Positions 1 through 64,000 of a stretch of 64,000 nucleotides of DNA are shown here, piece by piece; position 1 is the first letter of the stretch, and the number at the start of each line of letters is the position of its first letter. The DNA comes from Marinobacter sp. (GTDB lineage Bacteria; Pseudomonadota; Gammaproteobacteria; Pseudomonadales; Oleiphilaceae): the NCBI GenBank assembly GCA_022565395.1, contig JAIUMV010000002.1, positions 62,001 to 126,000 of the forward strand, written 5' to 3'. The notes under the pieces are model-generated. The model ran no database searches, was not told where the DNA came from, and saw nothing but the letters and a program-made list of their open reading frames with translations. A program made the position numbers and the translations under genes.

Positions 1-2442
1 GCCGCAGCACAAGGCCAGAGGTGAATTGCCGACATTATTGAAGGGGGCTGCCAACAGATAAACCCGTTTTTCGCCCCGGGTGGCACCCACGTAAAGCAGA
101 CGAATGTCCTCTGCGGCCTGTTCCTCTTCATACAGCGACAGCTGCAGCGGCGTGGGTTCGAGGGCACGGTGTGCACGGTAGTCCTGACGGCTGTGATAGC
201 GCACCATTTTAGGCTTGTTTCGGCTCCGGTCGCGACCATAGCTCACAAAAGGCAGGAACACGATAGGATACTCAAGACCCTTGGAGCCATGCAGCGTCAC
301 CAGGCGAATCAACTCTCCGTCACTCTCCAGTCGCAGCTGCTGAGTTTCGCTGGCGTTACGCCCATCGGCTTCGAGCCTGGACTGGTCAAACCAATGCATC
401 AGCGCCTGGGGTTGGCGATGTCGTTGACTGGCTTCCTGCAGCAATTCCAACAAATGGAGCCCATTGGTCAGCACCCGCTCGTGGCGTTCCGGTGCGGGAT
501 GCAGGCTGCGTTGATACAGGCTGAGGGCCATCTTCATAAAGCCTTGCTGGAACCACTGTTCCCTCAGTTGCGCCACCCATTCTGTGGTCCGTGCCCAGGC
601 GTGGTCATCTTGTTTCAGATTCGCAAGGGCCTGAGCATCATGGCCCATCCAGGGGGTCGCCAGCGCCGCTATCAACTGACGGTCATCCTCCAGATGCAGA
701 ATGCCGTTGAGGGCCTGAAACAAACTGTCGGATTCCGGGCTGGTGAGGACATTATCCTGTGCACTAAGGTATACCGCCTCCAGGCCGTAATGCCGAAGCG
801 CCTGCTGCATGGTGTTGGCCTCATGCCGGTCACGCACCAGGATGGCTATATCACCGGGACTGACGGCGCGATCATCATGTCGCGCCTCTGCCAGTAGCCG
901 GGTGATTTCCACCGCCGTCCAATGGGCCAGGGGCTCCATGCCTTCCCGGGCGTAACTGTCGCCCTTGCTGCTCAACCCCGTCATGCTCTCGTTGGCAGGC
1001 AACAGACACCACTGGAAGTCTCCACGGCGGGCTGGGTCCTGCAGCCCCCTGCGATCCTGGCGCCCGGCATTCACCGGGTGATAGCGTATACCAAAACCAA
1101 ACACCTCCCGCCCCTGCTCCGCTCTCAGGCTGGCGCCGTAAAACAAACGGTTGTAACCGGTGATGACCCCGCAGGTGGAGCGGTAGTTGGTATCCATGAC
1201 CCACTGGTAGTCAGCATCATCCCGGGCCTGTAGATAAGCAAATACGTCACCTCCACGAAAACCGTAAATAGCCTGTTTCGGGTCGCCAATCATGCACAGC
1301 AGCAAGCCTCGCTCACGGGCTGCACCGTAGATGGCATCGAGAATGGCGTATTGGTCGGGATCGGTATCCTGAAACTCGTCCACCAGCGCGGCAGGAAACT
1401 GCTGGCCCAGAGCGGCGGCCAACTGTGGCCCGGTGTCCGGCGCCAGCAGATGTGTCCGCAACCTTTGGATCAGATCACTGAAATCGAGCTGGTCCAGCCG
1501 GTCCTTGGCGGTCGCCAGGTGTTCGCGGGCATAATGAATGCCCTGCAGAGCCCACCGGGCGCGTGTCGCTCGCACCACATCGCCGAGGCGATCCAGCAGC
1601 AAAGCCAACGCTGGCATGGCCTGTTGTTTTTTGGCGGTGCTCATCACATCCTTGGCCGATAGCCGCTCCGCCAGAATGGCGGCAAATCCGGGTTGCCAGG
1701 GCTGCGCAACCAGTTCCGTCAGGGTGTCCATGCTGGCCTGCGCCTGGGCCTTGCTGTCGGCAGTACGCTTGGCGTTGACCTGAAGTTTCTGAAAGTGCAG
1801 AGCCTCCTCAGGCCAGGCGTCCTGCAGGCTGCGCCAGGTTATGGCCATGTCCGGCATCTCGGGGACGTCCAGTAACTCACTGTCGGCGATGATATGGGCC
1901 CACTCGCGGAAGAAGGCGTCTGGGCTGTCCCAGTAGCTGTAGAGTTCAGCAAAGTCTGCCTGGAGGCTTTGCTGGCGGTACCAGTCCTGCAGTGCTTCAA
2001 GGATGAGATCGCGAGTTTCTGCATCCATATCGGCATGGAAACTGATGCCGCTGACAAAGGCTTGCTGGGTCAGCGCCCGCTTGCAGAAACTATGGATGGT
2101 GTAGATGGCGGCTTCATCCATATGCAGCATGGCCCTGCGCAGTAGGGCCAATGCTTGCGGCGCCAGTATCCGGTCGTGGAGCTGCTGAAAAAACACATCA
2201 TCCGTTGGTTGGCCCCAGGCAGCCAATGCGCCACTGATCGCCTGGGTCAGACGCCCTTTGAGCTCAGCCGTGGCGGCGCGGGTGAAGGTCATCACCAGAA
2301 TGTTCTGCACCTCCAGCTGCTTCTCAAGCAACAGTCGCAGGTACAGCCGGGTGATATTGTAGGTTTTGCCCGTGCCCGCACTGGCTTCAATCAGATGTTT
2401 GCCCTTCAGCGGCAGGGCTCCTGCCTGCAATAGCTCAGCCAT
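1..2442 (-). CDS. recB: RecB subunit of exodeoxyribonuclease V, N-terminal part (runs off the left edge)
   Basis: RecB is the 3'-5' helicase and nuclease subunit of RecBCD, which processes double-strand DNA ends for RecA-dependent repair. About 814 codons are visible and the frame is open to base 1. Seen: a Walker A motif ASAGTGKT at residues 20-27, helicase motif II DEFQDTD from residue 355, motif V HGSKGLEYP near residue 717, and a motif VI-like segment LLYVGATRGE near residue 782. The C-terminal nuclease domain lies outside the window. The ATG at 2442 overlaps the recC stop by 8 bases, so translation is probably coupled. recD is not visible and may follow beyond the edge. Confidence 0.95.
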   Translation of the reverse strand, partial: MAELLQAGALPLKGKHLIEASAGTGKTYNITRLYLRLLLEKQLEVQNILVMTFTRAATAELKGRLTQAISGALAAWGQPTDDVFFQQLHDRILAPQALALLRRAMLHMDEAAIYTIHSFCKRALTQQAFVSGISFHADMDAETRDLILEALQDWYRQQSLQADFAELYSYWDSPDAFFREWAHIIADSELLDVPEMPDMAITWRSLQDAWPEEALHFQKLQVNAKRTADSKAQAQASMDTLTELVAQPWQPGFAAILAERLSAKDVMSTAKKQQAMPALALLLDRLGDVVRATRARWALQGIHYAREHLATAKDRLDQLDFSDLIQRLRTHLLAPDTGPQLAAALGQQFPAALVDEFQDTDPDQYAILDAIYGAARERGLLLCMIGDPKQAIYGFRGGDVFAYLQARDDADYQWVMDTNYRSTCGVITGYNRLFYGASLRAEQGREVFGFGIRYHPVNAGRQDRRGLQDPARRGDFQWCLLPANESMTGLSSKGDSYAREGMEPLAHWTAVEITRLLAEARHDDRAVSPGDIAILVRDRHEANTMQQALRHYGLEAVYLSAQDNVLTSPESDSLFQALNGILHLEDDRQLIAALATPWMGHDAQALANLKQDDHAWARTTEWVAQLREQWFQQGFMKMALSLYQRSLHPAPERHERVLTNGLHLLELLQEASQRHRQPQALMHWFDQSRLEADGRNASETQQLRLESDGELIRLVTLHGSKGLEYPIVFLPFVSYGRDRSRNKPKMVRYHSRQDYRAHRALEPTPLQLSLYEEEQAAEDIRLLYVGATRGEKRVYLLAAPFNNVGNSPLALCCG

Positions 2443-5400
2443 GACCAGCCTCCGTCTCCGCCTGCACTTCGGTCATACTGGCCAGCATGGGTTCATAGAG
2501 CGGGCGCAGTTGCTCGGCAATCCATGCGGGGTCTGGCGGCTCAGGCCAGAACCACTGCAAATAAGGGTCGCTGCCCAACCCAGGGCGCTGATAGTCGCCC
2601 TGCCATTCCAGTTCAAAAATTTTGCCGGCAAAGGCATCATCCGTAACCTTGATGCCGAACTGGGCATGCAGGGGCAAAGGCTCACACAGGCTGCGTTGCC
2701 AGAAGGCCAGCCAGGCCGCCAGTTGCGCTTGAGCCTCATGGGCGGGTAACGGCTCGCAGCTCAGTTCAAGCACCTTGTCACCCTTGCCACGGTAAAATCC
2801 CGTGCTGCCGTAGTCTCCCTGAGTGTTGGCAAGCAAATGATTCAGCCAAAGACTCAGACGGTCCCGCGCCTTGGGATTAGCCAGACGGGCGGTCACCAGC
2901 TTTTCATCCCGGCCCAGCACCACCGAACTGCTCAGGGTAATACCACTCACGGACAGGCTGAATACAGCAGATTGCGGCCGTCCGGCCCGCTGACTGAGGT
3001 GGCCAACGAAAACGCTGGCCTGCTGTTGCCATGTTTGCAGCTCATCCTCCACCAACGCATGCGCTGGCAGGCGGCCGGACAGCCTTGCTCGGTTTAGAGC
3101 AAATTCTACGCTCGCGGTATCATCCAGCCACAGGCTGTCGATCATCTGCTGCTGTAACTGGTAGCGGTCCAGGTGGCTGGTGGTAAAAGGCTCCGTATCG
3201 CTGAGCTCAGCCTGCTGCCGGCGCTCCAGGAACAAGCCGAGGCGCGCTTCAGCAAAGTGCCTGGCGGGATGCTCCAGCGCCCTCACCCAACGGTGCATAA
3301 CCAAGGTATCCGGTAGCTCGCCAGTGCTAGCCAGCGTAATGAGCCGCTGCTGTGGTGGCAGTGGACGGGTAAAGCGTAACCAGTGCTGATCAAACCCGGG
3401 GGTCTGCCCACGGTAGTTGCCTGCACTGAAGGGCTGCAGCGGCAAGGAGCGGATATCATCTTGGCGCCAGCCCGTGGCGGCGGCCAGATAATCCATGAGC
3501 TCGGTCAACACCAGCGACGGCTGCTTTTCACTATTGGTCCGGGCGTCATGACCCTGATAGCTCAGGTACAGATAGTCACGGGCCGACAGCAGTGCCTCGA
3601 GGAACAGGTAGCGGTCGTCACCCCGGCGGGAACGATCACCTGGCCTGGGCTGATCCAGCGCCATGCGATCAAACCCCAGCGGCGGCCGTTGACGGGGAAA
3701 CTCACCATCGTTCAGGCCCAGTAGCGCCACCACCCTAAAGGGCACCGAGCGCATAGGCACCATCGAACAGACCGTGACCTGTCCAGCCAAAAACTGCCGC
3801 CCGGTCCGTGCCGGGCTGGACAAGCTCGCTTTGACCACCTGGCGAATCACCGCCAGCGGCACCTCTCCATCAAAACCTGCTGCGCGCCCATGATCACCCA
3901 GTTCTTTGATGACGGTGATCAGATCTTCGTGAATGGCGTCATCAACACCGGCCTGCGCCAGCAACGCCAGTCGCAAGCGTTCATGCAAAAAGCGCTGCCA
4001 GTCTGTCAGGTCCCGTGCAACCTGCATATCCTTTAACAGCCCCTCCAGCGTACGGATAAAGCCAATGAGCCGCCCCAACAACAAGGCGTCAGCACCTTCA
4101 ACCTGTGGCAACAACAACTGGTTGCCCACCACCGCCTCGGTATCTCCCCAGGCAAACCCCAGTAGCAGCCGCTCAAGGCCCTGACGCCAGGTGTAAAAGC
4201 CGTTGCCCTGTTCCGGGACCCATTGCTGTTTGTGGCTGCCGTCCAGGCCCCAGTGCACTGCCGCCGCCTCCAACCAATGACTGATACGATCGAGGTCAGC
4301 CGGTGTCAGTTGAAAACGCTGCTGAATGGCGGGCACCTGCAGCCAGGCGAGGATCTGACTCACCTGAAAACGGGCGTCAGGCAGGGTCAGCAAGTCCAGG
4401 AACACGGCCACCGCAGGGTCTGCATCACCGGGATTACGATCCGCAATGGTACAGGGTAGCGGCGGCACGGTATCGGCCAGCTCCTCAAAGCGCCCGGCAA
4501 AAACGGCCTCCACAAAAGGCGCGTAGTGTTCAACATTGGGACACAGTACCACCACATCCTTGGGTGTCAGAGTCGGGTCGTCATTGAACCTGTGCAGCAA
4601 CCAGTCATGCAGGCCCTGGACTTCACGCAAGGCGCTGTGGGCGCGGGTGATGGTAATGGAGTCGTCCGCAACGTCACTGGGGAATTCCCGACCATCACGA
4701 AAATACAGCATGTCAGCCTGCAGGGCCGCCAACAGATGGCCAGACGCAGGCGCCTCAAAACCGCTGCTTTCGTAGTCGGCCCGTTCACACAACAGGCGGA
4801 CAAACTGCTGGCCCTGCTGGCCCAGGCTGGTTACCAACGGGTTGCCGGTATCGACGATGAAATCCGCATCGTCGTCATGTGCCATCAACCAGCGGGCACG
4901 TTGCCGCACGGCCTGCTTTTCACTGCTGGCGTCCTGCCAATACTCATTACTCGGGTTGAGGTAAAGGACATGGACGTCTGTTCCCTGCTGTTCTGACAGT
5001 GCTTTCAGAAAGCCTAGCCAAAGCGGCGCCAGAGTATTAATACCAAACATAAAAAGCCGCTCGGGCAGGCCTTCCACAGGCTGCTGAAGACGCGTCATCG
5101 CCCGTTGCAGCAAGGCCACCGGATGATGGGGATGTTCGGCGACCAGAAGCCGCCACAATCTGGCTTGCCAGTGCAGCGTTGCTGCCTCAGCGGCCTCACT
5201 ATCTGCCAGCCTGCCCTGATCCCAGGCCTGAATCCAGTCGGGACGAAACATCAGATACTGCTCGTACAGATCCGCCAGCTCCTGGGCCAGCTGATAACGC
5301 CTTAGGGCCTGCTGCCGCGGAGACTGGCGCTGCCAGTAGCGGGTGGGTTCGGCGCAGCCCGGGTCATTGACCACCTGGTCACTGGCCAGGAGTTGGTACA

Positions 5401-5692
5401 ACCGCCACACCAGAATTTCCCGCTGATAAGGTGACACCTGTGGCACCTCACCATCATCAAGAATTACCCGAATCAGCTGCCACATGCATTTTACCGGCAG
5501 CGGAAACTCCAGATTCATGGCAATGCCACGTGCCGGATGGCTGGCCAGCCGCATGCTCAGCCAGTGCTGCATCCCCTGGTGCTGCACCATGATCACGTCC
5601 GGCTCCAGTGCATTGGCCACCGGCACTGACAACAGTGTGGCCAAAGCATCTGCCAGGGGCTCCAGCTTGTTGCTGGGAAAGACGTGAATCAT
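2435..5692 (-). CDS. recC: RecC subunit of exodeoxyribonuclease V
   Basis: RecC is the scaffold and Chi-recognition subunit of the RecBCD helicase-nuclease. The 1085-residue product is close to the usual length of about 1120. It begins with the typical N-terminus MIHVFPSNKLEPLADAL and contains family segments such as VPMRSVPFRVVALLGLNDGEFPR in the dead helicase-like core (around residues 645-670). It lies immediately upstream of recB with an 8-base overlap, the order seen in many gammaproteobacteria that lack the E. coli ptrA insertion. It is transcribed away from the metallopeptidase island across a 253-base divergent region. Identification is firm. Confidence 0.95.
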   Translation of the reverse strand: MIHVFPSNKLEPLADALATLLSVPVANALEPDVIMVQHQGMQHWLSMRLASHPARGIAMNLEFPLPVKCMWQLIRVILDDGEVPQVSPYQREILVWRLYQLLASDQVVNDPGCAEPTRYWQRQSPRQQALRRYQLAQELADLYEQYLMFRPDWIQAWDQGRLADSEAAEAATLHWQARLWRLLVAEHPHHPVALLQRAMTRLQQPVEGLPERLFMFGINTLAPLWLGFLKALSEQQGTDVHVLYLNPSNEYWQDASSEKQAVRQRARWLMAHDDDADFIVDTGNPLVTSLGQQGQQFVRLLCERADYESSGFEAPASGHLLAALQADMLYFRDGREFPSDVADDSITITRAHSALREVQGLHDWLLHRFNDDPTLTPKDVVVLCPNVEHYAPFVEAVFAGRFEELADTVPPLPCTIADRNPGDADPAVAVFLDLLTLPDARFQVSQILAWLQVPAIQQRFQLTPADLDRISHWLEAAAVHWGLDGSHKQQWVPEQGNGFYTWRQGLERLLLGFAWGDTEAVVGNQLLLPQVEGADALLLGRLIGFIRTLEGLLKDMQVARDLTDWQRFLHERLRLALLAQAGVDDAIHEDLITVIKELGDHGRAAGFDGEVPLAVIRQVVKASLSSPARTGRQFLAGQVTVCSMVPMRSVPFRVVALLGLNDGEFPRQRPPLGFDRMALDQPRPGDRSRRGDDRYLFLEALLSARDYLYLSYQGHDARTNSEKQPSLVLTELMDYLAAATGWRQDDIRSLPLQPFSAGNYRGQTPGFDQHWLRFTRPLPPQQRLITLASTGELPDTLVMHRWVRALEHPARHFAEARLGLFLERRQQAELSDTEPFTTSHLDRYQLQQQMIDSLWLDDTASVEFALNRARLSGRLPAHALVEDELQTWQQQASVFVGHLSQRAGRPQSAVFSLSVSGITLSSSVVLGRDEKLVTARLANPKARDRLSLWLNHLLANTQGDYGSTGFYRGKGDKVLELSCEPLPAHEAQAQLAAWLAFWQRSLCEPLPLHAQFGIKVTDDAFAGKIFELEWQGDYQRPGLGSDPYLQWFWPEPPDPAWIAEQLRPLYEPMLASMTEVQAETEAGHG

Positions 5693-5945
5693 CGGCGGCG
5701 TTTCCTTGGACCGGTCATGGGATCAATGGCAACAGTCAGCCGCTACTTTAGCAGAGAAACGCCCTACCGGCAGCGCAGACACCGCCTCAGACCAATGCAC
5801 GGTTGCGTTATCGGCCGTGACACCGATAATGAAGGATAAGAGACTGCCGATCCTGCCCAGGAAAACACATTTATGTAGTGGTTAATCCGCCGTGGGGGCT
5901 GTTGTCGGTTCTTACCTGAAACCACCTAACCAAGGGACGGTTTAC
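5693..5945. other. Divergent intergenic region, recC / metallopeptidase
   Basis: This stretch separates recC (minus) from the island beginning at 5946 (plus) and must hold promoters for both directions. I found no convincing -35/-10 pair or operator by eye. An in-frame GTG at 5892 would extend the downstream protein by 18 residues. The ATG at 5946 is preferred because AAGGGA lies about 8 bases before it and the zinc-ribbon family usually starts near MRLF. Confidence 0.4.
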
Positions 5946-7031
5946 ATGCGGCTTTTCCGCTGTGGCACCTGCAACAACCCAGTCTATTTCGAGAACAGCC
6001 GGTGCACGCACTGTGGGTCAGATCTGGGCTACCTGCCCACTGACAATATCATGGTGGCGTTTCGCTATGCCGGTGAGGCTCAGGTCGAACCGCCAGGCCT
6101 AGGCCCCGTGCGGATGTGCGCCAACTACCACCAGCACCAGGTCTGCAATTGGTTGCTTCCGGTCGACAGTACCGATGCCTATTGCCTATCCTGCCGCTTG
6201 AACCGAACCATCCCCGATCTGTCCCAACCTGGCAACCTGCAGCGCTGGCACACCCTGGAAACCGAAAAAAGACAGCTTATCTATTCGCTGCTGCGACTGG
6301 ACCTGCCTTTCCACCCCTTCTCTGCAGGCACCGGAGGGCTCGGCTTTGATTTTCTGGCTGATCAACCACCCCATCAGCAGGCCGAACACCCAATAATGAC
6401 GGGACATGACCAGGGCTTGATCACGGTCAACATCGCGGAGGCGGATGCGGTGGCACGGGAAGCCACGCGCGATCAAATGGCGGAGTCTTATCGCACCGTT
6501 CTGGGGCACTTCCGGCACGAATCAGGGCACTACTTCTGGGACCGCCTGGTCTGGAATACACCATGGCTTGAACCCTTCCGTGCCCTGTTTGGTGACGAGC
6601 GCCTGCCCTATCAGGAGGCACTGAACAACTACTATCACCAGGGGCCGCCTGCGGGCTGGCATCACCTGTACGTAAGCCAGTACGCCAGCAGCCACCCCTG
6701 GGAAGACTGGGCTGAAACTTGGGCACACTATCTGCATATGATTGATACGCTAGAGACAGCCCATCAATTTGGCATGCGCTTTCTCGCACCAACCCGATCT
6801 GGCGAACCCCGGGAGCCGCTTATGACGTTCGACCCCTATCAGCAAACCGGTTTTGCCACCCTGACGGATTATTGGCTGCCGCTGACCGTCGCCCTTAACA
6901 GCCTGAATCGCAGTATGGGACATCCCCATGCCTACCCGTTTACCTTATCACCCAATGCTATTCAAAAACTTGAGTTTGTGCACGAGCTGGTGAGCAGCTA
7001 TCGGCGCGCCAATAACAACGATATGACCTGA
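5946..7031 (+). CDS. Zinc-ribbon putative metallopeptidase (Peptidase_Mx-like)
   Basis: This 361-residue protein starts with a zinc ribbon (Cys6, 9, 20, 23). A second Cys-rich segment follows (roughly residues 57-90, including CLSC), then a conserved alpha-helical and catalytic-looking region with an HESGH motif at residues 191-195, the HExxH signature of zinc metallopeptidases. No signal peptide or membrane segment is visible, so it is probably cytoplasmic. It resembles the family annotated as putative zinc-binding metallopeptidase. It lies 16 bases upstream of the ATP-grasp gene and is probably the first gene of the same transcript. Whether it cleaves a product of that module is inference only. 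Confidence 0.8.
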   Translation: MRLFRCGTCNNPVYFENSRCTHCGSDLGYLPTDNIMVAFRYAGEAQVEPPGLGPVRMCANYHQHQVCNWLLPVDSTDAYCLSCRLNRTIPDLSQPGNLQRWHTLETEKRQLIYSLLRLDLPFHPFSAGTGGLGFDFLADQPPHQQAEHPIMTGHDQGLITVNIAEADAVAREATRDQMAESYRTVLGHFRHESGHYFWDRLVWNTPWLEPFRALFGDERLPYQEALNNYYHQGPPAGWHHLYVSQYASSHPWEDWAETWAHYLHMIDTLETAHQFGMRFLAPTRSGEPREPLMTFDPYQQTGFATLTDYWLPLTVALNSLNRSMGHPHAYPFTLSPNAIQKLEFVHELVSSYRRANNNDMT

Positions 7032-7047
7032 CATAGTGAGCCAGCGT

Positions 7048-8508
7048 ATGAAAAAAGCCCGCACCATAGATTGGAAGAGCTATGACCCGGCACCCTTTTA
7101 CGACGAACTCATTGCTGCGAAGAACAAGCCCCGGCCCTGTGCCCGCACACTCACCAGCTATCTGGCGGCTCTGGACTCGGACGAAATACAGACCCGGCAG
7201 CAAGCTGCCGAGCTGGCCATACTGGAAATGGGCATCAGCTTTACCATCTACAGTGAAGGCGAGAATATTGACCGGGCCTGGCCTTTTGACATCATTCCCC
7301 GGGTGATCCCCCGCAGTGAATGGCAGCAGGTGGAAAAAGGCCTGACACAAAGGCTCACCGCCCTCAACTTGTTCATCAATGATATCTACAACGACCAACA
7401 CATTGTGCGGGACAAAATCATCCCGAAGTATGTGTTTGCCAACTCCAAAAACTTCCGCGAGCAGTGCCAGGGCTTTACCCCCCCTCTGGGGGTGTGGGCC
7501 CATATCTGCGGCTCAGACCTGGTGAGGGACAAAGATGGCACCCTCTATGTCCTGGAAGATAACCTCCGGGTGCCCTCCGGCGTTTCCTATATGCTGGAGA
7601 ACCGTCACCTCACCAAACGGGTGTTTCCTGAGTTGTTTGAGAACTCCACTATCCTGCCGGTGGATGACTACACCAACCAGCTTTTCGACATGCTGGCATC
7701 CATTTCCCCTCGCCCCATGGACTACCCGAAAATTGCCGTGCTTACCCCTGGCATTTTCAACTCAGCCTATTTTGAACATTCGTTCCTGGCGCAACGCATG
7801 GGCGCCCAGCTGGTGGAGGGCGCCGACCTGTTTGTGGATGACGACGACTGTGTCTACATGCGCACCATTCACGGTCCTGAGCGAGTGGATGTCATTTACC
7901 GGCGCATTGACGATGAGTTTCTGGACCCTGAAGCCTTTCGCCCCGATTCCATGCTCGGCGTGCCCGGCCTTATGCGGGCCTGGCGCAAAGGCAATGTTGG
8001 CCTGGCCAACGCACCGGGCGCAGGAGTCGCAGACGATAAGGTGATCTACGCCTATGTGCCGGATATGATCCGTTACTATCTCAAGGAAGAGCCTATCATC
8101 CCCAATGTGCCAACCTGGCTGTGTGTCAACAAGCCCGACAGGGAGTATGTGTTGAAGCATCTCGATGAGCTGGTGGTCAAGCCCGCCAATGAGTCTGGCG
8201 GCTATGGCATGTTGGTCGGCCCCCATTCCACCAAAAAGCAACGCAGTGAATTTGCCAGCCTGATCAAGAAAAACCCCCGCAACTATATTGCCCAGCCGAC
8301 CCTGGGCCTGTCGGTGGCCCCGACCTTGTGCGAAGAAGGCCTGGAGCCCCGCCACCTGGACCTGCGCCCCTTCGTGCTGCAAGGCGTACGTACCTATGTT
8401 ACCGCCGGCGGCCTGACCCGGGTGGCCATGCGCAAGGGCTCGCTGGTGGTCAATTCATCACAGGGTGGTGGTAGCAAGGATACCTGGATTGTGGAGGAGG
8501 ATGCCTGA
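7048..8508 (+). CDS. Circularly permuted ATP-grasp protein, stand-alone copy (DUF404/DUF407)
   Basis: The product is a 486-residue ATP-grasp ligase-like protein of the circularly permuted type 2 family, predicted to form amide bonds using ATP; its substrate is unknown. Typical motifs are intact: YVLEDNLRVPSGVSY with E170-D171-N172 as probable metal ligands, the lysine and glycine-rich segment KPANESGGYG at 378-387, and the C-terminal SSQGGGSKDTW. A GTG at 7036 is an alternative start four residues longer; neither has a strong ribosome site. The stop overlaps the next ATG by one base (TGATG), indicating translational coupling to the alpha-E gene. Confidence 0.9.
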   Translation: MKKARTIDWKSYDPAPFYDELIAAKNKPRPCARTLTSYLAALDSDEIQTRQQAAELAILEMGISFTIYSEGENIDRAWPFDIIPRVIPRSEWQQVEKGLTQRLTALNLFINDIYNDQHIVRDKIIPKYVFANSKNFREQCQGFTPPLGVWAHICGSDLVRDKDGTLYVLEDNLRVPSGVSYMLENRHLTKRVFPELFENSTILPVDDYTNQLFDMLASISPRPMDYPKIAVLTPGIFNSAYFEHSFLAQRMGAQLVEGADLFVDDDDCVYMRTIHGPERVDVIYRRIDDEFLDPEAFRPDSMLGVPGLMRAWRKGNVGLANAPGAGVADDKVIYAYVPDMIRYYLKEEPIIPNVPTWLCVNKPDREYVLKHLDELVVKPANESGGYGMLVGPHSTKKQRSEFASLIKKNPRNYIAQPTLGLSVAPTLCEEGLEPRHLDLRPFVLQGVRTYVTAGGLTRVAMRKGSLVVNSSQGGGSKDTWIVEEDA

Positions 8509-9446
8509 TGCTGTCTCGTGTTGCTGAACGTCTCTACTGGATGGCCCGCTACCTTGAGCGAGCGGAAAATACATCCCGAATGATCATGGCTTTTAACTCC
8601 CTGGCGCTGGACATGCCCCGTAACCAGAGCCTGTCCTGGCGCAGCCTGGTGTCGGTGACGGGTATGGAGGGCATCTTTAACGAACACTATCAGCGGGACG
8701 ATGAGCGCAACTGCGTCAAATTCCTGATTGCCGACGCCTACAACCCCAGCGCCGTTGCCAGCTGCCTGCGTGCGGCACGGGAAAACATCCGCACCACCCG
8801 CGACCAGGTGCCCACCGAAGCCTGGGAGGTCATCAATGAGCTCTACCGTTACACCTTTGAGAATCTGGATACGGCCATTTCGAAGCGGGGCCGCCATGCC
8901 GTGCTGTCAGAGATCGTTGGCCGCTGCCAGATGCTTACCGGGCTGCTCACGGGCTGTATGAGTCATGATGCCGGCTACGACTTTATCCGCCTGGGGCGCA
9001 ACCTGGAACGCGCCGACATGGCCACCCGCCAGATCGAGATTGGGGCGCTCCAGCTTCAGGTTCGTGAGGACGACAACGAGCCGTACGAGGGGCTGTTGTG
9101 GACCAGCGTGCTGCGTTACCAGAGCGCCTTTCAGATGTACCGGCAGAACGTGAGGCGTCGGGTCAACGGGCCTCAGGTGGTCAGTTTCCTGTTGCAGAAC
9201 GAACCTTTTCCACGCTCAGTGCTGCACTGCCTGAATGAAGTGGTCACCGCATTGGAACGCCTGCCCCGTAACAGCGTGCCGCTGCGCACGGCCCTGCAGA
9301 CCGCACGCCATGCCGGCGAGGCGGATGTACACCAACTGATTGTTGATGACGACCTGATTGACTACCTGGATCGCCTGCAACTGGAGATCGGCGAGCTGCA
9401 CCGGGATATTGTCCGTTGCTGGTTCCCCATCCATGAAGCCGCCTGA
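8508..9446 (+). CDS. Alpha-E domain protein, stand-alone copy (DUF403)
   Basis: This 312-residue, mostly helical protein belongs to the alpha-E (DUF403) family, which almost always accompanies circularly permuted ATP-grasp proteins. The N-terminus MLSRVAERLYWMARYLERAE is the family signature, followed by the arginine-rich segment DFIRLGRNLERADMATRQ near residues 160-177. No catalytic motif is recognised, and the biochemical role is not known to me. It is translationally coupled to the ATP-grasp gene (one-base overlap) and followed after 29 bases by the transglutaminase-DUF2126 gene. The counterpart domain in the second module is fused to the ATP-grasp protein. Confidence 0.9.
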   Translation: MLSRVAERLYWMARYLERAENTSRMIMAFNSLALDMPRNQSLSWRSLVSVTGMEGIFNEHYQRDDERNCVKFLIADAYNPSAVASCLRAARENIRTTRDQVPTEAWEVINELYRYTFENLDTAISKRGRHAVLSEIVGRCQMLTGLLTGCMSHDAGYDFIRLGRNLERADMATRQIEIGALQLQVREDDNEPYEGLLWTSVLRYQSAFQMYRQNVRRRVNGPQVVSFLLQNEPFPRSVLHCLNEVVTALERLPRNSVPLRTALQTARHAGEADVHQLIVDDDLIDYLDRLQLEIGELHRDIVRCWFPIHEAA

Positions 9447-9475
9447 CTAACCCAAGAACCCTGAGAGGGTCTGCC

Positions 9476-12400
9476 ATGTCTATCCATGTTGCCCTGCACC
9501 ATCGCACACACTATCACTATGACCGTCCCATCAAGCTTGGGCCACAAATTGTCCGGCTGCGGCCCTGCCCCCACAGCCGCACGAGAATACTCAGCTATTC
9601 CCTGAAAGTGGAGCCGGCTGACCACTTCATCAACTGGCAACAGGACCCCCAGGCCAATTACCTGGCACGCCTGGTGCTTCCTGAAAAGACCCGTGAGCTT
9701 ACAGTGACGGTTGAACTGGTCGCAGAAATGGCCGTGATCAACCCCTTCGACTTTTTTCTTGAACCACGGGCGGAAAAGATACCCTTCACCTATGAGGATT
9801 GGCAGCAAACGGAATTGGCGCCCTATCTCAAAACACTGCCGGACACCCCCGCGTTCGCCAAATGGATGGCCGGCATTGATCGCACGCCCACACCCAGTGT
9901 CGACTATCTGGTCAGCCTTAACCGCGCACTGTTTGAGCGGGTTGCCTATTTGATTCGCCTCGCCCCCGGCGTGCAGACACCGGAAGAAACCCTGGTCAAG
10001 GGGTCCGGGTCCTGCCGGGATTCCGCCTGGCTGCTGGTGCAAACTCTGCGCAGACTGGGGCTTGCGGCCCGTTTTGTCTCCGGTTACCTGATCCAGCTGA
10101 CTGCCGACCAGAAATCCCTCGACGGCCCCTCAGGCCCCGAGCAGGATTTCACTGATCTGCACGCCTGGTGCGAAGTCTTCTTGCCTGGCGCAGGCTGGAT
10201 TGGTCTGGATCCGACTTCGGGCCTGTTTGCCGGTGAAGGCCATATCCCACTCGCCTGCACACCCGAACCCAGCTCTGCCGCCCCGATCACTGGCGCCGTG
10301 GATAAATGCGAAGTGGATTTCGGCCACCATATGAGCGTCAGCCGCATATGGGAGGCGCCACGGGTCACCAAACCCTACACTGATGCTCAGTGGCATGGGA
10401 TCTCACAGCTTGGACACCAGATTGATGAGACCCTGAAGGCGCTGGATGTGCGCCTGACCCAGGGCGGCGAACCCACCTTCGTGTCCCTCGATGACCGGGA
10501 CGGCGCGGAGTGGAACACCGAAGCCCTGGGCCCGACCAAACGGCTGCTGGCGGCAGACCTCTATCACCGCATGCGTGACCGTTATGGCAAGCAGGGGCTG
10601 GTTCACTTCGGACAGGGCAAATGGTACCCGGGCGAGCAGCTACCTCGTTGGTCCCTGAACTGTTTTTGGCGCAAGGATGGTGAGCCCATCTGGGAAGACT
10701 CCAGCCTGATTGCTGATGAACGCAAGCCCGGCAAAGCAGGCCCGCCAGAGGCGGAACGTTTCCTCAACGCCCTGGCCGAAACCCTCGCCATTGCCAGGAA
10801 CAGGATCTTCCCCGCTTACGAGGACCTGTTCTATCACCTGTGGCGTGAGCGCCAACTGCCCGACAATGTTGAGCCCACGGATTCGCGGGTAAGCGACCCT
10901 CTGGAGCGGGCCCGTTTACGTAAGATATTTGAGCGTGGACTGGACCGCCCTACCGGCTATGTACTGCCTCTGGCGGTAAACCCCCGCGACCATACCTGGC
11001 AAAGCGGCCCCTGGTTCCTGCGAGGTGAGCACTGCTATCTGATTCCGGGAGACTCCCCCCTCGGCTACCGGCTCCCGCTGGACTCTCAGCCCTGGGTGAA
11101 GGAACAGGACTATCCCTACATCCATGCCCCGGACCCCTTTGCCAACTATCCACCGCTGGCGCCCAAGGACCGGCTCAACCCCCTGACCGGGGCCACGAAT
11201 ACCCCGCCTGGCTCACAGGTCAGGCCCAAGCCTGGCGAGTCCGCACTGGATATCGTTCGCACCGCCTTGTGCGCAGAGGCACGCAATGGCGTACTCTACC
11301 TGTTCATGCCGCCATTAACTGAGCTTGATCACTACCTGGCGCTGGTCAACGCCATTGAAAAGGTCGCCCGGCAACTCGCCCAGCCGGTGCTGCTGGAGGG
11401 CTATGAGCCTCCTGGCGATCCTCGCCTGAGCCACTTCCGTCTCACGCCTGACCCCGGTGTTATCGAGGTCAATATCCATCCGGCCCACAGCTGGGAGGAG
11501 CTGGTATTACAGACCGAGCAACTCTATGACGATGCCTATCAGTCACGGCTGAGCACTGAAAAGTTCATGCTGGACGGACGCCACACCGGCACGGGTGGCG
11601 GTAATCATTTTGTTCTCGGGGGCGCCACCCCTGCCGACTCCCCCTTCCTCAGACGGCCCGATCTGCTTCGCAGCCTCATCAGCTACTGGCACAATCATCC
11701 GAGCCTGTCATACCTGTTCTCCGGTTTGTTCATTGGCCCGAGTTCCCAGGCGCCCCGTATTGATGAGGCCCGCAATGACAGCGTATTTGAAGCAGAACTG
11801 GCGTTCAAAGAGCTGGCCCGTCTCAGCCCACCGGGCGCCCACTGCCCACCCTGGCTGGTGGATCGGGCGTTACGGGACATACTGACGGACATTACTGGCA
11901 ACACCCACCGGGCCGAGTTTTGCATCGATAAACTCTACTCGCCGGACGGTCCTGCCGGCAGGCTGGGCCTGCTGGAGCTACGCGCTTTCGAAATGCCACC
12001 CCATGCCCGCATGAGCCTGACCCAGCAGCTGCTGTTACGGGCCCTGGTGGCGCGCTTCTGGACGACCCCCTATCAACCGGAGCGGCTTGCCCGCTGGGGC
12101 ACTGAACTGCATGACCGTTTCATGCTCCCCCACTTTATCTGGCAGGACTTTGAGGACGTGGTTGCGGAAACCCAGGAGGCCGGCTTTGCCCTCAGTGCAG
12201 ACTGGTTTGCCCCGCACTTTGAGTTCAAATTCCCCAGACTGGGAGATTATCACCTGAAGGGCATGACGCTGGAGCTGCGTACCGCGCTTGAGCCCTGGCA
12301 TGTCACCGGTGAACACGGCGCCACCGGCGGCACAGCGCGTTACGTGGACTCCTCACTGGAACGGCTCCAGGTGCGCATGACCGGCGTCGCTCCGGATCGC

Positions 12401-12769
12401 TATCAGCTGCGCTGCAATGGCGTACCTGTGCCCCTGCAACCCACCGGCGTTGTCGGTGAAGCGGTGGCAGGCGTGCGTTACCGGGCCTGGCAGCCGGCCA
12501 ACTGCCTGCACCCCAGCATTGGTGTGGACAGCCCGTTGATATTTGATGTGGTGGATACCTGGAATAACCGCAGTCTGGGGGGGTGCCAGTACCATGTGGC
12601 CCACCCCGGCGGCCGGAACTTTGAAACCCTGCCCGTCAATGCCTTTGAGGCCGAAAGCCGGCGCATGGCACGCTTCTTCAGATTCGGGCACAGCGCTGGA
12701 CAGCACCCACCGCAGTTGATGCAGGTCAGCAGTGAGTTTCCCTTTACCCTTGATCTTAGGCATCACTGA
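9476..12769 (+). CDS. Large transglutaminase-like protein with C-terminal DUF2126
   Basis: The 1097-residue protein combines an N-terminal beta domain (about residues 1-90), a transglutaminase/cysteine-protease core (about 130-260) and a long DUF2126 region (from about residue 330, beginning near LTQGGEPTFVSLDD). The triad is intact: Cys180 in GSGSCRDSAW, His229 in LHAWCEVF and Asp245 in LDPTSG. Proteins with this core usually hydrolyse or exchange amide bonds. No signal peptide is seen. It closes the first ATP-grasp/alpha-E/transglutaminase set. The full length suggests an intact gene; the substrate is unknown. Confidence 0.9.
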   Translation: MSIHVALHHRTHYHYDRPIKLGPQIVRLRPCPHSRTRILSYSLKVEPADHFINWQQDPQANYLARLVLPEKTRELTVTVELVAEMAVINPFDFFLEPRAEKIPFTYEDWQQTELAPYLKTLPDTPAFAKWMAGIDRTPTPSVDYLVSLNRALFERVAYLIRLAPGVQTPEETLVKGSGSCRDSAWLLVQTLRRLGLAARFVSGYLIQLTADQKSLDGPSGPEQDFTDLHAWCEVFLPGAGWIGLDPTSGLFAGEGHIPLACTPEPSSAAPITGAVDKCEVDFGHHMSVSRIWEAPRVTKPYTDAQWHGISQLGHQIDETLKALDVRLTQGGEPTFVSLDDRDGAEWNTEALGPTKRLLAADLYHRMRDRYGKQGLVHFGQGKWYPGEQLPRWSLNCFWRKDGEPIWEDSSLIADERKPGKAGPPEAERFLNALAETLAIARNRIFPAYEDLFYHLWRERQLPDNVEPTDSRVSDPLERARLRKIFERGLDRPTGYVLPLAVNPRDHTWQSGPWFLRGEHCYLIPGDSPLGYRLPLDSQPWVKEQDYPYIHAPDPFANYPPLAPKDRLNPLTGATNTPPGSQVRPKPGESALDIVRTALCAEARNGVLYLFMPPLTELDHYLALVNAIEKVARQLAQPVLLEGYEPPGDPRLSHFRLTPDPGVIEVNIHPAHSWEELVLQTEQLYDDAYQSRLSTEKFMLDGRHTGTGGGNHFVLGGATPADSPFLRRPDLLRSLISYWHNHPSLSYLFSGLFIGPSSQAPRIDEARNDSVFEAELAFKELARLSPPGAHCPPWLVDRALRDILTDITGNTHRAEFCIDKLYSPDGPAGRLGLLELRAFEMPPHARMSLTQQLLLRALVARFWTTPYQPERLARWGTELHDRFMLPHFIWQDFEDVVAETQEAGFALSADWFAPHFEFKFPRLGDYHLKGMTLELRTALEPWHVTGEHGATGGTARYVDSSLERLQVRMTGVAPDRYQLRCNGVPVPLQPTGVVGEAVAGVRYRAWQPANCLHPSIGVDSPLIFDVVDTWNNRSLGGCQYHVAHPGGRNFETLPVNAFEAESRRMARFFRFGHSAGQHPPQLMQVSSEFPFTLDLRHH

Positions 12770-12793
12770 AGCACATTTTCAGCGTGCTTTTGC

Positions 12794-12843
12794 CCCCGGC
12801 GAGCAGCTGCTCGTCGGGGTCGATTCCCTTGATCCCGGGAATC
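12794..12843. terminator. Two tandem hairpins between the two ATP-grasp modules
   Basis: A 13-bp near-perfect inverted repeat at 12794-12819 has no loop and one G-T pair. A second 7-bp hairpin (GATTCCC/GGGAATC, 12822-12843) follows directly. They lie in the 153-base gap after the transglutaminase-DUF2126 gene. No long T-run follows, so a Rho-independent terminator is uncertain; RNA processing or attenuation is also possible. Confidence 0.4.
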
Positions 12844-12922
12844 AGGCACACTTGCACTAATTCTGACAACTTTAACGGCCCGCATAATCTACTGAGGCCG
12901 CACCCCGGAGTGTTTCAGCCCA

Positions 12923-15427
12923 GTGTCGTCACCCCCCAGCGCCCAGGCCCTGTTAGCCGCCTATCAAACCATACCCGGTCGCTTTGACGAGCTCTCTGGG
13001 GGCGGTCAACAACCTGCCTCCCATTGGCGCCCGCTGATTCAGCAGCTGCAACGTACTCCGGTTGAAACCCTGAATCAGCGCGCCAACTCCGTTGCTGCGG
13101 CCATTGCTGCTGATGGCGTCACTTACAACATTTATGATGACCCGCAGGGTGTCAGCCGCCCCTGGGAAGTCGATCTGCTACCACTGATTATCAGCGCCCG
13201 CGAGTGGCAGGGACTGGCGGCCGCCATTGCCCAGCGCGCTACCCTGCTGGACCGGGTGTTAGCCGATCTATATGGCCCCCAACAGCTGTTGGAAGAAGGC
13301 CTGCTGCCGCCCGCCCTGGTGTATGGCCAGCCAGGCTTCCAGTGGCCTTGCCATGGTGTTGTGCCTCCGGGTCAGCGATTTCTGCATTTCTATGCGGTAG
13401 ATCTGGCCCGCTCCCATGACGGCAACTGGTGGGTCATTGCAGATCGCACCCAGGCACCTTCCGGTGCTGGCTATGCCCTGCAAAACCGGCAGGTTATCTC
13501 CCGGGCATTTCCTGCCGCATACCATAACTTGCCGGCCCACAATCTGGTGGATTTTTTCCGCGGCCTGCAGGATCACCTCAGCAGCGAGGCGCCCAGCGGC
13601 ACTGAAGACCCCCTCTGTGTGTTACTGACACCCGGGCGATACAACGAAACCTACTTTGAACATGTATTCCTGGCACGATTTCTTGGCTTTCCCCTGGTAG
13701 AGGGACAGGATCTGACCGTAAGGGATGACGCGGTCTATCTTAAAACCCTGCAGGGGCTGCAGCGCGTCCATGTTATTTTTCGCCGCCTTGACGACAGTTT
13801 TTGCGATCCTCTGGAACTGCGGGCTGATTCAGTACTGGGCGTGCCCGGCTTGCTGGCTGCAGTGCGGGCGGGGAAGGTACTGGTAGCTAATGCCCTGGGC
13901 AGCGGGCTGCTGGAAAGCGCCGCCTTGTTCGGCTTTCTACCCGGTATTGCCGAACGTCTGCTGGGAGAAAAGCTGGCTATGCCCTCTGTGGCCACCTGGT
14001 GGTGCGGTGAGGCGCCCGCGCTGGCCTACGTGCTTAAGCATCTGGATGACCTTGTTATCAAGCCCGCCAATGCCGGCATCGTCATGGAACCTGTGTTTGG
14101 TTATCAGCTGCAGGGCGCCAAACGGACAGCGTTGATCGAACAGATCAAGGCCCAGCCCCACGCCTACGTTGCCCAGGAGTGGGTTCGCCTGTCCCAGGCA
14201 CCCATCTGGCGGGCCGACCATGACGCGCCGCTGACATCCCGCTCCATCGGCCTGCGGGTGTTCGCGGCAGCTACCGACAAAGGCTACGCCGTCATGCCGG
14301 GGGCATTGACCCGGGTTGCCGCCAGAGACGGCATGGAAGTCATTTCCATGCAGCGGGGAGGCTTCTCCAAGGATACCTGGGTACAGGCTCACCGCCCTGG
14401 TAGAATGGCCAGTCTGGCCAAGCCTCAACTGACGGTAAAAGATCTCCTCAACGCACAACGGGATACGCCTTCCCGGGTCGGTGAGAATCTGTTCTGGATG
14501 GGGCGTCACACTGAGCGGGCCGAGGTCACTGCCCGTACCCTCAGGGCCGCCTTCAGCCGGATTGCCACCAATGATGAGGAATCCGAGGACGCCCTGATCG
14601 GCTTACGCAATGCAGCCTATCGCCTTGGTGTCCTGCACCCGCCTGCAGACGACGAGCCAGAACAGGCCTTGCAGCCCTCTTTGCTGGCGGCCGTGACCGA
14701 CGCCACTCAGCCCGGCTCCCTGGCCTTCACATTGCGCGCACTGGCCCTGAATGCTGAACACCTGCGTGACCGGCTGTCGGTAGATAACTGGCACCTGCTC
14801 AACCGCCTGGAAGCACCCCTTGGCCGCGCACCGGACACACCCGACAGAGCCATTGAAGTTCTCAACCAGGTGATGCTGGACTGCATCTCCCTGGCAGGTT
14901 TCGCCATGGACGATATTACCCGCGATGCCGACTGGTGCTTCCTGATGGTGGGACGACGGCTGGAGCGGCTCGTTAATCTGTGCGGACTGATTACCGTGCC
15001 ACTGAGTGCGCCCCCCCGCCATCGTGAGCACATGCTGGAATGGCTGCTGGAAGTGACCAACTCCTCTATTACCTACCGCACCCGCTACCGACGCAGCCCG
15101 GAACTGCTGCCGGTACTGCACTTACTGGTTGTGGATCGCTCCAACCCCCATGCCGTTGCCTTTCAAATTGAGCAGCTTCAGCAAGAGCTGCCGGAAATTG
15201 CCCGGGCCGCCGGGCAATTGCTACCACCGGATATCAGCCTGCCTGTACAGCGGCTGCAGCGTCTTGATTTGAGGGCGTTTGAGGGCAGTGGTAACGAAAA
15301 AGCCTGTGAGCAATTAAGCAGCGACCTGGCAGAGATCATTCAGGTTGCCTATGGTATTTCCGATGAAATCCAACGGAACTGCTTTAGCCACACCGCATCA
15401 ACTCAGTATCACTGGAACCCGGCGTGA
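12923..15427 (+). CDS. Fused circularly permuted ATP-grasp / alpha-E protein
   Basis: The 834-residue protein fuses an ATP-grasp-like half (about residues 1-480) to an alpha-E half (about 510-820, opening with RVGENLFWMGRHTERAE). Compared with the stand-alone copy, the metal-binding EDN is A173-D174-R175 (ADRTQAPSG), and the glycine-rich segment after K380 PAN is replaced by AGIVMEPVFG. The GFSKDTW motif near residue 482 is kept. These changes look characteristic of the fused subfamily rather than decay. The start is GTG, with GGAG 12 bases upstream. Eight bases separate it from the next gene. Confidence 0.88.
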   Translation: MSSPPSAQALLAAYQTIPGRFDELSGGGQQPASHWRPLIQQLQRTPVETLNQRANSVAAAIAADGVTYNIYDDPQGVSRPWEVDLLPLIISAREWQGLAAAIAQRATLLDRVLADLYGPQQLLEEGLLPPALVYGQPGFQWPCHGVVPPGQRFLHFYAVDLARSHDGNWWVIADRTQAPSGAGYALQNRQVISRAFPAAYHNLPAHNLVDFFRGLQDHLSSEAPSGTEDPLCVLLTPGRYNETYFEHVFLARFLGFPLVEGQDLTVRDDAVYLKTLQGLQRVHVIFRRLDDSFCDPLELRADSVLGVPGLLAAVRAGKVLVANALGSGLLESAALFGFLPGIAERLLGEKLAMPSVATWWCGEAPALAYVLKHLDDLVIKPANAGIVMEPVFGYQLQGAKRTALIEQIKAQPHAYVAQEWVRLSQAPIWRADHDAPLTSRSIGLRVFAAATDKGYAVMPGALTRVAARDGMEVISMQRGGFSKDTWVQAHRPGRMASLAKPQLTVKDLLNAQRDTPSRVGENLFWMGRHTERAEVTARTLRAAFSRIATNDEESEDALIGLRNAAYRLGVLHPPADDEPEQALQPSLLAAVTDATQPGSLAFTLRALALNAEHLRDRLSVDNWHLLNRLEAPLGRAPDTPDRAIEVLNQVMLDCISLAGFAMDDITRDADWCFLMVGRRLERLVNLCGLITVPLSAPPRHREHMLEWLLEVTNSSITYRTRYRRSPELLPVLHLLVVDRSNPHAVAFQIEQLQQELPEIARAAGQLLPPDISLPVQRLQRLDLRAFEGSGNEKACEQLSSDLAEIIQVAYGISDEIQRNCFSHTASTQYHWNPA

Positions 15428-15434
15428 GATTAAC

Positions 15435-16391
15435 GTGACTATTGCCCGCTTCCACGTACGCCATGACACCACATACGACTATGCCTACCCGGTTAGTGAG
15501 TCGCACCACCTGCTGCGACTCACACCCCGTACCCTGCCCTGGCAAACCCGCCTGGAGCACCATATTGAAATAGACCCGGCACCGGACCTGAGGCGCGCCT
15601 TCACAGACAGTTTCGGCAACCAGATCACGGTGGTGCAGTACATCCGCGACCACACGTACCTTAACGTCAACAGTGAGTGCTGGGTTGATCTGGCGCCGCG
15701 CCCCAGACCCACGGCACAAGTGGCCACGCAAACCTGGGAAGCGGTGCGGGACATCCTGCGTTACCAGGCCGGGCGGCCACTGCCCGCCGACCGACTGCAG
15801 GCTACCGCCTTCCGCTTCCCTTCCCGCAACATCCCCGTTGGCGACAGCTATCGCGCTTATGCCCTGCCAAGCTTCAGCCCTGGCCGACCCTTGACTGAGG
15901 CCTGCCGCGACCTGATGCTGCGGATACAGAACGAATTTATCTTTGATAACGAGGCTACCGATACCTTTACCCCGGTCAGTGAGGTGTTGACGCAGCGTCG
16001 CGGCGTCTGTCAGGACTTTACTCACCTGATGATCGCCTGCCTGCGGTCACTGGGCCTCTCCGCCCGTTATACCAGTGGTTATCTGTTGACCCATCCACCC
16101 AAAGGCCAGACGCGTCTGGTAGGTGCCGATGCAACCCATGCCTGGGTAGGGGTGTTCCTGCCGGGATTCGGCTGGCTTGAATTCGACCCCACCAACGGTA
16201 TTTGTCCCGACCAGGCACACATCACCCTCGGGTGGGGGCGGGACTTCGGTGATATAACCCCGCTCAGAGGAGTTCTGCTGGGGGGTGGCGAGCACAAGCT
16301 GGACATTGCGGTCACTGTGGTGCCGGAAGAAGAGTTCGCTCAGGTCTACGTTGAGGGTGATACCTACCTGCCTGTGTTACCAGGCTTGTAG
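15435..16391 (+). CDS. Transglutaminase family cysteine protease-like protein
   Basis: This 318-residue protein has an N-terminal beta domain (about residues 1-100, RFHVRHDTTYDYAYPVSESH) and a transglutaminase core. The catalytic triad is intact: Cys192 in RRGVCQDFTHL, His235 in THAWVGVF and Asp251 in FDPTNG. No secretion signal is visible. An open frame starts further upstream at 15345, but it would overlap the fused ATP-grasp gene by over 80 bases. The GTG at 15435 gives the usual family N-terminus and an 8-base gap. It completes the second module and converges with the TetR gene 10 bases away. Confidence 0.87.
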   Translation: MTIARFHVRHDTTYDYAYPVSESHHLLRLTPRTLPWQTRLEHHIEIDPAPDLRRAFTDSFGNQITVVQYIRDHTYLNVNSECWVDLAPRPRPTAQVATQTWEAVRDILRYQAGRPLPADRLQATAFRFPSRNIPVGDSYRAYALPSFSPGRPLTEACRDLMLRIQNEFIFDNEATDTFTPVSEVLTQRRGVCQDFTHLMIACLRSLGLSARYTSGYLLTHPPKGQTRLVGADATHAWVGVFLPGFGWLEFDPTNGICPDQAHITLGWGRDFGDITPLRGVLLGGGEHKLDIAVTVVPEEEFAQVYVEGDTYLPVLPGL

Positions 16392-16401
16392 CAAAGGCTC
16401 G

Positions 16402-17160
16402 CTAGCTGATAAGACGCTCAGTGGCTCGTGATAGCGTGCCCGAGCCAGGCTGATCGGCGCTGGCCACCACCAGCGTCATCAGACGCCCCAGGGTATCATT
16501 GAGGCGCTCCATAGAAACCTTGTCACGGTACAGAATGCCGTCATAGCCCAACCCAACCGCCACGCTTACAATCATGGCGGCATCCCTTTTCGGGCGCACA
16601 TTACCCAGCCGTTCTAGAATACCTGCGATGGTCGTTATCCAGGCATCACGATACTCCCTGGCAAGCCGCTCCAGATGCGCCTCCCGCGTCGCCTCCAGCA
16701 GGAATACCTGCTCCATCAGAATATCCTGCTTGCGGTTGTTTAACTGGTGATACATATAGGCTGCGGCCAGTTCGGCAACACGCTCCGCAACCTGTAGCTG
16801 ACCTGCGGCCGTCTTGAGGGTTTCGGCGACTTCCGGCCGATCCAGATAGCCAAACAGCTGGCGCTCAAACAACTCCAGGTTTTGGTAGGCCTTTTCCGCG
16901 AAAAGCATGAAGGCATCCGTGATCAGCTCATCAATGTCTTTGAAATAATAGGTGGTGGATGCCAGCGGTACACCGGCCTCTTTGGCCACAGGCCGATGCT
17001 TAACCCCGCGAATGCCGTCCCGGGCCGCTATCCGGAGCGTAGCCTCCAGAATCTGCCGGCGTCGCGCCTCACCCTTTGCCCGAGTGGCGCGGCGGCTTGG
17101 ATCGGTGCTGGTAGAGGTGTCTGCTTCGGGTGATGTTGCGCCCTGAGATTGCTGAGGCAT
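16402..17160 (-). CDS. TetR/AcrR family transcriptional regulator
   Basis: The 252-residue product has a TetR-type helix-turn-helix at about residues 45-85 (GEARRRQILEATLRIAARDG, then VAKEAGVPLASTTYYFKDID). A long helical ligand-binding half follows. A Ser/Thr-rich tail precedes the DNA-binding domain. The ATG at 17160 is preferred over an upstream TTG because AGGA lies about 10 bases before it. The ligand and targets cannot be told from sequence. Neighbours are the convergent transglutaminase gene and the DUF924 gene upstream on the same strand, so an obvious divergent target is missing. Confidence 0.85.
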   Translation of the reverse strand: MPQQSQGATSPEADTSTSTDPSRRATRAKGEARRRQILEATLRIAARDGIRGVKHRPVAKEAGVPLASTTYYFKDIDELITDAFMLFAEKAYQNLELFERQLFGYLDRPEVAETLKTAAGQLQVAERVAELAAAYMYHQLNNRKQDILMEQVFLLEATREAHLERLAREYRDAWITTIAGILERLGNVRPKRDAAMIVSVAVGLGYDGILYRDKVSMERLNDTLGRLMTLVVASADQPGSGTLSRATERLIS

Positions 17161-17311
17161 CCTGAGTGTTTCCTGACAAGGGTTAGGGCCAGGCAACCTT
17201 GATCTGCCGCCTGCCCGATGAATGGATCCGAAATATTATGCCCCCACACCCAGGTTCAAACCTTGACGACCTTGGCAAAAAAGGCCAAAGCCCTGCAGAT
17301 CTCTGGCAAAC

Positions 17312-17905
17312 TCAACTTTCTCCTTGCAAATAGCGCATTTCTTCAGGTGATGACGGCCGGCCCAAGACCCTGTTTCGCTCCGGGAAGCGCCCGAAACGCT
17401 GGACCACATCGTGATGCCGCTGAGCAGACGCCAGGAACCCTTCCACGAGCACCTGTAACATTTCTGAAACACTGGCATGCAATTGTTGATAACAGTCCAG
17501 GCTGACGGCCTGGTCAGCCTTGCGTTCAGAGTGCATCAGGGGCAGATAGAAAAAGGCGCGCATGGTTGGCGGCAGCGCCATGTCATAGCCTTTCCGCAAA
17601 CCTTCGTTGCAGAGCGAACGCGCCAAGGCGTCATGCTCAAAGGCCAGTGCACTGCCCCGGTGTATGTGCCGGGGGAGCGGGTCCAACAGCAGTATCTCCG
17701 CCAATACGGCCCCTGCCCCCTCCCTGCGCCAGTGACTCAACCCCTGTTCTGAGGCCAGCAGCACCATGGACATAAAGCGGCGACGCAACTCCTGGTCCAC
17801 CTTGCGGTCAACACTAAACCAGCGGTTCCGATTCATTTCAGGCGGCAGTCCCTGCTCATCCAGGGCACCAAACCAGAAGTCGAGAATATCCTGCCAGCCA
17901 AACAT
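17312..17905 (-). CDS. DUF924 family protein
   Basis: A 197-residue cytoplasmic, helical protein of the DUF924 family. Family features are FGWQDILDFWFGALDEQGLP at the start, the ARG-type segment LLLDPLPRHIHRGSALAFEHD near residues 80-100, and MRAFFYLPLMHSE near residue 120. Its biochemical function is unknown to me. The ATG at 17905 follows AAGGGA by about 10 bases and matches the family start; the longer open frame is probably untranslated. It is divergent from the CbiX-like gene, with a shared 72-base promoter region. Confidence 0.85.
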   Translation of the reverse strand: MFGWQDILDFWFGALDEQGLPPEMNRNRWFSVDRKVDQELRRRFMSMVLLASEQGLSHWRREGAGAVLAEILLLDPLPRHIHRGSALAFEHDALARSLCNEGLRKGYDMALPPTMRAFFYLPLMHSERKADQAVSLDCYQQLHASVSEMLQVLVEGFLASAQRHHDVVQRFGRFPERNRVLGRPSSPEEMRYLQGES

Positions 17906-17919
17906 AGAACCGTATCCCT

Positions 17920-17949
17920 TTGTAAAACGTATATAGAGCGTCCTATCAT
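17920..17949 (+). promoter_or_regulatory. Candidate sigma-70 promoter for the CbiX-like gene
   Basis: TTGTAA (17920-17925) and TATCAT (17944-17949) are 18 bases apart and lie upstream of the ATG at 17978. The -35 is a reasonable match and the -10 is weak. It fits the short divergent gap but is unproven. Confidence 0.3.
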
Positions 17950-17977
17950 GTACCAGAAGAGCGAACAGGAATACACC

Positions 17978-18376
17978 ATGAGCGAAAATCACCAAGTGAT
18001 CCTATTGGCCCACGGCAGCAGTGATCCGCAGTGGTGCCAGACTTTTGAACAGCTGGCCAAACCGACCCTTGAGGCAATACCTGAGTCAGCCATTGCCTAT
18101 ATGGAGCTGGCAGAGCCCTCTCTGGACACGGCAGTGGCCAGGGCGGTGCGCAAAGGCGCCAAGCTGATTACGGTCGTGCCACTGTTTCTGGCTGCTGGCC
18201 GCCATCTGCGCAAGGACGTGCCGGTCATGATTAACCGGCTTGCCAGCCAGCACCAGCTTCGTATCTGCCTGGCACCGCCTATCGGGCAGCATCCGGCGCT
18301 GGGCATGGCAGTGCGGGAAGTTGTCAGCGATACACTTGCCACCCAGTCATTGATGCCCGAGGCCATTACGTCATGA
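17978..18376 (+). CDS. CbiX/sirohydrochlorin chelatase-like protein
   Basis: A short 132-residue, single-domain member of the CbiX/SirB chelatase family, which inserts cobalt or iron into sirohydrochlorin. Seen: the N-terminal LLAHGSSDPQW with the conserved His, and the second conserved segment VVPLFLAAGRHLRKDVP with the metal-binding His. The length fits the small 'CbiX-S' type. No cobalamin or siroheme genes are nearby, so the exact tetrapyrrole is unknown. The ATG at 17978 is preceded by AGGA at 7 bases. The stop overlaps the next start by four bases (ATGA). Confidence 0.85.
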   Translation: MSENHQVILLAHGSSDPQWCQTFEQLAKPTLEAIPESAIAYMELAEPSLDTAVARAVRKGAKLITVVPLFLAAGRHLRKDVPVMINRLASQHQLRICLAPPIGQHPALGMAVREVVSDTLATQSLMPEAITS

Positions 18377-19284
18377 AACGAATACTGGTTACCGGCGGCA
18401 CAGGGTTTATCGGCCGGCGCCTCTGTCAGCAGTTATTGCAGCAGGGGTGGGCCATTACCGTGCTCAGCCGTCAACCAGACGCTGACGTCAAGGCTATCTG
18501 TGGTCGCGTAGAGCGGGTTGAACAGTTGGCCACCTTGGACGGCGCCGCCGGTTTTGATGCGGTTATCAACCTTGCCGGTGAAGGCATCGCTGACCGGCGT
18601 TGGTCTGAGAGCCGTAAACAGGCGCTGCGATCCAGCCGGGTTGACCTGACCGATAAGCTGGTTGCCAGCATGGCAACATGGCATCAAAAACCAGCAATAC
18701 TGATATCAGGGTCAGCGGTCGGCTTTTACGGCGACCAGGGCCAGCAAGCGGTGGACGAGGACAGCACGCCCCACCTTGAGTTCACCCATGAACTTTGCCG
18801 GGACTGGGAGCTTGCTGCCACGAAGGCGGAGAAGCTCGGTGTCCGGGTCTGTCTGTCTCGTACCGGTATCGTGGCCGGCCCCGGTGGGGGATTTCTGCAA
18901 CGCATGCTCCTGCCCTTCAAACTTGGGCTTGGTGGACGGCTCGGTAGCGGCCAGCAATACATGCCGTGGGTGCATCGGGAGGATGTGGTGAACGCCCTGC
19001 TGTGGATGCTCGATAATGACGATGCCCGCGGCCCATACAATCTGACCAGCCCAACACCGGTCACCAACCGCGAATTCACCGCCTGCCTGGCAGCACAACT
19101 GCACCGCCCCGCCATCCTGCCCGCACCAGCCTTCGCACTCCAGCTGATGCTGGGTGAAATGGCCAGATTACTGCTGACCGGACAACGGGCTTTACCATCG
19201 CGTTTGCTGGACCAGGGCTTTCAGTTCCGTTTCTCTCGGCTACCAGACGCCCTTGGCGATGTATTGGGCAGCCAGAGCAAATAG
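18373..19284 (+). CDS. TIGR01777 family NAD-dependent epimerase (YfcH-like)
   Basis: A 303-residue extended short-chain dehydrogenase of the TIGR01777 (YfcH) family. The Rossmann glycine motif TGGTGFIGRRL is at residues 7-17, NLAGEGIADRRW lies near 66-77, SGSAVGFYGDQG near 113-124, and the C-terminal DUF1731-type tail ends near residue 300. The substrate is unknown; E. coli YfcH belongs to the same family. It overlaps the chelatase gene by four bases, so the two are probably co-translated. Confidence 0.88.
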   Translation: MKRILVTGGTGFIGRRLCQQLLQQGWAITVLSRQPDADVKAICGRVERVEQLATLDGAAGFDAVINLAGEGIADRRWSESRKQALRSSRVDLTDKLVASMATWHQKPAILISGSAVGFYGDQGQQAVDEDSTPHLEFTHELCRDWELAATKAEKLGVRVCLSRTGIVAGPGGGFLQRMLLPFKLGLGGRLGSGQQYMPWVHREDVVNALLWMLDNDDARGPYNLTSPTPVTNREFTACLAAQLHRPAILPAPAFALQLMLGEMARLLLTGQRALPSRLLDQGFQFRFSRLPDALGDVLGSQSK

Positions 19285-19393
19285 TCCGGTCTTCGTTACT
19301 TCACCAAGGGAGCTAGAATCCGCGACCTCAAGCATGCCCCCAATGGCAGCAGGCATGCTAGGCTGACGGCCTTACCGACTGAAGGACTTCTGC

Positions 19394-19966
19394 ATGGCGC
19401 TAAAAACTACCTTGCCTGCACTTGCGTGGCTGCTGTTAACCGCGATAGCCAGTGTCCAGGCGCATGCCGGCACGCCACAGCCACGCCAGAGCTTTGAAAC
19501 CTGCTCGCTGATCACCAGTGAATACATCACCGTGCTGCAACTGTTGTATCGTGGCTTTAGTGGTGACGCACTGGAACAATCATTACCAGGGCTGAGTGAC
19601 GCCGGGCGTACACGCCTGCAAGGCCTGGTGCAGACCGTTAGTGAGGAGGGCCTACTGGCCACCTACTCCACGGTAAACTCTGAGTATGCCCGCTGTGGTA
19701 GCAGGGTGTACCGCCAAAGCGGAATGCCACGCCCCCATAGTCGGGAGGCGGCGTTTCATTATTGTGCAGGGGAAAACAAGGTACGCTATGAAATTCTGCT
19801 CGCGCTGATGGTAGGCGGGCAGGTTGAGGAAATCAGCAATCAGTTGCTGCCCCACTACGCCCAGATCGTAGTCGCCCTGGATGAGCTGTATCGCAATCAG
19901 GGAGCCCTAGCCGCCTTTGACGCCCTCGCCTCAGAGCTTAAATTCTGCCTCAATGAAATTCCCTGA
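19394..19966 (+). CDS. Secreted protein of unknown function
   Basis: I do not recognise this 190-residue protein. It has a clear Sec signal peptide (ALKTTLPALAWLLLTAIASV, probable cleavage after AHA near residue 25). The mature part has several cysteines (in ETCSLI, YARCGS, HYCAGE and KFCLNE), suggesting two disulfides in the periplasm. GAAGGAC sits 8 bases before the ATG, supporting the start. It lies between the epimerase gene and tRNA-Glu with no obvious operon partner. Confidence 0.75.
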   Translation: MALKTTLPALAWLLLTAIASVQAHAGTPQPRQSFETCSLITSEYITVLQLLYRGFSGDALEQSLPGLSDAGRTRLQGLVQTVSEEGLLATYSTVNSEYARCGSRVYRQSGMPRPHSREAAFHYCAGENKVRYEILLALMVGGQVEEISNQLLPHYAQIVVALDELYRNQGALAAFDALASELKFCLNEIP

Positions 19967-19974
19967 AAAAAAGT

Positions 19975-20003
19975 TTGACAGCAGAAAACCTCTTCCCTAA
20001 TAT
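19975..20003 (+). promoter_or_regulatory. Sigma-70 promoter of tRNA-Glu
   Basis: A consensus TTGACA (19975-19980) is followed after exactly 17 bases by TAATAT (19998-20003), then a GC-rich discriminator (CGCGCC). This is typical of a strong stable-RNA promoter. It lies about 35 bases before the tRNA. Confidence 0.8.
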
Positions 20004-20038
20004 ACGCGCCACCTCGACGAGGCAAGCTGAAACGCAGC

Positions 20039-20114
20039 GTCCCCTTCGTCTAGTGGCCTAGGACACCGCCCTTTCACGGCGGTAACGGGGGTTCGAGTCC
20101 CCCAGGGGACGCCA
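20039..20114 (+). tRNA. tRNA-Glu (TTC)
   Basis: A complete 76-base tRNA with an encoded CCA. The acceptor stem pairs GTCCCCT with AGGGGAC. The anticodon loop CTTTCAC reads TTC, and the T arm contains GTTCGAGTC. No integrase or att-like repeat is seen at its 3' end. Confidence 0.97.
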
Positions 20115-20144
20115 CTTTTCATGCTTGACGAGGTAAGCCAAAAA

Positions 20145-20279
20145 TTAGGCCTTGGTACTTGTACCTTGGTCTTTATTTTTTTTGGAATCCCGCCAAACAA
20201 ATGCGGCAAACGCGCCCATAAAACCGACCATCAGTAACACTGTGCCGATGCCAGCTATCACTATCGTATCCAGGTACAT
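20145..20279 (-). CDS. ccoM: 44-residue membrane protein, probable cbb3 oxidase subunit CcoM
   Basis: This short gene encodes one membrane helix (about residues 5-28, IVIAGIGTVLLMVGFMGAFA) followed by a charged cytoplasmic tail (WRDSKKNKDQ). The ATG at 20279 has a strong GGAGGT site 5 bases before it. Size, topology and the D-x-V-I-A-G start with an F-x-W-[RK]-D-S end resemble CcoM, the small single-helix subunit of cbb3-type cytochrome oxidase known from Pseudomonas stutzeri, which there lies apart from the cco operon. An FNR/Anr-type box upstream fits micro-oxic expression. The identity is inferred from memory of the family, without an alignment. Confidence 0.65.
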   Translation of the reverse strand: MYLDTIVIAGIGTVLLMVGFMGAFAAFVWRDSKKNKDQGTSTKA

Positions 20280-20309
20280 ATCACACCTCCGCTAACTGTT
20301 TATAGCTCC

Positions 20310-20351
20310 AGCATAGGACAGGACGCCCACTGCCCCCTTGACCTGCATCAA
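20310..20351 (-). promoter_or_regulatory. FNR/Anr-type promoter of the ccoM-like gene
   Basis: On the minus strand TTGATGCAGGTCAA (20338-20351) matches the FNR/Anr consensus TTGAT-N4-ATCAA at 9 of 10 positions. A -10-like TATGCT lies at 20310-20315. With a start site near 20303, the box is centred at about -41.5, the class II activation position. Confidence 0.6.
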
Positions 20352-20648
20352 ACTAAAGTGCGATCTGTATCGGCTATCGCCGTGCCAACCGACCTCATTC
20401 AGATCACAATTCGTCACGTGAAATGCCTGCAAAAATAAGCACCTTGTGGAATCTGCTGCTATAGTGTTGCTAACCCGTTCTGTATTGACATGTGGGGCCA
20501 CGGCGACCGAAGCGTGTTGCCGTAACGAGGCGACGTAACAGGGCATGATGAGTCAGCTCATCGTTCTCCTGCTGCTTTTGCGCGCTTCGTCTGTGCTTCA
20601 AATGAAAGGATTCACTGGCCGTAGTGGCAATAACCAGACAAATAACGC
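20352..20648. other. Intergenic region before the GGDEF/EAL gene
   Basis: Nearly 300 bases without a supported gene. The open frames on both strands here lack family likeness and good ribosome sites. The region presumably holds the GGDEF/EAL gene promoter; no clear -35/-10 pair was found. Confidence 0.35.
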
Positions 20649-23069
20649 ATGCAGACACTTATCAAGCATCTTGACCAGTTTCGGAAAGGATCGCCGCTTT
20701 CCTTCCGGCTGCTAGCCTATATCCTGCTTTTTAGTTCTATCTTCACCCTATTGACCACTGGCATTCAGGTATACAGCGACTTCCGTAAAGACGTCTACCT
20801 GATAGAGGAGCGCATGGGGGTCATACAGACCAGCTACGCCAACAGCTTGTCCCGCAGTCTGTGGTCACTGGACCAAAACCTGCTCAAAGTTCAGATGGAA
20901 GGCATACTCCAGCTGCCTGACATCGTCCATCTTCGGCTGCGCATCTTCCCCGAGTCTGAAATCGTCATGGGGGGGTTACCCCGGGATATTGCCACCCGCT
21001 CCCTTACCCTGCCCCTGATTCACCGGGACGACCAGGTATATGAACTTGGCGAGCTTACCATTACCGCCAGTCTGGAGCAGACCTACCGCAATTTGCGCCA
21101 GAAAATCAGCCTTATACTCACCACTCAGTTCTTTAAAACCTTTTTCATTTCCATCTTTATCCTATGGATTTTTCAGCACTTTGTGACCAGACATCTATCC
21201 ACCATGGGCAGTTTCGCACGGCGCTTCTCGCTGGAAAATGTGAATGAACCTCTGGTGCTGGCAAGACCACGCCGACAGGATACCGCCCAGGATGAACTGG
21301 ATCAGATGACGGATGCCTTCAACCAAATGCGGGAGCGGCTCCGACAAGACATCCTCAGACAAGAAAAGGATGCCAATGAAATCCGTAAGCTATCCATGGC
21401 AATTGAACAAAGCCCCTCATCCGTACTGATCTGCGACAAAAACTGGCATGTTGAGTTTGCCAATCAGAAATTTACCCAACTTTCCGGCTATTCAGCGCCC
21501 GAAATCATCGGCAAGCATCCCTCCATGCTCACCGGCGATGCCCATGCCCCCCAGGAAAACCACCGTTTCTGGAACAACATTCAGCTCCAGGTCAAACGTG
21601 TAGGTGTTTGGCAGGGTGAGATCAACAGCCTGAGGAAAAGCGGCGAACGCTTCTGGGAACAAGTCATCATCACCCCAATCAAGGATGAACATGGCCGGCC
21701 AACCCATTACCTGATCCTGGGTGAGGACATCAGCATACGCAAACGCTACGAGCAACAGCTGCTGCGCCAGGCCAATTACGACATTCTGACCGGGCTCCCC
21801 AACCGCATGCTCGCCATGGACCGCCTGAAGCTGGCCCTGGCCCAGGCCCGCCGGGACGAAAGCCTGGTTGGCGTTATGTTCCTGGACCTGGACAACTTCA
21901 AGCATATCAATGACACCATGGGCCATGACGCCGGTGACACTTTGCTGATTGAGGCCGCCCGGCGCATCAGCAGCTGCCTGCGGGGCACCAGCACCGTTGC
22001 ACGGCTGGGTGGGGACGAGTTTCTGGTCATTCTGCCTGGGCTGAAGGAGGCCGATGGCGCGATCCAGGTGGCTGAACGCATCCTCCAGACCTTCGCCGTT
22101 CCCTATGATCTGAATGGCCAGGAGGTGTTTGTCACCACCAGTATTGGCATCGCCATCTACCCCACCGATTCTGATAACAGTGGCACCCTGCTGCAGCATG
22201 CAGATGCCGCCATGTATGAAGCCAAGAACAAAGGCAAGAGCGCCTACGAGCGTTTTGCACCAGAGATGCGGGAAGTGTCCCAGGAGCGCTTGCAGATTGA
22301 ATCCCGCTTGCGACGCGCTCTGGAGCTTAATGAGTTCGAATTGCATTATCAGCCCATTGTCCGCACACAGACGGGCAAGGTGATGGGAGCAGAAGCCCTG
22401 CTACGCTGGAACAACCCCAGTATGGGCATGGTCATGCCAGACAAGTTCATCCCACTGGCAGAAGAGACCGGCCTGATTACCGCCATTGGCGACTGGGTTA
22501 TCGAGGAAGCCTGCCAGGCAGTTCGACGCTGGCAGGATGCCACCGGGCAACCCCTATCCATTGCGGTGAATGTATCACCACGCCAGTTCCGGGACCCCCG
22601 CTTCGTGGATACCGTATTGCATGCAATTGAAAAATCAGGCATAAAACCCTCACAGCTGGAGCTGGAGATTACTGAACGCCTGATTCTCGACAACACCATT
22701 GAGACCGCCGATATACTTCATCGGTTGGACGCACATCACGTTCGTTTATCAGTGGACGATTTCGGTACCGGCTACTCTGCGCTGAGTTACCTGAAGAGCT
22801 ATCCCTTTGATACCCTCAAGATTGACAAGGCGTTTATCAGAGATGTAACGCTGGAAGAAGGGGATGCGGCACTGGTCAACGCCATCATTAATATGGCCCA
22901 CAGCCTCGGCCTGGAAGTGGTCGCCGAAGGCGTTGAAACCCAGGATCAAGGTGAATTCCTGGCTGCCCAGAGCTGCGACTTTGCGCAGGGCTATTTCTAC
23001 AACAGGCCTGTGGCGGAAGATTCATTTTTAGCCTGGCTCAGGGAACGCGCTCCCGTTTCCAGCAGCTGA
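20649..23069 (+). CDS. Membrane sensor with PAS, GGDEF and EAL domains (cyclic-di-GMP turnover)
   Basis: The 806-residue protein has an N-terminal helix (about residues 18-40), a periplasmic sensor segment, a second helix (about 155-177) and a HAMP-like linker. A PAS domain (about 255-365) with its C-terminal extension, a GGDEF domain and an EAL domain follow. The diguanylate cyclase motif GGDEF is intact at 454-458. The phosphodiesterase motif EAL is intact at 582-584, and DDFGTGYSALSYL is present. Both activities are therefore possible; which dominates cannot be read from sequence. The start ATG has only a weak ribosome site. The gene precedes ackA by 84 bases. Confidence 0.92.
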   Translation: MQTLIKHLDQFRKGSPLSFRLLAYILLFSSIFTLLTTGIQVYSDFRKDVYLIEERMGVIQTSYANSLSRSLWSLDQNLLKVQMEGILQLPDIVHLRLRIFPESEIVMGGLPRDIATRSLTLPLIHRDDQVYELGELTITASLEQTYRNLRQKISLILTTQFFKTFFISIFILWIFQHFVTRHLSTMGSFARRFSLENVNEPLVLARPRRQDTAQDELDQMTDAFNQMRERLRQDILRQEKDANEIRKLSMAIEQSPSSVLICDKNWHVEFANQKFTQLSGYSAPEIIGKHPSMLTGDAHAPQENHRFWNNIQLQVKRVGVWQGEINSLRKSGERFWEQVIITPIKDEHGRPTHYLILGEDISIRKRYEQQLLRQANYDILTGLPNRMLAMDRLKLALAQARRDESLVGVMFLDLDNFKHINDTMGHDAGDTLLIEAARRISSCLRGTSTVARLGGDEFLVILPGLKEADGAIQVAERILQTFAVPYDLNGQEVFVTTSIGIAIYPTDSDNSGTLLQHADAAMYEAKNKGKSAYERFAPEMREVSQERLQIESRLRRALELNEFELHYQPIVRTQTGKVMGAEALLRWNNPSMGMVMPDKFIPLAEETGLITAIGDWVIEEACQAVRRWQDATGQPLSIAVNVSPRQFRDPRFVDTVLHAIEKSGIKPSQLELEITERLILDNTIETADILHRLDAHHVRLSVDDFGTGYSALSYLKSYPFDTLKIDKAFIRDVTLEEGDAALVNAIINMAHSLGLEVVAEGVETQDQGEFLAAQSCDFAQGYFYNRPVAEDSFLAWLRERAPVSSS

Positions 23070-23153
23070 GACCTCAGCGGTTCAGGCCCCTGCTCAGCCG
23101 CCGTACACTGAGGAAAGCCCTCATACATTGACGTCACCCAAGGACATGCTCCA

Positions 23154-24347
23154 ATGAACGACCGCGTACTCGTGGTAAATTGCGGTAGCTCATCATTAAA
23201 GCTCGCCGTATTTGACCAGTCGGACGCCACGATTGCTACCGCCCTCGCTGAACGGTTGGGGGCGGATAACGCCACCGCCAGCCTGCGCTACAACGGCGAA
23301 AAGCAGGCGCTGGCGCTGACGCCCGGCGCGGGCCACGCCGCAGCTCTTAACGACATCATCGCTGCACTGGCAGACCAGAATATCCTCAAACAAGCACCCA
23401 TCGCTGTTGGCCACCGGGTGGTACACGGCGGCGAGGCCTTTAAAGGCGCAGCGCGCATCACTACTGACGTGCTGCAGGCCATCGAAGCCTGCTGCAATCT
23501 CGCCCCGCTGCACAATCCGGTCAACCTGCTTGGCATCCAGGCTACCCGAACGCTGTTTCCTGACGTACCACAGGTAGCCGTGTTTGATACCGCATTTCAT
23601 CAGTCGCTGCCGCCTCATGCGTATCTCTATGCCCTGCCCAAGCGTTTCTATGAAGACTGGGGCGTGCGCCGATACGGTTTCCACGGCACCAGCCACGCCT
23701 TCATGCTGGAGGAAACGGCCCGCCGGTTGGGCAAACCTGCGACCGAGACATCCCTGATCTCAGCGCACCTTGGCAACGGCTGCAGTATCACCGCCATTCG
23801 CAATGGCGCCAGCGTTGATACCAGCATGGGACTCACCCCCCTTGAAGGACTGGTAATGGGCACCCGCAGCGGTGACATCGACCCCGGCCTGTTTGACTTC
23901 CTGGCCGATAAGGACATCAGCGCGGAACGTCTGCACCGTACTCTCAATAATGAGAGTGGCCTGCTCGGGTTGTCCGGCCTGACCAATGACATGCGCACCC
24001 TGATCGAGGCCGCCGACAACGGCCATGCCGATGCTCAGCTGGCCCTGGATGTGTTCTGTTTCCGTCTTGCACGCTACATTGGTGCCATGCTGGTATCGCT
24101 GGAACAGCTCGATGCCTTGGTTTTTACCGGCGGTATCGGTGAGAACAGCGCACGGGTTCGGGCGGAAACCCTCAACCACCTGGGACTGCTGGGTTTTGCC
24201 GTAGATGACGCCCGCAACCAGGCACACGGCCGCAGCAGCGAACCCTTGGGGGCCATCCATGGTCCGGATAGCCGTTTCCGGATCATGGTGATCCCCACTG
24301 ATGAAGAGCGGGTCATCGCCCGGGAAGCTTTAAAGCACGCCCAGTAA
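23154..24347 (+). CDS. ackA: Acetate kinase
   Basis: AckA interconverts acetate plus ATP with acetyl phosphate. The 397-residue product has full family length and the signatures VVNCGSSSLK near the N-terminus, FDTAFHQSLP near residue 145, HLGNGCS near 206 and FTGGIGENSA near 325. The ATG at 23154 follows AAGGAC. It is followed after 37 bases by pta, so the pair forms the usual acetyl-CoA/acetate overflow and assimilation operon. Confidence 0.97.
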   Translation: MNDRVLVVNCGSSSLKLAVFDQSDATIATALAERLGADNATASLRYNGEKQALALTPGAGHAAALNDIIAALADQNILKQAPIAVGHRVVHGGEAFKGAARITTDVLQAIEACCNLAPLHNPVNLLGIQATRTLFPDVPQVAVFDTAFHQSLPPHAYLYALPKRFYEDWGVRRYGFHGTSHAFMLEETARRLGKPATETSLISAHLGNGCSITAIRNGASVDTSMGLTPLEGLVMGTRSGDIDPGLFDFLADKDISAERLHRTLNNESGLLGLSGLTNDMRTLIEAADNGHADAQLALDVFCFRLARYIGAMLVSLEQLDALVFTGGIGENSARVRAETLNHLGLLGFAVDDARNQAHGRSSEPLGAIHGPDSRFRIMVIPTDEERVIAREALKHAQ

Positions 24348-24384
24348 CGATTCCACCGGAACTACCGCAAGGATTTTTAATATC

Positions 24385-26532
24385 ATGGCCAAAAGCCTGT
24401 TTATTGCCCCCACCGCCCTCGCCTCTGGCCTGACGTCTGTGTGCCTGGGCCTGGTCCGCGCACTGGATCATCAAGGTGTTCGCGTGGGCTTCTACAAACC
24501 TGTTGGCCAGAGTAACGCCAAGGCCGATGAAGAAGACCGCTCGGTGGCCTTTATCCGCGCCCGCACACAACTGACGCCACCCAGCCCAATACCCCTTAAA
24601 CAGGCTCAGGGGCTGATCAACCGGGGCAAATCCGACCTGCTGATGGAAGACATTGTTGGGCATTTCCAGCAAGTAGCCAGCGATGTGGACGTGGTTATTG
24701 TGGAAGGGCTGGTGCCTGACCGCAGCGAGGCCTATACCGCCCGGCTGAACGTGGAAATTGCCCGCAACCTGGGCGCTGATGTCATCCTGGTCAGTGCCCC
24801 TGGCGAGCGCACACCCACTGAGCTGGATGACTGGCTGGATTTCTCTGCCCGGATGTATGCAGCCCCGGATGATCCTGACGTCATCGGCGTGATCCTGAAC
24901 AAGCTGGGGGAGCCGACCCACTCTGCCCTTGCCCCCAAAGTCACCGAGTCTTTGCGCACCAACACTCCGGACTACGCCGGCCAATGCCGGATTTTCAAGC
25001 GGTTACGCCTGCTGGGCGAGGTGCACTGGCAGCCCGAACTGCTTGCGCCGCGCATGGCGGATATCGCCCAGGCCATCAACGCCCGGGTCCTCCATGAAGG
25101 ACAACTGTATTCACGGCGCGTGCAGAAGACCACCTTCTGCTCACGCACCATCCCCAATGTGCTGGAGACCATGCGCCCAGGCACACTGGTCGTCACCCCC
25201 GGAGATCGCGAAGACATTATTGTTACCACCGCGCTGAAGGCACTCAATGGTGTTCCCCTGGCGGGATTGCTGTTGACCGGTGGCTTGACGCCGGATGAGC
25301 GCACCATCCGCGCCTGCCATACGGCACTGAACACCGGCCTGCCGGTGTTACAGACCGATGCCAACACCTATGAGACCGCGTTTCAGCTTGCCAGTCTCTC
25401 TGCAGAAGTGCCCGATGATGACATCGACCGCATCGAAAAGGTAATGGAAGCCATTGCTGACGCACTGGATGTCGACTGGTTGCAGCAACACCTGCGGATT
25501 GACCGCGAGCGACGACTGTCGCCGCCGGCCTTCCGTTACCAGCTTTCAGAGCGCGCGCGCGCAGCGGATAAACGCATCGTCCTGCCTGAGGGCAATGAAC
25601 CACGCACGGTTCAGGCAGCCATCATTTGCCATGAGCGGCGGCTTGCCCGCTGTGTGCTGATTGGTAACCGTGAGGAGATTGCCGGGGTTGCCCAGTCACA
25701 GGGGTTGGAGCTGCCAGCAGATCTTGAGGTTATTGATCCCCAGGATGTTCGGCAACGCTACATAGCGCCCATGGTGGAGCTGCGTAAGCACAAGGGTCTG
25801 GCACCAGACATGGCCGAAGCCCTGTTGGAGGATAATGTCGTACTGGCTACCATGATGGTGGCACTGGACGAGATGGACGGCCTCGTATCTGGCGCCGTAC
25901 ATACCACCGCCAACACAGTGCGCCCAGCCCTGCAGCTCATCAAAACCCATGAAAGTGCGCGGGTAGTGTCATCAGTGTTTTTCATGTGCCTGCCCGAACA
26001 GGTATTGGTCTACGGCGACTGCGCTATCAACCCTGACCCCAACGCCGAGGAGCTGGCAGATATTGCCATTCAGAGCGCCGAGTCAGCTGCCACCTTCGGC
26101 ATCACCCCCAAAGTCGCCATGATCAGCTACAGCACCGGCGAGTCCGGGAGCGGCCAGGACGTTGACAAGGTGCGGGAAGCCACCCGTATCGCCCGTGAAC
26201 TGCGGCCTGACCTGATTATCGACGGCCCCCTGCAATACGATGCCGCAGCTATTGAAAGTGTGGCCCGCAGCAAAGCCCCGGACAGTCCGGTGGCCGGTAA
26301 GGCAACGGTATTTATCTTCCCGGACCTGAATACCGGCAACACCACCTACAAAGCGGTGCAGCGCAGCGCCAATGTCATCAGCATTGGCCCCATGCTGCAG
26401 GGCCTGCGTAAGCCCGTCAACGACCTGAGCCGCGGTGCACTGGTGGATGATATCGTTTTCACCATTGCCCTCACGGCGGTGCAGGCCAAGCAGGTTGAGG
26501 AAGCTCACGCGAAAGCCAGCGCCTCCCACTGA
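24385..26532 (+). CDS. pta: Phosphate acetyltransferase (long form)
   Basis: Pta exchanges CoA for phosphate on acetyl-CoA to give acetyl phosphate for AckA. The 715-residue protein is the long three-domain type: an N-terminal P-loop/BioD-like domain (KSLFIAPTALASGLTSVCLG), a DRTGG regulatory domain (about residues 215-330), and a C-terminal catalytic PTA domain (about 385-705) with LVSGAVHTTANTVRPAL and the conserved PDLNTGNTTYK. It lies downstream of ackA and ends at a bidirectional terminator shared with der. Confidence 0.97.
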   Translation: MAKSLFIAPTALASGLTSVCLGLVRALDHQGVRVGFYKPVGQSNAKADEEDRSVAFIRARTQLTPPSPIPLKQAQGLINRGKSDLLMEDIVGHFQQVASDVDVVIVEGLVPDRSEAYTARLNVEIARNLGADVILVSAPGERTPTELDDWLDFSARMYAAPDDPDVIGVILNKLGEPTHSALAPKVTESLRTNTPDYAGQCRIFKRLRLLGEVHWQPELLAPRMADIAQAINARVLHEGQLYSRRVQKTTFCSRTIPNVLETMRPGTLVVTPGDREDIIVTTALKALNGVPLAGLLLTGGLTPDERTIRACHTALNTGLPVLQTDANTYETAFQLASLSAEVPDDDIDRIEKVMEAIADALDVDWLQQHLRIDRERRLSPPAFRYQLSERARAADKRIVLPEGNEPRTVQAAIICHERRLARCVLIGNREEIAGVAQSQGLELPADLEVIDPQDVRQRYIAPMVELRKHKGLAPDMAEALLEDNVVLATMMVALDEMDGLVSGAVHTTANTVRPALQLIKTHESARVVSSVFFMCLPEQVLVYGDCAINPDPNAEELADIAIQSAESAATFGITPKVAMISYSTGESGSGQDVDKVREATRIARELRPDLIIDGPLQYDAAAIESVARSKAPDSPVAGKATVFIFPDLNTGNTTYKAVQRSANVISIGPMLQGLRKPVNDLSRGALVDDIVFTIALTAVQAKQVEEAHAKASASH

Positions 26533-26561
26533 GGTTTGCCACAACAGAGGGTTGCCCCCAC

Positions 26562-26591
26562 AAAAAAGCGAACCCTTGGGTTCGCTTTTTT
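26562..26591. terminator. Bidirectional Rho-independent terminator between pta and der
   Basis: A perfect 14-bp stem, AAAAAAGCGAACCC paired with GGGTTCGCTTTTTT, has a TT loop. The A-run and T-run serve both strands, ending pta (plus) and der (minus). Confidence 0.95.
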
Positions 26592-26601
26592 GTCTGCACG
26601 G

Positions 26602-28023
26602 TTACTTCTTTTTCTTGCTCTTCATCCGTTGTTTCGGCTTTTTGAAACTGGCTTCCTGCTTCTGCTTTTTCACTTTTTGCAGCGGGGTCAGCCTGTCCAC
26701 TTTATTGGCGTAGGGGTTCTCCCCGGACCGGAACTCAAACCGGATAGGCGAACCCTTCACTTTCAATACCTTGCGGAAGGTATTCTCCAGATAACGGCGA
26801 TAAGCACCCGGCAGTGCGTCAGTCTGATTGCCATGCACCACGATAATCGGCGGGTTGGAGCCGCCCTGATGGGCATAGCGCAGCTTGATCCTGCGCCCGT
26901 GAATCATCGGAGGCTGATGCTGGGCTACTGCATCTTGCAGGATTTCCGTCAGCCGGTTGGTCTGCCACTTGGCCATGGCGGACTCATAGCAGTCAGCGAC
27001 CGAATCATAAAGCAGTCCCACACCGGAGCCATGCAGGGCGGAAATATAATGCTTGTCCGCGTAGTCAAGGAAGTCCAGGCGACGCATCACCTGCTCCTTG
27101 ACCTTGGCCCGCTCCTCACCGTCCATGCCATCCCACTTATTGATAGCAATCACCAGAGAGCGTCCGGCGTCCAGCACAAAGCCCACCAGATGGAGATCCT
27201 GATCCACCAGCCCTTCCCGGGCATCGATCACCAGAATCACTACATGGGCGTCGTCAATAGCCTGCAACGTCTTGATGATGGAGAACTTCTCCACCACTTC
27301 CTTAACGTTCTTGCGGCGACGGACCCCTGCCGTATCGATCAGCGTATATTGCTGCCCCTGCCGTTCGTAGGGGATGTATACACTGTCCCGGGTGGTGCCG
27401 GGCATGTCATAGACCACTACACGGTCTTCGCCCAACAACCGGTTAACCAGCGTGGATTTGCCAACATTTGGCCGCCCCACGATGCCAATACGGATACCCG
27501 GGTAGCGATCGGCACGATCCTGCTCTGCTACCTCCTCTGCACTGGGCAGCAAGGCCTCAAGCAGTGACCGGATACCCCGGTTGTGAGCAGCGGCGATCTG
27601 GAACATGGATTCGAAGCCGAGCCGGAAGAAATCACCCGATGCGACATCCGGGTCCTGACCGTCCGTCTTGTTGACGACCAGGTGTGCGGATTTACCTGAG
27701 CGGCGCAGATGATCGGCAATAAGCTCGTCGCCCGCAGTCAAGCCTGCACGACCGTCAACGAGAAACAACACAATATCGGCTTCTTCAATGGCCAGCAGCG
27801 ACTGCTTCGCCATTTCCGCATCAATACCGTCTTCATCTCCCGCCAGGCCGCCGGTATCAACGACGATGAACTTGCGCCCCTCGTAGTTGCCCTCGCCGTA
27901 CTTGCGGTCCCGGGTCAGCCCGGGAAAGTCAGCCACCAGTGCATCACGGGAGCGGGTCATCTGATTAAAGAGCGTGGATTTGCCCACATTGGGGCGCCCG
28001 ACTAGGGCAATTACTGGCGTCAT
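26602..28023 (-). CDS. der: Ribosome biogenesis GTPase Der (EngA)
   Basis: Der is a tandem-G-domain GTPase required for 50S subunit assembly. Two P-loops, both [10 protein letters not shown], lie near residues 7 and 180, with DTGG and DTAG switch motifs, NKTD and NKWD specificity motifs, and a C-terminal KH-like domain ending in a lysine-rich tail. The ATG at 28023 gives the canonical [16 protein letters not shown] start; an upstream TTG would add 11 residues. The 473-residue length is normal. It lies downstream of bamB in the conserved block. Confidence 0.97.
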
Positions 28024-28056
28024 AACGGATACCGGAAACGGGGTGCTGGCTGACAA

Positions 28057-29259
28057 TCAGTCAACCAGCGACTCCCTGAAGAAATCAAACAGTGACGGTT
28101 TGCCAAGGCGGACAACCCGAAGGACACCGCTGTTGCCATACACCACAATATAGTCGTTCCAGCGCATCAGAGACGCGCGCACACCCCGGGCATCAAACTG
28201 GCGCTGCCCAACCAGACGCCCGCTGGATTTGGACATCACATGCACAAACCCCTCAAAGTCGCCCACCAGCAAGTAATCATCAATCTCGACCATAGCGGTC
28301 GGCTGCCGCCACGCCAACTGATCCTGGCGCCAGAGCTCTCTGCGTGTCGCCTCGTCATAGGCGACTATGTCCCCATTGGCACTGGCCACAAACAGCGTAT
28401 CGGCAACCTGCACGGGTGGCTGAAGACTGGAGACATTACGACTCCAGAACTCACGACCTGTGCGGCGATCAAGGGCCGCCAGACGCCCCTGGTAACCCGT
28501 CACGTAGACCACATTACCCCGCACCAGGGGTGTGCCATCCACATCCACCAAACGCTCAAGCTCAGTACGCCCCCGGGGCTCGCCCACGGCATACTGCCAC
28601 GCAGGCTGGCCTGTGTCGGAACTCACTGCAAACAACTGGCCGGAAGCAAACGCCAGCAGGGTCAGATCGTTACCCACTACCGGCGTTGCCGTGCCGCGAA
28701 AACTCAGCACCGGCACCACACCGTCATACTGCCAACGACGGTTACCCGTGCGCGTGTCAAAAGCCAACACCTTGCCATCAATAGTCTGGGCCACCACTAC
28801 ACTGCCATTGGAGCCCGGCGCAGCCATGGATTCATTCGGCAACGACGCGCGCCAGCGCTCTTCCCCGGTTTCCCGTGACAGCGCCACCAGTTCCGCGTTG
28901 CGGGTGGTGACGTAAACCTGCTGGTCGTCGCCGCCAACACCAGACATCACTCCCGTGCGCAGATTGCGACGCCACTGGACATCCCCTGATTCCATGGCTG
29001 CGGCTACCACCACGCCGTTGGCAGACGCCACATACAGGATGTCATCCAGAATTACCGGCTCAAGATAGAGAAACTGGCCCTGATGCCCTTTACCCACCGA
29101 CATCCGCCAGACGGTTTTCATGGCAACCTCGGCGTCGATCTCCGGCACCGGGGCCGGTTGCTCGATCAGGTTGCGACTTCCACAGCCACCCAGCAGTAGC
29201 CCAACCAGGAGCATGCCTGCCAGCAAGCGCAGTCTGGTCATCGTCAGGCCAGCAGGCAT
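28057..29259 (-). CDS. bamB: Outer-membrane assembly lipoprotein BamB
   Basis: BamB is the beta-propeller lipoprotein of the BAM complex, which inserts beta-barrel proteins into the outer membrane. A signal peptide with the lipobox LLGGC lies near residue 26, followed by PQQ-like repeat blades (for example GVVVAAAMESGDVQWRRNL and LVALSRETGEERWR). The ATG at 29259 has a strong GGAGG seven bases upstream and overlaps the yfgM stop by one base. An internal ATG at 29241 gives a shorter signal peptide and remains possible. Confidence 0.95.
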   Translation of the reverse strand: MPAGLTMTRLRLLAGMLLVGLLLGGCGSRNLIEQPAPVPEIDAEVAMKTVWRMSVGKGHQGQFLYLEPVILDDILYVASANGVVVAAAMESGDVQWRRNLRTGVMSGVGGDDQQVYVTTRNAELVALSRETGEERWRASLPNESMAAPGSNGSVVVAQTIDGKVLAFDTRTGNRRWQYDGVVPVLSFRGTATPVVGNDLTLLAFASGQLFAVSSDTGQPAWQYAVGEPRGRTELERLVDVDGTPLVRGNVVYVTGYQGRLAALDRRTGREFWSRNVSSLQPPVQVADTLFVASANGDIVAYDEATRRELWRQDQLAWRQPTAMVEIDDYLLVGDFEGFVHVMSKSSGRLVGQRQFDARGVRASLMRWNDYIVVYGNSGVLRVVRLGKPSLFDFFRESLVD

Positions 29260-29912
29260 CAAACGTCCTCCCCGACTGCCAGATCTGCCAGTTTCAGGTC
29301 AAGAATTGGGTTGCGGTCATCCTCACGCAGAGACTCACGAGCAACAGAATACGCACGGCGGGCGCCGTCCCGGTCACCCTGAGCCCGGAGAATGTCACCC
29401 TCAAGTTCAGCGTAAAGGGAGGCAAAGGCGCCAGCATCGCTGACACCACGCAAGGTTGCCAATGCTGCTTCGCCGTCACCGGCAGCAAACTGCGCCTGTG
29501 CCAGACGCTGCCGTGTCAGCAGACCCAGCGCACCGGAGGCGCGGCCATGAGCCCACTGCAGGGTTTCAATAGCAGCCTGAGGGTCTTCCCGCTCCACCAG
29601 CTGCTGTTGCGCTAGAATCAGAGATCCGTAGACCGCATAAGCGCTCTTGCTGTGATTATCCTTCAGCTGGCCGGCAATATAGGCTACTGAGTCAGCCCGC
29701 TCGCTGCCGTCCTGGTTTTCCAGGGCATTCAGCAGATTCTGGAACTGGCTAACGGCCTGGCTTTGCTGCTCAAGCTGATGGTTCTGCCAAGCCTGCCAGC
29801 CAAATACGATAGCCAGGGCCGCACCCACACCGATCAACAGTGAGCTGCCGTTCTTTTTCCACCATTCCTTGATGGCGGCAATTTGTTCTTCTTCAGTACG
29901 CAGTTCTGCCAT
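29259..29912 (-). CDS. yfgM: YfgM family TPR-like membrane protein (ancillary SecYEG translocon subunit)
   Basis: The 217-residue protein has the family N-terminus MAELRTEEEQIAAIKEWWKKNG, one membrane helix (about residues 23-42), and a periplasmic helical TPR-like domain. In E. coli YfgM associates with SecYEG and PpiD and helps chaperone exported proteins. It sits between hisS and bamB, its conserved place, and is coupled to bamB by a one-base overlap. Confidence 0.93.
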   Translation of the reverse strand: MAELRTEEEQIAAIKEWWKKNGSSLLIGVGAALAIVFGWQAWQNHQLEQQSQAVSQFQNLLNALENQDGSERADSVAYIAGQLKDNHSKSAYAVYGSLILAQQQLVEREDPQAAIETLQWAHGRASGALGLLTRQRLAQAQFAAGDGEAALATLRGVSDAGAFASLYAELEGDILRAQGDRDGARRAYSVARESLREDDRNPILDLKLADLAVGEDV

Positions 29913-29944
29913 GTTGACTCCCGTCAGTAATGGTTATCCGTTAA

Positions 29945-31225
29945 TTAGGCGTTATCAAAAGCTTCGGTGATGGTGTTCGACAGGTTCGCCAGCGGCACTT
30001 CGAGCTGCTCACCACCCCGCAGCGGTTTGACCGTCACTACGCCGTTATCCAGTTCATTGTCACCGATAATCAGGGCCAGGCGTGCACCGCTCCGGTCTGC
30101 CTTTTTCATCTGGCTCTTAAAGCTACCGCCGCCACAATGTGTCACTACGCTGCGGCCGGGCAAAGCATCCCGCAGGCTTTCCGCCAACACCAACAGCTGC
30201 TGCTCAGCCCGCTCACCCATCGCCAGGAGGTAAATATCGGCGTCATCATTTACCTCAGCAGGCACCAGCTCAAGCGTCTCCAGCAACAAAATCAGCCGCT
30301 CAACCCCCATCGCAAAGCCCACCGCAGGGGTAGACCGCCCACCCAACTGCTCCACCAGCCCATCATAGCGGCCACCGGCACAAATAGTGCCCTGGGCGCC
30401 CAAGCTCTCGGTTATCCACTCAAACACCGTCTTGCCGTAATAGTCGAGACCCCTGACCAGCCTGGGGTTGACGGTATAGCTAACGCCTGCATTGTCGAGC
30501 AGGACTTTCAGACGCTCAAAGTGGGCCTTCGAATCATCATCAAGAAAGTCTGCCAGCGCTGGCGCATCAGCCAACAGCGCCTGGGTATTGGCGTCCTTGC
30601 TGTCCAGTATCCTGAGAGGGTTGCTGTCGAGCCGCCGACGGCTGTCCTCATCCAGCTTATCCCGATACTGGGACAGGTAGCTGACCAGGGCATCACGGAA
30701 TTGCTTGCGTGCCTCAGCGGTGCCCAGGGAGTTGATTTCCAGCCTGGCGTTGTCCGCCAAACCCAGCGCACGCCACAATCGGGCGGTCATAATCAGTAAC
30801 TCGGCATCTATGTCCGGGCCGGTCATGCCGAAGCATTCTACACCGATCTGGTGGAACTGGCGGTAGCGCCCTTTTTGTGGCCGCTCATACCGAAACATGG
30901 GCCCGGTATACCAGAGCTTACGGGTCTGGTTGAACAACAGACCGTGCTCTTCCGCCGCACGTACGCAGCCGGCCGTCCCTTCTGGGCGCAGGGTCAGGCT
31001 GTCACCGTTGCGGTCCTCAAAGGTGTACATCTCTTTTTCAACGATGTCGGTGACTTCGCCGATGGAACGCTTGAACAGCTCCGTTTGCTCCACGACGGGC
31101 ATACGGATCTCGCTGTAGCCGTAGCTATGAAGCAGCGTCCTTACGGTGCGTTCCAGATACTGCCAGGTCGGTGTCTGGGCCGGGAGAATGTCATTCATGC
31201 CCCGGATTGCCTGAATCTTTGCCAA
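29945..31225 (-). CDS. hisS: Histidyl-tRNA synthetase
   Basis: HisRS charges tRNA-His. The 426-residue class II synthetase has motif 2 as [20 protein letters not shown] near residues 70-87, the [16 protein letters not shown] segment near 112-127, the histidine-specific loop [14 protein letters not shown] near 258-271, and the C-terminal anticodon domain from about residue 330. The N-terminus [14 protein letters not shown] is typical. It follows ispG after 32 bases and precedes yfgM. Confidence 0.97.
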
Positions 31226-31257
31226 GGTAATGCCTTACTGTAATGGGGGTGTTGTTA

Positions 31258-32376
31258 CTAATCTGTGGAGCGGGCGATCACCGCATCCTGAGACTTTTCG
31301 CGCCGGGCAATCTCTTCCCGGATGAGACGTTCCAAGTCAGCGGCCAGATTGTCATTGTCCAGCTTCTGGTCCGGTTTACCACCAACATAAAACAGGTTGC
31401 GGGGCGATCCCCCCGTCAGCCCGATATCTGCTTCTTTAGCCTCGCCGGGGCCATTAACGACGCAGCCGATGATGGCAACATCCAGCGCGGTGTTGACATC
31501 CTCCAGTCGGGCCTCCAGCTCATTCATGGTTCCGATCACATCAAAATTCTGCCGGGAGCAACTGGGACAGGCGATAAAGTTGATTCCCCGACTGCGAAGC
31601 CGGAGGCTTTTCAGGATGTCATAGCCTACCTTGATCTCCTGTACCGGGTCGGCCGCGAGGGACACACGGATGGTGTCGCCGATGCCGTCCATCAGCAGCA
31701 TGCCAAGCCCGATGGACGATTTGACGGTACCTGAGCGGAAACCACCAGCCTCGGTAATTCCCAGATGCAATGGCTGCTCAATCTGGCTGGCAATCAACCG
31801 GTAAGCCGCGACGGTCATGAAAACCTCAGAGGCCTTCAGGCTCACTTTGTAGTTCTGGAAGTCATGGCGATCGAGAATATCAATATGCCGCATGGCGGAC
31901 TCAACCAGCGCCTCCGCGGTGGGTTCGCCGTACTTTTTCTGCAAGTCTTTTTCCAGCGAACCGGCATTAACACCAATACGGATGGGAATACCACGATCCC
32001 TGGCGGCACTAATCACCGCCGAAACCCGGTCCTCACGGCCAATGTTCCCGGGGTTGATGCGCAAGCAGTCCACGCCCAGCTCAGCAACACGCAGGGCAAT
32101 CTTGTAGTCAAAGTGAATATCTGCCACCAAAGGCACGCCAACCTGTGCACGGATGGCACCAAAGGCGTCTGCCGCCTCCATGGTGGGGACAGACACCCTT
32201 ACGATGTCTGCACCTGCATCCTGCAGGGCCCTGATCTGTCCTACCGTCGCAGCCACATCACAGGTGTCGGTATTGGTCATACTTTGGACCGCGATGGGTG
32301 CATCGCCGCCAACCGGCACGTTACCAACCATGATCTGCCGTGATTTACGACGCTTGATTGGAGATTCCTGCTTCAT
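31258..32376 (-). CDS. ispG: 4-hydroxy-3-methylbut-2-enyl diphosphate synthase (IspG/GcpE)
   Basis: IspG is the iron-sulfur enzyme that converts methylerythritol cyclodiphosphate to HMBPP in the MEP isoprenoid pathway. The 372-residue protein has the TIM-barrel segment [20 protein letters not shown] near the start, and [4Fe-4S] cysteines in [12 protein letters not shown] near residues 270 and 273 and in [18 protein letters not shown] near 305. It depends on cluster assembly, relevant to the reduced isc operon nearby. It lies between rodZ and hisS. Confidence 0.97.
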
Positions 32377-32427
32377 AATAGTTATCTGTTGCCTGCGCGT
32401 TAATGAAAAAAATCCGTCATGCCGGGG

Positions 32428-33357
32428 TTAGCCACCCAGGCGGGCTGAAACACGATTGTTGACCGCCCGGAACCGGGAAAGATCAATGCGTTCACCGTCA
32501 AGAAGCAGCTCGCTCACTTCGCTCACCGCCCCCAGGACAATGGTGAAGGGCCCCTCGCCAGCCACATTCAATGTGCTGCCCGCCTGCTGCAGGGCTGAGA
32601 CAAGGCTTTCACCGTTAGCATCCCGTATAGACACCCAGCAATCACCGGAAAAACTGATGGTCAGGGTCGAGTCATTACTTACCGGCTCAGGCATCGTAGC
32701 CAGCTCCTGACTATCGACCGGGGCCGGTTCAGGCGCAGCCAGTGGTGCCACCTCATCAACACCTTCAGCGGCCTCGCCGTTCATCACGGGTTCATCACTT
32801 TGCACCGGAACATTCTCAGGCTCCAGCGGAACCGTGGACGGCTGGTACAGATCAAGATCTTCCGTTACGCCGTTCTGAGCCGGAGCGACGTCATAAGCGG
32901 TATCAGCGCCAAGCTCACGATCGGCATCAACGGTGCCCTCAAAAACATAACTGGCCAACAGTGCAAGCACGACAATACAGAATGCAATCAGAATAACCCG
33001 GGCCATCTTCCGCTTTCGGTCACGGCGGCGCTCAATGTGTTTGAGTGGGTGATTCTCCTGCGCCTGCTCTTCGGCCTGACGGCGCGGTTCCAGCTCCTGG
33101 TTCAGGTCTGCAATCATGGCATCGGCAGGCAATCCCAACTGACCGGCATACGCACGCACGTAGCCTTTCAGGAACAGCTCACTGTCGATGCGTTCGTACC
33201 AGCCATTTTCAATAGCCTGTATTACTGAAACCCGCAGGTGCTGATGCTCGGCAACATCGGCAAGGCTTAAACCCGCCTTTTCCCGGGCGTCCTTCAATCG
33301 CTGGCCAACGGACGGGCCGCCGGTTGATGCTGACTGCTGCGACTCATCGTTAGTCAT
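32428..33357 (-). CDS. rodZ: Cytoskeletal protein RodZ
   Basis: RodZ links MreB filaments to the membrane and supports rod shape. The 309-residue protein has an N-terminal helix-turn-helix (about residues 18-85, REKAGLSLADVAEHQHLRVS), a basic stretch, one membrane helix (about 117-137), a Pro/Glu-rich linker, and a C-terminal DUF4115 beta domain (about 230-300). Its start overlaps the pilW stop by eight bases. Confidence 0.95.
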   Translation of the reverse strand: MTNDESQQSASTGGPSVGQRLKDAREKAGLSLADVAEHQHLRVSVIQAIENGWYERIDSELFLKGYVRAYAGQLGLPADAMIADLNQELEPRRQAEEQAQENHPLKHIERRRDRKRKMARVILIAFCIVVLALLASYVFEGTVDADRELGADTAYDVAPAQNGVTEDLDLYQPSTVPLEPENVPVQSDEPVMNGEAAEGVDEVAPLAAPEPAPVDSQELATMPEPVSNDSTLTISFSGDCWVSIRDANGESLVSALQQAGSTLNVAGEGPFTIVLGAVSEVSELLLDGERIDLSRFRAVNNRVSARLGG

Positions 33358-34183
33358 TACGTGCTAGCGCTCTGTATTGTTGTAATTCCGCGGACTCGGG
33401 GAAGCCATTCCGCAACATCAGGGCCAGAGAGGCCTCACGATCCAGATCGCCCTGATGACGGGCAAGGCGAATGCCGGTCCACAGGCTCTGGGCTGAGTGA
33501 TTCAACTGTGCATTATTCTGGATCAGCGCCACCAGCCGGCCATAGGGACGCTCAGCGCCAGCGTAGTCACCCATGTCCACCAGCAAAGAACTCAGTGCCA
33601 GCAATGACCGGGCATCATTACGGTTAAGCTCAGTGGCACGCCTGAACGCCTGAGCCGCGGCCTCCCTGTTGCCCAGTTCCTGCTCCACACGCCCGAGGTT
33701 GAAGAAAACCGCCGCCCGATCACTGTAGCCGGTATCCCGTGACGCTCGAGCAAACTGGTCCCGGGCGTCGTTGAAGCGTTGGTCGCCGAACAGGAAGGCA
33801 CCGTAGAATACCCGGCCGCGGGTGAAGTTGGGGTCGTGACGGAGAGATTCCCGGAACTTTTCCTCAGCCAGTTCAGGTTCACCCTCAAGCTGATACAGTA
33901 AGCCCATTGCCGACAACCCACCGGCACTGCGGGGGTTGATTTCAAGTGCACGGTTGAGATGGAAGCGTGAGCGATCCAGATTACCCTGAGCAATATAGGC
34001 CAGGCCAAGCTGGACAAAGTTCTCCTCCGCCTTTTGGCGATCAACTTCCCGCGCAAAAGGGTTATCGGTGGTTGTTACACAGCCGCTAATAGCCACCAGC
34101 GCTGTCACAGTGATAGCCAGCAACCAGACTTTAACTACGTTGATTTGTCTCACGCCCTGGGAACCTTCTTGTTGTAACGTCAT
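33350..34183 (-). CDS. pilW: Type IV pilus assembly lipoprotein PilF/PilW (TPR protein)
   Basis: PilF/PilW is the pilotin for the type IV pilus secretin. The 277-residue product has a signal peptide with lipobox AISGC near residue 34, followed by about six TPR repeats (for example FVQLGLAYIAQGNLDRSRFH and AVFFNLGRVEQELGNREAAA). The ATG at 34183 is chosen because GGAG lies 8 bases upstream; an ATG at 34189 would add two residues. It lies between rlmN and rodZ as in Pseudomonas. No other pilus gene is in the window. Confidence 0.92.
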   Translation of the reverse strand: MTLQQEGSQGVRQINVVKVWLLAITVTALVAISGCVTTTDNPFAREVDRQKAEENFVQLGLAYIAQGNLDRSRFHLNRALEINPRSAGGLSAMGLLYQLEGEPELAEEKFRESLRHDPNFTRGRVFYGAFLFGDQRFNDARDQFARASRDTGYSDRAAVFFNLGRVEQELGNREAAAQAFRRATELNRNDARSLLALSSLLVDMGDYAGAERPYGRLVALIQNNAQLNHSAQSLWTGIRLARHQGDLDREASLALMLRNGFPESAELQQYRALARND

Positions 34184-34232
34184 GAACATGTCTCCCGACC
34201 GCCGGTTCAAACCCTGTCCCTTAAAGCCTCTG

Positions 34233-35345
34233 TCACGATGCGACTTGTGTCACCTGGATATAGCGTTGGCTGCGCCGGGTTTTATCCTCGACCCTGCCAA
34301 CCAGCTGGCCGCAGGCCGCATCAATATCATCACCGCGGGTTGTGCGGATGGTAGTGACATAGCCAGCCTCATTAAGAATGTTCTGGAACCGCCGGGTTGC
34401 ATTCATGCTGGGGCGCCGGAAGTCACTCTCCGGGAACGGGTTGAAGGGAATCAAGTTGATCTTGCACGGCAAATCGCGCAACAGTTTGGCTAACTGCTGG
34501 GCATGCTCGGGCTTATCATTGACACCCTCAATCACCGTATACTCGATGGTCGCTTTACGCTTGTCCGACAAGCCTGAAAGATAACGTTTGGTAGCCGCCA
34601 GCAATTCAGCGATTGGATATTTTTTGTTTAACGGAACCAACTGGTTACGAAGTTCATCATTGGGTGCATGCAGAGAAATTGCCAATGAAACATCGGTAAC
34701 CTCACCCAGCTTGTCCAGCGCGGGCACAACCCCTGACGTACTCAGGGTAACCCTACGTTTGGAAATGCCATAGGCCAGGTCTTCCATCATCAGGTTCATG
34801 GCATCGACAACGTTGTCGAAGTTAAGCAGTGGTTCCCCCATGCCCATCATCACCACGTTGGTAATGGGCCTGTCACTGCCATGGTCAAAAGGCATAAAGG
34901 AACGACGGGCGACCCAGAGCTGACCGATGATTTCAGCCGCAGTGAGGTTGCGATTGAACCCACGTTTGCCGGTGGAGCAGAAGGTACAATCCAGGCTGCA
35001 GCCGATTTGCGAAGACACACACAGAGTGCCACGCTGGCCATCCGGAATCAGCACGGTTTCGACGCTGTTGCCGTTATCCATCCGCATCACCCACTTGCGG
35101 GTGCCGTCCTTGGAGGTTTCATCATAAATGACCTCCGGACCGCGAATTTCAGCAACATCCTTCAACTTATCCCGCAATGCCTTGCTGACATTGGACATTT
35201 GATCGAAGTCATCAACGCCCCGTTGATGCATCCACTGCAACAGCTGCGTGGCACGAAACTTCTTTTCGCCAAGCGACTCAAAGAACGCCTCCAGCTTGTG
35301 CTTGGGAAGTCCCAACAGATTTACTTTTTCCGCGGACGTGTTCAT
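34233..35345 (-). CDS. rlmN: Dual-specificity rRNA/tRNA methyltransferase RlmN
   Basis: RlmN is a radical-SAM enzyme that makes m2A2503 in 23S rRNA and m2A37 in some tRNAs. The 370-residue protein carries the CxxxCxxC cluster motif [20 protein letters not shown] near residues 113-132, and the second catalytic cysteine in [13 protein letters not shown] near 348. Length and order (ndk-rlmN-pilW) are standard. Confidence 0.97.
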
Positions 35346-35374
35346 GCCCTAACCTCAATCAAATAGCCAATGCG

Positions 35375-35398
35375 AATACCCCGACAGGGCGGGGTATT
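35375..35398. terminator. Perfect hairpin between ndk and rlmN
   Basis: A 9-bp perfect stem (AATACCCCG with CGGGGTATT) and 6-base loop lie in the 113-base gap after ndk. No T-run follows on the minus strand, so termination is uncertain. Confidence 0.4.
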
Positions 35399-35403
35399 CA
35401 GGG

Positions 35404-35429
35404 GTGGCAGGCCATCGGTCACCTGCCAC
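35404..35429. terminator. Second hairpin downstream of ndk
   Basis: Eight-base arms GTGGCAGG and CCTGCCAC enclose a 10-base loop, 30 bases after the ndk stop. Without a U-tract it may be a processing site or weak terminator. Confidence 0.35.
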
Positions 35430-35458
35430 ACCTCTTTATACTACACCTTCAACTGCAA

Positions 35459-35887
35459 TCAGCCGCGTGGGCAGATCTCATTGTCGTTGAAGAAGTAGGC
35501 CACTTCGCGCTCAGCGGAAGCAGCGGAGTCAGAACCGTGAACTGCGTTGGCATCGATGGAAGATGCGAAATCCGCACGGATAGTGCCAGCTGCGGCTTCC
35601 TTCGGGTTGGTAGCACCCATCAGGTCGCGATTCTTCAGAATAGCACCCTCGCCTTCCAGAACCTGCACCATGACCGGACCAGAAGTCATGAACGCAACCA
35701 GGTCACCGAAAAACGGGCGCTCTTTGTGCTCAGCGTAGAAGCCTTCAGCCTGCTCTTGAGTCAGGTGAGCCATTTTGGCAGCGACAATTTTCAGACCTGC
35801 TTTTTCAAAGCGGCTGTAGATCTCGCCAATCACGTTCTTGGCAACAGCATCCGGCTTGATGATAGAGAGCGTGCGCTCAACAGACAT
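35459..35887 (-). CDS. ndk: Nucleoside diphosphate kinase
   Basis: Ndk equalises nucleoside triphosphate pools by phosphate transfer through a histidine. The 142-residue protein begins [15 protein letters not shown] and carries the active-site histidine in NAVHGSDS near residue 117. The ATG at 35887 follows GGAG by 8 bases; the longer open frame is unlikely. It lies only 83 bases downstream of iscS, whereas in relatives such as Pseudomonas the rest of the isc operon comes in between. Confidence 0.97.
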
Positions 35888-35970
35888 GGGCTTTCTCCAG
35901 TTAGAGTTTATGGGCAAATTTCAGGCCTGCGATTATACGCAGGTTAACGCCCACTGCCTACCGAAGACAG

Positions 35971-37137
35971 TCACAGTGCGCGCCGGTTCCCTCGCGCGTT
36001 ACGTAGTTGTACTACCACCTGCGCCACCAAGCCTGCCGCAAAGCCCACCTCTGCCTCCGTGGTAAAGCGCCCAAAGGAGAAGCGCAACGCGCTATGGGCC
36101 TGCTCATCAGAGCGGCCAAGGGCCTTGAGCACATAGGACGGCGCCAGCGATGCAGAAGCGCAGGCCGAGCCGGACGACACTGCCAGTTCCCGCAGGCCAA
36201 GCATCAGTGCCTCCCCTTCCAGCCCCTCAAAGGACAGATTCATGATACCTGGCACCCGGGCCGCGCCAGAACCATTCAGAACCACACCGGGAACCGCCAA
36301 CACGGTATCGAGAAAGCGTGTGCGCAACTGCTCGAGGCGCTCAGCCTCCACAGACAAATGCTCCGCCGCCAGCGCAAAAGCCGCCCCCATCCCCACCAAC
36401 TGGTGCGTGGCCAACGTGCCCGAGCGCATGCCGCGCTCGTGGCCGCCGCCGTGTATTTGGGGGCGTACCACAACATCGGGTGATCGTCGCACATACAGCG
36501 CCCCAACCCCTTTCGGCCCATAGACTTTGTGGGCCGAGAATGACATAAGATCCACCTGCAGCCCGCTGACACTTACCGGCATTTTCCCGGCAGCCTGAGC
36601 GGCATCCACATGAAACAGCACCCCTCGCTCGCGCAACATGGCCCCAATAGAGGCCACATCCGTCACTACCCCGAGCTCGTTATTCACCAGCATCAGACTG
36701 ACCAGACGGGTATTTCCGGTAAGGGCCGCCTCCACCTGGGCACGGGTTATACAGCCCTCAGCATCAGGCACAAGGTAAGTCACCTGATGCCCCTGAGTTT
36801 CCAACCAGGCGCAGGTATCCAGAACCGCCTTATGCTCAATGGCAGAGGTAACAATATGCCCCGGCGCCTGCCCTTCCATGACACCTTTCAGCGCCAGGTT
36901 ATTGGATTCCGTTGCACCGGAGGTCCAGACGATTTCCCGGGGATCGGCGCCAATCAGGGCTGCTACTTCACCTCGCGCGCCTTCTGCTGCAGCTTCAGCT
37001 TGCCAGCCATAGGCGTGAGAGCGGGATGCCGGATTGCCGAACACACCATCAAGGGTGAGGTGCGCGACCATGGCATCCGCAACCGCAGGGTCGACCGGTG
37101 TGGTCGCCGCGTAATCAAGATAAACAGGTTTTTTCAT
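35971..37137 (-). CDS. iscS: Cysteine desulfurase IscS with shortened C-terminus
   Basis: IscS removes sulfur from cysteine with PLP and passes a persulfide to partners. The 388-residue protein has the PLP lysine K204 in [10 protein letters not shown], His102 in IEHKAV and the catalytic Cys326 in [10 protein letters not shown]. It is strongly IscS-like from the first residue ([16 protein letters not shown]). However, it ends soon after [12 protein letters not shown] with NARGNRRAL and lacks the SPLWEMYK...EWAHH tail of E. coli IscS (404 residues). No frameshifted tail is present downstream. It lies 7 bases after iscR, and the next gene is ndk rather than iscU. Confidence 0.93.
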
Positions 37138-37144
37138 GGCGACT

Positions 37145-37645
37145 TCAGACTGGAACTTTGGAAGTTAAACGCTCGGTATTGATGGGCTGCGAGTTTTCAC
37201 CCTGACGCTGACGCCCGTCCTGGCGGGCAGCCACAACCTGAATCTCACGATTACGCATCAGGTCTGCGAGACTAATCTCGCTGAGAAAATTGTGGATACG
37301 CTCACTGAGATCTGACCACAGATGGTGAGTCAAACACTTCTCACCACTCTGGCAATCCCCTTTGCTGTGACACCGGGTGGTATCGAGGGACTCGTTAACC
37401 GCGTCCACCACCTGGGAAATGAAGATATGCTCATGAGCCCGCCCCAGGCGATAACCCCCACCTGGGCCACGCACACTCATCACGAGCTTTTCACGGCGCA
37501 GTCGGGCAAACAGCTGCTCAAGATAGGACAGCGAAATGCCTTGGCGAGCGGAAATGTCAGCCAGGCTAACGGGCCCCTGATCCGCGTGCAGCGCAAGATC
37601 GAGCATTGCCGTAACCGCATAGCGGCCTTTGGTGGTGAGTCGCAT
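37145..37645 (-). CDS. iscR: Iron-sulfur cluster regulator IscR
   Basis: IscR is an Rrf2-family repressor that senses [2Fe-2S] status. The 166-residue protein has the winged helix at residues 1-75 ([20 protein letters not shown]) and three cluster cysteines near 92, 98 and 104 ([13 protein letters not shown]), with the following His in LTHHLW. It is the first gene of a two-gene iscRS transcript and has a likely IscR box overlapping its own promoter. Confidence 0.95.
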
Positions 37646-37684
37646 GGAATAAGTCCCGGCGTCAGCCTTGTCATCAACCTTGGG

Positions 37685-37713
37685 ATTATGGATTAACCTA
37701 CTAATTTGATCAA
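37685..37713 (-). promoter_or_regulatory. Sigma-70 promoter of iscRS
   Basis: On the minus strand TTGATC (37708-37713) and CATAAT (37685-37690) are separated by exactly 17 bases, about 40 bases before the iscR ATG. The IscR box overlaps it. Confidence 0.7.
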
Positions 37714-37717
37714 GTAT
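37693..37717 (-). promoter_or_regulatory. Probable type 1 IscR binding site
   Basis: The 25 bases match the type 1 IscR consensus (ATASYYGACTRWWWYAGTCRRSTAT) at 20 positions by my count. They cover the -35 and spacer, consistent with autorepression by [2Fe-2S]-IscR. Confidence 0.65.
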
Positions 37718-37724
37718 TCACCGA

Positions 37725-38474
37725 TTACTTGCGACCACGGACCGCTGTCAGGATCCCCCGCAGGATGTTTACTTCCATCTGATCCAACCGCGTGCGTTGA
37801 AACAATCGCCGCAATCGCGTCATTAACTGGCGCGGGTTATCCTGGCGGTGGAAACCGACCTCCACCAGCACCTGTTCAAGGTGCTGAAGAAAGCCTTCCA
37901 ACTGCTCCACTGTGGCAGGCGGGACATCCCATCCCGAGCTGTCAGGCGACAATAGCGGCGCCTGCTCAGCATCTTGCTGTGCCAGCGTCAGCATACGCAA
38001 CTCGTAGCTGATAACCTGCACTGCCATGGCCAGGTTCAAGGAGCTGTAATCCGGGTTAGTGGGTATATGGATATGATAATGACAACGCTGCAGCTCTTCA
38101 TTACTGAGCCCATTACTTTCGCGCCCGAACACCAGCGCCACCTGCCCTTGCCCCGCCATTGCCAACACCTGAGGGGCCGCCTCCCGGGGGTTCATGACAG
38201 GCCAGGGCACCTTTCGGCCCCTCGCACTGGTGCCCATAACCAGGGCGCAATCAGCCAGCGCCTCATCCAGCGTGCTCACCACAATGGCGCTATCCAGCAC
38301 GTCCAGCGCACCGGAGGCACGGGCCACCGCTTCCTCGCTGGGAAAGCTGCGGGGATTAACCAACCAAAGATTACGCAAGCCCATGTTTTTCATGGCTCTT
38401 GCAACAGCACCAATATTACCGGCGTGGGTGGTTTCCACCAGGACAATACGTAGGTGTGGAGCTATATCATTCAC
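37725..38474 (-). CDS. trmJ: tRNA (cytidine/uridine-2'-O-)-methyltransferase TrmJ
   Basis: TrmJ is a SPOUT-class methylase that makes Cm32/Um32 in tRNA anticodon loops. Seen: RIVLVETTHAGNIGAVARAM near the start, VFGRESNGLSNEEL near residue 115, and IPTNPDYSSLNLAMAVQV near 135, forming the SPOUT knot. I prefer the GTG at 38474, with AGGG 8 bases before it, giving 249 residues. A GTG at 38489 would add five. It lies upstream of iscR and divergent from suhB, the Pseudomonas arrangement. Confidence 0.92.
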   Translation of the reverse strand: MNDIAPHLRIVLVETTHAGNIGAVARAMKNMGLRNLWLVNPRSFPSEEAVARASGALDVLDSAIVVSTLDEALADCALVMGTSARGRKVPWPVMNPREAAPQVLAMAGQGQVALVFGRESNGLSNEELQRCHYHIHIPTNPDYSSLNLAMAVQVISYELRMLTLAQQDAEQAPLLSPDSSGWDVPPATVEQLEGFLQHLEQVLVEVGFHRQDNPRQLMTRLRRLFQRTRLDQMEVNILRGILTAVRGRK

Positions 38475-38657
38475 TTCAGTACCCTGCACACGGGGAAATT
38501 CGAGGCGGCATCATAACAAAGTTACCCACCTTGCGGTCTTCACGGACATCAAAATCATTCATGCCATCGCCGGCTTCTGGTATCATCGTTCGCCTTATCC
38601 TGCGGGGAGCCCCTCCCCAATACCGGACGTTCTCTAACATTCTCAGGCGAATACCCT

Positions 38658-39458
38658 ATGCAACCAGCAATCAAAATGGCTCTGCGCATTGCGCGCCAGG
38701 GCGCGGACTATCTGAAAGCGCATTTTGAGCGTCAAGACGCCAACAGCAAGGACCGTGATACCCTGAACCAACAGCTTAACAAGGTTGAACTGTCCATCCA
38801 GGCCAACTTTACTGAGCAGTTGCAGAAAGCCTACAAGGATTTCTACATTGCCCCGCTCTACGATATCGACGCAGGCGGCCATGAGAACAGCTGGCACATC
38901 TTTCCGGTACTCGGCCGGGAAGCCTTTATCCGGGGTTTGCCTGAGTTTGCCCTCGCCCTGCTGCAGAAACGCAATAACCGCGCTGAGCACCTGGTGCTGA
39001 TCAACCCTGTTACCGGCGAAGAATACTCTGCAAGCCGTGGCCATGGTGCCGCCCTCAACAGCCGACGGGTCCGCTGCAATGAAATGCGCGCCCTGAACCA
39101 GGTCACGCTGGTTACCAATGCACTGACTCAAGTGAAGGTGGGCGACAGCCCGCTGGTATGGGGTGAACTGCTGGTAGCTCTGGGTCAGGAAACACAGCAC
39201 GTCAGAAGCACCGGCTGTACGGTTCTGGATATCGCCAGAGTTTGTGCCGGCCTGCTCGATGCCGCGGTAATCTCACGGCCGGAGCCCACTGACATGGCCA
39301 TCGGCCTGCTACTGACCAATGAGTCAGGCGCCCTGAGCGGTGACTTTGCCGGCAACCCATCTTCTCAGGATGCACGCCAACTTGTGGTTGCCAACCCCAA
39401 ACTGTTCAAGGAAGTGCTCAAACTGCTACATCCGTTCCGCGGCCGCCTGCCACGCTGA
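38658..39458 (+). CDS. suhB: SuhB-like inositol monophosphatase homolog lacking metal-binding residues
   Basis: By position (divergent from trmJ), length (266 residues) and overall pattern this is the SuhB/inositol monophosphatase ortholog. Recognisable segments are VTGEEYSASRGHGAALNSRRV near 119-139, RSTGCTVLDIARVCAGLLDAA near 185-205, and VVANPKLFKEVL near the end. The catalytic DPLDGT motif is replaced by FPVLGR (residues 82-87), removing both metal-binding aspartates, and the upstream TEESG glutamates are also missing. It is therefore probably not a phosphatase. In E. coli SuhB also acts in rRNA antitermination with NusA independently of catalysis; a similar structural role here is inference. 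Confidence 0.8.
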   Translation: MQPAIKMALRIARQGADYLKAHFERQDANSKDRDTLNQQLNKVELSIQANFTEQLQKAYKDFYIAPLYDIDAGGHENSWHIFPVLGREAFIRGLPEFALALLQKRNNRAEHLVLINPVTGEEYSASRGHGAALNSRRVRCNEMRALNQVTLVTNALTQVKVGDSPLVWGELLVALGQETQHVRSTGCTVLDIARVCAGLLDAAVISRPEPTDMAIGLLLTNESGALSGDFAGNPSSQDARQLVVANPKLFKEVLKLLHPFRGRLPR

Positions 39459-39477
39459 GCACGTTTTAAGTCGACCC

Positions 39478-39512
39478 AAAAAAAACGGTGCCCCTTAAGG
39501 CACCGTTTTTTT
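39478..39512. terminator. Bidirectional Rho-independent terminator between suhB and secF
   Basis: The stem ACGGTGCC/GGCACCGT has a 6-base loop and is flanked by an A-run on the left and a T-run on the right. It can terminate suhB on the plus strand and secF on the minus strand. Confidence 0.95.
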
Positions 39513-39522
39513 GCTTCAGCAC

Positions 39523-40479
39523 TCACATCCGATTGAGCCACTCTGGCGGCTGCTCTTGCTCGGGCTGCTCACCATCTGCACCTTCCTTCACAGGAACGAT
39601 CAGATCTTCCCGGGTCACACCGAGCACAACCAGCAAACTCGCTGAGACATAGATGGAGGAGTAAGTACCCACCACAACACCAATAATCAGCGCGATGGCG
39701 AAGTTATTGATGGCCTCACCGCCAAACAGATACAGCGAGATCAGTACCGCCAGGGTGGTACCGGAGGTGTTGATGGTTCGGCTGATGGTCTGGGTGATGG
39801 ACGTATTGATCACATACTCGGGATCATCGGAGCGGATCTTGCGAAAATTCTCACGAATCCGGTCCGCTACCACGATGGTATCGTTCAGGGAGTAACCGAT
39901 GACCGCCAGCAAAGCAGCCAGCACGCTGAGATCGAACGTCCACTGGAACAAGGCAAAGATGCCCAGGATGATAATGACATCATGGGCCAGCGGCATGACG
40001 GCAGCGATACCAAACTTGAACTGGAAGCGCATACCCACATAAATGAGGACGATAGCCAGCGCCAGCAGCAGACCAAGGGCACTGTCTTCCTTCAGCTCGT
40101 CACCCACCTGGGAACCGACAAACTCAGAGCTGACCAGCTCCAGTTGAGCACCGCCCGCGCGCAAGTCCGCGGTCAGGCGGTTAGCCAGCTGATCGTCATC
40201 AGACTCCTGCAGTCGAATGAGTACGGACGTATCAGCACCAAAATTCTGCACAACAAAGTCACTGTACCCAGCATCTGACAGTGTCTGGCGCAGCTCATCC
40301 AGGGATGGCGCTTCCTGATACTCAAACTCCACCGAGGTACCACCGGTAAAGTCCAGCCCCAGATTGAGCCCTTTCACCCCCAGCACCACAAAGGATGCCA
40401 GTACCAGCACGATGGACACTACGGAAGCAAGCTTCCGTATCGCCATAAAGTCTATGGTTTTACGCGGCGTCTCAAGCAT
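39523..40479 (-). CDS. secF: Protein translocase subunit SecF
   Basis: SecF pairs with SecD to complete protein export using the proton-motive force. The 318-residue protein has six predicted membrane helices: one near residues 19-38, a periplasmic domain, then five from about 140 onward. It contains LNLGLDFTGGTSVEFEYQ near 41-58 and GYSLNDTIVVADRIRENFRK near 195-214. The ATG at 40479 overlaps the secD stop by eight bases; the longer open frame is less likely. Confidence 0.96.
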   Translation of the reverse strand: MLETPRKTIDFMAIRKLASVVSIVLVLASFVVLGVKGLNLGLDFTGGTSVEFEYQEAPSLDELRQTLSDAGYSDFVVQNFGADTSVLIRLQESDDDQLANRLTADLRAGGAQLELVSSEFVGSQVGDELKEDSALGLLLALAIVLIYVGMRFQFKFGIAAVMPLAHDVIIILGIFALFQWTFDLSVLAALLAVIGYSLNDTIVVADRIRENFRKIRSDDPEYVINTSITQTISRTINTSGTTLAVLISLYLFGGEAINNFAIALIIGVVVGTYSSIYVSASLLVVLGVTREDLIVPVKEGADGEQPEQEQPPEWLNRM

Positions 40480-42349
40480 GGGCGAGCCCCCGTCCGATGG
40501 AAAGTTTACGAACCTTGCGACCACCGTAGACCAGATTGACCATGCCACGGCTTACCACCAGAGCGGTAAACATGGAGGTCAGAATGCCGATACAAAGCGT
40601 CACGGCAAAGCCTTTGACCGGGCCAGAGCCCATGGCAAACAGAATGATCGCCACCAGCAAGGTGGTGATGTTGGCGTCAAGGATGGACACCAGCGCACGG
40701 GAATAACCTGCGTTGATCGCTGATTGCGGCGGCGCACCTGCCCTCAGCTCCTCTTTGATACGCTCAAAAATCAGTACGTTGGCATCCACCGCCATACCGA
40801 CCGTCAGAACGATGCCGGCTATACCAGGCAAGGTCAGGGTTGCGGAGAGGATGGACATGCAGGCAACCAGCAGCATCAGGTTAACCGTCAGTGCCACGTT
40901 TGCCACCAGGCCAAAGACCCGGTAGTAAAGCCCCATGTAGATGAGTACCAACATAAAGCCGAAGGCCACCGACTTGAAGCCCGCCTCGATGTTACGCTGA
41001 CCAAGGCTTGGACCTATGGTGCGCTCCTGCACAAAGTACATGGGCGCAGCCAGGGAACCTGCCCGCAACAGCAGCGCAAGCTCAGATGCTTCAGGTATAG
41101 AGTCCAGACCGGTAATGCGGAAGTTACTGCCCAGCGCAGACTGCACTGTGGCCAAACTGATGATACCCCGCTCCACTTCACGGCGCTGCACCACTTCGAT
41201 TTCACCATTCACCTGGCGCTCTTCGTCCACCGTGCGGAACTCGATGAACACGACAGCCATCCGGCGCCCGACATTATGGCGTGTCGCCCGGTTCATCATG
41301 TCACCACCCGGGCCATCCAACGTGATGTTGACCTGCGGGCGACCATTCTCGTCGAACGACTGCTGGGCATTGGCAACGCTGTTACCGGTGGTGATGACTT
41401 CCCGCTCCAGGCGCGCGGTACGGTTAGGGTCATCCCGGAAGCTGAAAGCTTCAGTGGTACCGGAAGGGGCATCCTGGCGGGCTTCCATACGGAATTCCAG
41501 GTTGGCGGTGGCGCCCAGTACCCGCTTGGCCTGCGCTGTATCCTGCACACCGGGAAGCTCGACGATGATACGATCCCGCCCCTGACGCTGAACCAGTGGC
41601 TCCGCCACACCCAGTTCGTTAACCCGGTTGCGGATGGTGGTCAGGTTCTGCTCTACCGCATAGTCTTCGATACGACGCAGCTCTGCCTCTGACAGGCTCA
41701 GTACCAGCTCATACTGACCGTCACCGGCGCGACGCTGGTTCATCAGAAACTCATTGTAGTTACGACGAATCAGGTTAAACGCGTCTGCGCGGGAACCCTC
41801 ATCAACAAACTGCAATACGATGGTACGGTTCTCACCCACATCACCGCCCCGGTAGCGAATACGATCACTGCGCAAGGCACCTTTGATGTCAGACGAATAT
41901 ACTTCCAGCCGTTGCTCCAGCGCGCTCTCCATATCCACTTCCAGCAGGAAGTGAACACCGCCACGCAAGTCCAGGCCCAACTTCATAGGGCCGGCACCAA
42001 TGCTGCGCAGCCAGTTGGGCGTGGAGGGCGCCATATTGATCGCCACCAGATAGTCACGCCCAAGAGCGTCCTGCACGATCGGACGGGCCCGCAACTGCTG
42101 ATCTGAGTTATCCACTCGAATCAGCGCATTGCGATCCTCAAGACCGGCAGCCTTGATCTGAATACCGGCGGCTTCCATCGCCTCAACAGCCCGGTCCAGC
42201 ACCTGCTGGTCAACGTCCGTGCTGCCCCTGGCGCCTGTAATCTGGATGGCGAAATCATCCGGATACAGATTGGGAAGGGCGTATATAAAACCGATGGTGA
42301 TCGCGAGCACGATCACCAGGTTTTTCCAGATTGGGTACTTGTTCAGCAT
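40472..42349 (-). CDS. secD: Protein translocase subunit SecD
   Basis: SecD forms the SecDF complex with SecF. The 625-residue protein has an N-terminal helix (residues 11-25), large periplasmic P1 domains, KLGLDLRGGVHFLLEVDM near 122-139, and five C-terminal helices with GMAVDANVLIFERIKEEL near 510-527. Start, length and the yajC-secD-secF order are canonical. Confidence 0.97.
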   Translation of the reverse strand: MLNKYPIWKNLVIVLAITIGFIYALPNLYPDDFAIQITGARGSTDVDQQVLDRAVEAMEAAGIQIKAAGLEDRNALIRVDNSDQQLRARPIVQDALGRDYLVAINMAPSTPNWLRSIGAGPMKLGLDLRGGVHFLLEVDMESALEQRLEVYSSDIKGALRSDRIRYRGGDVGENRTIVLQFVDEGSRADAFNLIRRNYNEFLMNQRRAGDGQYELVLSLSEAELRRIEDYAVEQNLTTIRNRVNELGVAEPLVQRQGRDRIIVELPGVQDTAQAKRVLGATANLEFRMEARQDAPSGTTEAFSFRDDPNRTARLEREVITTGNSVANAQQSFDENGRPQVNITLDGPGGDMMNRATRHNVGRRMAVVFIEFRTVDEERQVNGEIEVVQRREVERGIISLATVQSALGSNFRITGLDSIPEASELALLLRAGSLAAPMYFVQERTIGPSLGQRNIEAGFKSVAFGFMLVLIYMGLYYRVFGLVANVALTVNLMLLVACMSILSATLTLPGIAGIVLTVGMAVDANVLIFERIKEELRAGAPPQSAINAGYSRALVSILDANITTLLVAIILFAMGSGPVKGFAVTLCIGILTSMFTALVVSRGMVNLVYGGRKVRKLSIGRGLAHA

Positions 42350-42382
42350 AAGGTGCCTTTACAGAGCAACGGGGCTGTGGAT

Positions 42383-42742
42383 TTAAACGTCCTTCAGGGT
42401 ACCTTTCGGCAGTGCGACCGCAACGGCAACTTTCTGCACTTTTACTTCTACTTTGTCGGCAACTTCCAGCACGATAAAGTCATCAGCCACTTTGGTGATT
42501 TTGCCAGCCAGACCACCGGAGATAACCACCTCGTCACCCTTGTTCAAACCAGACATCAGTGTCTTGTGCTCTTTCGCACGCTTGGACTGCGGACGCCAGA
42601 TCAACAGATAGAAAATCAGGATGAAACCACCGAAAAAGATAATCTGACCCATAACGCTCATGCCTTGCGGCGCATCCTGAGCAAAGGCCAGACTGGGAAT
42701 CAGAGCGGCCACAATCAATAGAAGGTTGCGAATTGCTTTCAT
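42383..42742 (-). CDS. yajC: Preprotein translocase subunit YajC
   Basis: YajC is a small single-span protein associated with SecDF. The 119-residue product has an N-terminal hydrophobic segment resembling a signal (KAIRNLLLIVAALIPSLAFA), a second helix (about residues 31-50), and the family motif WRPQSKRAKEHK, with GDEVVISGGLAGKI in the cytoplasmic beta domain. The ATG at 42742 follows GGAG by 8 bases. Confidence 0.96.
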   Translation of the reverse strand: MKAIRNLLLIVAALIPSLAFAQDAPQGMSVMGQIIFFGGFILIFYLLIWRPQSKRAKEHKTLMSGLNKGDEVVISGGLAGKITKVADDFIVLEVADKVEVKVQKVAVAVALPKGTLKDV

Positions 42743-42785
42743 CAATGGAACTCCACTTATTGGTCAGAAAAGAATCAAATCAGCC

Positions 42786-45000
<2,215 letters not shown>

Positions 45001-45135
45001 GGAATGAACTTCAAGCGAACAGTGGGTGGACGGACACAACCAAAGGCCATCCGGAAGGCGCGATTATACAGGGTGAAAGCAAGTGGTCCAAATGCCGCCA
45101 GCCCGCGAGTGACACCGGCCAGGGTTGTTATGCTG

Positions 45136-45222
45136 TGGTAGCGGTGGGCGGACTCGAACCGCCACGCTGTTTCCAGCAACGGATTTTGAATCCGTCGTGT
45201 CTACCAATTTCACCACACCGCC
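45136..45222 (-). tRNA. tRNA-Leu (CAA)
   Basis: An 87-base type II tRNA with an encoded CCA. The acceptor GGCGGTG pairs with CACCGCT (one G-T end pair) and the discriminator is A, as expected for leucine. The anticodon loop TTCAAAA reads CAA, the variable arm TTGCTGGAAACAGCG is long, and the T loop contains TTCGAGT. Confidence 0.95.
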
Positions 45223-45273
45223 ACGAATTACCGACTCAAGGGGGAGACCAGGCCGCTACCCAGTGCTTGAGAA

Positions 45274-45294
45274 GTGTCGGGATTATACCGACAC
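45274..45294. terminator. Hairpin after flgL that encloses the tRNA-Leu -10
   Basis: GTGTCGG and CCGACAC form a 7-bp stem around a 7-base loop, about 23 bases after the flgL stop. On the minus strand it is followed by TTCTC, a poor U-tract. It may be the end of the flagellar transcript. Confidence 0.4.
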
Positions 45295-45309
45295 CTCTCC
45301 TGAAATCAA
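45282..45309 (-). promoter_or_regulatory. Promoter of tRNA-Leu
   Basis: TTGATT (45304-45309) and a perfect TATAAT (45282-45287) are 16 bases apart on the minus strand. They lie 60 bases before the tRNA, in the gap after flgL. The -10 sits in the loop of the hairpin at 45274-45294. Confidence 0.6.
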
Positions 45310-45316
45310 CAGGGAA

Positions 45317-46546
45317 TTACAGCCTGTCAAACAGTGACAACCGGGACACCTGTGCATAGGAAAGTTGCGCAGCTTCAAGCACAAAGCTCTGGAAGCTCAA
45401 ACGACTTACCGCTTCTGTGTAGTCCACATCACGCAGGTTTGAACGGGTTTTCTCTGCAAACACTGAGGAGTCTTTGAGAAACTCGCGGGTGCTGTCCACG
45501 GCATTGAGCCGCCCACCGATCTGGGTCTGGACCCGGAGAATGTTTTCCAGGGCGTTGCCCAGATTCTCCAGGCTCTCTGCAATCATTGCATCGTAGGCGG
45601 CACGGCCGTCGTCATCAGTTTTGGGAATGTTGTTAAGCCCGTAAACCAGCTTTTCGACGGTTGTCAGCAAGCCCTGCTTCTGCGAGGTTTTGACAAAGAA
45701 CTGGTCACCGTCCACCGGACTGCCAATGACCTCAAACTGGATTCCGCGCACTTCAATGGGCTCGCCACTGACAAAGGCATCACGCTGCAACTCTCTCCCG
45801 GTCTGGCGCTCGGTCACCACATACTCGAAATTACCGGCACCCACATCCTCAATGGTAACCACCATGTCACGGGGAAAGAAGTCATTAAAGGTGGCCTGAT
45901 CCACCACCATACCGGTGGAAATCTGCGCAGGCGGCACCCCGCCGTTGCCTGGCCCCGCCTCGGTAAAAAAGGTGGGCTGATTACTGGGCACATCAACAAA
46001 CAGGTTCTTGCCGTTGTCGCTGATAGCAACCCGCACACTGACGTCTATATCGAGGAAACGCTGCCCTTCATCCCCTTTATAGACCCAGTTGCCCGAAACA
46101 TTCTGCTCGAACGCCGCCTGCTTGCCCTTGAAACCACTAAAGATGTACTCGCCAGAAGCATCCTTGGTGTTCATCAGGTTAGCCAGCTGCTCCACCCGCT
46201 CTTCCAGCTCGGCCGATAAGGTGGCCCGGTCAGCCGGGGACAATGAGCCATTACCGGCCTGCACCGTCAGCTCCCTCACCCTTTGCAGGATACGAGTAAT
46301 ATCGGTCAGGGTTGCCTCTTCGCGTTCCAGGCGGCTCTGCGCCAGGTCCACATTGCGCTGATACTGGGTGTTCTGGGCAATGAGTTGATCAAGCTGCAGG
46401 ACACGCGCAGCCGCCACCGGATCATCCGAGGGGCTGAGAAACTTGCGGCCACTGGAGATCTGCTGCTGGGTTTTGTTCAACTGTGCGTTGACGTCCTGCA
46501 GGCGGTTAAGGCCATTGGTAAAGATCTGTTGTGAAGATATGCGCAT
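45317..46546 (-). CDS. flgL: Flagellar hook-filament junction protein FlgL
   Basis: FlgL (HAP3) joins the hook to the filament. The 409-residue protein has the flagellin-like N-terminal coiled coil (MRISSQQIFTNGLNRLQDVN, then QQISSGRKFLSPSDDPVAAA) and the C-terminal helix ending SYAQVSRLSLFDRL. The ATG at 46546 has AAGGTGA six bases upstream. It is last of the flg run, 21 bases after flgK. Confidence 0.95.
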   Translation of the reverse strand: MRISSQQIFTNGLNRLQDVNAQLNKTQQQISSGRKFLSPSDDPVAAARVLQLDQLIAQNTQYQRNVDLAQSRLEREEATLTDITRILQRVRELTVQAGNGSLSPADRATLSAELEERVEQLANLMNTKDASGEYIFSGFKGKQAAFEQNVSGNWVYKGDEGQRFLDIDVSVRVAISDNGKNLFVDVPSNQPTFFTEAGPGNGGVPPAQISTGMVVDQATFNDFFPRDMVVTIEDVGAGNFEYVVTERQTGRELQRDAFVSGEPIEVRGIQFEVIGSPVDGDQFFVKTSQKQGLLTTVEKLVYGLNNIPKTDDDGRAAYDAMIAESLENLGNALENILRVQTQIGGRLNAVDSTREFLKDSSVFAEKTRSNLRDVDYTEAVSRLSFQSFVLEAAQLSYAQVSRLSLFDRL

Positions 46547-46567
46547 GGCAGTCACCTTGTACCGGTA

Positions 46568-49240
46568 TTACCGGAACGTATTCAACAATGTGGTAAACAG
46601 TTCCTGGGCAACGCTCATGACTTTCGCGGAAGCGTTATAGGCAGCCTGGAAACGGATCAGGTTACCTGCCTCCTCGTCAAGGTTGACGCCGGACGTGGAG
46701 TCCCGCTGGGCCGTGGTTTGCTCTAGCAGCACCTTGCTTGCCGACTGGTCGAGCTGACTTTGGCGCGTACGCACCCCCACCTTTTCCACCACCCCGCCGT
46801 AGGCTTCGCTGAAGGTCGCGGTGCCGCCCTTGTTCATGGTTTGCTTGTTGCCCAATCCAGCCAGCAGCTGTGCATTGCGGTTATCTGATGTGCCTTCGGC
46901 GTTATAGCCAATGGTGAAGATATCCCCGGCTGCCGGCCGACCGTTGATTTCAAACTGGAAGCCCCGGTAATTGCTGTCTGCTACGGGTGCCTGGTTAAAC
47001 AGGTTGTCGTTGTCCGCCACCAGGGAGACACCGTCGGACAAGGTGACGTCCAGAAAGCCTCCCACGGTGCGGGGGTTACCCGCATCCAGCGCCAGAGGCC
47101 CCACATCACCACTGGTGACATACGGCGACACCTTGGTGACCTGCCCGTTGCCTGCTGCCATGGTCAAGGCAAGATCGCCGCCGGTAGATGAACGCAGTAA
47201 AATGCGCTCACCATCAGTCTCTGCCAGCAAGCCCTGCCCTTGCAACACCGCGTTACTGTTAAGCTGGTCCACCAGCGCATCCAGGCTGTCACCATCGAGA
47301 GCGCCCGGCGGCAACCCCGTCAGACTGACCGTTTCACCGTTCACCGTGAGGCTGAGGTCACCTGCACCGTTGGCCGTCAAGCCGTCCAGACTGGCCTGGG
47401 TGTAGGCATTGGCATTCACCCCGGCCAACGCACTGAGTTGGCGGGCAATATCGCTGGCAGGCGTATTTGCAACGAAGTTCAAGGTTTGCTGGATGGTTTG
47501 GCCGGTTTGGGGGTCAACCCGTCTTACCGTGACTGACTGTGCATCATAACCATTACCGCCTGCACCACCGATGACATTGAGTGCATCGCCGGTCATCCGC
47601 ACCAGCGTCTCGCCGCTGTCAGGAGTAAACAGGCTGTTGGTAACACCCGGCCGGAAGGTCTGGTTGTTCAGCGGCGGACTCAGAGGACGGGGGTTGGCCG
47701 GGTCGCTGGCATCAAGAATTTCATAGGTGGTTTCGCTGAGGAAACGCACCATCAGGGGCGGCGTCAGTTGGCCCGGGTCGGAGTACTGGTCCAGGGTTTT
47801 ATTGGTCAGGGGGTTGGTGACATCAAACAAGGTGCCCTGAGATATGCGCCCTGACCCGGTATTCCCGAGATCCGCCTCTGCCTGAACCGGGGCGGCAAAA
47901 GCCAGACGCTCTTCACGATCGATACGCAGCTGCATGTTCGCCGCAGCGTTCTCGGTAGGCCGGATCTGAAACTTGTCACCCTGCTTGAAGGTGCCGGACT
48001 CCAGGAAAATTGAGAAACCCGGCATGGAGATTTCAGCGGGACGGGTCGGCTCTATACGGCCTTCCTGCACGATCCTGCCGGTTTCAACGTCTCGCAGGAC
48101 ATAGTCATTGTCCGTGGGCCCCCGCAACTCCAGCGAATAACGATCACCGGTAAGCAGGCTGGTATCGGTGATCCGGACACCAAGCACCTGGTTGCGGGGC
48201 GGCTCGTTATTTGCGTCCGCAAAAACCCGTCCAAGCATAAACCCGCGTTCATTGATGTCGCTGAAGAAATCGCCACCCAGGCGACCATCCAGGTCCATAC
48301 CCAGCTTATGCTGGCGGTTGACCTCGTCTGAAACAGCCAGAGCAATGCGGTTCAGTTCACTCTGTGCAGGCGCCAGCATGTTTTCACGGAAATGCAGCAG
48401 GCCGCCGATGTTACCGCCATTGATCTGGTCGGTGACTACCACTGAGCGGCCACTGATCACCAGGCTCAGATCCACTTTCAACGGGTCTGTATTACTGGTT
48501 TGCATAGCCAGGCGGGATGCCTGGTCTCCCACCACCAGCGCCTGACCGTTGCCAATGACCACATTGACCTGGCCGCCCCCTTGGGGAATAACGGAAACCT
48601 GCACCAGTTCAGACAGCTCACGCAGTTTTTCGTCGCGCTGATCCAGCAAACCGTTGGGATCTTTACCCTGCGCAAGGCCGGGAGACTCCGAAATGGCCAC
48701 ATTCAGCCGGGCAATACCTTCTGCCAGCGCGTTGATTTCAGAAATGGAGTTGCCCAGCTGCTGGTCTACCGACTGACGTTGCTGGATGAACTGCGCGTTC
48801 ATGGACTGGAAACGGGTGACCAGCGATTGCGCCTCAGCCATCACCAACTGACGTTGGGGAATGGCGGCCGGGTCTTCGGCCGCACTTTGCAGACTGCTGA
48901 AGAAATTATTAAGCACACCACTAAGACCTGTCGCCTCGCCACCCAACAGATTGTCCAGGCGAGTCAACTCCGTCAGCAGAGCATCCTGTTCTTTGAACAA
49001 CGAGGTGTCCGCACGCATCTGATTGGTGATGAACTCACTGGTAATGCGGCGGATGTTGGTGATGCTGACACCGGTACCCACAGAACCGTCAGAGGTGTTA
49101 ATGCCCGGGCTGCTGCTAAAAGTGACCTGCTGCCGGTTGTACCCCGGGGTATTGGCATTGGTAATGTTGTTACCGGTCGTGTTCAGGGCGCGTTGATGCG
49201 CCAGCACACCGCTCAAGCCGATATTGATCAAACCTGCCAT
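46568..49240 (-). CDS. flgK: Flagellar hook-associated protein FlgK (long form)
   Basis: FlgK (HAP1) is the first hook-filament junction ring. The 890-residue product has the conserved ends (LINIGLSGVLAHQRALNTTG; FQAAYNASAKVMSVAQELFT). It is much longer than E. coli FlgK (547). The extra length lies in the middle (about residues 400-790), which includes beta-rich segments probably forming additional surface domains. It lies 5 bases after flgJ and upstream of flgL. Confidence 0.95.
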   Translation of the reverse strand: MAGLINIGLSGVLAHQRALNTTGNNITNANTPGYNRQQVTFSSSPGINTSDGSVGTGVSITNIRRITSEFITNQMRADTSLFKEQDALLTELTRLDNLLGGEATGLSGVLNNFFSSLQSAAEDPAAIPQRQLVMAEAQSLVTRFQSMNAQFIQQRQSVDQQLGNSISEINALAEGIARLNVAISESPGLAQGKDPNGLLDQRDEKLRELSELVQVSVIPQGGGQVNVVIGNGQALVVGDQASRLAMQTSNTDPLKVDLSLVISGRSVVVTDQINGGNIGGLLHFRENMLAPAQSELNRIALAVSDEVNRQHKLGMDLDGRLGGDFFSDINERGFMLGRVFADANNEPPRNQVLGVRITDTSLLTGDRYSLELRGPTDNDYVLRDVETGRIVQEGRIEPTRPAEISMPGFSIFLESGTFKQGDKFQIRPTENAAANMQLRIDREERLAFAAPVQAEADLGNTGSGRISQGTLFDVTNPLTNKTLDQYSDPGQLTPPLMVRFLSETTYEILDASDPANPRPLSPPLNNQTFRPGVTNSLFTPDSGETLVRMTGDALNVIGGAGGNGYDAQSVTVRRVDPQTGQTIQQTLNFVANTPASDIARQLSALAGVNANAYTQASLDGLTANGAGDLSLTVNGETVSLTGLPPGALDGDSLDALVDQLNSNAVLQGQGLLAETDGERILLRSSTGGDLALTMAAGNGQVTKVSPYVTSGDVGPLALDAGNPRTVGGFLDVTLSDGVSLVADNDNLFNQAPVADSNYRGFQFEINGRPAAGDIFTIGYNAEGTSDNRNAQLLAGLGNKQTMNKGGTATFSEAYGGVVEKVGVRTRQSQLDQSASKVLLEQTTAQRDSTSGVNLDEEAGNLIRFQAAYNASAKVMSVAQELFTTLLNTFR

Positions 49241-49245
49241 ACGCC

Positions 49246-50244
49246 TTACTCCTTACCAACCGGACCGGCGGCCAGGGTGGGCTCAGCCGCCCCCGCCAGT
49301 TGTTGGCCGTTCATGATGCGGCGAATTTTTGCCGCATAGTCCGGGTCTGTTGCGTAACCTGCTGCCTGCAAATGCTCCGCAAACAGCTCCGGGTTATCTG
49401 CGACTGCCAGGGCATCCCGATAACGGGGGTTGTCCTGCAGGAAGCTGACGTAGTCCCGGAAGCTGGCCTCGTAATCCTCATAGGCGCGGAAGTTGGCGCG
49501 CTCACTCATGGCCACGCCGCCACGGAACTCGGTGGTGGCAATATTGACGGACTCGCCCTGCCAGCGGTGGTCCGCTTTGATGCCAAACAGGTTGAAACTG
49601 GGCTGACCGTCGGCGCCTTCGATCATGTGACGGCCCCAACCTGTCTCCAATGCCGCCTGGGCAATCATCAAACGCGGGTCGATACCATTTTCATCCCCCA
49701 CTCTGCGGGCCAGGGGCATCAGGGTTTCAACAAAATCGGCGGGTGAATCAAAACGCTCAGGCATACCGGCCGATTCGACGGCCTCCTTGTCTTGCACTGA
49801 ATCCCGCAACAGCCGATCCACCTCGGCCACCTGTTCCGGCAACCGGGGTGACAACACCGGCAGTCCACGGTCGTAATCCTGAATACTGGCGCGATGACCA
49901 ACCGTCGGCCGGCCAGCAGTATCCATGCCGGGAATCTGACGACTGAGCTGCGCCACCAGCGCCTCCGCGAGCCCGAATCCCCGCTGTGCGGTCATGGACA
50001 GGGTCAGCTGACTGTCAAACATATCCTGATAGAACTCAGATTCGTTGCTGCTCAGGTAATTGCCTTCCGCAAACACCTTGTTGACGTCCCGCATGGATTT
50101 GAGCATTTCACCCAGGAACAGGCTCTCAAACTGCCGGGCCACCTGTTCAAGGGCGGACTCACGGTCTGTTCGTGCCTGCACACGCAGGCTGTTGAGGCCG
50201 CCAAAGTCGGTATAGATGCTGGCTTGTTTGATGGGCTGCTGCAT
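49246..50244 (-). CDS. flgJ: Flagellar rod-binding protein and muramidase FlgJ
   Basis: FlgJ caps the growing rod and cuts peptidoglycan. The 332-residue protein has an N-terminal rod-binding domain (about residues 25-105, VARQFESLFLGEMLKSMRDV) and a C-terminal glucosaminidase domain (about 170-315, MIAQAALETGWGRHM with the catalytic glutamate, and SFNLFGIKA). Both halves are present. It lies 8 bases after flgI. Confidence 0.95.
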   Translation of the reverse strand: MQQPIKQASIYTDFGGLNSLRVQARTDRESALEQVARQFESLFLGEMLKSMRDVNKVFAEGNYLSSNESEFYQDMFDSQLTLSMTAQRGFGLAEALVAQLSRQIPGMDTAGRPTVGHRASIQDYDRGLPVLSPRLPEQVAEVDRLLRDSVQDKEAVESAGMPERFDSPADFVETLMPLARRVGDENGIDPRLMIAQAALETGWGRHMIEGADGQPSFNLFGIKADHRWQGESVNIATTEFRGGVAMSERANFRAYEDYEASFRDYVSFLQDNPRYRDALAVADNPELFAEHLQAAGYATDPDYAAKIRRIMNGQQLAGAAEPTLAAGPVGKE

Positions 50245-50252
50245 GATGTCAC

Positions 50253-51350
50253 CTAGATTACGATCAGCTCAGCGCGCAAGGCGCCGGCCTGTTTCAGCGC
50301 TTCCAGTACCGCCATGACATCGCCGGGGGCAGCACCCACCTGGTTTACCGCCTGGACGATATCGTTCAGTGTTACCGCTGGCCCGAACTGGAACATCCGT
50401 GCCGGGTCTTCGGTGACGGTGATCTGGGTCTGGGGCAATACCACCGTATCAGCATCGGTGAACGGGAAGGGCTGCACCGCCTCCGGATTTTCCTCAATGG
50501 TCACGGTCAGATTACCGTGGGTCACCGCCGCAGGGCTTACCCGCACATGCTGCCCCACCACAATGGTCCCAGTGCGGCTGTTAATGACCACTCGAGCCGC
50601 TTCCTCCGCGGGCGCTACCTCGAGGTTTTCCAGAATCGACAGGAAGCTGACCCGCTGTGAAGGGTCCCGCGGTGCCCGCACACTGATGGAGGTGGCATCA
50701 TGGGCATAGGCCATGTCGGCACCCAACAGATCATTAATGGCTTCCACCACTCGGCGGGCGGTAGTGAAATCCGGTCGTAGCAGGTTGAAGGTAATGGTGT
50801 CACCCTTGCTGAAGGGCGAGATCACCTCGCGCTCAACCGTGGCGCCATTGGGAATCCGGCCCACGCTCGGTACATTCACGGTTATCCGCGAGCCGTCCGC
50901 ACCGCCAGCACCGAAACCGCCTACTACCAGGCTGCCCTGGGCCATGGCATAGACCTGACCGTCAGCACCCTTCAGCGGCGTCATCAGCAAGGTGCCGCCC
51001 CGCAGGCTGCCCGCATTACCGATGGAGGACACCGTAATGTCGATTTCCTGACCGGGCCGTGAAAAGGGCGGCAAGGTGGCATGCACGGTTACCGCAGCCA
51101 CGTTGTTGGTATTCGGGTTTACACCGTCGGGAATGGTAATACCGAACTGGTTCATCATGTTGCGAACCGTCTGGTTGGTGAAGGGTGTCCGGTCCCCGGT
51201 GCCGTCCAGCCCCACCACCAGGCCATAACCCAGTAACTGGTTGTTACGCACACCCTGAATGCGGGTCAGATCCTTTAAACGATCCGCCAGCACCGGCTCG
51301 GCAGCCACCAGGCCGGCCAGTAGCAATAGTCCAATGCGCAGAGCCTTCAT
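50253..51350 (-). CDS. flgI: Flagellar P-ring protein FlgI
   Basis: FlgI forms the periplasmic P ring. The 365-residue protein has a Sec signal peptide ([21 protein letters not shown]) and conserved segments [20 protein letters not shown] and [14 protein letters not shown]. The ATG at 51350 overlaps the flgH stop by four bases (ATGA), favouring it over the ATG at 51362. Confidence 0.95.
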
Positions 51351-52033
51351 AGCGGCCACCATTCACTGTTGAAGAAGCGGGACAGCCAGCCCATCTGGTT
51401 GGCCTGGTCAAAGTCGCCGGTACCGCCGTAGCTGATACGAGCGTCGGCAATCCGGTTTGAGCTCACCGAGTTGTCCGGACGAATATCTTCCGGGCGCACC
51501 ATGCCGGTAAGGCGGATATATTCATCACCATTGGTCAGGGACAGCCACTTCTCGCCCCGCACCAGCAGCACGCCGTTAGGCAGTACATCAATGACGGATA
51601 CCGTAATACTGCCCACCATACTGTTGCGCTGCCCTGCATCGGCCTGGCCGGAAAAGTCCCGGTCCATACCAACACCGGTACCCAGATTCAGCGTCCGACC
51701 CAGCAAGCTGCCGTCCCGCATGGTGATCTCGCTTTCCTTGCTGATGCTGCTTTGTGACGATTTGCTGGCCCGGGTGGACTCCTGCAGGTTTACCAGCAGC
51801 ACATCACCCACATTCAACGCCTTGGTGTCACCGTAGATATTGAAGTTGCGACTGGTCTGAAAAATACTCCCGGTGCTGGCATCACGCTGCATCAAGGCGC
51901 TCGGACGTACCGGCGCAAAGGCAGGGTCATCCGGCATGGGACGGGGCCTGTCCATGGCGGTACAGCCCTGGAGAATGGCCAGCACCAGTAACACCAGGCC
52001 GACCTTGTTTGTGCGGTGGTTGGTCTGTGTCAT
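51347..52033 (-). CDS. flgH: Flagellar L-ring lipoprotein FlgH
   Basis: FlgH forms the outer-membrane L ring. The 228-residue protein has a lipoprotein signal with lipobox LQGC near residue 25 and the family motifs [20 protein letters not shown] and [20 protein letters not shown]. The ATG at 52033 follows a G-rich ribosome site by about 7 bases. An ATG-rich stretch upstream gives a longer but less likely start. Confidence 0.95.
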
Positions 52034-52062
52034 GTTATGTCCCCCCGTACCCGTAACCATCA

Positions 52063-52851
52063 TTAACCAATGTTGTTGGTGATGAACTGCAACATCTGGT
52101 CCGTGGTGGACACCACTTTGGAGTTCATTTCATAGGCCCGCTGGGTGGTAATCATGTTGACCAGCTCCTCAACCACTTCAACGTTGGAGGATTCCGTCAT
52201 CCCCTGCTCGATGGTGCCCAGCCCGGCAATACCGGGCTCACCTTCCTGGGGGTCACCACTGGCGTTGGTTTGACGGAACAAGTTGCTACCGATCGCCTGC
52301 AGCCCTTGCGGGTTTATAAAGTCAACCAGCGTCAACTGGCCCAGCTCAATGGGTTCGGCCTGGTTTTCCACCACCACGGACACCGTACCATCGCGACCAA
52401 TAGTGATATTGGTGGTGTTGTCCGGCACGTTGATGTTGGGCTCCAGCGGATAACCGTTAGGGGTTACCACGTCGCCGTTGGCGTTAAGCTGGAATTCACC
52501 GTCGCGGGTGTATGCAATATCACCATCCGGCATGAGAATCTGGAAGAAACCGCGGCCGTTGACTGCCAGATCCAGCGGTTGATCAGTCACTTGCAGGTTG
52601 CCCTGGGTGAATTGTTTGGCGGTACCCACGACGCGAACACCGGTACCCAACTGCAACCCAGATGGCAGCTCCGCATTCTGACCGTTGAGACCGCCCGGCT
52701 GGCGTTTCACCTGATACAACAAGTCCTGGAACATAGCCTTGTCGCGCTTGAAGCCCGTGGTATTCACGTTAGCCAGGTTGTTGGAAATGGTGGACATCTT
52801 GGTGTCCTGTGCGCTCAACCCGGTTTTACTGACCCAAAGTGCTGGATGCAT
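52063..52851 (-). CDS. flgG: Flagellar distal rod protein FlgG
   Basis: FlgG builds the distal rod. The 262-residue protein has full family length, with MHPALWVSKTGLSAQDTKMS and NNLANVNTTGFKRDKAMFQD at the N-terminus and VVEELVNMITTQRAYEMNSK near the C-terminus. AGGAG lies just upstream of the ATG. It follows flgF after 82 bases. Confidence 0.96.
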   Translation of the reverse strand: MHPALWVSKTGLSAQDTKMSTISNNLANVNTTGFKRDKAMFQDLLYQVKRQPGGLNGQNAELPSGLQLGTGVRVVGTAKQFTQGNLQVTDQPLDLAVNGRGFFQILMPDGDIAYTRDGEFQLNANGDVVTPNGYPLEPNINVPDNTTNITIGRDGTVSVVVENQAEPIELGQLTLVDFINPQGLQAIGSNLFRQTNASGDPQEGEPGIAGLGTIEQGMTESSNVEVVEELVNMITTQRAYEMNSKVVSTTDQMLQFITNNIG

Positions 52852-52933
52852 TGTCTTACTCCTGGAGCCACTCCCGGCGGGGCGGCGACATATTGCCGCT
52901 CGCAGGCTCGATATCGGTTATTGGGTGTCGTTG

Positions 52934-53686
52934 TTAGAGGTTCTGCATAAGGCGTGCCGAAACTTCGGCGTTCTCATCGGCTTTGCGCATGACCTTGACC
53001 TGCATTTCGTATTGCCTGGCCAGCTGCAGGTTGGAAATCATCTCTTCCACGGCATTGACGTTGGAGCTTTCGACGAAGCCCGGCTCCACACGCACCGTGG
53101 CGTCCACGGGCTCGGGGCCGTCCAGCGCCATGTCAGGTTTGCGACGGATATGGCCATCCTCGCCTTTCATAAGGGCGTCCCGGGCCGGGTTGACCAGTTT
53201 GAGGCGATCAATCTCCGCCAGCTGGTCAGGCGGCCCCCCTACGGGAACAATGGAAATGGTGCCATCCACGCCAATCTGAACCTTATCGAAGGGCGGCAGC
53301 GCCACTGGCCCGCCATTGCCCAGCACCAGTTCACCGCCCGCGGCCCTGAGCAGGCCATTGGCATCAATATGCAAACTGCCGGCACGACTGAATACTTCTT
53401 CCCCGGTTGCGCCCTGCAGCGCCAGCCAACCATCGCCGGCAATGGCAATATCCAGGTCACGCCCGGTTGCCATCAGGGAGCCACTGGTAAAATCGGTACC
53501 TGGCCGCTCGGTCATGGCGTAGGCACGGGTGGGAAAATGCTCGCCAAACACAGGCATGCTACGGGCCTGCGCAAAGTCACGCTTGAAACCTTCGGTATTG
53601 ACATTCGCCAGGTTGTTGGCGTGCGCCCGCTGAGCGAGCATGTTCTGTTTGGCGCCGGACATGGCGATGTATAGCGACTTGTCCAT
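52934..53686 (-). CDS. flgF: Flagellar proximal rod protein FlgF
   Basis: FlgF is a proximal rod subunit. The 250-residue protein begins MDKSLYIAMSGAKQNM with NNLANVNTEGFKRDFAQARS, and ends with SSNVNAVEEMISNLQLARQY. AGGAG precedes the ATG. A sigma-54 promoter 40 bases upstream and a hairpin before it suggest that flgF starts a second transcription unit. Confidence 0.96.
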   Translation of the reverse strand: MDKSLYIAMSGAKQNMLAQRAHANNLANVNTEGFKRDFAQARSMPVFGEHFPTRAYAMTERPGTDFTSGSLMATGRDLDIAIAGDGWLALQGATGEEVFSRAGSLHIDANGLLRAAGGELVLGNGGPVALPPFDKVQIGVDGTISIVPVGGPPDQLAEIDRLKLVNPARDALMKGEDGHIRRKPDMALDGPEPVDATVRVEPGFVESSNVNAVEEMISNLQLARQYEMQVKVMRKADENAEVSARLMQNL

Positions 53687-53727
53687 AGGAAAACTCCTGC
53701 CGGATTTTTGACGTCTGACAGGGTATA

Positions 53728-53743
53728 AGCAGAAAGCGTGCCA
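53728..53743 (-). promoter_or_regulatory. Sigma-54 promoter upstream of flgF
   Basis: TGGCAC (53738-53743), a 5-base spacer and CTGCT (53728-53732) on the minus strand fit the -24/-12 consensus TGGCAC-N5-TTGC(A/T) with one mismatch. It lies 41 bases before the flgF ATG. Confidence 0.75.
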
Positions 53744-53753
53744 AAGCGGTGTT

Positions 53754-53787
53754 CAGACCAGCACGCCGGTTACAGCGTGCTGGTCTG
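53754..53787. terminator. 13-bp perfect hairpin between flgE and flgF
   Basis: Arms CAGACCAGCACGC and GCGTGCTGGTCTG enclose an 8-base loop 6 bases after the flgE stop. There is no T-run afterwards, so it may stabilise the flgE mRNA end, or attenuate, rather than terminate cleanly. Confidence 0.6.
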
Positions 53788-53793
53788 GAGGCA

Positions 53794-55740
53794 TTACCTC
53801 AGGTTGATAATGGTCTGGGTAATGGAATCGGAAGTCTCAATGGTTTTGGCGTTGGCCTGGAAGTTCCGCTGCGCGATGATGAGGTTCACCAGCTCAGCAG
53901 ACAGGTCCACGTTGGAGTCCTCAATGGAACTGGCCTTGATGGAACCGAGGGTGCCTGTCTCTGGCCCACCAACAACCGGGTTTCCGGAAGCGAAGGTTTC
54001 CACCCAGGTCGTCTCACCCACTGGCGACAAGCCCTCCGCATTGCGGAAAGTCGCCAGCGCCACCTGGCCGAGGGTCTGGGACTGACCATTCGAATACCTC
54101 GCGAACAGAATACCTTCATTAGATACGTCAAGCCCTGACAGCCGACCGGTGGTAAAACCATTCTGACGCAAATCATTAACCGCAAAACTGCTGCCAAACT
54201 GAGTGGTCCTTGACAGGTCAACGGCAAAGTTGGAGCTGTTGGGGGGGTCCGGTATCGGCAAGGTCCCGCCGTTTATGACATTGAGCGGACCAGAGGCGCC
54301 GTTGGGGGAGCCGTCCGGGTCCAGCGGTATCCAGTTGGAAATCAGAATTTCATCCGACAGCGTCCGATTCAGCGTGCCGTCGTTGTTGAACACGAGGTTA
54401 TAGGAGGCCCTTGTAGGCTCAACATTCTGCGGCGGCGGTAAAGCGGTATTGGGGTCACCCACATCGCGACCATCAATCTGGACGTACGTGGTCCAGAGGT
54501 TCGCCGGGTTGGGCCCGGTCGCTGGCTCCTTCACGAAGAAGGTGGTCATCACATGGGGATTGCCCAGACTGTCATAAATCGTGGTGGAAGTGGCGTGGTT
54601 GTAAGTGCGCTGATCACTCGGATCAAAGGTGTTGTTGACAAAGGGCGTGCCATTCACGGTATCGAAGATCACACTACCACCCGGCGTCTGAATGGTGACA
54701 CCGTCATCCAGCGTTACGGTAATCCGACCAGCGACGGTTGCCGTGGTATTGCCTGCGGCAAGTGTCTGACTGGTGGCTGGCGTGCTGCTGCCGTTCACAC
54801 CCACAGAACCGGTACCTGCAAACTGGAAGCGCAAGTCGGCACCCTGAGTGGAAATAATCTGCAGATCATTACCATCAAACACCGCATTGGTACCCACCAA
54901 CGAGGATGAGTTGATGTCATTGGCAAGCTGAGCGAGTCCGCCCGGACCCAGCACAAAGGGCACGCCATTGATATTGACCTGATCACCAGCAGCAGGGTTG
55001 AAATCTGCGTCTGGAATAACGGCAACCGTCCGCGCTGAAGCAGCAACGCCCTCACGCTGACTGAGAAAGGAGGCAACGGCACCCGCACTGGCACCCGCGT
55101 CCGTCGGCGCCAGCGGCACGACCCGGCCATCGGGGTAGGTAATGGTATATGACTCACTGGGGAAGCCGTTGGTGGCGCCGGGGGTCACCGCACCCGCTTG
55201 CGCACCGTCAGATACCAGGGTTGTACCCCGCACTGCCAGAACACCTTCCCGCGCGTCCAGATTAAACTGGCCGTCGACATTGGTGGTACGGCGGGGCGGC
55301 AAATTGGAGGTATCAATCGCCAGATCACCTCGCACGCCGGTCAGGTTACCGTCATTGTCGGCAAGGAAACCCTGAGCACGCATACCCTGGTTGTTGACGA
55401 TAAAGCCGTCCTTATCCACCCCGAACTGGCCTGCGCGGGTGTAACGAACTTCACCGCCATTGTTGAGAATAAAAAAGCCTTCTCCATTAATGGCCATATC
55501 AAGGCCGTTATCGGTGAACGAAATTCCCCCCTGAACAAACCGCTGCTGCACGTCCTGTACCCGCACACCACTGCCGACGGGGTTAGTGCTGGCATTCAGA
55601 AAACCGCTGGCGTACAGGTCGCCAAACTGAACGCGAGAGGCCTTGAAACCCACTGTGCTCGCATTCGCAATATTGTTACCGGTGACGTCCAGATCAACCG
55701 CTGACGCCTTGAGCCCGCTCAGAGCCGTATTAAACGCCAT
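53794..55740 (-). CDS. flgE: Flagellar hook protein FlgE (long form)
   Basis: FlgE polymerises into the hook. The 648-residue protein has conserved ends (FNTALSGLKASAVDLDVTGN and NIANASTVGFKASRVQFGDL; SAELVNLIIAQRNFQANAKT near the C-terminus). It is about 250 residues longer than E. coli FlgE. The extra part (about residues 210-370) is Gly/Ala/Thr/Asn-rich, likely an added surface domain, as in some marine gammaproteobacteria and pseudomonads. Confidence 0.95.
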   Translation of the reverse strand: MAFNTALSGLKASAVDLDVTGNNIANASTVGFKASRVQFGDLYASGFLNASTNPVGSGVRVQDVQQRFVQGGISFTDNGLDMAINGEGFFILNNGGEVRYTRAGQFGVDKDGFIVNNQGMRAQGFLADNDGNLTGVRGDLAIDTSNLPPRRTTNVDGQFNLDAREGVLAVRGTTLVSDGAQAGAVTPGATNGFPSESYTITYPDGRVVPLAPTDAGASAGAVASFLSQREGVAASARTVAVIPDADFNPAAGDQVNINGVPFVLGPGGLAQLANDINSSSLVGTNAVFDGNDLQIISTQGADLRFQFAGTGSVGVNGSSTPATSQTLAAGNTTATVAGRITVTLDDGVTIQTPGGSVIFDTVNGTPFVNNTFDPSDQRTYNHATSTTIYDSLGNPHVMTTFFVKEPATGPNPANLWTTYVQIDGRDVGDPNTALPPPQNVEPTRASYNLVFNNDGTLNRTLSDEILISNWIPLDPDGSPNGASGPLNVINGGTLPIPDPPNSSNFAVDLSRTTQFGSSFAVNDLRQNGFTTGRLSGLDVSNEGILFARYSNGQSQTLGQVALATFRNAEGLSPVGETTWVETFASGNPVVGGPETGTLGSIKASSIEDSNVDLSAELVNLIIAQRNFQANAKTIETSDSITQTIINLR

Positions 55741-55760
55741 GACACACCTCGCCTTTACCG

Positions 55761-56432
55761 TTAGTTAATTTGCCGCACATCAGACAGGGCAATGGATCCA
55801 AGACCCGAGAGATTCAGTGTTATACGCCCACCCGAACCGAGGGATACGCTATCCACGTTCGTGCTTACCAGGGTGTCCAGCCGCACCGAACCTTCCGGGT
55901 AACTGGCATTTGCTTTCAGCTCGTAGCGACCCGGCGGCAATTCATTGCCGTTGCCGTCCTTGCCGTCCCAGACAAATTTAGCCTGCCCGGGACTGGCCTG
56001 ACCCAAATCAATCTGGCGCACCAGCTCACCCGCAGCATTGTGAACCGACAGTCGCAGCGACGAGGTGGATGCAGGTACATCGACAACACCCTCGATACGA
56101 CCATCAGCCCCCAGATTGCCCATATCCGTTGGCGCCAGCACCGTCCGCCCCACCATCGCAGAAGCCTGTAAAGCCTGGGTGGACCGAAACTGTGCCGCGA
56201 CATTCTCAACGGCTTTGGTCACCTTTTGCATTTCTTCCAGGGAGCTGAACTGTGCCAGCTGGGCGATAAAGTCACCGTTATCCTGGGGCTCCAGCGGATT
56301 CTGGTTGTTGAGCTGTGCCAGCATCAACTCCATGAACTCGTTCTTACCAAGATCACCAGACCGCTTGGGCTCTGCCGACAACCGATACTGGCTGAGGACA
56401 TCGGTGGCCGAGGCATCATTCACCATACTCAT
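55761..56432 (-). CDS. flgD: Flagellar hook capping protein FlgD
   Basis: FlgD is the scaffold that caps the growing hook. The 223-residue protein has the N-terminal assembly segment KNEFMELMLAQLNNQNPLEP and DFIAQLAQFSSLEEMQKVTK. A FlgD-type Ig/tudor domain follows at about residues 105-215 (KFVWDGKDGNGNELPPGRYE). AAGGAGAG six bases before the ATG is strong. Confidence 0.96.
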   Translation of the reverse strand: MSMVNDASATDVLSQYRLSAEPKRSGDLGKNEFMELMLAQLNNQNPLEPQDNGDFIAQLAQFSSLEEMQKVTKAVENVAAQFRSTQALQASAMVGRTVLAPTDMGNLGADGRIEGVVDVPASTSSLRLSVHNAAGELVRQIDLGQASPGQAKFVWDGKDGNGNELPPGRYELKANASYPEGSVRLDTLVSTNVDSVSLGSGGRITLNLSGLGSIALSDVRQIN

Positions 56433-56451
56433 AACCGCTCTCCTTCAGTCC

Positions 56452-56898
56452 TTACTGGCCCAAGGTCAGAATGCGCTGCATCATGGATTTTGCTGTATTC
56501 ATTATGTCCACGTTCATCTGGAAACTGCGGGACGAGGACATCATGTCTGCCATTTCCTCAACGATATTCACGTTGGGATAGAACACATAGCCGTCTTCAT
56601 TGGCAGCAGGGTGGTCGGGCTGGTAGCGCATCTGCAGTTCAGCATCACTCTCTACAATACCCTCTACCTTCACCCCCGCTCCTGGGCCTTGCGCTGCACC
56701 CATGGGCAGGTGGCCTCGGGTGGGATCCAGCAAACTCTCGTGAATGGCTGCAAATACCGGCTTACGAGCCCTGTAGGTGGTATCAATGCTTGAACTGGCC
56801 GTCTCGGCGTTGGCAATGTTGGATGCCGTGGTGTTCAGCCGCAGTGTTTGCGCAGTCATGCCGGAACCGGCGATATCAAAAATGTTTCCAAGTGACAT
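56452..56898 (-). CDS. flgC: Flagellar basal-body rod protein FlgC
   Basis: FlgC is a proximal rod subunit. The 148-residue protein begins MSLGNIFDIAGSGMTAQTLR with NTTASNIANAETASSSIDTT, and ends NVDIMNTAKSMMQRILTLGQ. Two ATGs adjoin; AGGAG is spaced seven bases from 56898, preferred over 56901. Confidence 0.96.
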   Translation of the reverse strand: MSLGNIFDIAGSGMTAQTLRLNTTASNIANAETASSSIDTTYRARKPVFAAIHESLLDPTRGHLPMGAAQGPGAGVKVEGIVESDAELQMRYQPDHPAANEDGYVFYPNVNIVEEMADMMSSSRSFQMNVDIMNTAKSMMQRILTLGQ

Positions 56899-56926
56899 CA
56901 TGCTTCTCCTGATCCACTAAGCCCGG

Positions 56927-57325
56927 TTATTCGCCACGAAGGGCTGAGGTCAGCCCCTTGAAACGGCTGTTTAGAAATTCGAAACTCGCCTGATAGTCCA
57001 TGGCGTTACGCATAAAGCGGGTTTGTTCCTGCTGCGCGTCCACCGTATTGCCATCAAGGGTCGGCTGGTGCGGCACGCGATACATCAGGGCAGCCCGGTC
57101 CTGGCCGCTCCAGTCGTCCATGTGGCGCTCGTGGGTCCGCTGCATGCCGGACGGCTGACTCTGAGCCTGGGCGTTGGCCAGGGCACTGCGGAAATCAAAA
57201 TCCTGCGCTTTGAAGCCCGGGGTATCCGCATTGGCGAGATTGTTGGCAAGCACTTCCGCGCGCTGAACACGCAACTGCAGTGCCTGCTCATGCACACCCA
57301 GGGCGTTTTTGAAGTTGATGGCCAT
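56927..57325 (-). CDS. flgB: Flagellar basal-body rod protein FlgB
   Basis: FlgB is the first rod subunit above the MS ring. The 132-residue protein begins MAINFKNALGVHEQALQLRV with ANNLANADTPGFKAQDFDFR, and ends NSRFKGLTSALRGE. GGAGG precedes the ATG at 57325; the longer open frame is upstream noise. It is first in the flgBCDE unit, with a sigma-54 promoter 40 bases before it. The cheV-cheR or flgA-flgM genes often found upstream are absent. Confidence 0.96.
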   Translation of the reverse strand: MAINFKNALGVHEQALQLRVQRAEVLANNLANADTPGFKAQDFDFRSALANAQAQSQPSGMQRTHERHMDDWSGQDRAALMYRVPHQPTLDGNTVDAQQEQTRFMRNAMDYQASFEFLNSRFKGLTSALRGE

Positions 57326-57365
57326 GGTGCCTCCGGAATCGAAAAACGGTACTTTCCCAGTTGAA

Positions 57366-57381
57366 TGCAACTGGAGTGCCA
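57366..57381 (-). promoter_or_regulatory. Sigma-54 promoter of the flgB operon
   Basis: On the minus strand TGGCAC (57376-57381), a 5-base spacer and TTGCA (57366-57370) match the -24/-12 consensus at all listed positions. The inferred start site is near 57355, giving a leader of about 30 bases before flgB. Confidence 0.85.
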
Positions 57382-57502
57382 ACTTCAATTTTCCGGAGCA
57401 AGGCCGCGCCAGGTCAGCGACTGATGGTATTTGAGGGGCAGTGGCAATGAAAAGCGGGCAAGAGAAAGCGGCAAGGAATTTCCCATGCCGCCGCTATCGG
57501 TG

Positions 57503-58072
57503 TCAGCGTGCCTCGCTGGGCCAGCGACGTACAACATCAGCCACCGCCGGGCGTGTGACCTTGGGTTTTTCAGCCAATACCGTACCCACATAAACAAAAC
57601 CTGCCACCTGCTCGTTATCGGCAAGGCCCAAGGCGTTGGCTACTGCAGGGTGCGCAGCAAGTTCGCCGGTACGCCACATGGCGCCATACCCCTGAGACTC
57701 CAGCGCCAGCAGTAGATAGGCAACACCTGCCGCAGTCGACATTTGCTCCTCCAACGGCGGTACCTTGGGGTGATGGCGGTGGCAGGTGATGGGCACCAAA
57801 ATCATCGGCGCCCGCAAGGGTAACTGACGCATGCGTTCAGGATCGCCGGCGATTGGCTGCACGGGATCTGCAGCCGCGGCGGCAAAGACCTCGCCCAATA
57901 CCTGCAGCCCCTCCCCCTCGATAACCAGGTAGCGCCAGGGCCGTTGCAAAGCGTGATCCGGCGCTCGCAGTGCGCAGGCCAGCGCCACCTCCAGTACCTC
58001 AGGTGCAGGCGCAGGGCCACACAGGCGGGGCTGTGATTTCCGGTCTAGAATTGCATTGATGACGGAGTTCAT
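57503..58072 (-). CDS. NAD(P)H nitroreductase, YdjA-like
   Basis: A 189-residue flavin-dependent nitroreductase of the compact YdjA type. Seen: the N-terminal NAILDRKSQPRLCGPAPAPE, the FMN-binding segment RAPDHALQRPWRYLVIEGEG near residues 35-55, and the C-terminal GYGAMWRTGELAAHPAVANA near 126-145. The natural substrate is unknown. It is a singleton between the flagellar operon and the Mpo1-like gene and interrupts the usual synteny upstream of flgB. Confidence 0.92.
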   Translation of the reverse strand: MNSVINAILDRKSQPRLCGPAPAPEVLEVALACALRAPDHALQRPWRYLVIEGEGLQVLGEVFAAAAADPVQPIAGDPERMRQLPLRAPMILVPITCHRHHPKVPPLEEQMSTAAGVAYLLLALESQGYGAMWRTGELAAHPAVANALGLADNEQVAGFVYVGTVLAEKPKVTRPAVADVVRRWPSEAR

Positions 58073-58250
58073 ATGGAATTGTGACCTATCTCTAATACTG
58101 TTAATCTTTAGGCTTGATAGTTATGCCCAATAACAACAAGGAAACCGCAGAGAAGTCCAGCTGCTGATGGCATAAGCACGCAAGGTATGCGCCCAGAGCG
58201 GCCAACCGGATTTTTCTCGGGCTCCAATATACTCAACCGCTGGTAACATC

Positions 58251-58562
58251 ATGAGCCAAGAGCAGACCTTTACGAGTTTCCGGGAGTTTTACCCCTACTA
58301 CCTCGAAGAGCACAGTGACCTTACCTGTCGTCGCCTCCACTATATCGGCAGTCTATTGGTTATTGCCATCGCTCTCTATGCTATTTTCACCCTGCAGTTC
58401 GTCTGGTTATGGCTGGTACCGCTGGTGGGTTACGGGTTTGCCTGGGTAGGCCACTTTTTCTTTGAAAAGAATCGGCCTGCCACCTTCAAATACCCTTTCT
58501 ACAGCCTGATGGGCGACTGGGTGATGCTGAAAGACATGCTCACCGGAAAGATTCGGTTCTAG
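58251..58562 (+). CDS. Mpo1-like membrane protein (DUF962)
   Basis: A 103-residue protein of the DUF962/Mpo1-like family with two or three membrane helices (about residues 31-51 and 52-72). It has the conserved histidine-containing motifs FYPYYLEEHSDLTCRRLHYI and AWVGHFFFEKNRPATFKYP. Yeast Mpo1 is a 2-hydroxy fatty acid dioxygenase of the phytosphingosine pathway; the bacterial role is not established. It lies 4 bases before the adenylate cyclase gene and is probably co-transcribed. Confidence 0.88.
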   Translation: MSQEQTFTSFREFYPYYLEEHSDLTCRRLHYIGSLLVIAIALYAIFTLQFVWLWLVPLVGYGFAWVGHFFFEKNRPATFKYPFYSLMGDWVMLKDMLTGKIRF

Positions 58563-58566
58563 GCCC

Positions 58567-60009
58567 ATGAATGCGCCCCTGGCGAATCCCTCGTCTGTGA
58601 TCGTTGACGCGAACAACAATCCGATCGCGATCCCACCGATGCCGGACTATCATGCCCGCATGGTGGCCTATACCTCCGTGGCCGCTATCATGCTCACGGG
58701 CGCGCTCTATAGCAGCTTTCCTGTCTGGTTGGGCTGGCTGATTCCAGCCGCGCTGGCCTGGCCCCACATCGCCCATTACCTTACCCGCCACACACGGCTG
58801 AGCAAGTCCCCCACCGCCAGACAGCGTATGCTGGCGCTGGACTGTTTTCTGGGGGGCGGCTTTGCCGGCGCGATTGGACTGATCGCCGTGCCCAGCCTGG
58901 CGGTTATCATTATGCTGATGTTCAGCTGCCTGATTCTGGGAGGCATCCGCCTGTGGGCCACCGGCAGCCTGATCACCGCCGCTGGCGCGGCTACCGTTCT
59001 CTATCTCGGCTCTGGCGTGGCAACGTCCCTGCAATCCGGCCTTGCGCTTTCGGTAGTCTCCATCATTGCCACCGGATTGCACATCTGCCTGACGGCCTAT
59101 TACGCTCATCAACAGGCCCGCGCCCTCATGAATGCCAAAACCCAGATTCAGTTTCAGCGCGAACAATCCATTGCGCTCTCCCACAAGCTATCCAAATACC
59201 TGTCGCCGCAAGTCTGGCAGTCCATTTTTACCGGTGAACGAGACGTCCGGCTCGAAACACAACGCAAAAAGCTGTCCATTTTCTTCTCTGATATCAAAGG
59301 CTTCACTGAGCTATCTGAAGAAATGGAGCCAGAGGCCCTGACTGAGCTACTCAACAACTACTTCAATGAGATGTCGCAGGTGGTATTCAAGCATGGCGGC
59401 ACTATCGACAAGTTTGTTGGCGATTCCATCATGATTTTCTTTGGCGACCCTACCAGCCGCGGCCAAAGGGAAGATGCTCTCGCCTGCGTGAGCATGGCGA
59501 TAGAAATGCGTAACCACATGAAGATCATGCGCCAGAAGTGGCGCAGCCAGGGCATCAAGACGCCCCTGGAGATCCGCATGGGCATCAGTACCGGCTACAC
59601 CACCGTCGGCAACTTTGGCGCCGAAAACCGAATGGACTACACCATAATCGGCAAGGAAGTTAACCTGGCCAGTCGCCTTGAATCCCTGGCGGACGCTGGC
59701 GAAATTCTTATTTCCTACGAAACCTTCTCCCTGATCAAGGAAAAGATCATGTGCCGGGACAAGGGGGAAATCACCGTAAAAGGCTTCGGCAAGCCGGTTC
59801 CCATTTTTGAGGTTGTAGATTTCAGACGGGATATGGGCCCCAACCGCAGCTTCCTGGAACATGAGCACAGTGGCTTTGCCATGTATCTGGATTCCGACAA
59901 GATTGCCGAAAAAGACCGCCGCCAGATTCTCCGGGCCCTGGAGGATGCCGCCGAGCGGCTGCGCCAGGAAGAAGACATCGAGCAGAAGATCTCAGATAGC
60001 GCCCATTAA
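58567..60009 (+). CDS. cyaB: Class III adenylate cyclase with MASE2 membrane domain (CyaB-like)
   Basis: The 480-residue protein has an N-terminal MASE2-type membrane sensor with several helices (about residues 28-180), a short coiled linker (about 190-215), and a class III cyclase domain (about 228-420). Metal-binding aspartates are D242 in FFSDIKGFT and D286 in KFVGDSIMIFFGD. DYTIIGKEVNLASRLE near 358 matches adenylate-type cyclases. The layout and length resemble Pseudomonas aeruginosa CyaB, a cAMP source for the virulence regulator Vfr. The ATP-versus-GTP choice is inferred. Confidence 0.88.
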   Translation: MNAPLANPSSVIVDANNNPIAIPPMPDYHARMVAYTSVAAIMLTGALYSSFPVWLGWLIPAALAWPHIAHYLTRHTRLSKSPTARQRMLALDCFLGGGFAGAIGLIAVPSLAVIIMLMFSCLILGGIRLWATGSLITAAGAATVLYLGSGVATSLQSGLALSVVSIIATGLHICLTAYYAHQQARALMNAKTQIQFQREQSIALSHKLSKYLSPQVWQSIFTGERDVRLETQRKKLSIFFSDIKGFTELSEEMEPEALTELLNNYFNEMSQVVFKHGGTIDKFVGDSIMIFFGDPTSRGQREDALACVSMAIEMRNHMKIMRQKWRSQGIKTPLEIRMGISTGYTTVGNFGAENRMDYTIIGKEVNLASRLESLADAGEILISYETFSLIKEKIMCRDKGEITVKGFGKPVPIFEVVDFRRDMGPNRSFLEHEHSGFAMYLDSDKIAEKDRRQILRALEDAAERLRQEEDIEQKISDSAH

Positions 60010-60017
60010 GCCCCCCG

Positions 60018-60836
60018 CTATTGCCTCACCAGCCTCACCAGCGGCGCCCTACCCGGCTCAGTGCTGCGCCAAGGGTTAATATCCAGCCCACCACGCCGCG
60101 TGTAACGAGCGCAGACCGTGAGCGCTTCAGGCTGACAGTGGCTCATCAGATCGCGGAAAATGGTTTCAACACAATGTTCGTGGAAATCCTGCTGCTGACG
60201 GAAGCCCACCACGTACCTGAGCAATCCTTCCCGACTTAGCGGCCGACCGCGATACTCCACCAACAGGCTGGCCCAGTCAGGCTGGCCCGTCACCGGGCAG
60301 TTGCTTTTCAGCAAGTGGGAACACAGCCGTTCAGTCACCAGGCCCTGGCCCACCGTCAACAGCCCCGGGTTGTAATCGTAGTCCACCCCTTGTAACGGCA
60401 GGGCGTCAATCAATTCATAGCCCTCCGGCCGCCCCTGCAGACTGCCACTGTCATCCACGCTGTGAATGTCAACAGACACCTGCGCCCCAGCAGCACTAGA
60501 CAGGTCCGCAACGATCAGCGCCTGTACCTGCTCCACCGAGCTGTAAACTTCCTGATTGAGGCTGTTCAGATAAAGTTTCAGGGACTTTGACTCAATGATA
60601 CAGGGGGAGTCTGCAGGCACCCGAATGGTCGCCCAGGCAACTTCCGGCACGCCGCCCGGCCTGAGCCAGGATAACTCCCACGCTTGCCAGAGGTCCTCGC
60701 CAAACCAGGGCCAACGGCCGTCAGCAAACCCGATCCTGGCTCGGTTGTCCTGCCGCGGTACGGGAAATAGCAACGCCGGGGCATATCGCTCGGGGTACTC
60801 ACTACTTTTCCCCAACGGGGCCTGTTCAAGTGTCAT
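60018..60836 (-). CDS. queF: NADPH-dependent 7-cyano-7-deazaguanine reductase QueF
   Basis: QueF reduces preQ0 to preQ1, the substrate of Tgt. The 272-residue long form carries the catalytic cysteine in LLKSNCPVTGQPDW near residue 180 and the motifs IESKSLKLYLNSLNQEVY near 83-100 and HEHCVETIFRD near 222-232. The ATG at 60836 follows GAGG by about 6 bases. It lies 7 bases after the ABC permease gene. queA and tgt are elsewhere in this window. Confidence 0.96.
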   Translation of the reverse strand: MTLEQAPLGKSSEYPERYAPALLFPVPRQDNRARIGFADGRWPWFGEDLWQAWELSWLRPGGVPEVAWATIRVPADSPCIIESKSLKLYLNSLNQEVYSSVEQVQALIVADLSSAAGAQVSVDIHSVDDSGSLQGRPEGYELIDALPLQGVDYDYNPGLLTVGQGLVTERLCSHLLKSNCPVTGQPDWASLLVEYRGRPLSREGLLRYVVGFRQQQDFHEHCVETIFRDLMSHCQPEALTVCARYTRRGGLDINPWRSTEPGRAPLVRLVRQ

Positions 60837-60843
60837 AAAAACC

Positions 60844-61617
60844 TCAGTGACGAATGCCTTTGCCACGGCCCAGCATAACGAGCGCAACGGCAGAGAGCAG
60901 CACAATAAACGCGAAAATCATAATCAACGAAAGGTAGACATTAACATCCGAAATTCCCAGGATGCCAAAGCGGAATGCATTCACCATGTAAAGTATCGGG
61001 TTGACCATGGACACGCCCTGCCAGAACTCCGGTAGCAGCTGGATGGAATAGAATACCCCGCCCAGATAGGTCAGTGGTGTCAGGACAAAGGTGGGGACAA
61101 TTGAAATATCATCAAACTTGGTGGCCAGCAAGGCGTTGATAAAGCCCCCCAGGGAAAACAGAATAGCCGTGAGCACCACCGTCAGTACCATCAGTGGCAG
61201 GTTATGAATTTGCAGCTGGGTAAACGCCAGGGATAGCAGAGTTACAATCAGCCCTACGCCGATACCACGGGCCACACCGCCCGCGACATAGCCAGCGAGA
61301 ATCACCGCATTGGGCACTGGCGAAACCAGCAACTCCTCAACGCTGCGCTGAAACTTCATGCTGAAAAAAGACGACACCACGTTGGCATAGGAATTGGTTA
61401 TCACCGACATCATGATCAGACCAGGGACAATGAACGACATATAGTCGAAGCCTTCCATCTCACCTATACGGGAACCTATAAGACTGCCAAATATGATGAA
61501 GTAAAGCGTCATGGTGACCGCCGGGGGCACCATGGTCTGTGGCCAGATACGGGTAAACCGTCTGATTTCACGAATGACAATGGTGGCAAAGGCTGTCCAC
61601 AGGGCTGATCTGTTCAC
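60844..61617 (-). CDS. ABC-2 type transporter permease, YadH-like
   Basis: A 257-residue ABC-2 permease with six predicted helices. The signature FIVPGLIMMSVITNSYANVV is near residues 62-81, the conserved FQRSVEELLVSPVPN near 89-103, and LTPLTYLGGVFYSIQLLPEF near 180-199. It resembles E. coli YadH, an exporter of unknown substrate. The start overlaps the ATPase stop by four bases, and it is upstream of queF. Confidence 0.93.
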   Translation of the reverse strand: MNRSALWTAFATIVIREIRRFTRIWPQTMVPPAVTMTLYFIIFGSLIGSRIGEMEGFDYMSFIVPGLIMMSVITNSYANVVSSFFSMKFQRSVEELLVSPVPNAVILAGYVAGGVARGIGVGLIVTLLSLAFTQLQIHNLPLMVLTVVLTAILFSLGGFINALLATKFDDISIVPTFVLTPLTYLGGVFYSIQLLPEFWQGVSMVNPILYMVNAFRFGILGISDVNVYLSLIMIFAFIVLLSAVALVMLGRGKGIRH

Positions 61618-62546
61618 TGCCCACCTCCCGTCTGACTGTTGCTCTCAACCAGCCGCACAAACAGCTCCTCAAGACGATTGGCCTTGGTACGCATACTGTT
61701 GACCTGCACGCCGGCCTTGTCCAGCTCATGGAACAGGGTGTTGATCGGGCGACCTTTGGGCACATCCACTTCCAGATGACCATCCGCATCACAACGCACG
61801 TCAAAGCCAGCCAGCACTGGCGCAACGGCCAGCGGCGTGTCGGGGTCAAGAATAAAGGTTTCAACCTGCAACTGACGGAGTAACGCCCGCTTGCTGGTGT
61901 TCTGCAAGATACGTCCCTTGTCAATGATGGCAATGTTTCGGCAGAGCGCCTCGGCCTCTTCCAGATAATGAGTGGTGAGAATAATGGTGGTACCCTGGCG
62001 GTTCATCGCCTCCAGAAAGCCCCACATGGAGCGCCTTAGCTCGATATCCACACCGGCCGTGGGCTCGTCGAGAATCAGCAGACGCGGCTTATGTACCAGA
62101 GCCCGGGCAATCATCAAACGTCGTTTCATCCCCCCTGACAGCATCCGCGACGGCACGTCACGCTTGTCCCAGAGGCCAAGTTCATGCAACAACGCATCTG
62201 CATTAACCAAGGCCTGACCGCGGGGTATGCCGTAGTAACCCGCCTGAGTCACCACAATATCAATAACCTTCTCAAACTGATTGAAGTTGAATTCCTGCGG
62301 CACGACACCCAGATGCATTTTGGCGGCAGACAGCTCAGTGTCGATATCATGGCCGAAGATACGTACCCGGCCGGCTGTTTTGTTCACCAGCGAAGAGACA
62401 ATACCCAGCGTGGTTGACTTGCCAGCGCCGTTTGGGCCCAGCAGGGCGAAGAAGTCCCCTTGCTCCACCTGCAGATCAATACCGTCCAGCGCCCGAACAC
62501 CACCGTAGGTCTTTTCCAGCGCGCTTATTTCCAGTGCATAGGTCAT
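61614..62546 (-). CDS. ABC transporter ATP-binding protein, YadG-like
   Basis: A 310-residue ATPase with Walker A GPNGAGKSTT near residue 38, the signature LSGGMKRRLMIARAL near 136-150, and Walker B LLILDEPTAGVD near 156-167. It resembles E. coli YadG. The C-terminal 80 residues form the usual DUF4162-like extension. It pairs with the permease that follows by a four-base overlap. Confidence 0.93.
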   Translation of the reverse strand: MTYALEISALEKTYGGVRALDGIDLQVEQGDFFALLGPNGAGKSTTLGIVSSLVNKTAGRVRIFGHDIDTELSAAKMHLGVVPQEFNFNQFEKVIDIVVTQAGYYGIPRGQALVNADALLHELGLWDKRDVPSRMLSGGMKRRLMIARALVHKPRLLILDEPTAGVDIELRRSMWGFLEAMNRQGTTIILTTHYLEEAEALCRNIAIIDKGRILQNTSKRALLRQLQVETFILDPDTPLAVAPVLAGFDVRCDADGHLEVDVPKGRPINTLFHELDKAGVQVNSMRTKANRLEELFVRLVESNSQTGGGQ

Positions 62547-62801
62547 GATATGGCCAAAGCCCTCCGGGGAATCGGTTTAACACCGCCCCTGATACGAATG
62601 AATCAGAGCTATGTGGTCATTCAAGTGGTTTTTTTCAACCCCATGGGGCCGTCGCATAGTAAATTGAAGGGCGCGACCAAATGGTGATTATGCGACCGGG
62701 GTCGACAAATCCCGACAAATGCCTGCCTATAATGCAGTTACAACAACTTACAAAATACCTGCACGCACTGCGTTCAGTATTCAGGAAAGACGCTTACGAT
62801 C
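62547..62801. other. Divergent intergenic region, ABC exporter / lipoprotein
   Basis: This 255-base gap serves divergent genes. On the plus strand TATAAT at 62728-62733 is a perfect -10 about 68 bases before the lipoprotein ATG. The -35 is weak: GACAAA lies 18 bases upstream of it. No operator repeat was identified. Confidence 0.4.
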
Positions 62802-63920
62802 ATGAAAAGGCTCGCCTGCAACCTTCTTGCCCTGACCCTGCTCACTGGGTGTTTTGATAGTGATTCCTCCAAGCCTGACACTACACCCATAGGGCAATTG
62901 ACTTCTACGGGTATCGAGGGGCTGGACTACCGGACCGCCAGCCAGTCCGCACGTACCGGTAGCGAAGGCCGTTTCCGGTACTTTACTGGCGAAACCGTTA
63001 GTTTCCGGCTCGGTGAGCTGGTGCTGGCTGAGGACGTACCCACAGGCGCCGTGCTGACACCACTGGATTTCTTGCCGGAGATGCGCAGCATGCTGATGCT
63101 GCCCGTGGCCGACGCCGAGGGCTTGCTCAGCCATCAGCCGGTTGAGGAAGCATTGATTGACGATGCCGCGCTGATCAACAAAACCCGTCTGTTGATGGTA
63201 CTCAACCGGGAACTGGGCACCAACACTGGCCGCGGCGTGATACTCACCGATCGCGTACTCAGCCAGTTTGCGGAGCACTACGCAGAACGAACCGAGGACC
63301 TTGATTTTACGACGCCCGTCAACCAGTTCGCTCAGCGAGAAAATGCGGAACAAGGCCTTGAGGACTCACAGGCAACCCGCATTGTGCGCTCGATCTGCTT
63401 CTTCCCTGCCAGTGACTCCCGGTGCGACACACCACCCACGCAGGAGGAGATTGATCTGGCACCCGTGCCACCGGAAAACAATGCAGACCGTGACCCGGAC
63501 ATCGTGTATCGGGATGACCTTGAGCGCCGGCGCAACCAGATCGTCGGCGCACGGCGCACTATGGAGTCCGTCAGCGTGGATGATGTCAAGCGCCTGCTGC
63601 GTCGAGAGCTGGAGCTGGCCACTGTCGGCCTGGCAAAGCAGTATTACCTCTCCCAAACCACGGCACGCTTAGACCATCGGGACACTGGAATTAAGCGGTT
63701 AACACTCCGTAAAGTCGCGGGCACACCGGTCATCGATGGCATAGAGGCCATGAGCACCAACGAGAATGCGGTGATGATTCACAGCTTTAACGCCGAAACA
63801 GCAAGCGTCGAGTACTTTCTGACGGGAAGTGCTGGCGAGGAAGCGACGCTGGTCATCAGTTTCCGCCCAACAGGCGAATACCGCTGGGTACGCAAGTCCC
63901 TGAGAGTCATTCTAGACTAG
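62802..63920 (+). CDS. Predicted lipoprotein of unknown function
   Basis: I do not recognise this 372-residue protein. It has a lipoprotein signal peptide (lipobox LLTGC, Cys17) followed by an acidic low-complexity linker. The mature part has a segment with two cysteines (CFFPASDSRC, about residues 202-211) and an Asp/Glu/Arg-rich region (about 213-265). The C-terminal beta-like end is TLVISFRPTGEYRWVRKSLR. It is probably attached to the outer membrane. It stands alone, divergent from the ABC exporter, ahead of a hairpin at the right edge. Confidence 0.72.
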   Translation: MKRLACNLLALTLLTGCFDSDSSKPDTTPIGQLTSTGIEGLDYRTASQSARTGSEGRFRYFTGETVSFRLGELVLAEDVPTGAVLTPLDFLPEMRSMLMLPVADAEGLLSHQPVEEALIDDAALINKTRLLMVLNRELGTNTGRGVILTDRVLSQFAEHYAERTEDLDFTTPVNQFAQRENAEQGLEDSQATRIVRSICFFPASDSRCDTPPTQEEIDLAPVPPENNADRDPDIVYRDDLERRRNQIVGARRTMESVSVDDVKRLLRRELELATVGLAKQYYLSQTTARLDHRDTGIKRLTLRKVAGTPVIDGIEAMSTNENAVMIHSFNAETASVEYFLTGSAGEEATLVISFRPTGEYRWVRKSLRVILD

Positions 63921-63938
63921 AAATTACAGGAGAGCCGA

Positions 63939-63978
63939 GAGCCTGCGCCACTAACCGCCAACAAGGCGACGCAGGCTC
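63939..63978. terminator. Candidate terminator hairpin at the right edge
   Basis: Nine-base arms GAGCCTGCG and CGCAGGCTC surround a 22-base loop, about 20 bases after the lipoprotein stop. No T-run is seen inside the window. Confidence 0.4.
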
Positions 63979-64000
63979 CACCTGGAGCTGCTGGCACCCG

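Follow-up and report, generated by a model that had tools for sequence, protein, structure and literature searches.

SuhB is a textbook example of a moonlighting protein. In E. coli, it is both a sugar-phosphate phosphatase and a Nus factor assisting rRNA transcription, and the first of these activities serves no obvious purpose there. The E. coli protein (PDB 6ib7, 6ib8, 6tqn) has all of its metal ligands and a measurable IMPase activity, which is dispensable for the cellular function of suhB according to work cited in PMC6614801. The K251A/L254A substitutions lower the affinity of E. coli SuhB for the AR2 domain of NusA more than 1000-fold (PMC6614801), and the E. coli suhB gene has an autoregulatory boxA (PMC5725501). 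The SuhB of P. aeruginosa (PDB 8wip, 8wdq) has a complete active site and was crystallised with inositol-1-phosphate. The STYX-type pseudophosphatases are catalytically dead and retained for binding, as is proposed below for a SuhB; they belong to eukaryotic signalling, however, and their fold is unrelated to that of SuhB.

Here, we analysed a suhB gene in the window, i.e., the whole 64-kb stretch of DNA. It resembles E. coli suhB in its locus with a divergent trmJ, in the fold and length of its product, in the AR2-contact residues K251/L254 and in a boxA-like element, which in E. coli lies ~28 nt before the start codon. In contrast to both SuhB proteins described above, its product has lost most of the active site, including three of the four metal ligands.

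Results

The features of the locus are listed in Table 1. The suhB frame begins with ATG and its neighbours match those of E. coli suhB in a synteny comparison, with iscR and iscS lying beyond trmJ. The statement of the preliminary description that the gene is otherwise full-length, with intact frame and synteny, thus held: the reading frame is uninterrupted and trmJ and secF are its neighbours. The convergent arrangement of suhB and secF was found in most relatives too, and the inverted repeat between the two genes is a probable bidirectional terminator. The actual start of secF is probably inside the listed open reading frame, further in.

Table 1. Features of the suhB locus, with positions in the window.
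Feature	Position	Strand	Basis
trmJ, divergent neighbour upstream of suhB, as in E. coli	37725..38489	-	open reading frame and synteny
Putative extended -10 (TGGTATCAT)	38578..38586	+	read from upstream regions
boxA-like element GTTCTCTAACA, 29 nt before the start codon	38629..38639	+	one mismatch to GYTCTTTRANA
suhB ortholog without IMPase active site, 266 aa	38658..39458	+	open reading frame, Pfam, NCBIfam, AF2, Foldseek
Codons of A65 P66, at the positions of E67 (metal ligand) and E68 in E. coli SuhB	38850..38855	+	alignment
FPVLGR (F82-R87) replacing DPLDGT	38901..38918	+	alignment
Codons of K251-L254, aligned to E. coli K251 and L254, AR2-binding contacts (PMC6614801)	39408..39419	+	alignment and literature
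Inverted repeat CGGTGCC-CCTTAA-GGCACCG, A and T runs on its flanks	39487..39516	.	read from sequence
secF, convergent neighbour downstream of suhB	39523..40548	-	open reading frame, extent as listed

On the other side of trmJ, the isc cluster is reduced (35459-37645), and ndk directly follows iscR-iscS. No match to E. coli-type IscU, IscA, HscB or HscA, which in E. coli come after iscS, was found within the 64-kb window. The gap between iscR and trmJ is ~80 bp (37645-37725) and is much larger in most relatives of the family, where it has room for a gene, perhaps cysE.

The protein scored 61 bits with Pfam Inositol_P and 107 bits with NCBIfam PRK10757 (inositol-1-monophosphatase), which is under the curated cut-off of 332 bits and leaves it outside that group. 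Its AlphaFold2 model (pLDDT 92.4, pTM 0.90) was compared with known structures by Foldseek. The top match was P. aeruginosa SuhB (TM 0.86), and the E. coli SuhB chain of 6tqn, an rRNA antitermination complex, was matched with a TM of 0.84 and an rmsd of 2.5. A profile built from the family gave 297 bits for P. aeruginosa SuhB, which is the nearest solved structure by both sequence profile and fold, 247 bits for E. coli SuhB and no more than 155 bits for the other IMPases; chain 9vep, labelled only as an inositol-1-monophosphatase, reached 251 bits with the same profile. With a full-length IMPase fold, a divergent trmJ on the isc side and a place among the SuhBs in the tree, the gene is a true suhB ortholog.

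The alignment with E. coli SuhB revealed the replacement of K34 by D34, D44 by E44, E67 by A65, E68 by P66, D84 by F82, D87 by L85, T89 by R87, T90 by E88, E205 by I205 and W211 by T211. It agrees exactly with the earlier reading of DPLDGT as FPVLGR, because of which both metal-binding aspartates, D84 and D87, are gone. The TEESG segment, which had been described as missing, has indeed lost its motif; the segment itself is replaced and two residues shorter, with the deletion beside A65 P66, and is not wholly absent. Of the metal ligands that characterise IMPases (E67, D84, D87 and D212), three are absent and D212 is the sole one left. Its W-D context is gone, and D212 is kept in 27% of the family members.

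The loss had been treated as that of one gene. The gene does have it, but the trait is clade-wide. The DPxDGT, EES/EEG and WD motifs were absent in each of the 37 genomes (16 genera) of the host-family sample and in 77/77 additional loci, mostly of Marinobacter, plus Hahella, Halospina, Halovibrio and Oleiphilus; this agreement led us to reject chance or sequencing error as the cause. DPxDGT and EES/EEG were present in 19/19 active SuhBs. At single positions, E67, D84, D87, T89, T90 and E205 were lost in most or all of the 37 family genomes. The motifs were also missing in 12 genomes of a second family (f6) and two of a third (f7), and we refer to all these proteins as dead SuhBs. The SuhB of Motiliproteus (L154:4001-4813) is intermediate, with the changes E67Q, D84N and D212E, yet with D87 kept. 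Among the other families of the order that were fully read, f15 alone lacks intact motifs.

In the SuhB tree, which has long branches, the dead sequences fall into a single clade (100/100) nested in the active Pseudomonadales SuhBs, with Motiliproteus at its base. An independent NusA tree places Motiliproteus likewise: it is sister (90/89) to a single clade comprising the three families, and the families with active SuhB fall outside. A single ancient loss at its base accounts for the dead clade, which comprises Motiliproteus and at least three families; this answers the question of age that had been left to an alignment of relatives. Of 124 genomes drawn across the class, for the most part one from each family, most gave strong matches to E. 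coli SuhB, and the active-site status was read for the low scorers only. Divergent suhB-locus proteins without the motifs were seen in G076, G169, G061 and, least surely, G050; they are probably further losses, on long or weakly placed branches.

It is unlikely that the active site was remodelled for other chemistry or another ligand, so that SuhB would still be an enzyme or a sensor. A new C187, which is common in the second family too, and N156 are each found in 33/37 members of the host family, and G88 and P85 are often retained, as such remodelling would have it. The former metal and phosphate ligands, however, have given way to a wide variety of residues within the family; therefore, no new common residue set has arisen at the active site, and no newly conserved cluster of acidic or basic residues stands in place of the old ligands.

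The residues aligned to the NusA contacts of E. coli SuhB are conserved. K251 and L254 are both present in the window SuhB. At position 251, 37/37 members of the host family have K or R, and 11/12 and 2/2 members of the second and third families, respectively, have K, while the residue is D in the catalytic paralog of the host (see below) and A in CysQ. Position 254 is L in 21/37 family members and mostly V, I or S in the others. Like the loss of R184, these replacements at position 254 count against a role as a Nus factor. In the dead-clade genomes that were read, including the host, NusA has a full AR2 domain at its C-terminal end. AR2 alone does not predict SuhB, since two genomes (G098 and G164) in which no SuhB was detected still have it. 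In a further genome (G094; L230, L257), no SuhB was detectable, NusA was without AR2, and the rRNA region still had a boxA-like site; a joint loss of SuhB and NusA AR2 is possible there.

boxA or near-boxA sequences were present in the rRNA leader or spacer of the dead-clade genomes with assembled rRNA. The rRNA operon of the host was not found in its assembly, and boxA of rRNA operons was thus read in relatives only. In the region upstream of suhB, the E. coli boxA was recovered as GTTCTTTAACA at -28. Elements with at most one mismatch preceded suhB in 8/37 genomes of the host family, 10/12 of the second and 2/2 of the third, against shuffling expectations of 0.7, 0.2 and 0.1. The count of eight includes four near-identical Hahella sequences; in the second family, several matches lie 80-125 nt from the start codon, not near it. 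Among the Marinobacter-type loci, only 1/71 had a clear boxA before suhB, which also speaks against the Nus-factor role. Part of the clade may thus still autoregulate suhB through the Nus complex. As to the putative extended -10, many relatives have TGnTATnAT-like elements in a similar position; a consensus promoter scan did not recover it and gave nothing useful on the + strand.

The suggested search for a second, catalytic paralog was successful in the same genome. The host has two further IMPase-fold genes with complete motifs, namely CysQ (L002), which scores 325 bits where the cut-off is 229, and a separate IMPase (C20:38925-39737; L001:1492-2304) beside an aminotransferase gene. The latter matches Pfam Inositol_P as the window SuhB does, but it has complete EE and DPIDGT motifs, lacks the NusA-contact lysine and lies away from the suhB locus. 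In the tree, it belongs to a clade of its own (99/99) outside SuhB; therefore, it is not a recent copy of suhB, and such a duplication was rejected as its origin. Its orthologs were found in 21/28 dead-clade genomes and in 0/17 genomes of the order with active SuhB. As the dead-SuhB group is one clade, this association amounts to about one event.

Together with the fact that IMPases are dimers, the same distribution might point to SuhB as a regulatory pseudo-subunit of the catalytic paralog, e.g., in mixed dimers, instead of or besides its being a Nus factor. We regard this as very unlikely, as the dead SuhB is kept without the paralog in 7/28 dead-clade genomes (e.g., G193, G025) and in Motiliproteus, the paralog is not adjacent to suhB, and the persistence of the AR2 contact residues would go unexplained. 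The same genomes weaken the idea that the paralog was a necessary condition for the catalytic loss, and the absence of the paralog from Motiliproteus indicates that the loss of catalysis may predate its arrival.

The dN/dS analysis that had been proposed revealed strong purifying selection on suhB. In Marinobacter and close relatives, the median dN/dS was 0.12 and the closest pairs gave about 0.01-0.04. At the median, dS is nearly saturated, and the pairs depend on one another, so that the close pairs are the better guide. The neighbour genes gave 0.075 (trmJ), 0.096 (secF) and 0.058 (iscR). Among the columns that are invariant in active SuhBs, only 1/14 at the active site was kept in 70% or more of the dead family sequences, compared with 37/90 elsewhere (Fisher p = 0.016). 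The gene is constrained, though not at the old active site. Decay of suhB is extremely improbable: its dN/dS is somewhat above that of the neighbour genes and divergence reaches about 70% within the family, but the gene is intact in every sampled genome (263-269 aa in 77 loci), the scaffold residues are invariant and dN/dS is far below 1, so that the breadth and age of its conservation, together with dN/dS, already refute this explanation.

Discussion

We consider it quite probable that the window SuhB is a natural pseudophosphatase, which lost its catalysis long ago and has been retained as a structural Nus factor. Selection for a non-catalytic role, such as one linked to NusA, had been suggested in the preliminary description; the ancient loss, the dN/dS values, the conservation of K251/L254 and of NusA AR2, and the second IMPase all support it. 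From the sequence comparisons, we infer that the protein has no phosphatase activity, binds NusA and acts in rRNA transcription.

In the proposed mechanism, the dimeric SuhB fold would bind NusA AR2 through the C-terminal surface (K251/L254), aid the loading of NusB/NusE on boxA of the nascent pre-rRNA and place NusA/NusG on the RNA polymerase. SuhB would support antitermination and rRNA folding with no phosphoester hydrolysis, while the hydrolysis of sugar phosphates or other IMPase-type substrates, where needed, would be carried out by the separate IMPase paralog and CysQ.

In the open-access literature searched, we found no earlier report of a natural catalytic loss in SuhB, and a natural, ancient and clade-wide loss of this kind appears to be new. 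A clade that keeps SuhB without catalysis is a natural separation-of-function experiment, showing which surface selection protects. Its conserved fold, locus and partner-binding residues suggest that the transcription role is the one protected by evolution. The SuhBs of this clade are also ready-made active-site-less proteins for work on rRNA antitermination.

More tentatively, a wider course of events can be envisaged, in which the enzyme activity of SuhB was shed several times independently in Gammaproteobacteria, once in the clade of Marinobacter, Hahella, the second family and Motiliproteus and again in the lineages of G050, G076, G169 and G061, and that of the main clade passed to the IMPase of separate origin. 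SuhB would then be a pure transcription factor there, and its repacked and in part conserved C187 pocket may bind something new. As regards annotation, the name "inositol monophosphatase" given to the Marinobacter and Hahella genes in databases is probably wrong.
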